Assembly: GCA_030248295.1 (NCBI GenBank)
Contig: JASANH010000457.1
Span: 1-64,000 of the forward strand
Source: Mesodorylaimus sp. YZB2_4
Taxonomy: Eukaryota; Nematoda; Enoplea; Dorylaimida; Dorylaimidae
Direction: 5' to 3'
Length of the DNA: 64,000 bases
A model generated the notes under the pieces. It was not told the origin of the DNA and did not search any database. It was given only the letters and a program-made list of their open reading frames with translations. The position numbers were made by a program, and so were the translations under genes. This document shows positions 1-64,000 of this stretch, in pieces; within the stretch, counting starts at the first letter, position 1; every line of letters begins with the position of its first letter.

Positions 1-699
1 CAATAGACAAACTTCTGAAGATCAAAGAAGCCATCCATATTGTGACCAAACGTCCTACTGGCACTAACGATATCACTGACAAGAAGTGAAAGGCGGCGTC
101 AGAGAAAAGCCATAGGTGAATCATAGTCAGCAGTGTTATGCATCTTTCTGTCTCGCGATCGTCGCGACAACTACTACACTATGTATACATGTACTCCTAT
201 CCGGCTTCCTTCGATCGCTTACCACAGCGCGATGGTATCCTAAGCACACGGCACAGGACTCTATCGCGAACCCTGGCACTCAGGCGGAGTATTCTATTAC
301 AGTAGAGCTTTCACCTCTGACGGTGGTTTGCTTATCAATTTGCTGATTATGAGTGTGCGCTGCTTGTGTCATAGCTACTCGATAATATCGTTTGGATAGC
401 GTTTGTTCGGGATCACCTTTTTCGTGATCGGTATTTTTAAAGAGTGCTTTTTTACTTTTTATTTGCTATAGATGATCTACAACCCGCCCTGAGTAGCCAG
501 CAAATAAAGAGTCAAAAACTATTTGCGCAGTATTCATCAATTGCACTTAAAATCATGAAAGCAAAAAAGCGTAGAATTAGTCACCGATCAGCAAACAAAT
601 CTCTTCCTACCTCTTTATCAGTTCAATCATCGGCCAAAGTTTCTCCAGCTCACCCTTTTGGGACACTCCCTTCCCACAGAGTTCTGCATGGGTACCCAT

Positions 700-749
700 A
701 CCCGTACCCGGCGGGGTACGGGTTCGGGTAAGAGGCGACGGGTACGGGT
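700..749. repeat. Hairpin-forming GGGTACGGGT repeat
   Basis: ACCCGTACCC at 700-709 is followed after 4 nt by its exact reverse complement GGGTACGGGT at 714-723. The same 10-mer recurs at 740-749. This is seen directly; a function is not evident. Confidence 0.6.
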
Positions 750-877
750 TTTGTGTTCTTGTTTATTTTTTTTAATTCATATTTATGACAGCGCTGTAAA
801 TTCAAATCTTATGCATTTTGTGATTGTTTTGAGCGAAACAGATCTGATGTCTGCTACTTAGAGGCTAGTTGTGACCA

Positions 878-967
878 CTGTTGATATCCATATCCATATC
901 TACATCTTATCGATATCATTTGACATATCGATATCGAAATCATATCCATATTTCATATCCATATCTA
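878..967. repeat. Degenerate (ATATCC)n simple repeat
   Basis: GATATCCATATCC-like units recur over about 90 bp, mixed with TCGATATC words. It is ordinary microsatellite-type DNA that has started to diverge. Confidence 0.6.
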
Positions 968-2220
968 CTATCTGTTTTCTTTAGGAATGTACAAGCGGCA
1001 CATGCAGGGCGTGTAATCCTCAAATAAAACAGGTTGTATATTATATCTTTTCACAACCAAGATATTGATAAAAAGATATGGATATGTTAGCGTTTTTGAG
1101 ATTTGAGAATTGTTGTGCACTGCAAAAAGGAACCTGGTTCTGGTCGGAAAGGCGCTATAGCCCCATCCACGAAGACATAAAACTGCAGCAGAGCATCTTC
1201 GGTTAGAAAACTTTGAAACAAAGTAGAAGAAAAGATGAACGAGTATTTCTGAGCTTCTAAGAAGGGGCCGAGGAAAAATGACCCATACTTGTATATGACA
1301 GATATGCACCAGTGCAGCAACATTGAATCTTTGCAGGATCCAAGTCACTTACACTCTTAGGTACGGCGGTCCCTCAGATTAGTACATCAATGCCGCTTTT
1401 ATGTGGGATAGGACTTTCTTGCATGCATGTCCTGCGACTAGCGATCAGACACGTTTCATTTCATTGTGAAACTGGCTGCTGCACACAAACTAGCTTGTTT
1501 TATCTGCAGTAGTTGTTGTTGACCTCTGCATACAAGCTACTAGCGCTCAAAAGTAAAGCACGTTTGGCAGCAGAGTCACGAATCTAGGTATCGTTGGGCA
1601 TCTGCTCATTCCTGGTAGACTCATTCCTCATTCCTTATCAAATTGAAGTTGGTTACTCTCTTTTAAAATGAATGCAGTTTCATTCAGAGTTTTATACTGT
1701 AAGGTTGTTGTCAGCTTCAGGCTTAAGTTAAATTGTTATGTTACCGTCGTGTGTCACCACAACAACAACCCAACCTGATCTTGCCTAACCTGCCGTAACC
1801 CGGTGCCACCACTTAGATTAGAAGGGTAACCTGAACCCGTTTGCTGTCCTGATCCACTTACACACCAATGACGCTTACCGCAACGCCTCGGAGACCGCCG
1901 ACCCGATGGGCACCCAAGACGCTGAGACGAATAAGGGGCTATGCTCGAGAGAGCCCTTGTCCCGATCCGTCACTTCCCTCGAAATTCCAACGCCACACCA
2001 CACACGTGAGCCCAGTCCTCAGCCGGGTTCGCCTCGTCGCCCCGATCACCTCGCTGATAAGGCGAATAGACCAAAACACAAGACGAAACCTCAAGACGAC
2101 TTTACCGAACCGAATCCTTCCAACTGAACTGTCTAAACTGTACAGAATCAGGCACAGTGCACCAAAAAGCGGGTCATCATCAACCTCACCCCTCTAATCA
2201 CATCACATCTTTCAGGGTCT

Positions 2221-2520
2221 TCACCGGTTACGAGCGCCCTCTAGTCCGTACGCGAGCGCCCCCTGGCCACTGGCCTTGCTCTTCTCCAAGGTGGTCGCTG
2301 GTCGACGTCTGGCGCTCGTGGACGCCACCCGCTGGACTCGAGGTCGTGGCGAGGCCCAATGCTGAGGCGGCGAGTATGTCCCGACGGCAGCACGTGCCCC
2401 GTCCAGGCTCACCACACTCGGCATAGGCTCCGCTAGTGCCGTTCACGCTGGTCTCGACTTCGCGATCGCCGGTCGACGGTGTGTACCTGGTCCGTCCACG
2501 ACCATTGTCCACCTTCCAAA
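2221..2520. other. GC-rich patch
   Basis: About 300 bp is clearly richer in G+C than its surroundings, so overlapping open frames appear on both strands by chance. No family is recognised in any frame. It lies just downstream (minus strand) of the LINE C-terminal relic and could be part of its 3' untranslated tail, which is an inference. Confidence 0.35.
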
Positions 2521-2599
2521 TTTACGACCTTGTCTTGATCGTCCGGGCCGCGACTAATCCGTCGCTTAATCCGTTTGTTTTCGCCATATTCGAATCGTC

Positions 2600-3160
2600 A
2601 TGGGCGGCTGTCTAACTTTTTCAACAGTCCCTCCACTTGCTCCCAAAAGTAATCAATTCTTCAGCATTTTACAAAAACGTGATAGACATCTTCGTGTTTA
2701 TCCAATCCATACCTAACACTGCAGTATTTACAGTTAGCAAATCTAAATCTGCAAAATAAGAGACTCTGCTTCTCGTATACAGTGCTTTATACAACAATGA
2801 GAAGTGCAAATTTCGTGAATACCCATCCACATTTTTCGTACGAGTCAATCTCCAATACGCACAAAAATCTATTGCTCCACTCCCAACTTTTCCTGCCAGT
2901 ACTGTTGCATCGCTGTCGTCGCTTTCATGACTTTCTTCTCTAACATATGCTTATACAAAATCTTTGTCTTAACGTGTTTGATCGGATAAACTCGGGCGTC
3001 CAAGCCGACACTGTTAGGGTTCAATAAAGAAAATTTAGCAGTCACCACGGCCCTGCGTATATCCTTGTACAGTCGGGGTACTGCAATCACATCCAATTGG
3101 TTTGGCATCGCATCCTGCACTTTATTGTAGAAATAGTCGAAACTGGCATGCCACGCGGCA
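2600..3160 (-). pseudogene. LINE ORF2 C-terminal relic
   Basis: Read on the minus strand, this is the C-terminal part of a non-LTR retrotransposon polyprotein of the L1/Tx1-like type. A continuous frame covers 3120-2869. Further on, in a decayed stretch near 2640-2690, comes the EDVYHVFVKC...FWEQV pattern typical of the post-RT cysteine region of these proteins (H...F..C...FW). It continues the RT relic at 5627-6745: the protein runs from that block to about 5627 and resumes here at about 3160, so the roughly 2.4 kb between is inserted DNA. Stops and frame changes show it is dead. Confidence 0.7.
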
Positions 3161-3162
3161 TT

Positions 3163-3285
3163 ATCGTAAGCGCGATAGCGCTTACCTTAGGAATAGAGTA
3201 CAAAAGTATGAACGAGGGGTGGGGTGCGTATGTTTTGTGTGTGTGGCCTGTGGAAAGTACAGATCAGACATTTTCGCACCGCCCG
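3163..3285 (+). repeat. Direct repeat copy 1 (GTAAGCGC...GGAATAGAG)
   Basis: About 120 bp starting CGTAAGCGCGATAGCGC and running through TTAGGAATAGAG, GGGGCGTATGTTTTG and GGAAAGTACAG is closely matched at 4826-4945 in the same orientation. The copy sits at the left edge of the sequence that splits the LINE relic. Confidence 0.65.
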
Positions 3286-3339
3286 CGCGCATGTGGTATA
3301 GCACGGGGGTATGCATGGTCACGTGTTGAAGGCGTGGCG

Positions 3340-4780
3340 GCGGGTGGCAGCGTGGTGATGTTATGATCAGTGTTTGCTCGAAATTTTTAGTGATGACATA
3401 CAGTAGGTATTTTATGGATGAAGTGTGTGGAGTATTTTGCGCTGGATAAGATGAAAGTAATTTCGAGGTTTTTCTAGGTGGGATGAGGTAAAAAAGTGAG
3501 AGGAAGTGGGTTCGTGGCGAGACGCGATGTAGGTAGCTGTGCGTGTTTGTTATAGGCAGCCGCGTTGCGGTGCGTTGTGCAATTCATTTTACGTCGGCTG
3601 AACGTTTGGAAGGATGCACGCGGTTTGATGTCGCTGTGATTGTTTGTGGCAAGATCTGTTTACTAAGCTATAACGTTTGGTTGGTTAGTTAACTCACAAT
3701 TTTCGCATATAGCGGTAAGTTTTTAAAAATGTTTGGAGAAGTGTGTGTGTGTGATGGTTTGGGCAATTCTTCGGAATAAAGGAAATTTTTTATTGGAGAA
3801 AATAGTTGCAGTATGGGTCAGAATATGCCGAAAGTTTTGAGTTTTGTTGTGGAAAATGTAGGTGGTTGTGTGACTGTTTCAAGCGGAAAAGAAAATGGGG
3901 GCGTTGCTGGTAAGGGTTTTTTTTCAGGCATAGCAATTAGTACGAGTTTTAGTAGAAGTATGAGTCATGTGTATTGCGTAATAGGGGGCAATAGTCGTGT
4001 TCGTGGGCATAGGTAGGGAACAAGCTGGTTGTGGAACAAATTATCGAGGTAAAGGAAAGTATGCAGGATTGTCGATTGGTGTGAAATGTAGGAATAGGTT
4101 GGGTACTGCAGTGCTGTGTTATTGGGCAGTATGACGAGAGTTTCGGGGTGTGGTGGGTGTACAAACAGGGGGTTATTTACCAAGGTGTCGGTTCAGTGAA
4201 ATATGATTATTATTAGTAGTTTTGTGACAAATGTTTTAGGCTGTTTTAAAGGGGAAAAAATTTTTTAGGTAGGTGCTTAAAATGTTAGTCACATTGCGCA
4301 ATAGTACGAAATGATCGTATTTCTGTGCATCGGTGGTAGTTAGCCTGTAGAGCAAGATTTTGGAGGAAAGGGAATATATTGTGGATTAGTAATCGGGTTT
4401 GTAGGCTATTTTTAAATGCCAGCATGTTTTAGTGGAGTAGGTTATAATTAGGTTATATATGGAATTTTATAAATGTTTCTATGCATTGTTGTTAGGTTGG
4501 GTAGCAAGTTTTGAAGGAGTAGAATGTGTTAACGATTATGAAATCATTTTAACGAGTTTTTCAAGTGTAAGTAGATTTTATTCCAGTTTTCTGTCCACGG
4601 AAATTTTGAGTGCTGACATAGTTGGTTTAGATATGAAGTTTGTAGAGAAGTTTTCGCTGTACAGTAGAAAATAAGGGTAATATTTTTGAAATCAGGTGGA
4701 AAATAAAATTTTGTTGATGGTGGTACGCGAAATAGCGATTTGGCTATTTGGTGTGCTGTGATTTCGTTAAGGTCGCATGT
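3340..4780. other. Strongly G/T-rich, C-poor stretch without a gene
   Basis: Over about 1.4 kb the plus strand is poor in C; several 60-nt lines have only 2-4 C against 15-20 or more G. Small open frames (for example at 3813 and 4459) lack any recognisable domain. A TGTTTGTTATAGGC...TTGTGCAATTCAT block near 3544-3590 is repeated near 4780-4825, so part of the stretch is internally duplicated. It lies between the two direct repeat copies at 3163 and 4826. I cannot assign it to a known element. Confidence 0.55.
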
Positions 4781-4825
4781 TTGTTTATAGGCGGGCGGGT
4801 TGCGGTGACGTTGTGCAATTCATCG

Positions 4826-4945
4826 TAAGCGCGGGTTAGCTTAGGGAATAGAGATTAGCGCCATAGGCGAGGGGAGGGGGGCGTATGTTTTGCGTGTGTG
4901 GGCTGTGGAAAGTACAGTGGGGGATTTTTGGCACGGTCGGTGGGC
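4826..4945 (+). repeat. Direct repeat copy 2 (GTAAGCGC...GGAATAGAG)
   Basis: This is the second copy of the repeat at 3163-3285, with small differences. The spacing of about 1.66 kb and the same orientation fit either a tandem duplication or degenerate long terminal repeats of a short element. The TTAGGAATAGAG word also occurs in the inverted ends of the neighbouring MITE. Confidence 0.6.
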
Positions 4946-4981
4946 ATCTGGGATCGGGGATAAGGGGATAAGCGAGACCCC

Positions 4982-5626
4982 CACTAAAAACGGTCCATGA
5001 AAAGGACCAACCCCTAGGTGCTTAGGAATAGAGAACACAAACCTGCCACCAAAAAACCGTGCGAAAAATTTCCCCTCTCCACGCGCTTCTCTATTCCTAA
5101 GCCCTGACAAATGATACCGTCGTGCGTTGCTGAAGCGCTGAAGCTTCGTGGCATGCGGTCACTACACTCACGTTCTATGTATAACGTGAAATAAACATTG
5201 CACAGGAAGCTTGCTCTTTGACACAATGAGTAACCGACACAGCCATTATATCCGCACACTTGGCATTCTATTAATTGACCTACAGCTTGCAATCGTAACA
5301 TGCCTACAGTTATAGCGACATAACGCACTGTCCATTTACAAAATGCATAGTTTACTTGAAAGACTGAACGAATCACTGCACCGAACCCATAACAGCGAAA
5401 TCTCATGCCTCCAACCATGCAAGCAATGCAGCAAATGCCTCTATGCGTTATGACTCGGCATGCAATGTATTCTCCACGCTATACCTAACGCAAGCGTATA
5501 TCAGGGCTTAGGAATAGAGAAGCGCGTGGAGAGAAGAAATTTTTCGCACGGTTTTTTGGTGGCAGGTTTGTGTTCTCTATTCCTAAGCACCCAGGGGTTG
5601 GTCCATTTCATGGACCTTTTTTAGCA
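4982..5626. mobile_element. MITE with ~115 bp terminal inverted repeats
   Basis: The sequence at 4992-5107 (GGTCCATGAA..., GCTTAGGAATAGAG, CCACCAAAAAACCGTGCG, CGCGCTTCTCTATTCCTAAG) reappears as its reverse complement at 5501-5616 with few differences. Weaker pairing extends to about 4982 and 5626. The interior of about 390 bp has no transposase. The structure is that of a non-autonomous DNA transposon with long inverted ends. Its right end abuts LINE protein sequence at about 5627, so it or its host insertion broke the LINE. Confidence 0.75.
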
Positions 5627-6745
5627 CTTTTATCTGAGCACTGCCTGCGTAATAATAGCATCAGCCTGAAAGCTAATACTTTGTAGCCTACATCGGGGTA
5701 GGCTATCCCACCTTGCTCCTTGCTTCTCTTCAGAATGCACTTATTTATCATATTCACTTTTGAAGGATACCAAGATATCCATCAATTTGCCTTTCTACAA
5801 ATCTCTGAAAATCGTTCTCAGGTGCAATTATTGATGCCAAATACCATGCTTTCGAGAGAAAGTATGTGTTGGCAACATGGATCCTACCAAAATAAGAGAT
5901 CTCTATATGAAGTACTTTGCTACTCAGCTGCCCTATGTGCTCACGGACTGCCACCCAGTTGTCGTTATTTTCCAACCCGCTTCGCAAGATTCAAAACCCA
6001 TAAACTTTTATTTTCTCCGTCATAAACTGTCCCAGCTCTTCGTCTATCTCGGAAACACCCTTTGCTCCAAGGCATAGGATTTTGGTTTTTGCTCTTTTTA
6101 GTGTCGCTCCTGATGCTTCCCTGAATTCTTCATACACCCCAAATATCTGCTTCACTGAGTCCGTATCCGCCACCAAAAAATTTGTATCATCAGCATAATT
6201 ACTGATTTTTAGCTCATGCCCTAGCACGTCAATATTTTTTACACCCGTGTCCCTTCTTATATAATTGGTGACTGTCTCAGATACTGGAACATACAAGAGG
6301 GCGGATAAAGGACATTCTTGCCTGATTCCCCTGGTCCGGCAGAAAGCAGCCGAAACGTAGCCATTTACCTGCATTGACGATTTTACCATTCCTGGCTTAT
6401 AGATAATTTTGCTCCAGTCCCCAAAGTCTGGCCCAAGCCGAAATACTCTGACACCCTGTGCAAATACTCCCATTCCACTATATCGCAGGCAGTCATGTGG
6501 TCGACATGGCTGCCACGCCGGTCTCATTTATGTACTCCACCGCATTGTACAGGGTCAAGACCCCGTCCCTGATATCCCTTCCAGGCACCGAGCACGTCTG
6601 GTCAGGATGCACAATTTTAGGCATTACTTTCCTAAACCTCATGGCTAGGACCTTTGCCAAAATTTTGTAGTCCACATTCAGCATGGTCAATGGCCGCCAG
6701 TTTGACCTTTGGGCCTTGTTCCCTCCCCCTTATACAGCTGCGAAA
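5627..6745 (-). pseudogene. LINE reverse transcriptase relic (L1/Tx1-like)
   Basis: The minus-strand frames give successive reverse transcriptase blocks: an NWRPLTMLNVDYKILAKVL motif near 6690, a HPDQTCSVPGR block, a GIRQECPLSALLY block (normally RQGCPLSPLLF), the catalytic-box equivalent NYADDTNFL, then a C-terminal IANTYFLSKAWY-like block near 5900 and GIAYPDVGYKVLAFRL near 5700. The order and wording match L1/Tx1-type LINE ORF2. Frame changes near 6490 and 5990 and a weakened start near 6745 show decay. The protein continues at 2600-3160 beyond the inserted DNA. The endonuclease domain is missing. Confidence 0.8.
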
Positions 6746-6806
6746 TTATCTCAAAGTAACAACTTGAGGGAAGAAACCCTACCCTCAGAGAAGTCGAATA
6801 GACTTT

Positions 6807-6863
6807 GCTAAACTGTGCGTGTGCGTGCCTGCGAGTGCGTGTAAAAGCTAAACAGTGCGTGCG
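6807..6863 (+). repeat. GTGCGTG-rich repeat, copy A
   Basis: CTAAACTGTGCGTGTGCGTG...CTAAACAGTGCGTGCG is found again in reverse complement at 20461-20517 with very few changes. The two copies lie 140 bp outside one LTR and about 4 kb outside the other, so they are not part of the LTR element. It is a dispersed short repeat of unknown class. Confidence 0.6.
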
Positions 6864-7005
6864 CTAAAAATTTGCTTCTGTTTTGTAGTAAGTGGTTGGT
6901 AAATGTGCGCGTGCGCCCGCGGGAAGTAAACGGGTGCTGTTTGCATCTCTCCCGTGTGCTGTTTTTGTTTTCCGAATTCGGCCTTCATATTGTGCACATT
7001 GCAAA

Positions 7006-7336
7006 TGTAATACTCGACAATTCGCAAACCTCGAAGTGTTTACTTGGAGTCCCCGAACATATAAAACACGGCAGTGTACATACAAGGTTAAAACATCATC
7101 GCAACTGGTTACAGGCACCATTCTCGACCATTGTCCGCAATCGATAATGGCGGACAATGGCGGTCCATATACGGCCCGTTGGTTTACATAGCGCCGCATG
7201 GGATGGGCGAGGTGCGGCCTAACATACGCGGGCACGCACTTACATACTTACGTTTACGCAGGACATCAATGATCATACATGTACTGTACAGTATCTGTGC
7301 TTACTGTACGAGCTAGAAAGAGGGATATCTATTACA
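7006..7336 (-). repeat. 3' LTR of the gag-env-pol element
   Basis: 331 bp, TGTAATACTCG...TCTATTACA on the plus strand. It differs from the other LTR by one base that I can see (CATGGGATGGG here, CATGGGGTGGG there). It contains a TTTATATG-type TATA-like word in the minus direction near 7055-7065 and a strong hairpin at 7128-7160. Confidence 0.92.
7128..7160. promoter_or_regulatory. 11-bp hairpin palindrome inside the LTR
   Basis: CCATTGTCCGC (7128-7138) and its exact reverse complement GCGGACAATGG (7150-7160) are separated by 11 nt containing ATCGAT. The same structure is present in the other LTR (15981-16013). The position downstream of the TATA-like word hints at a transcript hairpin or a dimeric protein site; this is inference. 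Confidence 0.5.
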
Positions 7337-7343
7337 TTCTCCC
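7337..7343 (-). promoter_or_regulatory. Short polypurine run before the 3' LTR
   Basis: Read on the minus strand, GGGAGAA lies directly against the LTR start, the expected place of the plus-strand primer. It is short and preceded by a C-rich stretch, so it is a modest match. Confidence 0.45.
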
Positions 7344-7350
7344 GGGCGGG

Positions 7351-9075
7351 TCACGAGTTCGCTCCTGCCGAGTGGCCCGGAATTTGTCGTGGTCGCAGAT
7401 TGTAGTGTCGCACAGTGGAGCTCGGGGGCTGTCGTTTGATCGTCGGCTTCCGGTTGGTCGAGACGGCGGTAGGTTCCGTGGCGGTTGGCGTTGGTGGTAG
7501 CTGCGGCGTCGAGTCTTGGAGATGGCGTGGTCGTGGTGGTGGTGCTGGTTTAGTACGATTGACGTGGATCCAGACTGTCCGGAATTTGGTGTGTCGAACT
7601 GAAATGGTTGGGCCACGGACATCCTTTATGACAAGCGGTCCTGTCCAGCGGTTTTGTAGCGCTTTACTGGTGCCAGTTTTCGCGGCTTCGTTTTTGACGA
7701 ACACTTTGTCACCCGGCCGATAGTGATGCATTCGTGCGGTCTTGTCGTATTGTTTCTTCTGTGTATGCTGCGCATGCACAATGTTTGCGTGAGCTGCCTC
7801 GTGTGATTTCGTTAGTAATGCTCGCACGGTCTCTGCATAGCTGTCCATGTCAACTAAATATGGTTGCGGCTGAGGCGGCATTTGAAACGCTCCCGGGTTT
7901 CGGGGGGTTCTGCTGAAGTTGAGTTCGAACGGCGAATATTTGGAGGACGCGTTAACAGACGTATTATGAGCATTTACCGTATATGGTAACAGTTCGTCCC
8001 ACATTACCTGCATATCGCGGTTACGTTTGGTGCGCGCGTATATGCGCAGCATGGTACCCAGGATTTTATGCCAACGTTCGATCAGACCGTCTCCTTGGGG
8101 GTGGTAAATGGATGAGTAGTTGTGCGTGATGCCGAAGATTTCGCAAACGTCGTTCAGCGTGCTAGCTCGAAGGTTGCTTCCGTTATCGGAAATAAGGCGT
8201 TTTGGAGGTCCGTGTCGCAATATGACTAATTCGATGAATGCTTTTGTCACGGTTGGGGTGGTGACGTCGGGTACCGCGATTGCTTCAACATAACGTGTGA
8301 GATAATCGATGAAACTGATCGTGAAGCGGTTGCCCGTTTGTGTATGACCCTTGATCGGGCCTTTGATATCGACTGCTACGAGTTCCCATGGTGTGGTGGG
8401 CGTTGGGATCGGGCATAACGGCGCCTTAATATAGTTTCGCGGTGGTTTCTGTTTTGCGCACTCAAGACATGTACTGCAGTATTCCCTAATATCTTTGAGC
8501 ATGGTGGGCCAAAAGAATAGCGGTTTCAAACGAGCGGTGGTTTTCTGTGTGGCCATGTGTCCACAGAATGGGCTGTCGTGATAGAGTCGTAGAATTGCTG
8601 GCACTAAGGTAGATGGCACGCATAAGCGTTTGCCGTTGTCTCTGACGCAGTGGTACAGGAGCCCATTTTTAAACTGAAAATTGTTATTTTCGTGTGGGTT
8701 TCCCTTCCTTTCTCTTTCTATAATGTCTTGGATGATGATGCCGAAAATACGGTCTTGTCTTTGTGCTACAGCCCATTCTTCCCAGTTCACCACTGGAGCC
8801 AGTAATTGCGGTAAGCCTGCAATAATAGCATTTGTCCATTTTTCTGTGGGCTTGGATTTTGGCCATTCTGCTTGCGTTGTGCTATTAGGGTTGGGTGACG
8901 ACTGTGCTGCCGCAAGTGCGGCGGGTAAATGAGTTTGAACAAAGGAGTGTGCGTTTTGTAATGCCGCCCACAGAATTGACCATTTCTTCCGCTGGGATGG
9001 CTGCGGTGACCTGGTTTGGTTCCTCTGACTGATGATCCGTGGGGCATATTGGTGGTCGTGACAAGGGGTCGGCAT
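7351..9075 (-). CDS. Integrase region of pol
   Basis: This 574-residue frame holds the integrase that inserts element cDNA into the genome. Seen in order: a zinc-binding HHCC module (His near 166 and 173, Cys near 200 and 203, in a YCSTCLECAK context), the catalytic core with Asp near 236 (VDIKGP), Asp near 297 (SDNGSN) and Glu near 333 (GLIERWHK), giving the D,D35E spacing, then a GPF/Y-like segment (NRWTGPLVI) and a proline-rich tail ending 15 bp from the LTR. All catalytic residues are present. The first 50-60 residues overlap the RNase H frame in another register; true integrase probably starts after the frame change near 9000, so the annotated start is arbitrary. Ty3/gypsy-like. Confidence 0.9.
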   Translation of the reverse strand: MPTPCHDHQYAPRIISQRNQTRSPQPSQRKKWSILWAALQNAHSFVQTHLPAALAAAQSSPNPNSTTQAEWPKSKPTEKWTNAIIAGLPQLLAPVVNWEEWAVAQRQDRIFGIIIQDIIERERKGNPHENNNFQFKNGLLYHCVRDNGKRLCVPSTLVPAILRLYHDSPFCGHMATQKTTARLKPLFFWPTMLKDIREYCSTCLECAKQKPPRNYIKAPLCPIPTPTTPWELVAVDIKGPIKGHTQTGNRFTISFIDYLTRYVEAIAVPDVTTPTVTKAFIELVILRHGPPKRLISDNGSNLRASTLNDVCEIFGITHNYSSIYHPQGDGLIERWHKILGTMLRIYARTKRNRDMQVMWDELLPYTVNAHNTSVNASSKYSPFELNFSRTPRNPGAFQMPPQPQPYLVDMDSYAETVRALLTKSHEAAHANIVHAQHTQKKQYDKTARMHHYRPGDKVFVKNEAAKTGTSKALQNRWTGPLVIKDVRGPTISVRHTKFRTVWIHVNRTKPAPPPRPRHLQDSTPQLPPTPTATEPTAVSTNRKPTIKRQPPSSTVRHYNLRPRQIPGHSAGANS

Positions 9076-9886
9076 TATTCTTGTTTCCCGGTCGATATTG
9101 GAACGTGATCTTGTATTGCTGTACTAGCATACCCCATCGTGCCAATCGTGGGTGTGAGTGTTGTTTTTCGAAGATGCTTTTGAGAGCCTGGTTATCCGTG
9201 ACGACCGTGATTTCTTGTCCATATAATAGCGTACGGAAGTACTCTAAACTGGCTACGATCGCTAATGCTTCCAATTCGCATATGGCGTAGTTTCTTTCGT
9301 GCTTGTTCAGGGCCCTTGCGTAGTACGCCACTGGGTGATCCCCGTCGGGGTATGGTTGGGATAGTACGGATCCCAAACCCGTGATTGAGCTATCTGTTTG
9401 AAGAATCCATGGTTTTTTGAAATTTGGTTGTGCTAAAATCGGCGCGTTTACGAGCGACTCCTGGATTTTCTGGAATGCTTGGTCTTGTTGCTGCCCCCAT
9501 TCGAAGGGTGTATTTTTGCATAGCAGTTTGTGCAGTGGGCGAGCGAGCGATGCGAAATTTTTGATAAAACGCTTGTAATAGACTGGCAACCCCAGGAATG
9601 ATCGTAGCTCTGTTGCATTTTTGGGTGGCTTACATGTTTTAATCTTTTCGATTTTCTGGGGATCGGGCTGGACACCATTCTGGCTGATCTGATATCCGAG
9701 GTACCGCACTTCTTCGCATAGGAACTGACATTTTTCAGGGCGTAGTTTTAGTCCAGCTTCATACAACCGTTCCGGGATGGCCTCCAGACGCTCATTGTGT
9801 TCTTGCATTGTGCGGCCAAATATGAGAATATCGTCCAAATAGGTCAGACATGTCTTGAACTGCATCCCAGCAAGGATGAGGTCCAT
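8885..9886 (-). CDS. RT (C-terminal half) and RNase H of pol
   Basis: The frame starts directly after an in-frame TAG at 9893-9895 and continues the same RT reading frame. It contains the RT active-site box YLDDILIF, the RT thumb (LRSFLGL..YYKRFI) and an RNase H domain with acidic residues in QTDSS, ELEALA and VTDNQAL contexts, ending with a GNKNNADPLSR linker. The polyprotein goes on in another frame at 7351-9075, so a frameshift lies between about 8960 and 9070. Either the element is mutated at both places or recoding is used; a nonsense change in the RT palm is the simpler reading. Confidence 0.88.
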   Translation of the reverse strand: MDLILAGMQFKTCLTYLDDILIFGRTMQEHNERLEAIPERLYEAGLKLRPEKCQFLCEEVRYLGYQISQNGVQPDPQKIEKIKTCKPPKNATELRSFLGLPVYYKRFIKNFASLARPLHKLLCKNTPFEWGQQQDQAFQKIQESLVNAPILAQPNFKKPWILQTDSSITGLGSVLSQPYPDGDHPVAYYARALNKHERNYAICELEALAIVASLEYFRTLLYGQEITVVTDNQALKSIFEKQHSHPRLARWGMLVQQYKITFQYRPGNKNNADPLSRPPICPTDHQSEEPNQVTAAIPAEEMVNSVGGITKRTLLCSNSFTRRTCGSTVVTQP

Positions 9887-9892
9887 TAGTGA

Positions 9893-12307
9893 CTAAAAGG
9901 TGGCTGGTGCTCCTGTTAGTCCAAAAACCATGCGCGTTGGCTGATAGTGGCCTGTGTGTGTGACAAATGCTGCTTTCTGTTGTGCGTCTTCGGATAGTGG
10001 TATCTGGAGGTACCCCCAAGCTTGATCTAACGACGTGAAGTACTGGCTTTCGCCGACAGCATCGATCAGATCGTCGATTCGTGGCATTGGGTATGCATTG
10101 AATTTCGTTTGGGCGTTGAGACGTCTCAGGTCGCAGCAAATGCGAAACGTTTTGTTCTTTTTGGGAACTACCACGATGGGGCTTGCGTATGGGCTATCGG
10201 ATACCTTGACCCATCCTAAGTCAAGTTGTTCCTTGATTTGTTTTTCCACTTCTTCGCGTAAGACTGGTGGCAGTCGATGTGGGGGCTGCCGAAATGGTGG
10301 GTTATTGCCCGTATCGATTTCATGCTGAACGAGTGGGCAAAATCCGATGTCGTTTTTGCTGCGTGCGTAGAGCCATGGGAATTTTGCCAGTATCTGCAAA
10401 AGTGTTTCTTTTTGTTCCTCAGTTGCCTTTGATTTATCCCATTTTCCAGTCTGTGTTAGCCATGCGTAGACTTTCGAATCGGGCTTATCGAGTTTTTGAT
10501 GCTGGGGTGCTGTTGGATTGCTTGTCATTTTCGGCTTGTGATTTGGATCGTCAGAAATGGTTAGCACCGCAGCTTCGTTGGTAATCGTGGTGACTGTACC
10601 GATACGGCTGTTTGCGTAGACTGTGGCGTCTGTGCGTCCGACGTTTGTGACTTTGGCGAGTATTTTGCCGTCTTGGACTTTTGAAACTGTCCTAGCGTAG
10701 CGTAGGCCCATTGAGTCCTGGTTGCTATGGGGCTCGAACATGATTGTAGCGCCATTTGGGGCGGAGACCGACAAAACAAAGTACTGTGTATGCTGCCCAG
10801 GTATCATGAATGTATTCGCAACTTTTGCAATTTCTTCATCAATTATTGGCTCGACTCCTCTGAGCTCGACCGTCCATGCCCCACCCAGGTCCAGTGTTTT
10901 GTTGTTAAAATCGAAGGCGGCGTACGGAAACCGATACATAAAATCAGTTCCGAGGATTACGGGTACTACCAAGTCATCGGCGACTAATGCAACGATTGTT
11001 TGCCTGTGGCCTTCTATGTCGATGTCTAGTGCTGTCATTCCTGCTAACTTGAGTTCTTCTCCGTTTGCTACCTTTGGCCCGTCAGGTGCTGCGAATAGCG
11101 GATATGCGATTCCGAGCGACTGCATGAATTTGTATGTATTGTGCGCCAGCAACGTGACGCAGGAACCTGTGTCCCATAATGCCATAGCGCCTGGTTTACC
11201 ATTTATTGTGACGACGCTCCAAGGCGTTTGTGGTTTCGCGTTTTGTAGACTGAGTACTTTGTATACGTCGTCGACAGTTTGTGCTTGACGTGTTCCTGGC
11301 TCCCGGGGACTCTGCCAGTGTAAGGCTGGATAAAGCGGTTTGCTTTTTGGTTGTTTCATTTGAACCACTAAGTCAGCGATGGTAAGTGTCGTTGGGCCTT
11401 TCCAATGGCTGTAATCGTTTGAGGGCGGGAGCGCCGGAGCTGATGGTTTGTGCGCTACTAGTGTTGGCGTGGGTCCATAGTTTGTCTGGGCTCGTTCTGA
11501 TGGTCTGCATGTCGGTGTATCTGGTGTTGATACAGCGATCTGCGGTTCTTGTTCTGGGTCGGTGTGATCTGCGTCTGTGTTCCAGTCTCTGTTGCATCCA
11601 TAGCAGTGTAAGAACAACCAAATGGCGAAGATAATAGCTCCGAGAACGAATAAGATTATGACGGTAGTGATGATGGAATGCAGTGGCCCTCCTAACAACT
11701 TATTTACTGATTCCGCTCCATTTTTGGCTATGCCTCCAAACAATTTTCCTATACCGTCGCCTGCTCCTGTAAGGGCCTTGCCTATGCCGTTCCCTACACC
11801 ACTCAGAGTTTGGTACACTGCGTCGGGGTTCCAGGACATATCAGCTGTGTATCTTATGACTCTATCCAATGCTTGCGCAATGCGTCCTGTATGTGTTGCA
11901 TAGTGCCTGAGCATTTGAATTGCACTTTCGACGCCCTGTAGTTGGTCATGAAACAAGGCCGGTTGATCGAACAGAAACGGTTGCGATTTGTTTTTCCATG
12001 CGAGTTCGATTACAAATGGTGTTACTGCTGCTGGGCCGGTTGTGGTATACCAATGCGTGTTCTTCTGAAACCTACCGATTATGTGATGACCACATGGTAT
12101 GGTTGTGTGCTGGGTCGTAAGGTCTTTGGTGCCGGGGATTACAAAGTAAGTGAGATTGCCAACGCGCACAGGTAACTCTGCAAAGCAGGTATCATTGATC
12201 CTATATGACCAATATATTTGGGAACTTCGATTTACAGCTACGGACTTACATTGCCATATGAGTAATGCTTCCCCTGCAAAGGCAGCGTGAATGTCCGTGC
12301 GCTGCAA
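9893..12307 (-). CDS. Envelope C-terminal half fused to protease and RT
   Basis: An 804-residue open frame with three parts. Residues about 1-210 are a cysteine- and glycosylation-site-bearing ectodomain half with a glycine-rich repeating segment (GVGNGIGKALTGAGDGIGK) near 169-188. A membrane anchor follows at about 211-234 (ITTVIILFVLGAIIFAIWL), then a hydrophilic tail. Next comes an aspartic protease with the catalytic triplet in ALWDTGSC (Asp-Thr-Gly near 379-381) and an ILGTDF motif. RT begins near residue 630 (conserved SPIVVVPKKN, RICCDLRRLN, YFTSLDQAWGY) and is cut by TAG at 9893 just after GLTGAPATF. The first codon is TTG; the frame stays open upstream through about 12390, so this is not a real start. 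The membrane-anchored part and the protease share one uninterrupted frame. Confidence 0.85.
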   Translation of the reverse strand: MQRTDIHAAFAGEALLIWQCKSVAVNRSSQIYWSYRINDTCFAELPVRVGNLTYFVIPGTKDLTTQHTTIPCGHHIIGRFQKNTHWYTTTGPAAVTPFVIELAWKNKSQPFLFDQPALFHDQLQGVESAIQMLRHYATHTGRIAQALDRVIRYTADMSWNPDAVYQTLSGVGNGIGKALTGAGDGIGKLFGGIAKNGAESVNKLLGGPLHSIITTVIILFVLGAIIFAIWLFLHCYGCNRDWNTDADHTDPEQEPQIAVSTPDTPTCRPSERAQTNYGPTPTLVAHKPSAPALPPSNDYSHWKGPTTLTIADLVVQMKQPKSKPLYPALHWQSPREPGTRQAQTVDDVYKVLSLQNAKPQTPWSVVTINGKPGAMALWDTGSCVTLLAHNTYKFMQSLGIAYPLFAAPDGPKVANGEELKLAGMTALDIDIEGHRQTIVALVADDLVVPVILGTDFMYRFPYAAFDFNNKTLDLGGAWTVELRGVEPIIDEEIAKVANTFMIPGQHTQYFVLSVSAPNGATIMFEPHSNQDSMGLRYARTVSKVQDGKILAKVTNVGRTDATVYANSRIGTVTTITNEAAVLTISDDPNHKPKMTSNPTAPQHQKLDKPDSKVYAWLTQTGKWDKSKATEEQKETLLQILAKFPWLYARSKNDIGFCPLVQHEIDTGNNPPFRQPPHRLPPVLREEVEKQIKEQLDLGWVKVSDSPYASPIVVVPKKNKTFRICCDLRRLNAQTKFNAYPMPRIDDLIDAVGESQYFTSLDQAWGYLQIPLSEDAQQKAAFVTHTGHYQPTRMVFGLTGAPATF

Positions 12308-12389
12308 TCTCTTGCTCCTAGTGTGGCATCCAACCGAAGTAGTTGCCAGATGATCTGTAACTGCCGGGCTGCTGTTTTGCAGAGTTCCA

Positions 12390-14204
12390 TCAAACTTGGC
12401 GGAAGTTCGCTTGCTCGAGTTCCAGTATCCTGAGTTCTAAGTACTGCAGTTTTGCGTTTTCTGGGTCAAGAGAATCAAGTATTTGTCGCTTTTGCCGAGT
12501 TTTGGTTTTTTTATTTGTCATGTGTTGCGTCAATGCAGGTGATCGTAGATAGACACCTTGTATCGTTTTGTGCATATGTGTTTGATTGCATAGGGTGCTG
12601 AGTCCACCGTAAGTCAACGCTGCTTGTAGCGAGTCAATAATGATCGCTTTGTCGTTTATTTTTAGCGTGACATCCTTTTTACATATCAATGGACAAAAGT
12701 GCGTAAATACATTCTCTTTCCAAACCACAGTGTTATGTTCGGTCACACACGCTGTCATATTCGCTTCGCAGTTCGAGAGGTCGTCCAAGTCGCTCCATAT
12801 AGCGTGCCCGTCATTTGTTGCGACTGATCCGAGCTCTAGAATGAAATTACTGCTTGTTTGGCAGACTTCCTTGCAACACCATGTGGATCCTATTTCCAAA
12901 GTGTCATTTGTTCCCCATACGCCATCGTCTAACTGCAATATGATTTTGCCTTTGATTTGACGGTACTTCCATGCAAATTGACATTCAAGAGGATCTGTTG
13001 GTATGATGCGCCTAGTGTTAATGCGTTCTGATCTCCAGCCCAGGAATGCGACCGTGGAGCAGACGGTATGTTCCACCCAAGAGCATTTTGCAGCGGGAAC
13101 TTGGTCTGGTGTATCCCTGCGGACCCAAACTTCTGCTTTCATGGATGCGACAGTTTCGGAGAGCTCCCTTGGCGCTGTACATGTTATGTCTGTTGGGACA
13201 GCTATTGCCGTTGCGCTCTTCGATGCTCCACACAAGTAGTACTCTTCTATCTGTGCTTGTGTTGTTGGTATGCTGTTTAGGCATAGGCCCAACGCTAATC
13301 CCATGATGGCCCATATCGGCGCTGTATAATTCTTAATATGCTTCCCTGGTGGGTCATACCTTTTGCTAGGTTCTTGCAAACCTGACGGATCTGGTCGGCT
13401 CCGCTTCGACGACCCTTGTCGACTGTACGTTTCTTCCCATCGTCCATAAAGACGTCGGCTTTGGTCGGCAGCATACCCGAATGCCATCAGGCCTTCATTG
13501 GCTTTGATAATTTCGCGTAATAAGCGTGGTGGTGGGCCCGTATTGTGCGCGCCTTCATCCGCCAATTGGCTCAACGCCGAACTGATGTGTTCGTAACTCT
13601 CGATGTCGTGAATCGTGCCCTCCTGGTCGACCAGCCCGTGGATGAAGTTCAGCAACTGCGCCGTGCGGGTAGGGTAGACCTTGGTTGAAAAAGGCGAAAC
13701 CTTGGTCTGGTTCTGTTTGACCGGAGTGGGGATTGTGTCCAAGGTTGTCCATTTGGTGCACTTGACGATGTCCGGGTCTTGTTGTTCGCTCTCATTGTCT
13801 GCGGCCGACTCCACTGGCGAGTCTGGCAGGAACTCGATGAATTCTGGCGTGACGTCGTGTTCGTCCGTTTCCGTTTGGGCATTGGTTGACTGCGAACAGG
13901 GTTCAACGCGTTCTGGATTGATGTCCATCTTCATGGCTGACTCCGAGTTGGGTTCGATTGGGTCGGGTTGTCGGCGTGGTGGTTTTAGTTGTTGTGACTC
14001 GGATCGCTGCTGTTGAGGGTGCTGAGTTGGTGATGACGATTGGGCCTCGATCATCGTCCGCGGCTGATCGTTAGTCCTTTCTCTAACTGGCTGCTCCTTT
14101 GGTGCCGGCGGCGTTGGTAGCAACGTCTTTCGTTTCGTGATAATGCCGGCGTAGTTGACGAAAGCGGCTTCGTCGATCGGCTGCCAATTTTCGTTGGTGG
14201 CCAC
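12390..14204 (-). CDS. Envelope-like glycoprotein, N-terminal half
   Basis: A 604-residue frame. Residues 1-290 are hydrophilic, rich in Pro, Ser, Gln and charged residues, with no domain that I recognise. A hydrophobic segment at about 295-311 (IWAIMGLALGLCL), followed by a TTQAQ cleavage-like site, looks like an internal signal sequence. Residues 320-565 form a cysteine-rich ectodomain with several N-glycosylation sequons. A furin-type RQKR site lies near 570-573, followed by a leucine-rich, coiled-coil-prone stretch. The frame stops at 12390-12392, while the other frame (12307-9893) is open across the same place and carries the rest. The family is not recognised with certainty; the layout is that of a viral-type fusion glycoprotein. 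Only TAA and one codon separate it in frame from gag. Confidence 0.75.
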   Translation of the reverse strand: MATNENWQPIDEAAFVNYAGIITKRKTLLPTPPAPKEQPVRERTNDQPRTMIEAQSSSPTQHPQQQRSESQQLKPPRRQPDPIEPNSESAMKMDINPERVEPCSQSTNAQTETDEHDVTPEFIEFLPDSPVESAADNESEQQDPDIVKCTKWTTLDTIPTPVKQNQTKVSPFSTKVYPTRTAQLLNFIHGLVDQEGTIHDIESYEHISSALSQLADEGAHNTGPPPRLLREIIKANEGLMAFGYAADQSRRLYGRWEETYSRQGSSKRSRPDPSGLQEPSKRYDPPGKHIKNYTAPIWAIMGLALGLCLNSIPTTQAQIEEYYLCGASKSATAIAVPTDITCTAPRELSETVASMKAEVWVRRDTPDQVPAAKCSWVEHTVCSTVAFLGWRSERINTRRIIPTDPLECQFAWKYRQIKGKIILQLDDGVWGTNDTLEIGSTWCCKEVCQTSSNFILELGSVATNDGHAIWSDLDDLSNCEANMTACVTEHNTVVWKENVFTHFCPLICKKDVTLKINDKAIIIDSLQAALTYGGLSTLCNQTHMHKTIQGVYLRSPALTQHMTNKKTKTRQKRQILDSLDPENAKLQYLELRILELEQANFRQV

Positions 14205-14207
14205 GTT

Positions 14208-15257
14208 TTAGATGGCGGCTGCGTTTCCATTACGGCAATTCCTGGCCCAATGTCCTTCTTGATTACACTTCCGGCATCGGTTATCGTTGGGTCGATTTGT
14301 TGGGTTGGTCCCTTGGAACAGCTGTTGGTGCGGTTGTCGTGTTGTGGGTCCATTGCTGAATCGTGAGTCGCGGCAGCTCTTTGCGTCGTGGCCCCGGCGG
14401 TCACACAGCTGACACTTGGTCTGGAATCGGCATTCCTGACTGATATGCGATTTCCACGCTCGTCCATGCTTCTTGCATTCGTCGCATCCAATTGTGTCAC
14501 TACGTCGATTACTTGTCCCACTCATTTCGGTCTTTCGACCTAAAACGTTAGCCATTAAGCTGAATGCTTTTAATAGTGCTGCTGATTCCTCCGTGGACGC
14601 ATTTGCCGACCCTAACTTTCCACCTGGTTCCCACAGTTGCATAGCGCATGCTTTGCGGATGTAATCATCAAGCGTAGGGTTGGGTATGTCCATACTGCCC
14701 ACCATTTGCCTCATCTGTGCAGATTTTAGCCCTCTTAGAAACTGTGATTTTACTCTGCTTTCTTGTTCGGCGTTCGTGGAATTACGAAATGCTCTTCTTG
14801 CCAATTGTTTCAGCTCGTTTGCAAATGCTTCTACTGTTTCTCCTTCTCTCTGTACCCGTTGCTGAAACTCTAGGTCTCTTAGAGCGGCTGCGCGGTTCTC
14901 TGGGAATCTTTCAATAAACTGCTGGCGATAAAAGGCCCAAGTGGGTGGATTGGGAGCTCCGATCATGATGTCTCGGTATGCTATTTTTGCTGACCCCATT
15001 ACAGCAATGTCTAGGAAATCGATTTTTGCTTGCTCGTCTAAGTGCAAGCGGCGGGAAAATCTTTCAAAATCATCCAGCCAATCTGTTACACTTTCATCGA
15101 TGCTGCCTCCAAATATGGGCGGTGTGCCTCCTAGATTGATTCTTCCCAAGAGACCCATTAAATTTCCTGGTGTGTTAGCCTGTGCGATCCCATCCTGTAC
15201 GTGCCTTATGGTGGCTTCTGCTAACTCGGCTCTCAATTGCGTGGCTAACTGCTCCAT
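14208..15257 (-). CDS. Gag with two CCHC zinc knuckles
   Basis: A 349-residue structural protein. A retrotransposon-gag capsid region spans about 40-230 (PPIFGG, W..F...F, RFPE, REGETVEAFANELK, QFLRGLK blocks) and two CCHC knuckles follow near the C-terminus (CQLCDRRGHDAKSC, CRKCNQEGHWARNC), preceded by another Cys-rich segment. It would package element RNA. It ends with TAA at 14208-14210, in the same frame as the envelope ORF downstream. ATG at 15257 is the first Met, but the frame is open for another 500 nt upstream. Confidence 0.9.
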   Translation of the reverse strand: MEQLATQLRAELAEATIRHVQDGIAQANTPGNLMGLLGRINLGGTPPIFGGSIDESVTDWLDDFERFSRRLHLDEQAKIDFLDIAVMGSAKIAYRDIMIGAPNPPTWAFYRQQFIERFPENRAAALRDLEFQQRVQREGETVEAFANELKQLARRAFRNSTNAEQESRVKSQFLRGLKSAQMRQMVGSMDIPNPTLDDYIRKACAMQLWEPGGKLGSANASTEESAALLKAFSLMANVLGRKTEMSGTSNRRSDTIGCDECKKHGRAWKSHISQECRFQTKCQLCDRRGHDAKSCRDSRFSNGPTTRQPHQQLFQGTNPTNRPNDNRCRKCNQEGHWARNCRNGNAAAI

Positions 15258-15761
15258 TCTGTTGTCCGCTACTATCTCTGTATGTACCTCTTGCCTTATG
15301 TATCTGCGTTGCTGCGTTATGTTAATTTGTCCCTCTTGGGCTGTCTCTGCTACTTCCTTAACCTCTTGATTATGCGCTGTTTCCTCACTGCTGTTATTTG
15401 CTATTTGCTCCTCCTGCTGATCCTCAACTGTACTACTAAAGCTTGCCTCTTGGCTGTCCTGGCCGTCTACTGTGCTGCTGAAACTTGCCTCTTGGCTTTG
15501 CTTTTTCTTTTGTGAATCGTTCAGGCTAGCCTCTTGGTTTTGTTGGTCCGTTACAATACTGCTTGCTTTTTGATTCTGTTTTGTTTGGCTTTTGCCTATG
15601 CTTCCTTGTGTTCTGACCGTGTGGGTCCTATTTCTCGTTGCCCTATGTGTGGTTCCACTGGCTTGCTCCTCTGAGGCTGTCCTAATTGCTTGTCTCTGGA
15701 TTTCCAGAAACTGCTCGTGTTTGCTGCTTTTCCTAGCCGTTGCTAGTCTCGTATCTCGTAC
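15258..15761 (-). other. Open leader in frame with gag, no ATG
   Basis: From a TAA just upstream of 15761 to the gag ATG at 15257, the gag frame has no stop and no ATG that I can find. It encodes a Gln/Glu/Ser-rich low-complexity sequence with repeated QEAS-type units. It may be translated from a non-AUG start or joined by splicing, or be plain untranslated leader that happens to stay open; about 168 codons without a stop favours coding. Confidence 0.45.
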
Positions 15762-15765
15762 TTAC
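15760..15765 (-). promoter_or_regulatory. Splice-donor-like site in the element leader
   Basis: On the minus strand GTAAGTACG begins at 15765, about 94 nt downstream of the 5' LTR. A donor in the leader is what a retroelement would use to make a spliced envelope message. This is motif evidence only. Confidence 0.4.
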
Positions 15766-15839
15766 TCAGTAATTCCGCCTATTGGCAAATACCGTAAAAT
15801 AATATCCTTGATTCGGCTGCTTGTCTTCGGAGTTCGTAT

Positions 15840-15856
15840 GCCGTGTGCGGGCCCCA
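15840..15856 (-). promoter_or_regulatory. Primer-binding site
   Basis: Two nt inside the 5' LTR the minus strand reads TGGGGCCCGCACACGGC. It begins with TGG, complementary to the CCA of a tRNA 3' end. I cannot name the tRNA without searching the genome's tRNA set. Confidence 0.55.
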
Positions 15857-15858
15857 GA

Positions 15859-16189
15859 TGTAATACTCGACAATTCGCAAACCTCGAAGTGTTTACTTGG
15901 AGTCCCCGAACATATAAAACACGGCAGTGTACATACAAGGTTAAAACATCATCGCAACTGGTTACAGGCACCATTCTCGACCATTGTCCGCAATCGATAA
16001 TGGCGGACAATGGCGGTCCATATACGGCCCGTTGGTTTACATAGCGCCGCATGGGGTGGGCGAGGTGCGGCCTAACATACGCGGGCACGCACTTACATAC
16101 TTACGTTTACGCAGGACATCAATGATCATACATGTACTGTACAGTATCTGTGCTTACTGTACGAGCTAGAAAGAGGGATATCTATTACA
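15859..16189 (-). repeat. 5' LTR of the gag-env-pol element
   Basis: 331 bp, with one mismatch to the LTR at 7006-7336. It is flanked on the outside by CAAA (16190-16193), matching CAAA at 7002-7005. In element orientation it precedes the primer-binding site. Confidence 0.92.
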
Positions 16190-16235
16190 CAAAACAATTA
16201 TATCAATTACGAGATGGCACGTGCTGCTATAGTTT

Positions 16236-18563
16236 ATGGAACCAGAGAAAGTTCAATGTCATATAAAGAAGCGTATTAAATTTTGGGTAAGTCCTTTCGA
16301 TTCGTCAACTTAAGGTTTACTACTGATGAAGAGAAGGATAAGTGTAGAGTACATAAAAGACTCTCACTTTTTCGGACTTTCTGTGTCTCACGTGTTTCTG
16401 TCTCATTCTGCTTCTTAATGATGCCCGCGTCTATTTTAGCATCGCCAGACTCGTCAAAATATTCGCCACTGCCACCTGTGCGCCCTGCTGGAGAATCTAT
16501 TTATATGGGGCAAAGAATGCTGGTAAGAATGCTAATAAATGAACAAAACAGAGGTTTGACATGAATGTTGCCCTTTCAAGCTTGCTTTCGCGATGATTGC
16601 TACCGGTGGTGCTTAAGTACAGGTTTCACTGATCTTCCGAGTCGATCAGCTGCTATTGTGCGACGGAAGTGCATGAAGATCAGAACACCAGATCATCGCC
16701 TAGGCGATAGTAGGTTCGTGATGTACGTCCACAAATTGCCGTAGGATCTTTTTCCAGTTTTGGTGCATTATGTGGGTGACGAATCAATTTACGCCCCAAT
16801 GTCACATAGCAATGAGAGAAAAAATCCAGCGAAAGATTTCTTCAAGACGGCCAAGCCAGTAACGTGTTCCATCAGATCGGCTAAAGAGGCACCGCAAGAA
16901 GTGTACGAGACTCTGAAAAGCACTGACGCTGCAACCATAAATCCAGCATTTGGTCCTCGAGATTTGAAACAGGTTAGCTATCTTATCTTCGCGATGTGTT
17001 CAAGAAATCATGAAAGATTCATTTTTCTAGGTAAAGAACCATCAGTGCATGGAGCGCGAAGGGAATCGAACATCACACGACGATCTTTAAAACGTCTATG
17101 TCTTGCGTATGGAATTCCCAGACTTCATTCGACAGTTCCGCACGACGTTCGACAAAGAAAATAATGTGGTTTTTCCCACAAGCCAGCCGCTCCTGGAAAA
17201 ACTGAGCACTTTGCTTATTCGGCCATTAACTGCTGAAGAAGAAGTGGTTGAAACATATTACGACACTACGTTTAAGGTTGGATAGTTTTACGTGCCGGCG
17301 TTCAGCTACCGTGATTATCGATTGGAGGGAAACCCAACAATTCCGTGCGCATTCTAAACTCATCAGCGGGAGCTGATGTCTGATCACCTCGCATTTCTGT
17401 CGATGAACAAGGAATCATGCAAAGGCTTAGCTCAAAACCGAAAATTCGCCTTGATTACTGATCGCGAGTTTCCTGATGCGTCATCTGTATTTTCGTCCGC
17501 CGACCATCTTCATTGCTGGACTCACATACAACGTGATGTAAGATTCTGGGCAAAGAAGCACTAAGATCAGCGCAAGAAAAATGCGTCCAGCAATTTCGTG
17601 TCAGATATTACGCAACTACTGAAATCTGAATCGTTAGAGGTAAGCTTGCTTTGAAAATGTGGAACTCGAACGATGTTGTTAAAATTTACAGGAATATGAG
17701 AAAGTCTTAGCGTCGTTCAAGGATGATTGGCCGCAGTCATTTCTCGAATATTATTCTTCCAAACTTGATCAAGACATTCGCAAGAAAGCGGCCAGATTCA
17801 TTGTGGGAAAGCTGTCGTCTTACGATGTCTGGTACGGTTCACAGTCACATCTAATCCAGCCGAAAGTGTCAATGTGACTCTAAAGCGCCATACTGGGCCG
17901 GTTTCAGTGTCGATGGCTGAAGCAGTGTTGTGTTTTTTGAACTTGGCAAAGTATTACAATTACGAGATAGATGACGGAATGTGCGGAATAGGTAAGCCAC
18001 AAATATCTTTACTGCAGTCGGCCGATGAACAACAAGCTCTCTGAAAATATTTCAGGTATACATCCGATCAAAGAAAAGTACAAGCGGTACAAAGGTCCCT
18101 TGAGCGATCGGGGCAACCCTGACCCACCTGTGCCATTGGTCGAGATTCTTTCATTTGTGCAAGACAAGGTACGGAACCTTGGCGAGCTACTGAAGGTAGA
18201 AGAAATGACACGCGCGAAAGAAATCAAGGACACGGATATTCCTCGCGTGCAGATCGAGACTGCCCCAGATGATTTAGCTTGCGCCCACCGTCTCGTCGAC
18301 AAAGATGCGACTCTGGCTCTAGATAAACTTACTGAGAAGAGGGAGCGAATGGTGGATGCCTTACAAATCGCACACGCGAAGCAGCTATGCGCTTTGGTAA
18401 GGAATTGTTGTGTTGCTCATGACATTAAACGGCATTCATCATGTTTGAGGGAGAGATTACATTGGTGCCTCAGCGAAAAGCATTTTTGGTTGAGAACATG
18501 GAAGGCAAGAAATATTGCAGCCGGTCGGAAGCGATGCTTTGTACGTTTTAAATCGCTAATATA
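16236..18563 (+). pseudogene. Decayed MULE-related gene with introns
   Basis: A multi-exon plus-strand gene of the uncharacterised invertebrate type that carries a Mutator-like transposase domain. Recognisable pieces: LVHYVGDESIYAPM near 16760, ETYYDTTFKVG near 17260, a core ALITDREFPDA...HLHCWTHIQRD near 17440-17550 (D in TDRE, C..H motif), a NPAESVNVTLKRH block near 17850 and a charged C-terminal part from 18056. Three introns with good borders can be placed: 16973-17030, 17640-17691 and 17992-18055; removing the last keeps the frame (CGIG then IHPIKEK). Stops and shifts (for example 17283-17285, 17562-17564 and near 17875) make it dead. It starts directly beside the 5' LTR. Confidence 0.7.
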
Positions 18564-18569
18564 GATTCA

Positions 18570-19795
18570 CAACAGGTAAACCTTGCTTGAACGAAGACAG
18601 CCAGCTAACATGATTCCTTTTCATGAAAAATTCCGACACATGAGCTAGGCAGTGTGATTGCAAATTTCAAGTTGAGCTAAAAATTCAATACAGAAACAAC
18701 AAGTACTCATACCTACAAACGATTAGATTAATCTGTGTTTTCAAAGGCTTCCAAACAAGTACGCACAACATACAGTTTTGAATTTATCGAATCTTCAAAA
18801 ATTTGGCCTTTTTGAGCTCGATAAATCTTCTCTTGGCGGATCCTTGCCTGATCGACTGAGATGATTTGGATTCTCCATAAGTAATTGGGATCGAACGATA
18901 ATGCTGGCCGACCATCGAACAGCTGTGACATTTCCAAAAATTAAAGCAGTCCTTTCTGTCCACCGAATCATATTCTTGTTATAAAATTTAGGTTTGACCC
19001 GTAAATAGTTTGCCCTACTTCGTACAGCAACTAACAAATTGAAATGTGATATGACGCCTCAATAAATGTCCCTATTGTATTCGTATTCTAGTCATACCTC
19101 CGTCAAATAGTGGGTCCACCTGAATTTACGTCATTCTCAATTCTTCCATCGGTCCTTCTCAATTGAAACCCAACATTTTTCAGAATGTTGATATTTCCCG
19201 ACAGTAATCTCCCAATCGTACATTCCATCAAGGCCCTTTGATCGCAAGTGGAATATTGTCTGAACCCGAGCCCTTCTTTAGCAATTGTCTAAAACTGGAA
19301 GCCTTGTTATCACTCGGGTCTCCAGAAGGAATACGTACAGTATTGGGCGATTGAGATTAAAACATTGCCGAACTTTCTTCTTCCTTTTGCAACCCATGTA
19401 TAGTACGACAAAAAGGCCAATAAACCAATAAACTCACCGATGGGAACACAATAGCTCTTCAAAATTCATAACACACCAAGTCACGTCTCGTTGATTAGTC
19501 CATCAAGAATTTGTTGCAAAAACTGGCGACAAATCCGCATAGGAGAGACAAAACGCTCATGTAACCCTATGTACGCGCACAGCTAGTTATCTCGCACATA
19601 TTTCTTTAGCCGTGTACCGGTAGATAGCTAGACAAACCCGTTCAATGGAGTGTACAGTATGGCCTCGCTGTTTGATGGGTGCGTTCAGCGGGCATTTTTG
19701 CAAACATCGGTTAGCGATTTACCTGCACCAACGAATCGAATTTCCTTCCGCGCCCCAGTCAAACGGCTAAATAATTGGAATTTCATCATTAGCTG
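18570..19795. other. No gene seen
   Basis: AT-rich intergenic DNA. Minus-strand frames at 18728-18937 and 18795-19037 are short and unrecognised. No RNA gene or repeat structure was noticed. Confidence 0.4.
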
Positions 19796-19801
19796 GATGT
19801 A

Positions 19802-19954
19802 CTGTAAACCTACTCAAGTTCGCGGGCGGGTTAATTTCGCGGAAGGGCTGGACCGCGAAATTTGTAGCCGCGATAACTTATGTAGAAATTGAAGTAAGCC
19901 CTAATCTTACAAAACCGCGAAATTGAATCTACGCGAAATTGAATAGGTTTACAG
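19802..19954. mobile_element. 153 bp MITE flanked by TA
   Basis: CTGTAAACCTACTCAAGTTCG at the left end and CGCGAAATTGAATAGGTTTACAG at the right are inverted copies with about two mismatches. TA dinucleotides sit at 19800-19801 and 19955-19956. The interior repeats CGCGAAATT words. Size, ends and TA flanks fit a Tc1/mariner-type non-autonomous element. Confidence 0.75.
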
Positions 19955-19959
19955 TAAGT

Positions 19960-20732
19960 AACTGAATATGAGCAATAGTTCATAACTCGTGGTAGTCTAG
20001 GCATGCACGTTTTTCCAATTTCTTACAGAAACAAGAGGACGAACTTGGGCAGCAGCACGATACACCTGCAAACTTGGAGCTGAAAACGCGCAATCGAATG
20101 TGTTATAGCTTTTAATTTCAAATGAAATAACTTGAACGAGTTAGGAAACGATTCCAATTTCATCGCTGAAAAAGTTTAGCGTAAGAATGTCAGAATGCGA
20201 ACAGCTACCCAACGTTTTTACACACTGCCGGATCAACTAATGGGAAATAAATGTGCTGGGAGACCAAGCAAATAGACATAGAGTTGAGTGTATTAAGGTA
20301 CTTTAAAGCGAAGCAAAAATTCGAGCAGGGAGCCAGTGTACGACCAATATTGTGTGCAGAGAAAGTCGCGCGACCGCGCATCTGATTTCGTTGCAGTCAC
20401 AAACTGTCGCGGGAGGGGGCGGAGCGACCTCCCGGGGTAGCGCTATGCACTTCCCATAAATGCACGCACTGTTTAGTTTTTACACGCACTCGCAGGCATG
20501 CACACGCACAGTTTAGCCCTACCCAAAAAAACCGAGCTGGGTTCACAAAAATTAGCTTTTCTGAATTTATCAATGTGCAGATGTTCTTCTCGATGTCATG
20601 CGGCTATCTAAAAGGCCTCACTCAAAACAGGTATCACACATCTGGCGCTAGGAATTCGAAAAAACACCAAATAAACCTGCTTTCAGGCGCGCTGTCATTA
20701 CTATAATTTTGTGTTTCGCGCCCCGCCAGTCT
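19960..20732. other. No gene seen
   Basis: Intergenic. Only the short repeat at 20461-20517 stands out, preceded by an inverted CGGGAGG...CCTCCCG word near 20409-20435. Confidence 0.4.
20461..20517 (-). repeat. GTGCGTG-rich repeat, copy B
   Basis: Inverted copy of 6807-6863; see that entry. CACGCACTGTTTAG...ACACGCACAGTTTAG on the plus strand. Confidence 0.6.
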
Positions 20733-20822
20733 GGCGCCGCCCGTCGTAGTGGTGTGGTACCCTCCCCGGTTATAGATCGGGATACCTACACACGTACTTA
20801 GGTTCGAATCCACCTTGCGCGG
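20733..20822 (+). ncRNA. tRNA-like relic or SINE head
   Basis: A near-consensus pol III B box (GGTTCGAATCC, 20801-20811) lies about 50 nt after an A-box-like CGTAGTGGTGTGG. The acceptor ends do not pair well and the T stem is short, so this is not a normal tRNA gene. A tRNA-derived SINE fragment is more likely. Confidence 0.3.
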
Positions 20823-21099
20823 TCCCTACTGAAACGGACGCTAATGTAGATAACCCTTTATTAGGCCGACAGGCGGACACCTGTACGCTGGTACAACCAA
20901 CCAAGTGAAGAGCACCTATATGGGAAGGGCAGCTGGGGGATGAGACCCACCCGCACCGATCGACGAGTAGATGATGACTGAGGAGCAGTCTAGGCAGGCC
21001 GGTCAGGAGACCGATCCGGGCGCGGAACATAACCAGTTAGATCTAGTTTGATCTGGACTCGCTCTGCTCGGTGAGGCCTATGGAAGAACACCTGTAGCG

Positions 21100-22180
21100 C
21101 GATGTATACTCGAAAATGGAGACAAAATGGAGAAATCGCGAATGGAGACGGGCTCCTCGTGGACCATTCCAAGTGTTGCGCACAAGGAAAAATGTGCGCG
21201 TCTCCACTTATATTTTACCTTAGCATTACATAATGAAAAATGTGCACATAAAATATAGATTTCTTGAAATAAAAAGCTACAGGATGTCTGACGAACTGGG
21301 AATTTTACGAACTGATACAACCGAAAATTTATTGCCAATAATTGATCATCTAGCCAAGACAGATCATCGATTCGCTTGAAACATCATATCTTCTGTTTAG
21401 TTCTCTTCTTTTATGTTGCCAATAGACTCTGACACCGCGCCAGCATCATGTTTGCCTCGAGCCAGCGATGCCTAATCATCGCGAATTTCGTTATGTTGGA
21501 ACGATAGGTACTTGATTTTCTTCTTCCGGCGTCGACATGTTCTTTGTTTAGCTGAACCAAGTATTTCCTATCCCCGTTCTAGCCAACGTGATCCGAATTC
21601 CATATCTGAAATAGGACCAACATATAAACGGATTGATGATACCTAGGCCTATAATTTATCTAGCACATGATTGCTAAAGACGAAACCTTGCAAACCTTGT
21701 TCATAACAGTGCAGGTGAGATGACGAAACTCCCGCAAAATGTGACTCTTTACGGTGAGGGTGCATTGTACAGCCATGTTGTATTTTTTAAGGCCACTCCT
21801 CAAAAAATATTGAGAAATAAGTAAAATACGGATATTACATACCTGGTTTTCTCCACTCATCGAATTTACATAAAAGCTCACGAGCCTGTACCTCCTAAAT
21901 GGCCAAAACTGGCCGATTTTCTCGAAATATTCCAAAATACGAGAATTCAGAATTAATTTCCAAGTCCTCTCGTCACGTGCGGCACGAATGGAGACAGTCT
22001 CCATCAGGCTTCCCGTCTCCATTCGATGGAGGGACCATTCCTTCCATTTGGGTCTCCATTCGAGGCAATGTATACTAGAAAATGGACAGATCGCCAAAAA
22101 GAGCGCGCACACCCCTGTTTTCTGTCTTTTTTGAAATGGACTTTGGATGTGCGCACGTTCTCCATTTCGAGTATACATCG
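21100..22180. mobile_element. Fold-back type element with GATGTATACTCGAAA ends
   Basis: CGATGTATACTCGAAAATGGA at 21100-21120 is matched in reverse complement at 22161-22180 (TCCATTTCGAGTATACATCG). A third, direct partial copy (AATGTATACTAGAAAATGGA) lies near 22068. The interior repeats GTCTCCATT and ATGGAGAC words in both orientations. No transposase is seen. Confidence 0.55.
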
Positions 22181-22947
22181 GGCTTGTGCACGAGACACGT
22201 GTAGCCGGGCGGTCTGCACCGAACGGGGAAAAAAACCCCCATCACAACATTAGGGTTGCAGTGGGTCTAGACTGAGTAATCCGACTATACACTTGGCGAG
22301 CCTTTGGCAGTCGAATCTCCTTCTGGTAGGTATCTTAGCCCAATCAACGTATCGTTTCAGTTTTCTAGGACCCTAACCCGTGCCCGTAGCCGCACCGCTT
22401 GCCGCGGGCTAGCGGTGGACGAGGTATTTTGCCGCCTCGCCTGCTGCGTATTAGTTTCCTGGGAAATCAGTCAAAAAGTCGATCGATCGTCCAGGCAAGC
22501 CGCCTCAGTCCTGGCAAAGCAAACGCACGCCACCCAACCACCTTTCCGTGTTACGGCGCCAACAGAAGCCAAGCAAGCAAGGTCATCAAATTTTCCAAAG
22601 TGAATCAGTACAGAACCGTCTGGCCCGCAAGCAAAGCCGAAATCGCAAAGCAAGCCACTCAGCCAGCCAACCGTTTCCCGACCCACAACGGCCGCGAACC
22701 GTCGCACCGTTACCCAGGAATTTCAGCGCATCCAAGCAGAAGCCGCTGCGAACCCAAACGTCCTTAGGCAGACCAGACGAGCACAGCAAAACGCACAGCT
22801 CGCAAACAATCCGGTTATCAAGAGGATAACCATCCAATTGTAGACCCAGTTCCAATAGGACCTGAGCAGCGAAATATCCAACCGGAAAACCCACCTAACG
22901 AGCCGCCTCCAGTCGAAAACCTTCAGTTAGGGCCTAACCCCGAAGCC
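22181..22947. other. Probable leader of the gag relic, otherwise featureless
   Basis: Plus-strand frames here overlap in several registers and are rich in Ala, Gln, Pro and Lys, like gag leaders. An ACGGCGCCAACAGAAGCC word near 22553 faintly resembles a primer-binding site, but I see no LTR. Uncertain. Confidence 0.3.
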
Positions 22948-23860
22948 ATGGCCGACCAAGAAAACGGAGTTGAACAGCAAAATAATCCCAATGCACCCGC
23001 AGCCCCTGGCCCGCAATTTGACCTACAGTAGCCGCAGCCATACAAGGCGCAGCCACAGCAGCAGCCCGAGCCGCCACAGCTGCAAATCCCAGTCCTTTCG
23101 CCGGATTGTTAACCATGGCCAAGATGCCACCGCCATTTTCAGGCAGAATGTCTGAAAGCTTAACCTATTGGCTCGTTGAATATCAAAATTTCGCCATGCG
23201 CATGCGCCTCGACGAGCAAGGCTGCGTCGATAATTTGCGAGCCCACCTTACGGGACCTGGCCGCACCGCCTATGATAAAGTAGCATCCACCATGCCAGAC
23301 CAAGGCCGATAAGCTTACGTACATTGAAGCGCAAATGCGAGCGCGCTTCCCAGAAGAGCGAGGTCTCGCTCTCCGAGAGTTGGAATTCACGAAGCGCACG
23401 CAGAAAGAAGGCGAAAGCGCCGAAGTTTATGCCAACGAACCCAAGGAACTACTGTAGCGAAAAAAGTGTACCGTAATGCCACAGCTGATGTCCGCAACCG
23501 CCACATCATCTCCCAGTTTCTCAGAGGCCTTCGATCCGATGAGATGCGTCAACACGTGGTTTTGACCAGCAAGGAGGCCCCCACTCTCGATGACTACATA
23601 CGCCTTGCCATGCAAGTGCAGATCTGGGCCCCTGATGGTGAATTGGCAAAGAAAACAGCCAAAAACCCAGACCCAACACAGATGATTGCCGAGGTCCTAA
23701 CCAATCTCTCCCAGACCAGCCTAGCCCCATCTTACCGCACCACTGCAAAACCTTCACACGTCATCCACCCCGTTCGCTCCAACCAAGCATTGTGGCTTCT
23801 GTCGAGCCAAAAAATTTGCCTTCCGTGACCATACAGAGAGCAACTGTTTCAGAAAACTAC
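22948..23860 (+). pseudogene. Second, decayed Ty3/gypsy-like gag
   Basis: From ATG at 22948 the plus strand encodes a Gln/Pro-rich head, broken by TAG near 23029, then a capsid-like region in shifting frames: MPPPFSGRMSESLTYWL near 23126, RARFPEERGLALRELEF near 23340, then NRHIISQFLRGLRSDEMRQHV and TLDDYIRLAMQVQIW at 23497-23630. These blocks match in order those of the intact gag at 14208-15257, so the two elements are related but distinct. No pol follows: the inverted-repeat arm starts at about 23907. Several stops and shifts; dead. Confidence 0.75.
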
Positions 23861-24749
23861 AGCCAGCCGCCACCCATTCGCCAGTCCCACAATCCGACAT
23901 GAGACCATCGATAGGTTGAAGTTTCTTAAAGAAGGGAAGTTATTGTTCTACTCGCCACCCCATCAGGCACAAAGGTTACAGTCGTGTGATGAACTAGGAT
24001 GCTCCCGTCTGACTTGAGATAGAGCTTCTGTAAACGTGAATCGCTATAACATGCCTTCTTACTTCTTACTTCTAGACGTTTTAGTGCATATGGCAGTCGG
24101 CACCCGCTTTTATTCCAGTCTTTTTGTCGAGCTCTGGTTCTGGGCTTGCACATCAAGTCCTAATGGTTTCAAGTATTGTTCGATTTATCGACAAAAGTTT
24201 CGCAAACTGAGGATTATTCGGAGCTACTATTCGTTTTTCTTTGGTGTTTTCTCAGTGCTTCTTTTCCAATACATGAACGCACAGAAACCATGGAAGGTAA
24301 TTCTGCATTTTTCTCGTTTCTTATCAATCTGCACATAAAATGAGCTGTTTTCTTGCTCGTGTGTACAGCGTTCTGCTAATCGTAAGAGACCTCCTGTATG
24401 CATGATTTCTTGATCCTAGTTCTCATCATCCCATTTCTTCTCATGATTCACGACCGGATCGGATCATCCGAGCCGAAATTCTAAACCGAAATTCTGAGCC
24501 GATGGCGTTTAGAAAACCGCAGGCAAGCAACCAACTACTAAAATTTTTTTCCAACCCCTCTCTAGCTTATTGAATGAGATGAGATCAATATTCTCCATTG
24601 ATGCTTCCTTTTTCCTGCTCACAAATGGGTCACGAGGATTACGTAATGGCGGGTCAGAATCGTATTTTAGTGCCATTTTTAAATGCTTTTGAAACACCTT
24701 GTCGAGGACGGAACATGGAGAAGACATTTGTTATAGGCTACACTGCCAG

Positions 24750-25352
24750 CTGGTGGCTGGAATCTGTGGATTGCACTTCAACGTAACAACAGCTACAATG
24801 CCCAGTACATGTGCCTTGCTGCACTAGACATTATCCACTGGTACTCCGATGCCACTACTCCGCAGATGCCCATGGGCAAGACTTGGGTACAAGAAATGCC
24901 TGCTATGATGAAGTCTACTACAGCAACGACTACTGCTTGGCTATAATAGTCACCAGCACCATGGACTTTTTCTGCGACCTTGGATGTAATGTTGATTACA
25001 TAATGAAACCTTCATGCGAAATTAAAAGTAGGAAATGATGAAATTTCTTGGCTCTGACTGTGTCTATAAAACATATTTTTCAGTAACAGCTCAAAATTAC
25101 ACAAGAACTGATATTTGCATGGCTGAACCGCCGACTGAAGCACTGATTGCATTGCAACCCCACGACTGCGTCGTCGCATGTAGCCAGAGATCGTGGTGTC
25201 GAAGCTTCAATTTCATGCAAGATGTTGTGGGGTGCGCAACGCATACTTGCCAGCTGCTCACTTGGGTAGCCTACGATGACTGCTGGCAATGCCCGGCGAC
25301 CACACCTGCACCTGCCAATGAAACATGCATTCATTACAATTATATACCGTGA
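24750..25352 (+). pseudogene. Lectin-like + PAN domain gene, copy 1 left arm
   Basis: Two exons are visible. The upstream exon, up to 25027, carries a C-type-lectin-like stretch (NLWIALQRNNSY, IIHWYSDATTPQMP, later YSNDYC and DFFCDLGC). An intron spans 25028-25083 (56 nt, GTAGG...TTTTTCAG). The exon at 25084-25352 encodes a PAN/apple-like module with conserved cysteines (LQPHDCVVACSQRSWCRSFNF, CATHTCQLL) and ends at TGA. A secreted, sugar- or protein-binding role would fit the families. A one-base shift after TPQMPMGKTW breaks the first exon. An ORF with a hydrophobic stretch at 24036-24338, ending at a GTAATT donor-like site, may hold the signal-peptide exon. Identity of the lectin domain is by pattern only. 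Confidence 0.6.
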
Positions 25353-25667
25353 TTGATAGCAGAACACAGTACTTGCTTCGTTTCTGGTTTCCAGCGACAT
25401 CAGGTTGAATTATCTTAACTGTGTGTCGTGGTATACACTCGCTGTATGAACTGGCTTTGTTAATCACCAATTATTATAGGCTGACGTGAGCTTAGTTTTA
25501 AATTTTGTTGTTTCTTTTTCTTTCTTACTTCACCAATGCCAAGCGCCATTGGCGCACTCCCACGGCATGGTGCACAAAAAGCCATATAAATAAAGGAAGG
25601 AGACATAGAAATCAAAACTGAACTCAACTCAAAACCCAATCATCAAATAAAATCATCAGGTCAGTTA

Positions 25668-26200
25668 AAAACTCATTTGGCGAACTTTATCACAAAAATC
25701 ATTTATCCTGAGTGAAGCAAAGTCCGGGCTAATACTGTTCCATAAAAGTCGTGCAGAAGATAAGAAATTTTGACTATAACTTGCGCGGGAATCGACTGGT
25801 ATGTATATATGATAAGGGCAGGTTCCACGCGCGTAATGACGTTGGCCAACGTCGACCACCCACTAACGTGATGTTGCTGTAGTGGATGCTCGAATAAAAT
25901 TTATAAAATTGAATCAGTTTGTGCTGTTTCCGACGACTGTACAGCGAATCCCAATTGGGCAAATGAAGGCCTTGATCATATCCAATAACCCAATCGCGCA
26001 AGCATAGGCGAATGGTGAAACGTTGTGATTTTGCCAGCTCATCAATGTCCGACCTCAAAATAGAGTCTCACGCAGGTGAGCCGTATTCTAATTCTGCTCG
26101 AATGCATGACTTATACACGCATTCCAGCACGATTGGGTGAATATGGCGGCCAAACAATCTCGACAGAGCAACAATCATCGACCTGGCGCTTCGACTGATC
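25668..26200 (-). pseudogene. LINE 3' end (left arm)
   Basis: Minus-strand protein from about 26190 to 25670 matches the C-terminal region of the LINE at 39150-40795: RAELEYGSPA, DELAKSQRFTIRL, WDSLYSRRKQHKLIQFYKFY and ARLLWNSISPDF line up in order with its LEYGCVCWD, ELERAQFYALRL, WVSLFNRRKRLKLYQFYKFY and CIVLWNELAANV. It is 5'-truncated and frame-shifted near 25790. The mirror copy is at 35270-35802. Confidence 0.8.
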
Positions 26201-26216
26201 GATGAGGCATGCTCTG

Positions 26217-26389
26217 TACCGTATTTCCTCGAAATCCTCCGCCCTCCGGTTATTCTCCCCTGTCTAGACCCCGATTAAACTTTAATCTCCCCCCCTCTGG
26301 AAATCCTCCCCTCCGCTGGTAATTTTGGCCCGTCTGGGACCCATTTGAAAAAATTTCTCCCTCGGGGAGAATTTCGAGGAATTACAGTA
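26217..26389. mobile_element. 173 bp MITE (left arm)
   Basis: TACCGTATTTCCTCGAAATC at the left and GAATTTCGAGGAATTACAGTA at the right are inverted copies with a few mismatches. The interior repeats GAAATCCTCC-type words. No coding capacity. Mirror copy at 35081-35253. Confidence 0.65.
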
Positions 26390-26689
26390 CTCATATATTT
26401 CAGCTTACTTATAATGACTGAAACTCGACCTGATAAAAAACCTGGATGACTAAAGTGTGCTTTAGTCTGGAAAATAGACTCATCTCCTTCGTGCGTGCAA
26501 ACTGTTCGACCTCGAAAAAAAAATCCCGATCGGGCTTTCCCTGATCTCGATCCTGGAGAAAGGTGATACCGACCTATCCCCAGAGGTGGCCAGCTCTCAT
26601 GGCAGGCTCCCTGTGTCTTCACTGGGAGCACCTCAACACGAGGGCATACTGGGTGAGAAGGGGCTTGGGCTTATCGTTAGCTTAGGGAC

Positions 26690-26910
26690 CATCTCGACCG
26701 GTGTTTGAAGACAGTTTCACAATTCTCTGCCCCTTGGGTGGGCGTCCGCCGTTTGACAGTAACGTGGTGTCGCCCGGGACCAGGTGTCCTAAGCCAACGA
26801 CAAGCTACTAAACTGCCGTCCTCCGTCGGAATAGAACCTCGGCCTCCCAGTCAGGGTTGCGGGCCAGAAAGGCGGATCAACGCCTAAATCAGCTTAGCCA
26901 TCGCCTCCGA
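26690..26910 (-). mobile_element. tRNA-derived SINE (left arm)
   Basis: On the minus strand an A-box-like TGGCTAAGCTGATTTAGGCG is followed at normal tRNA spacing by a B-box GGTTCTATTCC. The surrounding sequence is tRNA-like at the head, with a longer unrelated body. This is the structure of a tRNA-derived SINE. Mirror copy at 34560-34780. Confidence 0.55.
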
Positions 26911-27179
26911 ACTTTTCCCTTTCGGATCAGATGCCATTCCAGTTGGGAATAAGAGTCCTGATAAAGCCGAAATTGCATCATCGAGAATGAACGACCAAGG
27001 AGAAGAGAAGACAAAAAGTTTTTAAAGTTTGAACGCGCACTACTGGTGAAGATAAAAGGTGTTTTTTTGTCATCAAAAGTCTAAAAATTTGCTGCGGTCG
27101 ACCATTGGCCGCCACCCCTCCTTCTCCCCCGACCGCAGCTGACCACTTTTTGCCAACCCCCTCCCCCAACCCCCTGCCA

Positions 27180-28137
27180 ACCTCGCCCAATGACTGCTAC
27201 ATGCGAAACTTTTTCGCGGATGTGCACCCTTTGGCAGCCACTGGCCAACAAACGCGATGTTATGGCAAAGATTGGGAAAGAAGACCTTCGAACAAACGTT
27301 GTAAACGTGTAGCGGAGGAAATGGGCATTTCAGTGGGTAGCGTTGAAACAATTTTACAAGAGAAATTGAATTTATCCAAGGTCTGCGCGATGTGTGCCAA
27401 AAGACCTGGCAAACGTGAGAAGAGTTCAAACGTCATTGGAGCTTTTGGCAAGGATCACATCAGATGATTTTCATGAAAAGACGGTTATGGATGATGAAGC
27501 CAGGATTAACCACTTTGATCTGAGTCAAAACACGAATCGATACAGTGGCTGCCAAAGGGTGCACATCCGCGAAAAAGTTTCGCATTCAGCAGTCATTGGG
27601 CGAGGTCATGGCAGCAACTTTTTGGGATTAAAATGAAATGTTAGTGATTGATTATATGCCAGTCAAAACCACAATCACTGGGCAATATTTTGCTGATGTC
27701 ATCCGCCGATTGCTTGAAGCGATCAAATCGAAACGGCGCGGGATGATGAAAGTGCTGGTGCTGATTGACGACGAGCCAGTTCACAAAGCACGCGTTGCTC
27801 AGGCTGCCATCGATGAATGGGGTTTCAAACAAACTGATCATACACCATACAGTCCCGATCTGGCACGTAGCAATTACTACCAAATCGGACAATGTACAAT
27901 GTAAAAAAGTTTTAGGGTACAGATTTTCGAGTGATGAGGAAGTGAAACCAGCGACTGAAGCGCTTTTTTTGCGGGGTGTAAGTAATAATTCTTTATACGG
28001 GTATGCTCGCGGTGCATCAAAGTTTAAACAAGCGCATTGGTCTCAGGGGATGTTATTTCGAAAATAAATAAGCATGACATTGTATAGTTTCAATTAAAAT
28101 GTGGTCGGGCTACGAACTTTTTGAACTCCCCTCGTAG
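27180..28137 (+). pseudogene. Mariner transposase relic (left arm)
   Basis: Plus-strand frames give a mariner helix-turn-helix (SNKRCKRVAEEMGISVGSV near 27290), a DDFHEK...MDDEARINHFD segment, then LVIDYMPVKTTITGQYF, KVLVLIDDEPVHKARVAQAA and HTPYSPDLA at 27638-27870, which is the usual order of the catalytic domain. Shifts and stops separate the pieces, and the HDNAP-type box reads IDDEP. A CTACGAACTTTTTGAACTCC end at 28107-28133 is a typical mariner inverted end. A 62 bp piece of the transposase is also present inverted at 27182-27243. Confidence 0.8.
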
Positions 28138-28779
28138 AGCTCGTATTGCCATAAAACTTTAGTCACCAGGTCAGCTGTAAATTTCCTTCTTCATCAGATT
28201 GACTGCTCCGAAAGATATCCATCTTTCTTCTGCTCTCTCTCCCCTTGGTATCTTCTTACGATGATTTCTTGCCTCGCCAGTGTTAAGCGAAAAGCTTTTT
28301 TGAGCTTTTTTTGAATCAGGTTATGCATTTTTTGGAAATATCCCGTTTCAAGAATCTCGGTAAAATGTAGACAAGAAATGTATCGGTTGCGCCATAAAGA
28401 ATGACCCTGTAACATTTTGTCTTTTACGGGCCTTATAAGGCAAGTTATCGCGGTAAATCTTATACCATTGTGTTCAGCATTCAATTCTGAGTCAGCTTGG
28501 CCTATTTCACTTGCCAATATATTCACCATTCGTTTTCAAAACTCGATACAGCGAGAATACCAACTTTCACAACTTTTTTACAACATCACATCGATCACAT
28601 CACATCGATATTTTCGATCACATCGAAAAAACTCGATTCTCCCCAATAATGCTGGAGTTTTCTATTGGCATTTTTAACCAACCAAACCATTTCAGATTTA
28701 TCTGCTCAATCTGCTCCGGAAACTTGTTTTAGAGCTTACTTGTAAGTGTGTAGTAATGATGAAAATATTTTCTAGGACT

Positions 28780-29401
28780 TAATTCTGACCGCACAGCCAC
28801 GAATACGTTCGAATATATGGATAGCATTCCAGCCAACAACAGTTACGAAGGCCAGTACGTGTGCCCAGCAGCCCTGGACATCATCCACGGTATTCCGATG
28901 CCACAACCCCACAGATGCCCATGGGCCAGACTTGGATTCGGAATATTGGCTGCAAAGATGGAGACTCTGTTTTTTAACGACTACTGCTGGTTTTTGCTAG
29001 TCACCGACACGATGAATCTTGTCTGTGACATGGAATGCTACAGGACGGCGCGTCCTCTATGTCAAGTCAAAAGTACGAGGCACGTGTAGATTTCTTTCCT
29101 AGCTGTAACAAAATCGGCATTTCTTTTTACAGTATGGAACCAAAACTACACAAAAACGAACACTTGCGTGTCTGAAAAGCCAATGGAAACACTGTCTGTG
29201 ATGCAACCCCATGACTGTGCAGTAGAATGCAATCAGAGAATATGGTGTCGAAGTTTCAATTTTATGCAAGATCTGGTGGGGTGTGTACAACACACTTGTC
29301 AGCTGTTCTCTTGGTCAGCCTTCGACATGTGCCCCAAATGCCCAAACACTTCCCAGGCACTGGTGAATGATGGATGCATTCATTACAACTATATACCATG
29401 A
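28780..29401 (+). pseudogene. Lectin-like + PAN domain gene, copy 2 left arm
   Basis: A paralogue of the gene at 24750-25352. An acceptor-like TATTTTCTAG lies just upstream. The first exon holds a NIWIAFQ/YEGQYVC/CDMECY lectin-like stretch. An intron spans 29073-29132 (60 nt), and the exon at 29133-29401 encodes the PAN-like module (VMQPHDCAVECNQRIWCRSFNF, CVQHTCQLFSW), ending at TGA. The first exon is broken by one-base deletions near 28833 and 28891 that are absent from the right-arm copy, and by a longer T run near 28970 that both arms share. Likely secreted originally. Confidence 0.6.
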
Positions 29402-29540
29402 TTTCGTCATCACAATGTGATTTTATGGGGCATTTTGCTTTTATTTCATTTTGCCCTGTGGAACTGTATGTGTTAAAACTGGAAAAATTGAAGCCAGGAA
29501 AAAGCAAGCTGTTTCGAGAAAGCTTGGTTTACCTGCTCTT

Positions 29541-31929
29541 GCGGTAGCCGAGGTGACAGAAAGCGTATTTAGGACATCCATGAAGGAAATCCAGGGTTAG
29601 GAGGGGTCTTAAAGGATTTTTGACAAAAGTGGGCAGGATAGAGGTGATGACGGCGAGAGAGGACACTTGATTCAGAGTACCTGAATGTAACTTCTTTGTG
29701 AGACAGAGTGCGCGGTGGCTAATATTGCGGGGTGCTCAGTAACTTCTACCAATCCGGGAGCAAGCCTTGAAGGGCATAACCCTCGGGGGCTGACCATGGA
29801 GGAGCACATTCTTGGTCTACCGCATACTGTAGCACCAGAGCAAGAACTGATTTAAAAGCTATATTTCGCATGTTTTTTGAAATTTTAAGGACAAGTAATA
29901 TAAAAAAACTTATATAAAATTTCTTTTTAATTTTCACGACAATAGAGAATATAAACTATCTACTCCATCTGAGTACAAAAGAGGGTTTCGATACTAGTGA
30001 GGATTAATTATTATAAAACATCCTGATAGAATAACTAAAAAATTATTAAAGTTTGCTTACTCTTTTATTTGCTTATTACTAGAGGTATTCCTACTTTTAG
30101 GCATTTTAGGTAGCGAGGTTGAACGTAAGATCGGCATGATTGGCGATACTTAACGAGTCAGGTCTAATTTTTAAGATGCTGACAGGCAGCTTTTAGGAGC
30201 AAGGACCCGAGTTTTTCTATTTCACGTACTTCTCAATTGTCATTCCGCTTAAGTGCCTTTCAGGAGATGGGCTGCCGGTTTCTGAGGGAGTTTGTATAAA
30301 AAAACATAACAATCTCGAGATATAGCTTTTTATATTTTTCATCAAATAGTTCGCCAGTGCGGTGCGAGCGGAGGAAGAACACTTGAAGACCACTTCTTAA
30401 TGGTATCCGACAATGCTTAAGAGGTCAGTCATCATCAATTATCATAAGCTTATAACATGATTCCCGAGATTTTGAAATTTAAATTAGCAGTCAAATGTTC
30501 CAATATGTCCACCTTGATATCAAAATGGAAAGATTTGATATCATCGAAAACAATAAAACTCTTCAACCCAACCCCCATTTCATGTTTATTGATTCTAAAC
30601 ATGCCCGTCACCTATAGTTCTATTTCTGTACACCGATATATGATTACAAGACTAAAAAATACACAAACTGACCTGTACTTATCACTTCCCACCCTCTGTA
30701 TGCAGGAACAGACCACAGAATTCAAGAATGAAGCTGGTGGCTTGAAACCACAATCCTTCTTCAGCCGCAGCACAAAAAAGCGAACGAAAGACGTTATTCA
30801 TATAAACAACAACATTTTTTTAAGGATCCCAGCTTTTAAAAATAAAAATTTTATCTCCTAACAAACCAAAAATTCAAAATGTAACATATAAAATGACGGG
30901 CTACGGCTCTCCCTATCAAAAGACTAAAGGAACGTGAAAACGCAAAAAAGTTTTTTTTGTTTTTGTGAGAACAAATTTAGGGTTTTATAGGTTTTCAGGA
31001 ATGAACCACAACCTTCCGAGATTCATTGCCACACAAGCCGAGCACTCCCATACTAGGACAAGGACAATACCTAGGCACCTTAAGCACCAACGTCAATGAT
31101 CGTTATGTTTGCTACACAAACACTATACCCTATGAGTGGGTCAAAACTGACAAATCGCTCGTCATTCTCCCTTCCCGCCGAAGCAGAACCCATAGGACCA
31201 ACCCGAGGCCTGGATTAGAAATAATGCTAACGATGTCATGATATTACCATTGTGACAGAATATACAATATCAAAAACATACGCATTGAGGAGGAAAAGAT
31301 ATTAGCTTGCACGCACCTCGATTTTTAGATTTTTAGGAATTTAAATTTCCCCGCTTTCAAAGTTTGCAGGGCAGCGTACTTAGATGTGTGCGGATTAAGT
31401 AAACACAAATTATTCATTTCATAAAAAACCCTAAGTCCTTCTCAGGCGTTTTTTTGTTAACATATGGAAGCGTACGCATTTCAGTCTTCTTCAGTGTTTT
31501 ATTCATGTTTTATCAGCTTCTCTTTTCATTCTTTCAGTACCTTAAGCAGACATTAACTTCTATTAGTGGCCTATGTACCTGCAAAGCGGCAAATTGAATT
31601 CTTAAAAAATTTACAAATAAAAAAACAATTTTTAAAAATAAATCCCAGACTTTTTATATCTAATAAGCTTTAAAATTCAAAAAACACAAAAAGCCTTTAC
31701 CACACCTCTCCATCCTCAGTACGAACCAAACCTCGGCGCCCCCAGGGTATGCCCTTAAGGCTTCTCCCGGATGTAGAGCGCACCCGCAACCCGTTCTCAC
31801 ATTCTGGCCTGATCAAGTGTCCTCTCTCGCCGTCATCACCTCTATCCTGCCCACTTTTTCAAAAATCCTTTAAGACCCCTCCACCCTGGATTTCCTTCAT
31901 GGATGTCCTAAATACGCTTTCTTACCACC
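29541..31929. other. Spacer of the inverted repeat
   Basis: About 2.4 kb, mostly AT-rich. Its outer 150-250 bp on each side are degenerate continuations of the arms. The central part has only short unrecognised frames (such as 30457-30861). No gene, replication origin or RNA structure is recognised. Confidence 0.6.
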
Positions 31930-32068
31930 AAGAGCAGGTAAACCAAGCTTTCTCGAAACAGCTTGCTTTTTCCTGGCTTCAATTTTTCCAGTTTTAACAC
32001 ATACAGTTCCACAGGGCAAAATGAAATAAAAGCAAAATGCCCCATAAAATCACATTGTGATGACGAAA

Positions 32069-32690
32069 TCATGGTATATAGTTGTAATGAATGCATCCAT
32101 CATTCACCAGTGCCTGGGAAGTGTTTGGGCATTTGGGGCACATGTCGAAGGCTGACCAAGAGAACAGCTGACAAGTGTGTTGTACACACCCCACCAGATC
32201 TTGCATAAAATTGAAACTTCGACACCATATTCTCTGACTGCATTCTACTGCACAGTCATGGGGTTGCATCACAGACAGTGTTTCCATTGGCTTTTCAGAC
32301 ACGCAAGTGTTCGTTTTTGTGTAGTTTTGGTTCCATACTGTAAAAAGAAATGCCGATTTTGTTACAGCTAGGAAAGAAATCTACACGTGCCTCGTACTTT
32401 TGACTTGACATAGAGGACGCGCCGTCCTGTAGCATTCCATGTCACAGACAAGATTCATCGTGTCGGTGACTAGCAAAAACCAGCAGTAGTCGTTAAAAAA
32501 CAGAGTCTCCATCTTTGCAGCCAATATTCCGAATCCAAGTCTGGCCCATGGGCATCTGTGGGGTTGTGGCATCGGAATACCAGTGGATGATGTCCAGGGC
32601 TGCTGGGCACACGTACTGGCCTTCGTAACTGTTGTTGCGCTGGAATGCTATCCATATATTCGAACGTATTCGTGGCTGTGCGGTCAGAAT
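32069..32690 (-). pseudogene. Lectin-like + PAN domain gene, copy 2 right arm
   Basis: Mirror of 28780-29401: PAN-like exon 32069-32337, intron 32338-32397, lectin-like exon 32398 to about 32690. It lacks the two one-base deletions of the left copy (it has CCAGCGCAAC and CCACTGGTAT), so the frame runs further here. It still shares the six-T run that breaks the first exon. The PAN module differs at one residue (Ser for Asn in ECSQRIW). The less damaged copy of the pair. Confidence 0.6.
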
Positions 32691-33332
32691 TAAGTCCTAG
32701 AAAATATTTTCATCATTACTACACACTTACAAGTAAGCTCTAAAACAAGTTTCCGGAGCAGATTGAGCAGATAAATCTGAAATGGTTTGGTTGGTTAAAA
32801 ATGCCAATAGAAAACTCCAGCATTATTGGGGAGAATCGAGTTTTTTCGATGTGATCGAAAATATCGATGTGATGTGATCGATGTGATGTTGTAAAAAAGT
32901 TGTGAAAGTTGGTATTCTCGCTGTATCGAGTTTTGAAAACGAATGGTGAATATATTGGCAAGTGAAATAGGCCAAGCTGACTCAGAATTGAATGCTGAAC
33001 ACAATGGTATAAGATTTACCGCGATAACTTGCCTTATAAGGCCCGTAAAAGACAAAATGTTACAGGGTCATTCTTTATGGCGCAACCGATACATTTCTTG
33101 TCTACATTTTACCGAGATTCTTGAAACGGGATATTTCCAAAAAATGCATAACCTGATTCAAAAAAAGCTCAAAAAAGCTTTTCGCTTAACACTGGCGAGG
33201 CAAGAAATCATCGTAAGAAGATACCAAGGGGAGAGAGAGCAGAAGAAAGATGGATATCTTTCGGAGCAGTCAATCTGATGAAGAAGGAAATTACAGCTGA
33301 CCTGGTGACTAAAGTTTTATGGCAATACGAGC

Positions 33333-34290
33333 TCTACGAGGGGAGTTCAAAAAGTTCGTAGCCCGACCACATTTTAATTGAAACTATACAATGTCATGCT
33401 TATTTATTTTCGAAATAACATCCCCTGAGACCAATGCGCTTGTTTAAACTTTGATGCACCGCGAGCATACCCGTATAAAGAATTATTACTTACACCCCGC
33501 AAAAAAAGCGCTTCAGTCGCTGGTTTCACTTCCTCATCACTCGAAAATCTGTACCCTAAACTTTTTTACATTGTACATTGTCCGATTTGGTAGTAATTGC
33601 TACGTGCCAGATCGGGACTGTATGGTGTATGATCAGTTTGTTTGAAACCCCATTCATCGATGGCAGCCTGAGCAACGCGTGCTTTGTGAACTGGCTCGTC
33701 GTCAATCAGCACCAGCACTTTCATCATCCCGCGCCGTTTCGATTTGATCGCTTCAAGCAATCGGCGGATGACATCAGCAAAATATTGCCCAGTGATTGTG
33801 GTTTTGACTGGCATATAATCAATCACTAACATTTCATTTTAATCCCAAAAAGTTGCTGCCATGACCTCGCCCAATGACTGCTGAATGCGAAACTTTTTCG
33901 CGGATGTGCACCCTTTGGCAGCCACTGTATCGATTCGTGTTTTGACTCAGATCAAAGTGGTTAATCCTGGCTTCATCATCCATAACCGTCTTTTCATGAA
34001 AATCATCTGATGTGATCCTTGCCAAAAGCTCCAATGACGTTTGAACTCTTCTCACGTTTGCCAGGTCTTTTGGCACACATCGCGCAGACCTTGGATAAAT
34101 TCAATTTCTCTTGTAAAATTGTTTCAACGCTACCCACTGAAATGCCCATTTCCTCCGCTACACGTTTACAACGTTTGTTCGAAGGTCTTCTTTCCCAATC
34201 TTTGCCATAACATCGCGTTTGTTGGCCAGTGGCTGCCAAAGGGTGCACATCCGCGAAAAAGTTTCGCATGTAGCAGTCATTGGGCGAGGT
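33333..34290 (-). pseudogene. Mariner transposase relic (right arm)
   Basis: Mirror of 27180-28137 with the same shifts and the same internal inverted piece. The damage therefore predates the arm duplication. Confidence 0.8.
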
Positions 34291-34559
34291 TGGCAGGGGG
34301 TTGGGGGAGGGGGTTGGCAAAAAGTGGTCAGCTGCGGTCGGGGGAGAAGGAGGGGTGGCGGCCAATGGTCGACCGCAGCAAATTTTTAGACTTTTGATGA
34401 CAAAAAAACACCTTTTATCTTCACCAGTAGTGCGCGTTCAAACTTTAAAAACTTTTTGTCTTCTCTTCTCCTTGGTCGTTCATTCTCGATGATGCAATTT
34501 CGGCTTCATCATGACTCTTATTCCCAACTGGAATGGCATCTGATCCGAAAGGGAAAAGT

Positions 34560-34780
34560 TCGGAGGCGATGGCTAAGCTGATTTAGGCGTTGATCCGCCT
34601 TTCTGGCCCGCAACCCTGACTGGGAGGCCGAGGTTCTATTCCGACGGAGGACGGCAGTTTAGTAGCTTGTCGTTGGCTTAGGACACCTGGTCCCGGGCGA
34701 CACCACGTTACTGTCAAACGGCGGACGCCCACCCAAGGGGCAGAGAATTGTGAAACTGTCTTCAAACACCGGTCGAGATG
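34560..34780 (+). mobile_element. tRNA-derived SINE (right arm)
   Basis: Mirror of 26690-26910. Here the A box (TGGCTAAGCTG near 34571) and B box (GGTTCTATTCC near 34632) read on the plus strand. Confidence 0.55.
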
Positions 34781-35080
34781 GTCCCTAAGCTAACGATAAG
34801 CCCAAGCCCCTTCTCACCCAGTATGCCCTCGTGTTGAGGTGCTCCCAGTGAAGACACAGGGAGCCTGCCATGAGAGCTGGCCACCTCTGGGGATAGGTCG
34901 GTATCACCTTTCTCCAGGATCGAGATCAGGGAAAGCCCGATCGGGATTTTTTTTTCGAGGTCGAACAGTTTGCACGCACGAAGGAGATGAGTCTATTTTC
35001 CAGACTAAAGCACACTTTAGTCATCCAGGTTTTTTATCAGGTCGAGTTTCAGTCATTATAAGTAAGCTGAAATATATGAG

Positions 35081-35253
35081 TACTGTAATTCCTCGAAATT
35101 CTCCCCGAGGGAGAAATTTTTTCAAATGGGTCCCAGACGGGCCAAAATTACCAGCGGAGGGGAGGATTTCCAGAGGGGGGGAGATTAAAGTTTAATCGGG
35201 GTCTAGACAGGGGAGAATAACCGGAGGGCGGAGGATTTCGAGGAAATACGGTA
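35081..35253. mobile_element. 173 bp MITE (right arm)
   Basis: Mirror of 26217-26389, with the same inverted ends. Confidence 0.65.
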
Positions 35254-35269
35254 CAGAGCATGCCTCATC

Positions 35270-35802
35270 GATCAGTCGAAGCGCCAGGTCGATGATTGTT
35301 GCTCTGTCGAGATTGTTTGGCCGCCATATTCACCCAATCGTGCTGGAATGCGTGTATAAGTCATGCATTCGAGCAGAATTAGAATACGGCTCACCTGCGT
35401 GAGACTCTATTTTGAGGTCGGACATTGATGAGCTGGCAAAATCACAACGTTTCACCATTCGCCTATGCTTGCGCGATTGGGTTATTGGATATGATCAAGG
35501 CCTTCATTTGCCCAATTGGGATTCGCTGTACAGTCGTCGGAAACAGCACAAACTGATTCAATTTTATAAATTTTATTCGAGCATCCACTACAGCAACATC
35601 ACGTTAGTGGGTGGTCGACGTTGGCCAACGTCATTACGCGCGTGGAACCTGCCCTTATCATATATACATACCAGTCGATTCCCGCGCAAGTTATAGTCAA
35701 AATTTCTTATCTTCTGCACGACTTTTATGGAACAGTATTAGCCCGGACTTTGCTTCACTCAGGATAAATGATTTTTGTGATAAAGTTCGCCAAATGAGTT
35801 TT
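35270..35802 (+). pseudogene. LINE 3' end (right arm)
   Basis: Mirror of 25668-26200, on the plus strand. Same truncation point and same frame break. Confidence 0.8.
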
Positions 35803-36117
35803 TAACTGACCTGATGATTTTATTTGATGATTGGGTTTTGAGTTGAGTTCAGTTTTGATTTCTATGTCTCCTTCCTTTATTTATATGGCTTTTTGTGCAC
35901 CATGCCGTGGGAGTGCGCCAATGGCGCTTGGCATTGGTGAAGTAAGAAAGAAAAAGAAACAACAAAATTTAAAACTAAGCTCACGTCAGCCTATAATAAT
36001 TGGTGATTAACAAAGCCAGTTCATACAGCGAGTGTATACCACGACACACAGTTAAGATAATTCAACCTGATGTCGCTGGAAACCAGAAACGAAGCAAGTA
36101 CTGTGTTCTGCTATCAA

Positions 36118-36720
36118 TCACGGTATATAATTGTAATGAATGCATGTTTCATTGGCAGGTGCAGGTGTGGTCGCCGGGCATTGCCAGCAGTCATCGTAGG
36201 CTACCCAAGTGAGCAGCTGGCAAGTATGCGTTGCGCACCCCACAACATCTTGCATGAAATTGAAGCTTCGACACCACGATCTCTGGCTACATGCGACGAC
36301 GCAGTCGTGGGGTTGCAATGCAATCAGTGCTTCAGTCGGCGGTTCAGCCATGCAAATATCAGTTCTTGTGTAATTTTGAGCTGTTACTGAAAAATATGTT
36401 TTATAGACACAGTCAGAGCCAAGAAATTTCATCATTTCCTACTTTTAATTTCGCATGAAGGTTTCATTATGTAATCAACATTACATCCAAGGTCGCAGAA
36501 AAAGTCCATGGTGCTGGTGACTATTATAGCCAAGCAGTAGTCGTTGCTGTAGTAGACTTCATCATAGCAGGCATTTCTTGTACCCAAGTCTTGCCCATGG
36601 GCATCTGCGGAGTAGTGGCATCGGAGTACCAGTGGATAATGTCTAGTGCAGCAAGGCACATGTACTGGGCATTGTAGCTGTTGTTACGTTGAAGTGCAAT
36701 CCACAGATTCCAGCCACCAG
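36118..36720 (-). pseudogene. Lectin-like + PAN domain gene, copy 1 right arm
   Basis: Mirror of 24750-25352: PAN-like exon 36118-36386, intron 36387-36442, lectin-like exon from 36443. I see no difference in the coding parts, including the shared frame break. Confidence 0.6.
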
Positions 36721-37565
36721 CTGGCAGTGTAGCCTATAACAAATGTCTTCTCCATGTTCCGTCCTCGACAAGGTGTTTCAAAAGCATTTAAAAATGGCAC
36801 TAAAATACGATTCTGACCCGCCATTACGTAATCCTCGTGACCCATTTGTGAGCAGGAAAAAGGAAGCATCAATGGAGAATATTGATCTCATCTCATTCAA
36901 TAAGCTAGAGAGGGGTTGGAAAAAAATTTTAGTAGTTGGTTGCTTGCCTGCGGTTTTCTAAACTCCATCGGCTCAGAATTTCGGTTTAGAATTCCGGCTC
37001 GGATGATCCGATCCGGTCGTGAATCATGAGAAGAAATGGGATGATGAGAACTAGGATCAAGAAATCATGCATACAGTAGGTCTCTTACGATTAGCAGAAC
37101 GCTGTACACACGAGCAAGAAAACAGCTCATTTTATGTGCAGATTGATAAGAAACGAGAAAAATGCAGAATTACCTTCCATGGTTTCTGTGCGTTCATGTA
37201 TTGGAAAAGAAGCACTGAGAAAACACCAAAGAAAAACGAATAGTAGCTCCGAATAATCCTCAGTTTGCGAAACTTTTGTCGATAAATCGAACAATACTTG
37301 AAACCATTAGGACTTGATGTGCAAGCCCAGAACCAGAGCTCGACAAAAGGACTGGAATAAAAGCGGGTGCCGACTGCCATATGCACTAAAACGTCTAGAA
37401 GTAAGAAGTAAGAAGGCATGTTATAGCGATTCACGTTTACAGAAGCTCTATCTCAAGTCAGACGGGAGCATCCTAGTTCATCACACGACTGTAACCTTTG
37501 TGCCTGATGGGGTGGTGAGTAGGAGAACAATAACTTCCCTTCTCTTAGAAACTTCAACCCATCGA

Positions 37566-39040
37566 GTTGATGTTTCAACCGCAGATGGTCGTAAGACTCA
37601 GATTAAACCTGCCCTGCTCTCTTTGATCGGCCACATTCCTTCCGTCTTCCGAGTGCGGGTAAACGATCATTTGCCTAGACGCAATTGTCAGACACCCCCC
37701 ATACAACATTTGATACTGGGAAAAGAGGCGAAACATTTCGGAGCCTCGTATAGGACACATTCAGCAACCGTTTATCCGCAAACAGACACTCATTTTTGGG
37801 ACTCTTTAGCAAACCAATCGCAAGTGACTAGTCCTGTTCGCATTTTTTCGGCTGCATAGATTACTCTGTGCCAGGGTAGTGCCTGCTCGCGTGCACCATA
37901 CACAAATCCAAGGCATAGCCGCTCTCTCCCCCCATTCGCTCATTTGTTCATATCCAAACTTGGCTTTATTGGCACAAGATATTCTGGCTGTACTCGCCAC
38001 TTCTAGCCTCGTAAAGAGTCTCTTCTCGCAAGGTCAGCATTGCTATTGGTGGGAACCGACCCGATCCGGTGTTTAGTTGCCGGTGCTGATTACAGGCAAA
38101 CTTTTTGGTGTGATCAATGTCAAAGTCAGAGCCAGAAAATTTACAACTACTCGCCAAGGTCAGCGTCAGGTCAGAAAATTTGTGGAGGGGCCGGTCGAGG
38201 TCAGCGTTCAAGTCAGAAAATGTGTGTCTGAGTCAGTGTCAGGGTCAGGTCAGACATCAAAAAGCCCGGGTCATTGGAACACTTGATCAAAAGCAGCTAA
38301 CGATTAGCGCGACAGAGCATGCTCCGCGACTGAGCCTGATCATCAAGTCTGGCTTTTTTATCGTGTATTGTATTGTGATGAATTTACATAGGTTATCTGT
38401 TTACTATTTATTTTCTATCTGTTTTATCTGTTGACCATCTGTTCATCTGTCTATCTGTTTTCTTCGGAAATGTACACGCGACCGAGTTTTTTTTAAAGGG
38501 CCTTATTTGCATTATTTAATCGGGCAATTCGGGCAATCCGAACCTGCATCTGGGGTATTATCGCGTTGCAGACTTGGTAACACCTAGCTCCCTTGAGCCA
38601 TACCCCAGCCTAACGGGAATGAAGTGTGCTTGCGCGCGAACGTACTGATTGATCAGAATTCATACAGTTATCAAGCTTTAAATATGGCTTGCTTTCATTT
38701 TCTATGATGGCGATTCGGCTTGCAGCAAGTTTCTTTTGTTTTTTGCAGCATAAAATATCACAGATTATGGTCTAAGTTGACGCTAAATTGCACAGAAAAA
38801 ACAGTGCTATCGAACCGAACTGGAAGGTTTAGACCCGGACCGAAGCATGTAGAACCGATCTGACCGTGACTGTAAATCACTTTATCGCCGCGCATGCATC
38901 TTGTAGCAGTCGACGAGATGGTTGTAAGTTGTAGCAATCTTGTACCAGTAGAAGAGCGGTTTGGCGAGGAGGCGACCCTAATCATGTGATCAAACCAAAG
39001 AGTAAAACGATGGGGGCTCCTATCTTTTGTCATGGGCCCG
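37566..39040. other. Intergenic, no gene; short simple repeats
   Basis: The frame at 37314-37859 runs out of the arm and is unrecognised. GTCAGAAAATTT-like words recur at 38120-38225, and TCTGTTTTATCTGT-type words at 38395-38460. Nothing else is supported. Confidence 0.45.
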
Positions 39041-39149
39041 CTGGGTCGCTCTCACGCCTGGCGATACGGTCTCCCTCTTAGCTTACCCAGGCCCTGCCAT
39101 ATCCATTGTGCTGGCTGGTTCTAGGAACGGCCAGCCGCACTGGTAGTAG

Positions 39150-40940
39150 GCATGCCAGGATTCAAGGAGCGCAATGTCCTCATCGTCGACCCCGCCCAGG
39201 GGAGGATGCAGGATCTTGTACATAGGATCTGATGAAGACGGTCATAGTATTGACCTTATGATTGGTGAACATTCTGTATTCCAGGACATCCGTGGATTGA
39301 AAAGAAACAGCGCCCCGGGGGATGATGGCCTGACTGTTCCCATTATCAAAAACATCGCCCCCTCGATCACTCCCGCTTTAACCCTATTGTTCAATCGATC
39401 GCTCGATGAAGAATGTTTCCCTGACTCTTGGAAGATCGCTAAAGTGACCCCGATCCCAAAAACTGGCGACAAGAACAGTCTGAAATCATATCGGCCGATT
39501 TCACTTCTTAGTATTCTGTCGAAACTTCTCGAGCGTCACATTAATCGACTGATCAGCCCCTTTTTGTCATTATCTGATCATCAGCACGGTTTCGTGAAGC
39601 GTCGAGGAACAAACAGTGCCCTTATATCTGCTAGCCAATTTATCCACGACTCCCTAAACTCCAAGCAGTATAAATTCGTGGTGGGCATTTTTCTGGACCT
39701 GAAGAAAGCTTTCGATCAAGTCGGTCATACGTTATTATTAAATGGTCTGCTACATGATCATCAAGTACCTCCTAAATTGATACGCTGGCTTTCGTCGTAT
39801 TTGACTGGTCGCTCCCAACGAGTAGTGGTCGATGGATGCTCGTCCAGCCTTACTAGAGTGACTTCTGGCGTCCCGCAAGGCAGCATCCTCGGTCCTACTT
39901 TATTCGTGGCCTTTTTCGATGCACTTCTCCGTCGATTCAACGAGAGCTTCCCAGAATTCAGGAACCAAGCGTATGCCGACGATACTTGTACCTGGCTCCC
40001 ATACATTCCCTCGATGACGCCGAACATCTAATCCAGCCTGCCATAGACTTTGTATCCTCCTGGGTCGATCTGGCTGGTCTCGATTTTAATCTGTCGAAAT
40101 CTCAGGCTATTATTTTTCGCTATGGTCATGGTAAGCTCACTCGTCAACCAAAACTTTTTTTGCGCGGTCAGCCTCTAACTGTATACAACGAGGTTAAGTA
40201 TTTGGGAGTCCTTTTCACTAACGACATGAAATTTAGCGAACATGTTAGCAGCGTTGTGCGAAAAGCTACTTCCATGTTGGGTGCCTTGCGTCGAAAACTT
40301 GGTCGTCATGTGGGCCCTTCAGTTCTTGGCACAGTTTACGATGCTTGTGTGAGATCAGTTTTAGAATATGGATGTGTTTGTTGGGACCCAGTTTTGAAAC
40401 AGGATGTGCATGAACTGGAACGCGCTCAATTTTATGCCTTACGTCTTTTTTTGAACGATTTTAACATTTCGTATGATGCAGGCCTAGACAAGGCTGGCTG
40501 GGTCTCTCTTTTCAATCGTAGGAAGCGTTTGAAACTCTACCAGTTTTACAAGTTTTACAACAACATTCACGATTTTAATTTTTATGCTGATCATCCGTTA
40601 GTACATAAGACTGCTTTTCGCACTAGCGAGAGGAATGTGGCACCGCACCATTTAGTAGTTCCCAGGCATTTTTTTGAGACATACAAACAATGTTTTATAT
40701 TTTCGTGCATCGTTTTATGGAATGAGCTGGCCGCCAATGTTGCCTTGGATTCCTTACCTCGATTTCGTTTTTCTGTTTCAAAGGTTACTTTTTAGTGATT
40801 TTTTTTTTTAAGACTTCCTTGTTTCTTGACTGTGATCATTTGTTCTCTTTTTTTCATCTATTGTACTTATCCTCTTGTTTTGCAGCCCCTGAGTGCGCTT
40901 ATGCGTTTTGCTACAAATAAAACATGATGACATGATGATG
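39150..40940 (+). pseudogene. 5'-truncated LINE (CR1/jockey-like)
   Basis: A non-LTR retrotransposon lacking its endonuclease. The first frame (39174-40031) has the RT blocks NSAPGDDGL, WKIAKVTPIPK, YRPISLLSILSKLLE, QHGFVKRRGT, GIFLDLKKAFDQV, SGVPQGSILGPTLF and the active site YADDT. A one-base shift just after YADDT (about 39990) moves the rest into the frame ending at 40795, with the thumb and C-terminal blocks (VKYLGVLF, RSVLEYGCVCWDP, LYQFYKFYN). The 3' end carries AATAAAACATGATGACATGATGATG near 40917-40940, a short ATG-type tail repeat typical of CR1/L2-like elements. One shift and otherwise clean frames suggest a fairly young copy. Confidence 0.85.
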
Positions 40941-41735
40941 TACAACCCAGGGGTCGAGCGGCTGTGACTAAGTAAGAATCCCCTGCGACAAAATTCTGTA
41001 AATTGAAGTAGAAGAAAACGGCATCAAAAATGAGAGCAAAACTCGGACTATATAAGCGCACCACATACAGTATGTACGTATAGTAATAATGCCTACATTT
41101 TGCAGCGTGTTCTGTAGGTGCGGCGCGATACAGCAGAGCACACTATAACATGTCGCAATAGCATAGGAAACTTATACAATCACTCAAACTCACACGAACA
41201 GTACACATTCGAAAAACAGTCAGAATATGCTAAGATTTCGCCACTGGTCGTGACAAGGAGAAGCTGTTTTTTTAAAGTTTTAGCTGCACCTGAGCGGGTG
41301 GTCAAGAATGGCAACCGATTGAAAAATGACCACACCTTGAATACTGTAGGGACTTGTTTGTTTGATTAAGTGGACCTGATTGTCTTACCTGGCATGCTTG
41401 GGAGTGCACCAGAGCAGACAACAAGAGAGCAACGTGGACTGCAGATCGATTCCTTGGCTGTATGAAAAGTCGGTCTGTCCCGTTCGAGCAGAAAGAACTT
41501 TTCATTATACGAACAGATATTTCGCCATCTGAAAGGTAAGAAGTTTATTGCGAATATTTCAAGAATTTCGATGTAGACTGGTAGAATGTTGGAGCTGAAG
41601 AATCGAGTCCTATGCATTTGTTTTAGTTTCAGGTCGAAGCGGCCTTTGTTTCAATTTCAAGCACTCTGATTCTTGGGTGGAAAGCCTGCAGGAAGAGGTG
41701 AGAGTTTTTTAATGATGGATTAGTGGAGCAATCTG
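40941..41735. other. Intergenic, TATA-like word only
   Basis: CTATATAAGCGC near 41047 is a good TATA-like word, but no gene with a recognisable product follows. The frames at 41118 and 41302 are short and unrecognised. Confidence 0.35.
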
Positions 41736-41739
41736 TGAA

Positions 41740-41996
41740 CCGACATCGCAATCACCTGATCGATATCTTGATCAATAGAGTGATTTCAAAACTTTAAGTT
41801 GATGTCCTGATCACTTGAGGAATTCCCGAGTACTAGAGTTATTGCTAAGCACCAAATCGATATTCCGATCACCAGATCGTTATCGCGATCACCAGATTGT
41901 TATCCCGATCACCAGATCGTTATCCCGATCACCTAATCGATATACCGATCAATCTAGTTCTTTCTGATCACTAGAGTACTTTCTGATCACTGGTTT
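41740..41996. repeat. Degenerate ~22 bp minisatellite (CCGATCACCAGATCGTTAT)
   Basis: Best units lie at 41869-41950, where GATCACCAGATCGTTATCCC repeats about four times. Flanking units are diverged but keep GATCA/GATCG words. Non-coding. Confidence 0.7.
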
Positions 41997-42219
41997 ATTC
42001 TGGCCATGTTCAGACCAATATTTTATTTGTGATATGTGATTTGATTTTTGTAGGCATGATTACAATACTTCGTCGAATTGCCTTGGGCGATGAGACGATT
42101 GCAGTGAACATATGGGATACAGTTGGCTCTCTTATGGAACGAGCTCGAGATGAGCATGGAATTGCGATTAACGACCAGCAGGATAGTGGAACTGGACAGT
42201 GAAGGAAGAGCTTTGATTT

Positions 42220-43260
42220 TGTGGAAGATGAGGTCGAGGCAGCTAAATCTGCAGACAGAGAGGACGAGTCATACAGTGAACAACTTGACGCTGGCGAGCA
42301 AAATGAAGAGCGGCAGTGGACCTTCGAGAAAAAGATAGAGATGGTGGAGTTATACAATGCAGGTCAGGAATATCAAGGATCGCGCGGAGCGAAGGCGACC
42401 AGCGAAACGTTAGGCGGAAGACGTATGCATCAGTACAAAAGCAATATCGCGGTGTTCCAGAGGCCCAATTTTCGCGGTTCAAGAAGCCTGTGGCGAAAGG
42501 CGGTACAAGGGCTGATCAACGTGTTGATGCCATTGTGACGGAGCGGTTCGAGAGGGCAAGGACCGACACGCTGCCTGTCGATGAAACCGACTTGCGACAG
42601 TGGGCAGTGGACGCAGCATCAACTGTCGGCTTATCATCACCAGTCAGCCGTCGGTGGGTCTCCAATTGGCAGAGACGGCACGACGTTGTATCAAGAAAAG
42701 TTAGTAAAGTCTGGGCAGCGTCAAAATTACAAAAGGCGGGCGAAACTAAAGCAGCAGTAGCCGTGTTTCGACAGCAAGTGTTGGACAAATTGGGCCAATA
42801 TGATCCAAGGATGGTGCTCAGCACCAATCAAAGTAGCTTTCAATACGAGTACTACAGTGGGCGTACCCTTTCATACAAGGGCGAACATGCAACACCAATC
42901 GCTATTAAGTCGATGGCCAAAACGACCCGCTCCTACACAATAATGCCCACATTGAGCCTGACTGGCAAGCCGCAGTCGCCATTATTTTTGGTCACCCAAG
43001 AAGTCGGCGGGAAGACGGGCCCAGTGGTGAAGGAGACGTACTTTCGACCACCCAATGTGATCGTCAACTGCTCGCAGTCTGGAAAATGCCAGACTAGTTA
43101 CATCGACTTTTCACGTCTCCAATGTTTTGTCCCAAATCGTCACGAGCAACGCCTTGTTGATTCTTGACTCTTGGGGTGGCCAACAGCAGCAGGGTAGCTT
43201 CGAGAGCCTGGGCGAGTTAGGACTGGACTCAAACCAATCTGCCCCAGTACCGACTTTGTC
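42220..43260 (+). pseudogene. Pogo/Tigger-like transposase relic
   Basis: The main frame at 42316-43167 contains a CENP-B-type helix-turn-helix half (SSPVSRRWVSNWQRRH near 42640) and the start of a DDE_1 catalytic domain (LSTNQSSFQYEYYSGRTLSYKGE, where the usual Asp before QSSF reads as Asn; then KTTRSYTIMPTLSLTGK, SPLFLVTQE). After a shift near 43140 another frame gives LLILDSWGGQQ, which matches the second catalytic Asp region. The N-terminal part is in a different frame (QWTFEKKIEMVELYNAG near 42310). The rest of the domain is missing, because the sequence passes into a reversed GPCR fragment. Confidence 0.7.
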
Positions 43261-43600
43261 GGAGTAATATTGACCAGCAAAGTTGTAAAAAAAGATATAG
43301 AAACTGGACGAAGACAAAATTCGGAATATTTTCCCGATGCTAACTAGATTTGCTAAGAATTAGCTTTTTTAATATTTGATGGGTTGAGGAAAGTGTTGGG
43401 GGCGACGATGTGGCTGAATGATCCGAAGGTGATGCAGAAGGTGAGACTATGGTGTAGGTGGGCAAAGTGGACAGCTCTCGAACTGATATTAATAAATGCG
43501 ACAGATTGCAGACTATGCCATTGTTCGTACTCGTTTTGTTTGACATGACGCTGTGCTACAGCAGAATTTCTTTGGAATGAGAGAAGACAGATAAACAGTA
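43160..43600 (-). pseudogene. Truncated GPCR paralogue, reversed
   Basis: Minus-strand sequence from ATG at 43546 matches the start of the GPCR at 45771: VCNLSHLLISVREL against VCSLSLAFISVRDL, the FSHIVA..NTFL region in a shifted frame, then SSSFYIFFYNFAGQ against CSSFYIFFYNFAGQ. Homology also covers the TAGCACAG just before the start codon and ends near 43220, at the Tigger relic. Only the first two membrane segments remain and the frame is broken. Confidence 0.75.
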
Positions 43601-44114
43601 TCTCTCCCTTGGAAATCAGCAACTAACAACCTACCTCACGATCAGATCTACAGTGTCTGCATACAGCAAAATAATCTAATGTGTAATAGCTTGCGACAGG
43701 AAAAGCAGCAGGGAAACATTTCCTGAATCTCTGGCGCCTCATGAGATAAGATGATAATAAATTGACAGGTGCCCCGCTATTCCATCAAGATGAACAACTA
43801 ATTAGCCTTACATTTTCTGTGGGAGTCCAGATGGAAGCGGAACAATTTGGCCAGGTGTCACATGTCAAAGTAGCCGACCAGTTACATTGGCATATGTCAA
43901 CGTAACCATGGATAATTTTTGAAGTTAGAAAATACTTTTGACTTGATATCTGGTGGGTGGGGTCTTTACAAGAAGAAAGAAAGTACGTAGTATTCAAATA
44001 TGCAGGAACGAGAGTGAGAAAATAAGGATTTGAGCCTACCTTTTATGTTCATGTTTTACCTTATCACCAAACGCCTATGCGCACTCGAGGGTGAAGGGAC
44101 ACATTTTACACGAA

Positions 44115-44195
44115 ATGATTTACCGGCCCGCGAGTCGAACACTCGCCCGTAACTGCGCACCTGGCGTGAGAGGCGTACGCCTAACCCACCTTTGG
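44115..44195 (-). ncRNA. tRNA-like sequence, probably SINE-derived
   Basis: On the minus strand, GGTGGGTTAGGCGTACGCC resembles a D arm/A box. GCGAG-TGTTCGA-CTCGC forms a perfect 5 bp stem with a T-loop-like sequence. The acceptor ends do not pair and the anticodon arm is poor, so a working tRNA is unlikely. Confidence 0.3.
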
Positions 44196-44312
44196 CGTTA
44201 GGTATATATGGGCTTAAATGTTGGATTCTGTTGCAATGAAAAACCAGCTTAATCAGATGTATGTTTCTATGGTGAAAGCGGAACCCAAACGCAACGTTCT
44301 CCTTGAGGGACT

Positions 44313-44342
44313 TACGTGGGGAGTTCGAAAAGTTTGTAGCCT
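44313..44342. repeat. Orphan mariner-type terminal repeat
   Basis: TGGGGAGTTCGAAAAGTTTGTAGCC matches the ends of the mariner relics in the inverted-repeat arms (28107-28133, 33337-33363) and a further copy at 56517-56546. No transposase is seen beside it. Confidence 0.55.
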
Positions 44343-44570
44343 TAAAACCTTCGGCATGAGCTGCAGCAGTAAAATTTGTATTCAACACTGACACACATCC
44401 CACTAAAGCCCCTGCAAAAAATCACGCTGATAGTTACATTCACGTGTTCTTGAGATATGGTCATATAAGTGGAAGTGGGTCAGAGAAATCACAGATTTGA
44501 CAAATTTCGCGCATCACTATGTCATCAAGTTTTTAAAAAAGAAGCCCGCAGAAATTTACGCATTAACAAA

Positions 44571-45049
44571 ACGCAACAAATAAATCTGTCAAGGCACATG
44601 GTTAGCGAAATACTGGATAAAGCTCGGCGCGCTCAGCTGGTGGGCGACTAGATGGATCTGTATGGGCTGAAGTTCATGCTCATTTGGAAAAAAAAATCCC
44701 AAATTTGCCTCTTGCATCACTCATTGTCTACTCCTGCGTCCCAAACTGGCTGGTCTCCGCGTTGTGCAACTACATAGAACTAGAAGGAACTACTGTACGT
44801 GTTGTACTAGTGCGTCGCATATCATTCAACATCCTTTTATTTTTTTGGTGTTTTAAAGTGAAAAAATCAAGAATAAGAAAAATTTTCATTCTGCCACACC
44901 ATCATAAAAGTTGCCTCATGTAAAATGTCGTGTCACTTCTTTCTTCCATTTATCGTGTCACACAGTTACGTGCGCACTAAGGTTTTGCTGTCGAGCTTTA
45001 TCCAGTATTTCGCTAATCATGTGCCTTGACAGATATATTTGTTGCGTTT
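44571..45049. repeat. Inverted repeat, ~55 bp arms
   Basis: ACGCAACAAATAAATCTGTC...ATAAAGCTCG (44571-44625) is matched in reverse complement by CGAGCTTTATCCAG...GTTGCGT (44992-45049) with about three changes, leaving a loop of about 365 bp. It could be a small MITE or a local inverted duplication. Confidence 0.6.
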
Positions 45050-45770
45050 GACGCATGGCATTGAAATTGCATTATATGCCATGCGATCAGTTTAAATTTC
45101 GCGAGTACTTCTTCCCATCAAACAGCCCATATATCTCACCCCAATTGTTTGTCAGTCAGTCAACTGAGACAACAAGTTTTGTGAGTACTTCTAATAGAGC
45201 ATATAAAAAGGGAGGTCAGAAAATTCGACTGGGCAGCCGTTGGTCGGGTCTCTCAGAAACCCACTCTTAAAAATAGGCCCATGTCGTGATTATATCAAGG
45301 CGAGACAACCGGTAGACGAGCTAAGACAGCACCCTACTCTATACAAAATACTGAAGGGTCATCTTGGGAAACGGCCGAATGACCATTGTTTGATTGTATC
45401 GAAGCAGCTGTCAGCGGTCGAAATGTTCATGATGCACGCATCTCTGATGTCTGTTTGCTAGCAGTGTCTGAGGCGATGAGGATTACATTCGTGCTGGACA
45501 CCCTTTGTTCTGATCAGCTTAGTTTCAGAATAAAAAAGAAAGCGTAATTTTTCTATCCCTGCTAGCGTTGGCCACAATATTTAATTATCTTCTCCTACGG
45601 GACTCAAAATTAATAACCTCGTTTTATAATCTTTCCAGAGCTGCCAGAAATTTCCATTATGAGAAAAAGCAAAGATGGTCAACTTTCGAGCTCGTTTCCT
45701 CAATTCCGAGGTATAACTGCTTTCCGTGACTAGAAGGAACTTTTCCTCGCAGTAGCACAGTTCGTGAGTC

Positions 45771-46853
45771 ATGGCGAACACTACGACCAGTGTCATCGTC
45801 TGCAGTCTCTCACTTGCATTCATCTCAGTTCGTGACTTGTGCAATTTTATTACATACACTATTATTCCTCCTTTCTATATCATTTTTGGCTTATTCAGTC
45901 ACATTGTCGCCCTCAACACTTTCCTGAAGCCATCAAAAACTGAAAAAGCCTACGTGCAGCAAATCTATGTGAGCATTGGAAAAGTCACCCAAATTATTTG
46001 TTGTTCCAGTTTCTATATCTTCTTTTACAATTTTGCTGGCCAAGATTATTCAGGTAACATCGGCGCTGGCGTAGCTTGGTTTAGGTCCAGTTTGGTGTGT
46101 ATGTGGTACACAGCTTATATCGCTCCTATCCTCAACAGTTCGCTCACCACCGTCACCACTCTGCTGACGGCGTGCATGGCAGCGGATCGAGCTGTGGCTA
46201 TTTCGGCACCCATTTTTTACAAAAAAGCTAATAAGAAAATAGCGCACATCACTCTGTTGATTCTCTGTTGGCTCTTGGGTCTGTTTTTTAGCGTAGAGAC
46301 TGCATTCCGCTATGTCCTGTCCCAGAACGGTTCTTACTATGTATTTTTACCAAACCCGGCTTACTCTGGCAATCGATTGCTTTACATCAACTCGCAAGGG
46401 CGAAACGCTGCTCGCGCATTCGGCTTTTTAGGAATCACAGTGTTCAGCAGTATCCTCATCCACTCTTTCATGAAACGCAACAGAAACAAAATCGGGGTGT
46501 CCTCTAATCGTACCACGCAAGCCGATATAACCAAGAGGATCAACGAAAAGACCATATTTATCGTGGCTATGTTTCAATGTTCCACAGTAGCAGTCACTTC
46601 AGTCCTGCCATTCATATACAACATGTCCTTATTCGTGGCACCCGCGTTCGGAAAATGTGAAGGAGTCATGACGCCGATTGTCAGCGATCTGACGTTGCAA
46701 ATTTTGAATACATTAGAATTTTATGTGTTATACGCTACAAATGGCCGTTTTAGAAAATCCGTTCGTGAAGTGTTTAATGGCTGTTTCAGGAAAAATGGAA
46801 ACTCATCCGTTCAGGGCATTGCTGCGCGTAGTAATGCCCGAGTAAGTCAGTAA
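45771..46853 (+). CDS. Rhodopsin-type G-protein-coupled receptor
   Basis: A single-exon 360-residue membrane receptor. Seven hydrophobic stretches can be placed: about 28-50, 64-88, 122-145, 158-178, 214-233, 260-283 and 300-322. The end of TM3 has MAADRAVAIS, a DRY-box variant (Asp139-Arg140). TM7 ends in LEFYVLYATN, where NPxxY would lie. Cysteines near 110 and 296 may include the usual extracellular bridge. Residue Asn3 fits a glycosylation site, and a basic, Ser-rich tail follows. Ligand unknown; the style resembles invertebrate peptide receptors. A CTTTTCCTCGCAG acceptor lies 18 nt before the ATG, so a 5' UTR intron or trans-splice site is likely. AATAAA occurs at about 47267. No frame damage seen. 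A truncated reversed paralogue lies 2.2 kb upstream. Confidence 0.85.
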   Translation: MANTTTSVIVCSLSLAFISVRDLCNFITYTIIPPFYIIFGLFSHIVALNTFLKPSKTEKAYVQQIYVSIGKVTQIICCSSFYIFFYNFAGQDYSGNIGAGVAWFRSSLVCMWYTAYIAPILNSSLTTVTTLLTACMAADRAVAISAPIFYKKANKKIAHITLLILCWLLGLFFSVETAFRYVLSQNGSYYVFLPNPAYSGNRLLYINSQGRNAARAFGFLGITVFSSILIHSFMKRNRNKIGVSSNRTTQADITKRINEKTIFIVAMFQCSTVAVTSVLPFIYNMSLFVAPAFGKCEGVMTPIVSDLTLQILNTLEFYVLYATNGRFRKSVREVFNGCFRKNGNSSVQGIAARSNARVSQ

Positions 46854-46859
46854 AGCCCA

Positions 46860-48840
46860 GATGCTTTTTTAAAAATTTTCAAAATATCACCAGCTGGTAA
46901 TACTGTTTTACCCTTCTGTTCAAGGTTGTGAAACTTCGACATACAGTATGATTTGTTGAGTTTCGCATATGTTTTTTCAAGGATACCCAAGCACACAGCA
47001 GAATAACCAAAATACGGAGTGAACAACCCGTGTGTACCGCAAGTCCCGAGTTCAGCAGATCGTGTGTAACCTGAGAGCACTATGCTTATGCTTGTGGACA
47101 CTATGCTTGTGTTCGTGCAAGTATGCAATTACCAAATTTGAACACCAATTACACTGTCTAGATGCGTTGTTTGCCTGTTCAGTCTTAGGTTTTAATGGTT
47201 TTTTTCTAATTTTTACAGTATATGTCTAAGAAATCTTGAGGAGTCCAGTTGACAAATTTTTTTATAAATAAAACCACCTTATATGCGCTTAATATTGCTT
47301 CGATCGCTTTAGTTGTCAGGATCGTGCATAATTGTGCTGATAAGGCGAAGAACAACATTCAGTGCTGTGCATATCCATATTTATTTTGTCACGGATTCCG
47401 AAACGGTAAAAAGCTAGAAGTGAAGTAAACAGTCCGCCACAGCAGTGACTCTCCATCCTATTTAAGCCCTGGCTCTCTCGGGACTTCTTGCGCCAATGTA
47501 GGTTGCACATCTAAAGAAAGTTTTTTTTAATTAGCAACGTGGTGCCTGTAATAGGCGTGGATACACTTGTCTGCACCTATCAGTGCACTGGTTCAGGGAA
47601 CTGGTCTGCCTCTCCTAGGTCAGGGCCAGGCACGAGGCCGAGAGTGATATCGAGGCCGAGTGACTGGTTTGGTTTGCAGGAATTGGGCAGTGACCGGTAT
47701 TGAGTTCCTGGTCTGAATTGCACTTTGGGCAAGTCGGGCTGAGGACTATCAGAACCTCCGTCAGGATCGACACGTGCGGCCGCCCTCTGAGTTGTGAGCC
47801 TAAACGGCCCTAGTGTGTGGTTGACAAATAAACAATACACGAGGTGTCGTGGGCTACGTGGGTTCGTTCCTGTGGCTAAGGCCGTCCACTGGCTTGTCCT
47901 AGTTCGTCCTGGGATAGGCCAAGGATTTCATGCCTCTACCGCTTCTGTATATAAGCGCGAACTGGTCCACGCGGAGCAAGTAAACTTCACTTGACAGCCT
48001 CGAGAACAATTGATTAGTCTCTAGATCCAACTCAGGTTTCTAATGCAGTTTTTTTTCCCAAACAATTCAATACAAGTACAGGCGACTTACAAGAGAAATC
48101 GCCAATTTCACGAAATCAAAAATTGTAATTTGTTTAGGCGCAAAAAAAACTCTCTGCAAAATATCAGTCCTGTCTGGCCAGCTGTTCAGCCGTGGTCAGC
48201 GCCTAAAGTCCAGCGGAATTTTAATTCTTGAAAGGTAAGTAACTCATGCATTTAAAAAAAGCGTATGGCTCTTACCTGATTGATTTTGGTTCTCCAGCTT
48301 CGAGTTTAAGCTTCCAACACTTAAGTTTTGGGTGGTTTGCCTCAACAAACCTGAATATCCAGAAAATTTTTAAAAAGTTCGCAAAACTTCAGGCGCTAAC
48401 CTCTGCCAACCTGTTGGCGGCGGGTCCAATATTTCGCAGAGTTCTTTTACCCATTACAAGTTATGTCAAAGTCGAGTAGGCGGTTGGCGATGCTCGCCTG
48501 TTACAGTAGTTAAAGAGCCCCTAACAAGACGCCAAGAAAGCTTTTCCGAAGAATGATGTCATCGACAGCTCACAATAAGGGAAATAGCTCGATTAGTCTC
48601 GACTAGAACACACATCCTTCTTTATGATCTCCTTCCTTTTTCCCTCGAGGCTTTTTCTCTTCTTCATTAGAGTCCAAGCTCGATGTCAAGGACCTATCGG
48701 CTAAACGCTTGTAAGTCAGTCGGTCGTCGCTCAAGCGTCAGTGCCAATCACAGATTTTCGTCGAAACGACTTTGATGTTTGCTGGCTAGCATTCGTTTGC
48801 AGTAAGCAATATGCAGACTGTTTTCTTTGTTTACATTTCA
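46860..48840. other. Intergenic; promoter-like patch near 47.9 kb
   Basis: TATATAA at 47948-47954 is followed by a CACTTGACAG...GTCTCTAGATCC leader-like stretch, and the preceding 350 bp are GC-richer than their surroundings. No recognisable product follows (the frame at 48043 is short). It could be a solo LTR or SINE, but no boundaries were found. Confidence 0.35.
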
Positions 48841-48847
48841 TCTATAT

Positions 48848-49357
48848 TCACAGCATAGAAGAACACATATATATGTACAGTACATATGTTACTGGCACTT
48901 TCATTCTGTACAGCGAGGACTTCAGTAACATGTCACAAGGCTGCAGGGCTACTTTCATGCTCTGACTCCCAAGCCCATCAATCACTTTTTTCAGTCTCCT
49001 CTTTGTCACTGGGAGCTGAGGCGAATCATGCACGTACTCCGATCGCAAGCGATTAATTTCTTTCAGGCATTTTGTGTTCGCGTAGGCCAGGCTCGAGTCG
49101 AAATTCATCAGGTGCGGACCAGCCAAAGTCCTGACTCTTGATAAGGCCACGTAGGTCATGCCAGCACCAGCTTCACCATGTCCTTCAAAGATGTGGCTGC
49201 CGACATCAGCCATCACGTGCGATGCACTCATGCCTTGCGATCTGTGAATAGTTATAGTGTGGGCTGAAATCAGTGAAAACTGATTTCGATGCACATAGAT
49301 CTGTGGCATCAGCTCGAAGTTGGTCACTTTTCGAAGAAGCGTCACTTCGCCTGCCAC
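48848..49357 (-). pseudogene. Helitron-type Pif1 helicase, C-terminal end
   Basis: The minus-strand frame carries the last helicase motifs of Pif1-like enzymes: FSLISAHTITIHRSQGMSAS (the A..+TIHK/RSQG box) and TYVALSRVRTLAG (the YVALSRV box), followed by NFD and a charged tail. Pif1-like helicases of this kind occur as host Pif1 and as the C-terminal part of Helitron Rep-helicases. Nothing upstream of the first motif remains in frame. The same strand carries the front part of a Helitron protein at 63315-64000. Confidence 0.7.
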
Positions 49358-49508
49358 ATTGTGACTAAAACTTGACTCTTACACCTTCAATGATTTTCCC
49401 GCCTCTTTTCAAAACCTGAGTCATCCATCTTTTCTTTGGTCTCAGAGAGATTCTCACATGAAACAATCTAATTATAAGCAGCAAAGATGCACAGCATCAA
49501 CACGGAAT

Positions 49509-49700
49509 ATTGATCGCATTACACTACAGACTGGTTGAGGAAAATTGCAAAATGGCTGGTTCTTTGCCTGCCTTTATTGCAGACACCACCGGCTGTTAGA
49601 ATTTCCGGCTTGATATTTCAGATGGATGATACAATCCGAATTTCCGGATGGTGACCTTGCAGATCGGGTCGGGTCGAAAGGATACCTGATCCAATCGGAC
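49509..49700 (+). repeat. Dispersed repeat related to arm ends
   Basis: AATATTGATCGCATT...TTTGCCTGC...AGAATTTCCGGCTTG...GATGATACAATCCGAAT resembles, in order, the stretch at about 36880-37020 and its mirror at about 24450-24590. It is a diverged member of a short interspersed family of unknown class. Confidence 0.5.
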
Positions 49701-49802
49701 CAGGATTTGATTGCCGCAAAAATGATAGTTCTCATAGAAGACTGAAGATTAGCAAAAAAACAGCACTTCAGCTTTTTTTTAAAAAAAGTTTAAATTTGGG
49801 GG

Positions 49803-49821
49803 CCCCCCCCCCCCCCCCCCC
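49803..49821. repeat. 19-C homopolymer
   Basis: Nineteen consecutive C follow TGGGGG. Related tracts of 13 C (61384-61396) and 14 G (61973-61986) occur elsewhere in the window. Confidence 0.8.
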
Positions 49822-50670
49822 GACGCCATCAGACCTGATGAATCACCAAGCATTATTGACGATTATTTACAGTACGGGAGGTCGAACCGTACATCTGCTG
49901 TACCACAAGAGTGGCGGCGACCTACTGCAAAAAAAGAGATAAAGGCGAGACGGATGGAAGGAATGCAGCAAGAGATTCAAAAACAATACCAGCGAATGAC
50001 AGACGTTAGGAATTAAACTATGTGATGGCTAAATATTATTTCAAAACTGAGATAAAATTTTTATCTACAGTATCCATGCCTGAAAACATCAAGTCATTCG
50101 CGAAATTATGAAAAATTGTCTCGATGTTAGGCTACTAGCCTCTGAAAAAGTAAAGCGGTTGAGGGGAGGGGTTGAGTGAAATGATCTGAAAGGTCCACCG
50201 CGGAACGTTCTCTCTCATATCAATGACGCGACCAGCAATCGAGCACATACAGCTCGGGTATTTTCGGGCAGTGTTGTGCTGCACCAGGCTACGAGATGGC
50301 GAAAACAGAGAGTCCCACAGCTATCATGGACGCACTGGGTATGCGTTCGGAAAGCAAATCAGGTATCAAAGCACACCCGTTGCCTGTGGAGCGAACTCAT
50401 GCCAGCCATGCATGGCCCAAACAATAAGTCATGTACTAACCAGCCAGCTGCTGTGCATAATTAGTGACGAGACACGGGTACAAAACCAGCATGATCGCTG
50501 CTCACTGCGAGCCAATTTATCACTTACTGCGAGCGGGCCAAAAATAACTTTGCTTTCAAAAGATAAACTATTCCATAGTTATGCTTGAATGACTTCATAA
50601 TCGTCGAACATATTCGTGATGGACGGTAATCGTTTTATACCTACCTAACTGGTCTGAGCGGGGGTCCTGA
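49822..50670. other. No gene seen
   Basis: Short frames at 50223-50588 have no recognisable product. This is the presumed upstream region of the astacin gene. Confidence 0.4.
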
Positions 50671-50676
50671 TCGCTG

Positions 50677-50684
50677 TATAAATA
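50677..50684 (+). promoter_or_regulatory. TATA box of the astacin gene
   Basis: TATAAATA in a GC-richer context (GATCGCTGTATAAATAAAGAG), 179 nt upstream of the first ATG, would place transcription start near 50707-50715. Confidence 0.55.
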
Positions 50685-50862
50685 AAGAGACACGAGTAAT
50701 CCACTGAACCATCGAAATCTGATCGAAGGACGAGCAGCTCTCACTCGGCTATATTCGGTAAGCTATCTTCCGCCCGCTTTAGAAGGGCAAAGTACTTTTG
50801 GTTCACTTTGAGTTCTGCCTTTTCTGAAATAAGACCCATTTTGAAACTTGTAGCCACCAACA

Positions 50863-52576
50863 ATGAATCCCCTCATATTTTTCGCTGTGGCTGCTTTCGC
50901 ATTGGTCGCAATTTCTCTCGTCACCGCCGCACCCCCGTCGAAAAACTCAAAAGGCAATCGTCGCATTAAAACGTTCACTGAAGAAGATAAGCAAAAAATA
51001 CGCGTGAGTTTTATTGAAATGGACTATGCAGTTGGTGGCTCACTGTGGGTTGAGAGCAAACGAGCTCATTTCCAACATGATGGGTGCAATACAGCAAAAT
51101 ATTTGAATGGACGCATTTCGTTCGCCCAGAATTTCGTATTCCCATTTAATGCAGGACCCAAATGCACGATTCTTTCAACTATGAGTTTGTAGTCGCCAGC
51201 AGCATGCCCACGTAAAGAAATGAAGATTTTGAAGGGTTGGGAAACGGGATGATGATGACAATTAATGAAAGATAGGATTTTAAAGGGGTCCCACCGACAG
51301 GGTACAAAAGATTATCACAGTATAAGCGATTTTTGATATTAGCGAGTCTCAGAAAGCCTGGGGAACTACCCTTTTTCTGAACCCACGCAGGTCAGGCTTG
51401 TCAGGGCGTTTGTTTTTTAATGGCTATAAACAGCGTCACAGCATAAAAACTATGTAAAGTGAGACTTATTTTAAGGAAACATGTCAAAAAGGGAAAGACA
51501 AATGCAAAGGGCAGTCGATGGCGAGCAAGCAAAAACGAAAGCATCTGAAGGACGACTTGGTTGGAATGTGGAAACGAGCCAAGCCTGGTGGTGCCAGCGA
51601 CACAGAAATTGAAGCTCAGGTGGAAGCGCAACTGCAAAAAATTCAAGAACTGAAGGTAAAGTGGTACCAAAGCGAGGGCCTGGGCGACATTGAGCCAGCC
51701 GACGACGGACTTTGGGAAGGCGATATTATTTTGTCTTTGAAGCAAGCCGAAGCTGCGATCGCAGAGTTGGAAAACGAAATGGCTGGCGCGAGAAAGAAAC
51801 GCGGGGCCGCTGTGTTTTTTGAGCCACTACTAACTGATAGATGGAATAATGCCATGTGGCCGCAGCCGATCCGCTGGAACGTGAATGGTTCATTCAACAG
51901 CCAGGAGCAACAAGCGATGGCAGACGCCCTGAAAGAACTCGAGACTGCCGTCGGCTGCATTAAGTTCGAAAAAGTCTCTGAAAAAAGTTCCACGTCCTAC
52001 ACAGTGCTGCTAGTGGAGGTGCTGACGGCGTACTGTGGTGGAAGAAGTGCAATAGGAATGGCCTATGACAACTGGCAACCACTAGAAATGTCTCGATCCA
52101 GCTGCACGACGATGGAACGATGGAAATCAACGTTCACGCACGAAGTCATTCACGCGCTCGGAACTTGGCACGAGCACGTGCGGGAAGATCGCGATAAATT
52201 TGTGAAGATATTCCCTGAAAACATTTTAAAACAGTACCTTCATAACTACCAAATACAGACTGCCTCAACTTCTTATGGCGTGGCCTACAATGTCAAATCG
52301 ATTATGCATTACGAGACTCAATCACCCATCAAGCCGGATGTTCTGACAATCGACGGACAAGTAATACCGCGTGCACTTAATATTCAACCATCGGATATTC
52401 TCCAGTTGAAACGCACGCTCTGCTCCCCGGCGACATGCGTGGACAAGTATCGCGATTGTGGATACAACGCCACTGTACTCGGATCTTGCAGCGATGACTT
52501 GAACGGGGAGCAGTTCAGCCAAGACTGCAAGAAATCGTGCGGTGGGTGTGACAGCTTGTTCAAGACAGGAATATGA
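50863..52576 (+). CDS. Secreted astacin metalloprotease with ShK domain
   Basis: Best model: exon 50863-51003, intron 51004-51475 (GTGAGT...TTATTTTAAG, phase 0), exon 51476-52576, giving 413 residues. Exon 1 encodes a signal peptide (LIFFAVAAFALVAISLVTAA) and a basic stretch. The propeptide is charged and helical and ends at a dibasic ARKKR site. Numbered from Met at 51518, the catalytic domain spans about 97-305: zinc site HEVIHALGTWHEHVREDRD (His208, His212, His218, Glu209) and Met-turn SIMHY at 261-265. The C-terminal ShK module (307-344) has six cysteines (CVDKYRDCG...CKKSCGGC). All catalytic residues are intact. Such enzymes act outside the cell on proteins. The 51475 acceptor is chosen for its pyrimidine tract; 51514 is also in phase. 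Confidence 0.88.
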
Positions 52577-52752
52577 TATGGGTGAGGTACAACAAGGAAA
52601 TCGCTCTCTGCAATTTTTCACCCTTTTTTTATATTGGTGTTGGTTTAAATGTCAGGATATTCATTGTGATAGGTGATATTTTGTGTGGTCGGTAATGGGA
52701 TGGTCAATTGCGCACATAAACCGTTACTACGAGTTATAGAACGTTTTTTAGA

Positions 52753-52758
52753 AATAAA
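52753..52758 (+). terminator. Poly(A) signal of the astacin gene
   Basis: AATAAA lies 177 nt after the stop codon, in an AT-rich context. Confidence 0.5.
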
Positions 52759-52885
52759 ATGCAAGAAAATAGAAACAAGTGTGCGAGAGTTTTGAGTTTT
52801 GCACGTTGCACGGTTTGTCAGTCATGTCATGTGAAGAGATCGTCAGCAAACCTTTATTTATCTCAGTTCGAGACCTTTTTAATTA

Positions 52886-53030
52886 CAGTGGGCAAGTATA
52901 GTGAATGTGGAAACAACGCCAATGTACTCGACTATTGCAATGATGAGTCTGCTGGGGAGCAGTTCAGCAAAGATTGCAAGAAGTCGTGCAGTGAGTGCGA
53001 CAGTTTGTTCAATACGGGAATGAAGTATAA
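52886..53030 (+). pseudogene. Duplicated ShK exon
   Basis: After an acceptor-like TTTTTAATTACAG, this stretch encodes a second ShK-like module (KYSECGNNANVLDYC, EQFSKDCKKSCSEC) closely matching the one ending the astacin (KYRDCGYNATVLGSC, EQFSQDCKKSCGGC). Similarity continues past the module into the flank (GATATTCGT...GGTG), so a segment of about 200-250 bp was duplicated in tandem. It lies beyond the first gene's stop and poly(A) signal and is probably not used, unless an alternative terminal exon is spliced in. Confidence 0.7.
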
Positions 53031-56000
53031 GATATCAGTCAGGCGATCACATCTCTTTTTCAATTTTATCCATTCAATTTCGGTTCGGATGTAGGGATAT
53101 TCGTAGCAATTGGTGGTTGTGGGTGCGATTGGTTGCGTACGGGTCAATAGCGCGTTTTCCTTGTACGAAGTACGAGTGATGTTGTACACGATGTTTAAGC
53201 AAATAAGACGACAGTGCTGGCAAATAAGACGACAATGTTGGCGGCACTACACATCTGAATGCGAGCCGCACATAGAGATCTTTGTGGATGCTCATTCAAA
53301 CAGTGGGTTTTTGCTCCCACTGACTATTCTATATTCATGGATATGATGAAGTGATGAAAGAGAACAATGGGCACGACATATATTTGCTCTCACTAACTGC
53401 ATGCTGAAATTTTTAGACAGGGCTTCTAAGAAATTCGATCCACAGACCGAAGACGTTGTGAAAGTTTATGCATCATTTTATAGCACATTGATGTGGAGGT
53501 TTGCACAAAAGGGCTAGTATCGTCAGCAACGAGTATCGTTCCTATCTCGGGATATCAGGAAAACTGTTCCAAAAATGCGCATCCAGCAATACTGTGAATG
53601 ATTTTCTCAAATTCTATAGCTAGTGGCTGAAACAACTGTCCACCTGTTTACGTACATTCAGTGTACCCCCCCTCCCAAAAAAACGGCGGTAAATTCAAAT
53701 TCTGCAATAGCACATTTAGAAACCTACCTAGCTAAGCAAATATCCAAGTGCTTTGCGACTTTTCTTATGCATTTTAAAGCAGGGATAATGTGAAACCCCG
53801 CCCGGTTATAAGTTTTCCGCGGAGTTGTAAAAGACTTATTCAAGTACCATGTGCTGACAAGTTTCAGCCCTTGCTAAAAGCAAACCCGGTTTTTTATTGC
53901 CATCAAGGTGAAATACGAGCATCAGTGGTATATCGGCCCATTCGCACGAAATTCTAGTGAAAATGACTCCATCAGGCTCCTCCTTGTCAGAAGACACAAA
54001 GGAGCATGAGCTTATGCGCAGCGCAAAGTGATGTGGCCTGCTGCGTGCGCGACTTTGTGAGGCGAAATATTGAAGAAATTTTGAACCATCGCTCAGTCAA
54101 TTATATCATCGATCATGAGGTTTTAAACACACTGATCAAGAGCATCGGGGGGATAAGGATATGACAACGCTGATTGCCAACGTATTCATCGCTGCGATAA
54201 TCTGATCTCGTTAGTCAGATACGTGCAAGTGTATTAGAATGTGAGCAACACTTCCTAATGGGAATATTTCTCATGATTGTTACTGAACTGGTCCACTATT
54301 TCAATCAGGTGAGTGGTTACCCATCTGAAGTACATAATGACAAAGTGATTTTTTATCTTTCCTCACTTTGCAATGCGAGAAGCAAAGGCATGTGCCCATT
54401 CCGACTGGGCCGCCATTACTTATCTTTCGCGCCAGTCAGACGGCCTCGATCGCACATCAGCACATCAGCTCGTCACTATGCTCAGCTGATATGAGATCCA
54501 TCAGTACCAAAGCAAGAGGCAGAAGTCAGCCACACCGTAGAGCACCGCCGTTGAAGCCGCCACCCATGTCGATCCATCAACTACATATATTGTGCTGGCG
54601 AGTCGATTGAAGCGATAATGCAAGATTATAAAACAGCGATTAATATGTGTTCTCTAAGGGTGTCCAATATGCGTACTAAATCTTAGTCGAGATGGTCACA
54701 CGGATAGAAAGACCAGTGCGAGAAAGTTGTAAGAAGGTCGCTAGCAGGTTATAGACCACAGGAAAGGATAGGTGTCGGGAATACAAAATGAGAGCTAGTG
54801 GTGATAGAGAGGGTTGGTCGGAAGCGCATCTATCGACAGTGTGTGGATGAGCAGGAAATGAAGGACGGTCGCTCTCTTGTTGGCTGACGCCTTTTTTATT
54901 TTTCATGGTATCCTGGTATTCTAACCGACGGAGATGGACATTAGCCCCAATTAAAAATAAAGGTTCAAGTCACATTTCCAGTAATAATAGGTCTGAAGTC
55001 TGATTGGGCCGCGCTATACTGCATGTATACTTTTTATTTGTCATGACCTCCGCGCAGAAATCCTTCGCAGCAGCATCGTAAAAAAATCATCCTAAATATC
55101 TAACGTTTTTAACAACCACATGCGATCTAATAAGAGCGACACCTTTTCAATAATTTCTTTCTTAACGAGAGATACCCCCATTATTTTGTGTTAGGTGACA
55201 TATGTTGCAGCGAAATTGCTATTTACACGACATCTTTTACTAGGGAAGTCGATGGAGCTACTCTATGCTTGTGTTTCGCGAGACCATATTGCGCAACATA
55301 TTCGTAGAGTGACAGTGAGTAATCGGACCATAGAGTAGTCTGCATGGATTCATTTGCCTTCTTCTTGCTGCATCCAACGAGTGCAGTGACAAGTATAGCG
55401 ATTTTTTTTTCTGATAGGACGTTCGATAACGCTCACAACACCACACTCGTTTCGTCCAGTGTTAGGCAAGGCTGTGATGGTTTTACCTTTCAGGCCGTCA
55501 ATTGCAACCAAGCGAAATGCACGGTTGAATATTATGGCGCCCGTTGTCACGTGTGTGCGCCCTTAGCATTGCACTCGCTTCCACTTTTCATTCTCAGTCA
55601 GTGGGTGCTATCGAATTTACGATGGCACTCGAAACAAAAAAAGAACGCGTGAATGACAGCGGCTAGTGCAAATTCGAATCTAAGCTGTGCTATTTGATAG
55701 CCAACGATTATGCATTTAATTGGTACCGTATAGCCTGCGAAACCTTCTGGAACTTAAATGCAGCATCTCAAAATCGGGAACACGAACCTGCATTAAAAAG
55801 CCGTACTGTACTGCTGAAAGGCAAAATAAAAGCTATGGAATCGCTTGAAACTATCGCTCTGTATGTCCTTTCCGCATTTTTTTAAAAAGGACACTAAGCA
55901 AAAATCTTGTGTGCTGTATGGTTACTTAGTTAGTACTCTTATCAAGATCGATACATGCTCTTACACTATAGGAGAGGCCAATAAAATATTGTCTGTTTTT

Positions 56001-57769
56001 TTTCCGACTGGCGAGTGAAACATGTTCAGCCAAAGTACAGCGGCGTATGAACTTTTAGCAACAACTTATTTTAACAGAGGCTTATTTCATTGACTCAAAA
56101 AATTATGCTGCTGAGGACTGAGTTAGCTTCATGATAATAAAAATACAGTATGTAAGTCTCTAAATATTTTTGACAACGAAGAAGCAACACTTCAAGGGGA
56201 CGAATTGGATTATCATGATGTCATGATTATTCGATTGCAAGGCAGTTGTTCCTTCGGGTCCATGGATTGTAATCATATTGAATGCAACCAGCGACCGAAG
56301 ACGCTGGCGCTTTGGTTGCGCTAATATCTCTGGCTGACCAGCTGAATAACTGACACGTGTGACTTGTACAATTTGATAGGTCTTGAATGAAGTTAAAGAA
56401 ATTCCTACTGGATAGTTCGGATCAAAAGATCTAGGCCAAATTTTTTGGATGGTGATTTTTTCGGTCGGATCGGATCCGGTCCAGTCCGAATGGGATTTTA
56501 CAGACTGTACTAGTTACGTAGGGAGTTCAAAAAGTTTGTAGCCTCGTGCCCTTGCACATGTAGATTGAAAACTACACTCGTGCCCTACGACATGCCCAGA
56601 CAACAAAACTCTGCCCAGAGTTGTTCGGACGGTAAAGCAACGGTTCGGTTTGCATGGTTCGGCTTCACACCAATTCTTGCTGTTCGAAGAGTAGGTTGGC
56701 AATGTTTGCTCACCGCCAAGGGACACTAGCACTAACCTTTCTATTAAACTACATAGACTAATCTAATCACCAACCTGCGCTGTTTTCTGGGGGTCGGCAC
56801 TCACAGGGATGCAGGAGAACTAATCTGCGCCTACAGCTCGAGTCCATGCTGCTACGAAGAAAGATAGGCTCGCTTATTGTATGAACAGTAGTAGGCATAC
56901 TGTAAATCATCATTTCCCAGCAGATAATTTTACTATAATTGCCGATCAGCTAATTCAGCACTTGGATCGGATCAGATTTGCCAACGATCCCCTCAGATCA
57001 GCGAATGGGTCGATTCTGGTCCTCGGCCGAACTATCTGCAGTGCCATGCCACTGCTTTGTTACGTTTGAAAATACTTCAGCCTGTACATTCAAGAATCAC
57101 AGGCGGACTCGGAAAGCATACGAGTCGAGTACAAGATACGCTCAAGCCGCATGCACCAAATGCGGCGAGGAACATTCTAAAACGAGGAAGCTATTCGCTA
57201 ACCCACTTTCGCCCACCCTCTGGTCCGGTTCTACCGCTGGATGGATATCGTTTGAAACTAATAATGCAACACGTAACATCTTTGAAATACAGCATATGTA
57301 GGCGACAAACCAAAAAACTGTTAGTTGCTCCAAAAAATGCAGGACAAAGGGAATTTAAAAAAAAGACAACTGTCACAGAAGTGCGTAAACACCAAAATAA
57401 AACCATTCACTGTCAGACGTCCACCAATTCAAACCGCATCGGTAATTTAAAAAGAATCAAACAAAGGGCCCCAAGCAAATGGACCCAAGATGCGAAAATG
57501 TGATTGGCCAATTCTGTCAAGAATAATGCGGCTAGAACTAAAATCAAAACAGTTTCGATAAAATACAGAAATGCACGTCCAATCTTAAAATGTACCTTGT
57601 ATAAACATGTTATGCCTGTTGATTCTGAACAAGTCCATGGTCATTTCGACGTGCACCAATTGCATGACAGCTGTTACGAGTCCGTGTGCAACACAGTATC
57701 GTATAAGTTTCTGAACCAGTTTTTGGATTTGGCGCGTTTCTGACAATTCCTCTCCAGACTTCAGCAGTG
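53031..57769. other. Gene-poor stretch, no supported gene
   Basis: About 4.7 kb with only short, unrecognised frames on either strand. Small items seen: TCATGATGTCATGAT near 56213-56227, GGATCGGATCCGG near 56468, and the mariner-type end at 56517-56546. Frames at 57057-57503 are Lys/Thr-rich and unrecognised. Confidence 0.5.
56517..56546. repeat. Orphan mariner-type terminal repeat
   Basis: CGTAGGGAGTTCAAAAAGTT followed by TGTAGCC. Same family as 44313-44342 and the mariner ends in the arms; no transposase beside it. Confidence 0.55.
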
Positions 57770-57772
57770 ATA

Positions 57773-57802
57773 AGGCTCTTGTATACTGCGTCAAGCGTCA
57801 AA
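57773..57802 (+). repeat. Left terminal inverted repeat (Harbinger)
   Basis: 30 bp, perfect reverse complement of 63233-63262. It is followed at once by the palindrome-like TTTTTGACGCCGGCC. Confidence 0.9.
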
Positions 57803-58047
57803 TTTTTGACGCCGGCCAAAAAACCGTCGGCGTAAAATGGAATTATCACGTGACCCCGGTGTGTTGCTCTCTAGGCATACTGTAGCTGGCCAAAAAAACG
57901 AACGAAAAATTCCTCCAGTTATCGTTATTTATTAGACTCTCTTTTTCGGTTCTTTTGATAAAGGAGTGACAAGCTACGTGAGGCCAGTGCTGGAAACATT
58001 GTTCATACACATTATAATTTGGTATCGTTTTTTGCAGTGGTAAAGAA

Positions 58048-59082
58048 ATGCGCCCTGAAACCGAATGGAACCGACGCCGAGGAAAATTTACAAAAGCGAT
58101 ATTGGCATTCAATTTTTTTGTAACTACAGCCATCACTCTGGCCGCGGCGATCAGAAACCGGCGTCATCAGTTGAAGAATTCAAGAGTCCGTAAATGTTAC
58201 GTGCGACCAATAAATCGCTGTCGCGCGATTCGCAGCGAGTACCACGTGTTGGTGGATGATTTCTACGATTTCGACGACAGGCAAGGTCATCAAGAGTATT
58301 TCAGAGTGGGTTTCGAACGCCTCAAAGATTTATTTCATCGTGTTCAACATAAGCTGTTGCATTCAAACACTCATGCGTTACCACTTCCTGCAGAGTTACG
58401 ATTTTCTCTGGCGATCAAGATATTAGCTAGTGGCGATTCTATTTTGAATACCGCATTGGCGTATAGAATCGGGGATAGAACAGCGTATAATATTTTGTAT
58501 GAAGTATGTGATGCGCTGTGGTCAGTTCTACAACCGGAATTTCTCGCCATGCCGACGGAAGAAGAGTGGCGTGGAATTGCGGATACGTATTGGAGAAATT
58601 GGAATTTTCCATTATGCCTCGGAGCCGTCGATGGCAAGCACATTGTCATCAAAAAACCACCCGAAGCCGGTAGCGCCTACTACAATTACAAATTAGATCA
58701 TTCGATTGGTCTTTTGGCGGTCGCCGATGGAGATTATTGCTTTTCCTTCGTTGACATCGGCCAGTATGGAAGATTTTCAGATGGCGGCGTGTTCCGGAAC
58801 ACCACATTTGGTCAGGCCATCAGGGACACTTTCGGTAACACGCTCAAAATACCCAGACCGACCATTCTTCCAGGCTCTGACGTCCTATGCCCGTACGTAT
58901 TCGTCGCTGATGCTGCTTTTCCGATTGGCCCAAACATGCTAAAACCATATGGCGGTCAGTTTCGTGAACTAAAAGAACGTCTGTTTGATTATCGCCTGAG
59001 CCGAGCTCGTAGAACTGTTGAAAATAGCTTTGGGATTTTGGCCTGCAGGTGGAGGATCTGCAGAAACCCCTTTACTGCTGCC
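58048..59082 (+). pseudogene. Harbinger transposase, N-terminal and catalytic part
   Basis: 345 codons up to the MULE insertion. A basic N-terminal part is followed by a helical DNA-binding region (LPLPAELRFSLAIKILASG, RTAYNILYEVCDALW) and the DDE nuclease: Asp195 (GAVDGKH), Asp288 (YVFVADAAF) and Glu325 (RRTVENSFG), with the family block DIGQYGRFSDGGVF at 236-249. All catalytic residues are present and no stop is seen before the break. An acceptor-like TTTTTTGCAG lies 11 nt before the ATG. The enzyme would cut and move the element. After 59082 the open frame reads into MULE sequence and ends at 59190, so the normal C-terminus is lost. Confidence 0.88.
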
Positions 59083-59088
59083 GGTATC

Positions 59089-59150
59089 CGGGCAATTCTT
59101 CGCGGGGCAATTGTTCGCCTGGGTCTATTGTTCGCCTGCTCATTTTGGGT
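59089..59150. repeat. Left subterminal repeats of the MULE
   Basis: Units of GGCAATT(C/G)TTCGC(C/G) at 59091-59116 and a TATTGTTCGCC unit near 59128 mirror the array at 60815-60905, as expected for transposase-binding repeats. Confidence 0.7.
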
Positions 59151-59338
59151 CAGTGGGAGAAAGTTATTTCGTGACCTTTATCATATATAAACTGCCTTTT
59201 GCAAGACAGTGCCATCATTCCTCTCATACCTGTCTGTGCTCGTATCTTGGGTTTTGAAATCATGGCTTTGGAATTCGTTTTCAGTGAAAAGGGAAACCTA
59301 AACTAGCCGAAAACGGTTTCTTATATGTCAAAGATAAG

Positions 59339-60658
59339 GTGAACAAGGATGGAATCACGTTTTGGAAATGCGAGAAGTTCAAGTCGAGCTGCACAGGTCG
59401 TGTTCATACTGTAGAAGAGAAGATCGTCAAAAGAATTGGCGACCATAATCATGCCCCTGATGCTGCCAAAGTCACAGCTACAAAAGTGGTGAATCTTATC
59501 AAGGATCGAGCGGTAACTTCGAGGGACAATGGGCATCAGATCGTTGCTGGAGCATCTGTCGGGATATCAAAATCGGTTGCTGCGAAGCTGCCACCCACAG
59601 AATCCATCAAGCGTACAATTCGCAAGGTTCGTCGTGCAGTCGATCCACCGCCGCCACAGCCTAAGTCGAGAGAAGAGATTGTGTTGCATGAGCGCTACAC
59701 GACAATTGGCGATGGTGAAAAATTCTTGCTTTACGATAGTGGAGCCAAAAGAAATCGCATACTAATTTTTGGCAAGCGTCGAAATCTGCAACTTCTAGAC
59801 CAGTCCGATCATTGGTGCATGGATGGCACCTTTAAGTCATCGCCACCACTCTTTGAACAACTCTACACCATTCATGGCATTTACCGCCACGACGTCACGC
59901 CAGCCTTATTCGCGCTGTTACCAGATAAGAGCGAGAACACTTATCTGCGCCTTTTCCCTCAACTGGAATCTATTCAGCCGAATCTACCGCCTCGTTCCAT
60001 TCTTACTGATTTTGAAATGGCGGCTCTCAATGCGATTGAGGAAACGTTTCCGAATGCATCACGTCGTGGCTGCTTTTATCACTTCACGCAAGCGGTCTGG
60101 AGGCATATTCAGAATTCTGGTCTTCAGCAACGATATGGCGACGACGATGAATTCGCCTTGAAAATGCGTATGTTGTCGGCGCTGGCTTACGTTCCTCCCG
60201 AACAAGTCGTAGATTCATTCGATTCACTCGTCGATTTAATCGAGTACCCTGCCGAGGCACAACCCGTCATCGATTATTTTGAAGATGTTTGGATAGGACG
60301 TCCACAGCGAAGAAACCGTCGACGTCCTCCATTATTTGCACATCAAATCTGGAGCTGTTACAACTCCGTGCTGGATGGACTCCCTAAAACCAACAACTCT
60401 GTGGAAGGATGGAACAACGGCTTTTCAAAGTTAATCGGCCATCACAGTCCAGATATTTGGAAATTTATCGACGGCCTAAAAATTGAGCAGAGTCGTAATG
60501 AAATGAAGATAAAACAAGCTATCGCTGGTCAACAATTGCCACCAGGAAAAAAGAAATATCGTGACTGCGCCGAGAGAATCGCCAGAATTGTTGCAAAGTA
60601 TGGAGAAATTGATCTTGTTGACTATGTGCGTGGTCTCGCCCACAATATCAGATACTGA
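59339..60658 (+). CDS. MULE transposase with FLYWCH zinc finger
   Basis: 439 codons from the first in-frame ATG. The N-terminus is a FLYWCH-type zinc finger (W.C..F...C.G, then GDHNHAPD at about 38-45). The MULE catalytic domain has a first Asp in HWCMDGTFK, a second in ILTDFEMAALNAI, the C..H pair in RGCFYHF, and a Glu in NNSVEGWNNGF. The C-terminal part is charged and ends at TGA. No stop or shift lies inside this frame. The natural start is probably earlier: MALEFVFS at 59260 followed by KPKLAENGFLYVKD reads like the family's N-terminus but needs a frame change in the A run near 59284, so this copy may lack a complete finger. Confidence 0.85.
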   Translation: MNKDGITFWKCEKFKSSCTGRVHTVEEKIVKRIGDHNHAPDAAKVTATKVVNLIKDRAVTSRDNGHQIVAGASVGISKSVAAKLPPTESIKRTIRKVRRAVDPPPPQPKSREEIVLHERYTTIGDGEKFLLYDSGAKRNRILIFGKRRNLQLLDQSDHWCMDGTFKSSPPLFEQLYTIHGIYRHDVTPALFALLPDKSENTYLRLFPQLESIQPNLPPRSILTDFEMAALNAIEETFPNASRRGCFYHFTQAVWRHIQNSGLQQRYGDDDEFALKMRMLSALAYVPPEQVVDSFDSLVDLIEYPAEAQPVIDYFEDVWIGRPQRRNRRRPPLFAHQIWSCYNSVLDGLPKTNNSVEGWNNGFSKLIGHHSPDIWKFIDGLKIEQSRNEMKIKQAIAGQQLPPGKKKYRDCAERIARIVAKYGEIDLVDYVRGLAHNIRY

Positions 60659-60814
60659 GCTTCTTATGTCCATAACTTGCTTTTTCTTTGGCTGACATGA
60701 TCTGTGTTTTTGCCATGTTTTCAGTTTAAATGATCTGGTCTTCTGTCGACAATATAAGTGAACTTGTTTGTTGGCTTTTTCTTGCATAAATAGGACACTT
60801 ACAAAATTACTCAG

Positions 60815-60905
60815 CGAACAATAGCCCGGCGAACAATTTCCTGGCGAACAATTGTCCGCGAACAATTGCCCGGCGAACAATCGCCTGGCGAACAATTGCC
60901 CGTGA
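60815..60905. repeat. Right subterminal tandem repeats of the MULE
   Basis: About five copies of a 13-15 bp unit (CGAACAATTGCCCGG / CGAACAATTTCCTGG) are arrayed directly inside the right end, in inverse orientation to those at the left end. Confidence 0.8.
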
Positions 60906-60917
60906 TCCGCTGCTGCC

Positions 60918-61246
60918 CAGGTAACGCCGCGCGAATAGTCAAGGCGACCATAGTCTTGCATAATTTTTTGAGGAAGTCGGAAATGGAATCATCCTCGTGC
61001 AACAGTACTTATATGCCGTCCTTTATGATCGATCATGTTGACGACGAAAGCGGAGACATTCGTCTTGTGCAATGGCGAAGTGATCTGTCATCTAATGCTG
61101 GTGCGTTGGAGAATCTTCCACGGGATGCTGGGCGAAGTGCTATGGGAACCGAAGTGCGTAAACGTATAACAGACTATTTTTTAACAGAAGAAGGAAGTGT
61201 GCCTTGGCAATATTCGAAGTTTCCATCATTATATGAACACGTATAA
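60918..61246 (+). pseudogene. Harbinger transposase, C-terminal part
   Basis: Beyond the MULE the plus strand gives RIVKATIVLHNFLRKSE, VQWRSD, EVRKRITDYFLTEEGSVPWQ and a stop at 61246. These are the usual closing blocks of Harbinger transposases (A..LHNFL, the R..L..YF.....WQ end). If the MULE and one CTGCTGCC were absent, the two parts would meet with the frame off by one, so a separate small indel exists or the join lies at a lost splice site. Confidence 0.8.
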
Positions 61247-61249
61247 TTG

Positions 61250-62425
61250 CGCTATTTGCATTCAAACGATATCTTGTGCAAATGTCATAGTTGTGTCTCG
61301 CTGAAATAGTGGAAGTGGAAGCCTACCCACAGTAATAGTCTTAAGGCAAGTATGGGCAAGGGGGGAGGTAGGAAGGGAATAAACCCCCCCCCCCCCTGTT
61401 GGGCTGGCCAGGACACTAAACGCTTCCTCTCAAACCCGCCCCCAACCTCAGGTCTAGGAGGAAAAAAGAAAAGGAAGGAAGCAAAAGCGATCTAATTGTA
61501 TGTGGGCTGGACCAAGACCTGGCCTGACTGACCAAGCCCTGGCCTCCAAGCACAGGCCAAGTGTCCATCCATTCTACAGTACTGTATGTTAACAGTCATA
61601 CAACTAACTCACTCGACTCGACCCTAACCTGACCTGGCCTGACCTGTCTCACACGCAATCAGATCTGGCTCGACTTTGTCATAGCACAGGAAAGCCAGCC
61701 TAGCCTGGCCTGGGCTAGTCCCGCTTCTTTCTTCTCACTGTCAGTAAGTATATACTCACAAGCTTGACTCACCAAGTTCCTAGCCTGAGCTCAACCGGAC
61801 AGCCAGCAGCCAAGTCCTGCTTGCTATTCTCGCAATCATTCAAACACATCTTGGAAGGGCATTCACGTCAAGGAAACACTGAAGGATATAAAATTTTAAG
61901 CATAGCTTCCGTAACAGGAAAATGCGTAAAAGGCGCATTGTAAAGCAGTAATTTCTAAAAGTTTCGCCTCCGGGGGGGGGGGGGGGATGTGCCCCCGCCC
62001 CGCACCCCACCCCTCCGCTTCGCGCCCTGGCTGCTGTGCGACCAGCGTTTATCTTGGCCATCTCTCCTACCTCCTAAAACCCCCCTAACCCAGCCGACCT
62101 TGCCCATGCTTGCTGAAGGGTGCAACAGCTACAGCAAAACATAGCACCCCCCAAGGACACCCAAAGCCCAGCAAACCCCAAGGGAGCCATTATCTGTAAA
62201 ACAGGAAGAGCTAACCCAGGCTTAATGATAGTTCAAGTTTTCGTGTTCTCATTGATTACAGACTTTGCTAAAAGTTTCTCTGCCTGTCAAGTTGCGGCGT
62301 TAACCGATGACTTAAATCCCCGCATGTTTACCATTGCTTTCGACACACCAGTATTCTTCAGTCACAGAAAAGTTTTTCGGATCGCATTTCCAGCTCTTAC
62401 TAACCATCCCCTTTCACTAACCCTG
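61250..62425. other. Low-complexity stretch inside the Harbinger element
   Basis: Contains runs of 13 C (61384-61396) and 14 G (61973-61986), and CTGGCCTGAC/CTCGACTCGAC-type simple repeats at 61510-61700. No gene is recognised. Confidence 0.55.
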
Positions 62426-62429
62426 AAAG

Positions 62430-62900
62430 TCACTGTCCTGGGCGCGCGTCATCATCGTCAATTTCCTTTTGCAATATATCATCCACAGCTGCTCTAATCG
62501 CAAAACGGAGACGTCGTTGCTTGATAGGCGGAAATGACAATAACTCAATTGCTATCATTTCGCCTAAACACATTCAGTGTGTTAGCAATTCAAGAAACAG
62601 TGCCAAAAGCGTGTTAGGATCGCGAGTGGTAGCAGAGCCAAGGGAAACATTCTGGTCGATATCCAAGAAATTGGCCATCTTTGCGCAGGCAACAGTAAGG
62701 TTATCAGTTAATTGTTTAGGCAGAACGTCCATTTCCAAGGCATTCTTTTTACTTGAGCGAGATGTAAAAGGAAATGAGACAGCGGACATCGTATCAGTTT
62801 CGACCCCGTGTTCCGCACTGTTGCTTTGCTTTTGCCAATTTGAAGAAGCGCTGCAAGTATACCACAGTGCTTCCACCACAGCATACAACAGTGCTGACAC
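62430..62900 (-). pseudogene. BESS-like partner gene of the Harbinger element
   Basis: One minus-strand frame runs from about 62900 to a stop at 62430-62432, interrupted only by TGA at about 62572-62574. Past that TGA, the stretch MIAIELLSFPPIKQRRLRFA followed by IRAAVDDIL resembles the BESS motif at the C-terminus of MADF-BESS proteins. Harbinger elements usually carry a second gene for a Myb/MADF-like DNA-binding protein that helps the transposase, so position and orientation at the far end fit. The MADF part is not clearly visible; a possible acceptor (TTGTTTTTCAG) lies near 62962. Identity is by pattern and context. Confidence 0.4.
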
Positions 62901-63086
62901 AATGGAAAAACAGATCTGAAAACAATGCCTTTAGCAAATATTCTAACCAAAGCCAGGTCACTGAAAAACAATACCTAACTGCTTTATTCGATTTCCGATA
63001 ACGTGACGCCAAAAGAATTATGATTAGATCGACGAAATTCGTTCAATTATAATTTTTTCAACAATATTTAACGCCTTGACTTCGAG

Positions 63087-63143
63087 TTGACGCCGGGCGT
63101 CAAATGGAAAGACCAGAAATTCCATTTGACGCCCGGCGTCAAA
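63087..63143. repeat. Nested palindrome near the Harbinger right end
   Basis: TTGACGCCGGGCGTCAA (63087-63103) is itself nearly palindromic. With the following ATGGAA it forms a 23 bp arm matched exactly in reverse complement at 63120-63142, with a 10 nt loop. A related TTTGACGCCG word lies near 63163 and TTTTTGACGCCGGCC near the left end. Confidence 0.75.
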
Positions 63144-63232
63144 ATAAAAACGGGAATGGTCTTTTGACGCCGACAGATGTATACTTTTCTTACTGTAAGC
63201 GTCGTTTTGCAAAATGGTCCTGGCTGTGCGAT

Positions 63233-63262
63233 TTTGACGCTTGACGCAGTATACAAGAGCCT
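63233..63262 (-). repeat. Right terminal inverted repeat (Harbinger)
   Basis: 30 bp, perfect partner of 57773-57802, followed by ATA. Confidence 0.9.
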
Positions 63263-63314
63263 ATATAGTTCTTGCCTCAAGGGACCTAGGTCATCCGCAT
63301 AAACCATTAGATGC

Positions 63315-64000
63315 CTAACACAACCAGTTTCTGAATCCGTCCTGGCCATTCTTATCACATAGGTATATTTGCATAAGACCTGGAGTGATTAGCGATTTCC
63401 AGTTTTTAGGCCTGAACAATCGACGACCTCTGATGTACTTTGAGAGCGTGTCGACAGCTGCGTCCGACAGCGGACTGTACTTGGTCTCCAGCCCGTGTTG
63501 CACTGGTGATTGAAGCAAGCTGTGCAACGTGACCCCGCCCACATTAAAAGCAGCGAAGCCCGTGTATGCAGCAACTGCCACGTTTGGACCTCCGACTGAC
63601 CTGTACTGCTCTATCATCCACAGCTTCAGCGTGTCGATTAGAAAACTTTTCCCCACACCACCAGCTCCGCTAATAAAAAGCCTCAAAGGCTCGCTGCTTC
63701 CGCTTTGCAGGCCACTCGTGATTTTGTTAAAAATGCGTATCTGGTCAGGGTTCATTTTCGCCATGTTATCTTCAAGGCTATCCTCACCCACGTTTTGCAT
63801 GACTTCGTTGAACTCTTCCATGGCCGGCACTACCGCATTTGGTTCTCCTGCAACCAGTACCTGCGGATCTGCATCAGTAATACCACAGCATTCGTATTCT
63901 CACCAACAAACTGGATGTCCATGTTTGCTTGCCACAGCAAGAGTAACTCGGGATTGTAGTCATTGACGCACTTCTCTGCGGTAGTTCGTGGTAGAGTACA
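63315..64000 (-). pseudogene. Helitron Rep-helicase fragment at the window edge
   Basis: On the minus strand, coming from beyond 64000, the frame first gives YNPELLLLWQANMDIQFVGEN (about 63960-63900), a block found in the Rep part of Helitron proteins. After a TAG near 63835 and loss of intervening sequence comes the start of the Pif1-type helicase: MNPDQIRIFNKI, Walker A GAGGVGKSFLIDTL (near 63660-63620) and AAYTGFAAFNVGGVTLHSLL (the TG.AA...GG.T.H box). Helicase similarity stops near 63400, 140 bp before the Harbinger element. The order Rep then helicase on one polypeptide is diagnostic of Helitrons. Confidence 0.75.

What the first reader, a model, noticed from the sequence alone, without database searches (positions are those of the whole stretch)
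7006..16189. LTR retroelement with an envelope gene between gag and pol
Seen: gag knuckles (15257-14208), then an envelope-like glycoprotein with internal signal sequence, cysteine-rich ectodomain, RQKR site and membrane anchor (14204 to about 11600), then protease, RT, RNase H and integrase, all on one strand between near-identical LTRs with a 4 bp duplication. In known envelope-bearing retrotransposons and retroviruses the envelope lies downstream of integrase. I know of no named group with gag-env-protease-RT order, so this may be an undescribed lineage.
Basis: partly seen in the sequence, partly recalled or inferred. Interest (0 to 1): 0.88.

Follow-up and report, generated by a model that had tools for sequence, protein, structure and literature searches.

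The report
Retroelement with envelope inside its polyprotein
A young virus-like mobile element, probably in a roundworm genome, carries a herpesvirus-gB-like membrane-fusion protein between its capsid and enzyme parts instead of at the end, and distant cousins in the same genome share this unusual order.

The parts
7002..7005 (.). target-site duplication CAAA (left copy)
16190..16193 (.). target-site duplication CAAA (right copy)
15859..16189 (-). 5' LTR of the element
7006..7336 (-). 3' LTR of the element
   Evidence: 330/331 identical to the 5' LTR
15841..15856 (-). candidate primer-binding site TGGGGCCCGCACACGG, two bases after the 5' LTR
   Evidence: sequence; the matching tRNA was not looked for
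7337..7343 (-). short candidate polypurine tract GGGAGAA next to the 3' LTR
   Evidence: sequence; weak
14208..15761 (-). gag ORF, with Retrotrans_gag and CCHC knuckle; first ATG is codon 169 (15257)
13323..14207 (-). leader between gag and envelope, in frame with gag after a stop that C356 and C109 lack
13254..13322 (-). candidate internal signal sequence (weakly hydrophobic)
   Evidence: reading; below the 1.6 hydropathy threshold; no signal-peptide program run
12498..13253 (-). envelope ectodomain, first part, gB domain I/II-like, cysteine-rich
12486..12497 (-). RQKR, furin-type site
11681..12485 (-). envelope second part: long helix and fusion-glycoprotein core (Monjiviricetes_fusion 12307-12029 in the window copy); the frame changes within 12436-12390 in this copy
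11609..11680 (-). membrane anchor
   Evidence: hydropathy 2.95 over 19 residues from 11665
10934..11212 (-). aspartyl protease (PF13975 match, below the family cut-off)
9686..10168 (-). reverse transcriptase, interrupted by a stop at 9893-9895
9113..9499 (-). RNase H
7351..9123 (-). integrase ORF (H2C2 8619-8443, rve core 8391-8098); 14 bp from the 3' LTR

Best explanation
An endogenous-retrovirus lineage of Ty3 type in which a class III (gB/chuvirus-type) fusion glycoprotein sits between gag and protease in one polyprotein frame. SHOWN: LTRs, duplication, domain order, class III identity, recurrence of the order in divergent families, shared unbroken frames in other copies, purifying selection on the envelope. 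INFERRED: genomic RNA is translated into a Gag-leader-Env-Pol precursor. The internal signal sequence sends the ectodomain into the ER; one membrane anchor follows, so Gag (before) and Pol (after) both stay in the cytosol. Signal peptidase frees Gag, a furin-like protease cuts at RQKR, and the element's protease frees Pol from the Env tail. The envelope would let particles leave one cell and fuse with another, for instance soma to germline.
For: Layout in the window and between two LTRs in copies C356, C324, C44. Gag end and envelope in one frame: C356 up to one stop inside env, C109, C10 (1195 aa with zf-CCHC and fusion domain above cut-off, Retrotrans_gag just below it), C96 (zf-CCHC and fusion domain). 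Envelope, protease, RNase H and integrase in one 1939-aa frame: C12. Env-to-RNase H distance 2.38-2.60 kb in the 11 of 11 env places that have a listed RNase H within 4 kb downstream. Class III. dN/dS between subfamilies 0.13-0.23 for envelope, 0.16-0.20 for gag. One strong anchor.
Against: No RNA or protein data. A single precursor would give Gag:Env:Pol 1:1:1, unusual for retroelements. The signal sequence is weak: no 19-residue stretch reached 1.6, while a second stretch at 1.82 lies in the protease region; no signal-peptide program was run. Gag codons 1-168 have no ATG yet evolve under constraint, so the start of translation is unexplained and splicing is possible; donor-like and acceptor-like sites exist. 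The envelope model is moderate (mean pLDDT 58, pTM 0.40), with TM-scores to gB near 0.36; the similarity rests on residues about 15-304.
Confidence: 0.58

Rival explanations
1. Same lineage and order, but env is expressed by alternative splicing: a spliced mRNA from the 5' leader gives Env, and/or removal of env as an in-frame intron gives Gag-Pol.
For: GTAAGT donor-like site at 15765 directly before the gag frame, also in C356, C109 and the C90 404k relative; other donor- and acceptor-like sites near and inside env. Cer1 of C. elegans makes a second protein by splicing although its 8 kb RNA can encode GAG and POL as one polypeptide (passages of PMC3315495 and PMC10309623).
Against: Site scores come from a home-made weight table without a background count, and no site pair was shown to be conserved between distant families; the 100 bases shown around the gag-frame start of C10, C90 and C96 hold no GTAAGT. 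The unbroken frame through env would need no upkeep if env were only an intron of gag-pol.
Confidence: 0.34
2. The envelope is a separate insertion (solo glycoprotein or another element) inside an ordinary Ty3 element.
For: Fusion-glycoprotein sequences exist alone or next to elements in other animals (PMC7642597 and PMC10084718, passages).
Against: Same position in C356, C324, C44 and in divergent lineages; shared frames; constant env-to-RNase H distance; env and RT trees agree on window/C90b, C10/C90 and C476/C234.
Confidence: 0.02
3. A decayed arrangement: env is no longer used and persists by chance.
For: The window copy has several interruptions and other copies carry stops or deletions. 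Among close copies dN/dS is higher, 0.30-0.57 for env, on very few changes.
Against: dN/dS for env between subfamilies is like that of gag and protease-RT, LTRs are nearly identical, and env frames are unbroken in several families.
Confidence: 0.06

Closest known systems
Metaviridae / Ty3-Gypsy endogenous retroviruses (errantiviruses such as gypsy)
   Same: LTRs with TG...CA ends, 4-bp duplication, gag with CCHC, protease-RT-RNase H-integrase order, envelope present
   Different: errantivirus envelope is likely from baculovirus (PMC12440569 passage) and lies 3' of pol (position recalled); here it is class III and between gag and protease
Anakin (BEL-Pao element with chuvirus-type glycoprotein, mosquitoes)
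   Same: capture of a chuvirus-type glycoprotein by an LTR element (PMC7642597, passages)
   Different: BEL-Pao backbone; here Ty3-type pol. The group later wrote that they found no clear evidence of capture for Gypsy and Copia (PMC10084718, passage). The place of the glycoprotein within Anakin was not read
Cer1 of C. elegans
   Same: Gypsy/Ty3 element whose unspliced RNA can encode GAG and POL as a single polypeptide (PMC3315495 passage)
Atlas virus, Tas, Cer-7, Roo
   Same: LTR elements with viral-type glycoproteins, three of them in nematodes
   Different: Atlas Env is class II (PMC10309623 passage; PMC9094657 start of abstract); [quoted passage not shown]
TelKA elements of bdelloid rotifers
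   Same: LTR element with a fusion protein from negative-strand RNA viruses
   Different: paramyxovirus-type fusion protein as ORF3, discussed as downstream of pol (PMC5408684 passages)

Membership tests
Metaviridae (Ty3/Gypsy) | protease-RT-RNase H-integrase order | tested here: met
Metaviridae (Ty3/Gypsy) | LTRs with TG...CA ends and 4-6 bp duplication | tested here: met
   (4 bp CAAA)
Metaviridae (Ty3/Gypsy) | gag with Retrotrans_gag and CCHC knuckle | tested here: met
   (both above cut-off)
Metaviridae (Ty3/Gypsy) | RT grouping with named Ty3 reference clades | not tested
   the tree holds only elements of this genome; env-bearing rows group (7 rows 100/100; with C12 87/87), midpoint root
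Metaviridae (Ty3/Gypsy) | envelope, if present, 3' of pol (a usual rather than a defining feature; recalled) | tested here: not met
   env between gag and protease; 14 of 68 places env-first, 1 with pol upstream at a likely element junction, 53 without a listed partner
BEL-Pao (Anakin) | BEL-type pol domains (recalled) | tested here: inconclusive
   no BEL-specific model listed at E <= 1, where Ty3-type RNase H, H2C2 and gag models match
Class III viral fusion proteins (gB / chuvirus type) | sequence family | tested here: met
   PF24664 above cut-off (10 of 13 alignment rows at E <= 0.1); profile to gB chains E 1e-5
Class III viral fusion proteins (gB / chuvirus type) | fold | tested here: met
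Class III viral fusion proteins (gB / chuvirus type) | membrane fusion activity | not testable with these tools
   -
Errantivirus | baculovirus-type envelope 3' of pol (position recalled) | tested here: not met
   class III envelope upstream of protease

The most novel reading that the evidence does not exclude
A diversified lineage of infectious or formerly infectious retroviruses in which Env is translated as the middle of a Gag-Env-Pol precursor threaded through the ER membrane, with Gag and Pol on the cytosolic side: an expression and assembly plan that I know from no described retrovirus, combined with capture of a class III glycoprotein by a Ty3 backbone.
Probability: 0.5. Interest if true: 0.88.

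Novelty: new variant of a known kind. Interest (0 to 1): 0.78.

Why it matters
Retroviral gene order gag-pol-env is usually treated as fixed, with Env on its own spliced RNA (recalled). A radiation with Env inside the polyprotein would show that the order is not forced, give a second design for coupling Env, Gag and Pol, and make a test of polyprotein versus splicing possible in a probable nematode. It also documents a class III glycoprotein in a Ty3-type backbone.

Tried and rejected
Separate insertion of env: rejected. C322 as an env-last counterexample: the pol there carries a PWWP domain, and the 701 bp between it and env is a patchwork. Bases 3-227 recur about 2 kb downstream of a like pol at C291 and other parts match other repeats, so I read a boundary of two elements; not proven. 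At C718 a listed RNase H lies 7.6 kb downstream of env and was not counted.

Cer1-like hypothesis (extra region = CERV): dropped after reading that CERV lies 3' of pol. Splice-site scan: many middling sites, no background count, nothing decisive. The gag-less relative at C90:404k as a copy of a spliced RNA: the junction shows no GT-AG signature in the window counterpart, so I left it as a deletion.

Protein database: the two env-bearing frames found nothing; the alignment found one protein, P0001, from a 1383-bp contig labelled Gammaproteobacteria, which I take for animal sequence in a metagenome bin. Viral contigs: nothing; prokaryote genomes: nothing confirmed. PDB by single env sequences: nothing meaningful. 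Host: the SL1 model found nothing and its control rang nowhere, so uninformative; TTR-52 gives 27 places, so a nematode is likely but not shown (that the family is nematode-specific is recalled). Rfam scan of the window: no match.

Counts and dropped rows: gag upstream of env on the same strand was found by tblastn with the window gag in 9 of the 20 upstream pieces fetched (L048, 49, 50, 54, 56, 57, 60, 62, 67). Of the other 11, L058 has the gag match on the opposite strand, L059 and L064 are short pieces, L051 holds a LINE there, and the rest show no gag match. Only 20 of the 60 places outside the window's own family and its C90:404k relative were fetched. The RNase H and integrase lists hold the best 150 of 488 and 691 candidates, so 53 of 68 env places had no listed partner within 4 kb; being unlisted does not mean absent. 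Of ten env-bearing RT rows at hand (nine fetched plus the window), C331 and C437 were left out of the tree because they are in pieces. RNase H and integrase could not be compared between subfamilies; against C356 alone dN/dS was 0.64 and 0.55 on 13 and 17 changes.

Full report
What is there. On the minus strand at 7006-16189 lies a 9,184-bp LTR element with 331-bp LTRs (330/331 identical) and a 4-bp duplication CAAA. In element order it has gag (15761-14208; Retrotrans_gag E 1.4e-5, zf-CCHC E 3.9e-5), a frame 14207-12390 with no Pfam match above cut-off, a frame 12436-9893 with Monjiviricetes_fusion (E 1.2e-11), an aspartyl protease (E 1.8e-4, below cut-off) and the start of RT, then RT/RNase H 9892-8885 and integrase 9123-7351. 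Only 14 bp separate the integrase ORF from the 3' LTR, so there is no room for a 3' envelope. The order is therefore gag, envelope, protease, RT, RNase H, integrase.

The window copy is broken: gag ends in a stop at 14208, the envelope changes frame within 12436-12390, RT is cut at 9893 and integrase lies in another frame. In copies C356 and C109 the gag end runs without a stop through the leader into the envelope (C356 has one stop further on inside env, and C109 loses the frame just before the anchor). Whether the last two interruptions are shared by other copies was not checked. The near-identical LTRs point to a recent insertion.

Copies. Separate searches with gag, two envelope parts, an integrase part and the LTR place them in the same order between two LTRs at C356 (98-100%) and at C324 and C44 (92-94%, LTRs 88-89%, a second subfamily; C44 lacks part of the first envelope stretch). 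Partial copies are at C109, C216, C184, C85, C40, C825. More distant relatives (66-74%) are at C90:404k and C437. Counts are lower bounds, as the tool says.

A radiation. The fusion domain occurs at 68 places above cut-off in this genome and in none of 14 control genomes (which genomes these are was not shown, and they may simply lack such elements). A listed RNase H or integrase lies downstream on the same strand within 4 kb at 14 of the 68: C12, C657, C90 twice, C476, C10, C331, C838, C234, C113, C44, C101, C356, C324. In the 11 with RNase H the distance is 2.38-2.60 kb. One place, C322, has RNase H 3.1 kb upstream, where a different, PWWP-bearing element seems to abut. The other 53 have no listed partner within 4 kb. 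Unbroken frames join CCHC knuckle and envelope at C10 (Retrotrans_gag just below cut-off) and C96, and envelope, protease, RNase H and integrase at C12. In 9 of 20 fetched upstream pieces gag lies before env on the same strand (the others are listed under Tried and rejected). The RT/RNase H tree groups eight env-bearing rows (7 at 100/100; with C12 87/87) apart from 12 other rows: 11 from contigs without a PF24664 match, and the PWWP element (midpoint root; two fragmentary env-bearing rows left out). The env tree repeats the pairs window/C90b and C10/C90 and keeps C476 and C234 together; its deep branches are weak.

Selection. Between the two subfamilies dN/dS is 0.13-0.23 for the first envelope part, 0.14-0.19 for the second, 0.16-0.20 for gag, 0.12-0.26 for tail-protease-RT stretches and 0.36-0.44 for the leader. 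Among close copies, with few changes, it is higher everywhere except the tail-protease stretch (0.30-0.64, against 0.10). The envelope has been under constraint like gag and protease-RT; RNase H and integrase could not be compared between subfamilies.

How it may work. With one signal sequence and one anchor, Gag and Pol would both stay cytosolic and the ectodomain would be luminal, so a single Gag-Env-Pol precursor is topologically possible: signal peptidase, a furin-like protease and the element's own protease would separate the parts. This is inference. Splicing is the main rival: a GTAAGT donor-like site lies just before the gag frame in the window, C356, C109 and the C90:404k relative, but not in the 100 bases shown for C10, C90 and C96. 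A puzzle remains: the first 168 gag codons have no ATG but show dN/dS of 0.19-0.24, so they seem translated from a non-ATG start or joined to an exon not identified.

Host. A 145-Mb genome in 1067 contigs. TTR-52, which I recall as nematode-specific, gives 27 places; SL1 was not found, in a search whose control also failed. A nematode is likely, not shown.

Comparison with print. What I saw: passages of PMC10309623, PMC3315495, PMC7642597, PMC12440569 (with outline), PMC5408684 and PMC10084718; all else as listings. Nine answered searches listed no paper that I recognised as describing env between gag and pol; 'gag-env-pol' with retrotransposon had 0 papers. PMC10084718 says its authors found no clear evidence of capture of such glycoproteins by Gypsy and Copia elements. 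I recall, without a source at hand, recent preprint work on gB-type envelopes in metazoan Ty3 elements, so the class III capture may be known; the order is what I take as new.

Noticed in passing
window 15761-15258 (gag codons 1-168): Open and constrained (dN/dS 0.19-0.24) although the first ATG is codon 169; an in-frame TAA lies inside a GTAAGT donor-like site just upstream, also in C356 and C109.
   Followed up: partly
G000:C216:129061-132752 (L006, L017): Copy whose gag resembles the second subfamily (92% to the window) and whose envelope part resembles the window's (99%): likely recombination between subfamilies.
   Followed up: partly
L027 (G000:C90:403844-407587): Relative without gag: leader joins directly to the start of the envelope; a 21-base leader stretch is 95% conserved against about 70% around it.
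   Followed up: partly
L055 (G000:C322:79320-83936): Ty3-type pol with a C-terminal PWWP domain (E 4e-11) next to an env fragment.
   Followed up: partly
P0001: Envelope relative (36% identical over 67% of the query) on a 1383-bp contig labelled Gammaproteobacteria MAG, probably animal DNA in the bin.
   Followed up: partly
window 39150-40031, 58018-59190, 59288-60658: Other mobile-element ORFs: LINE-like RT, DDE_Tnp_4 transposase, MULE/FLYWCH protein.
   Followed up: no
window 51458-52576: Astacin metalloprotease ORF.
   Followed up: no
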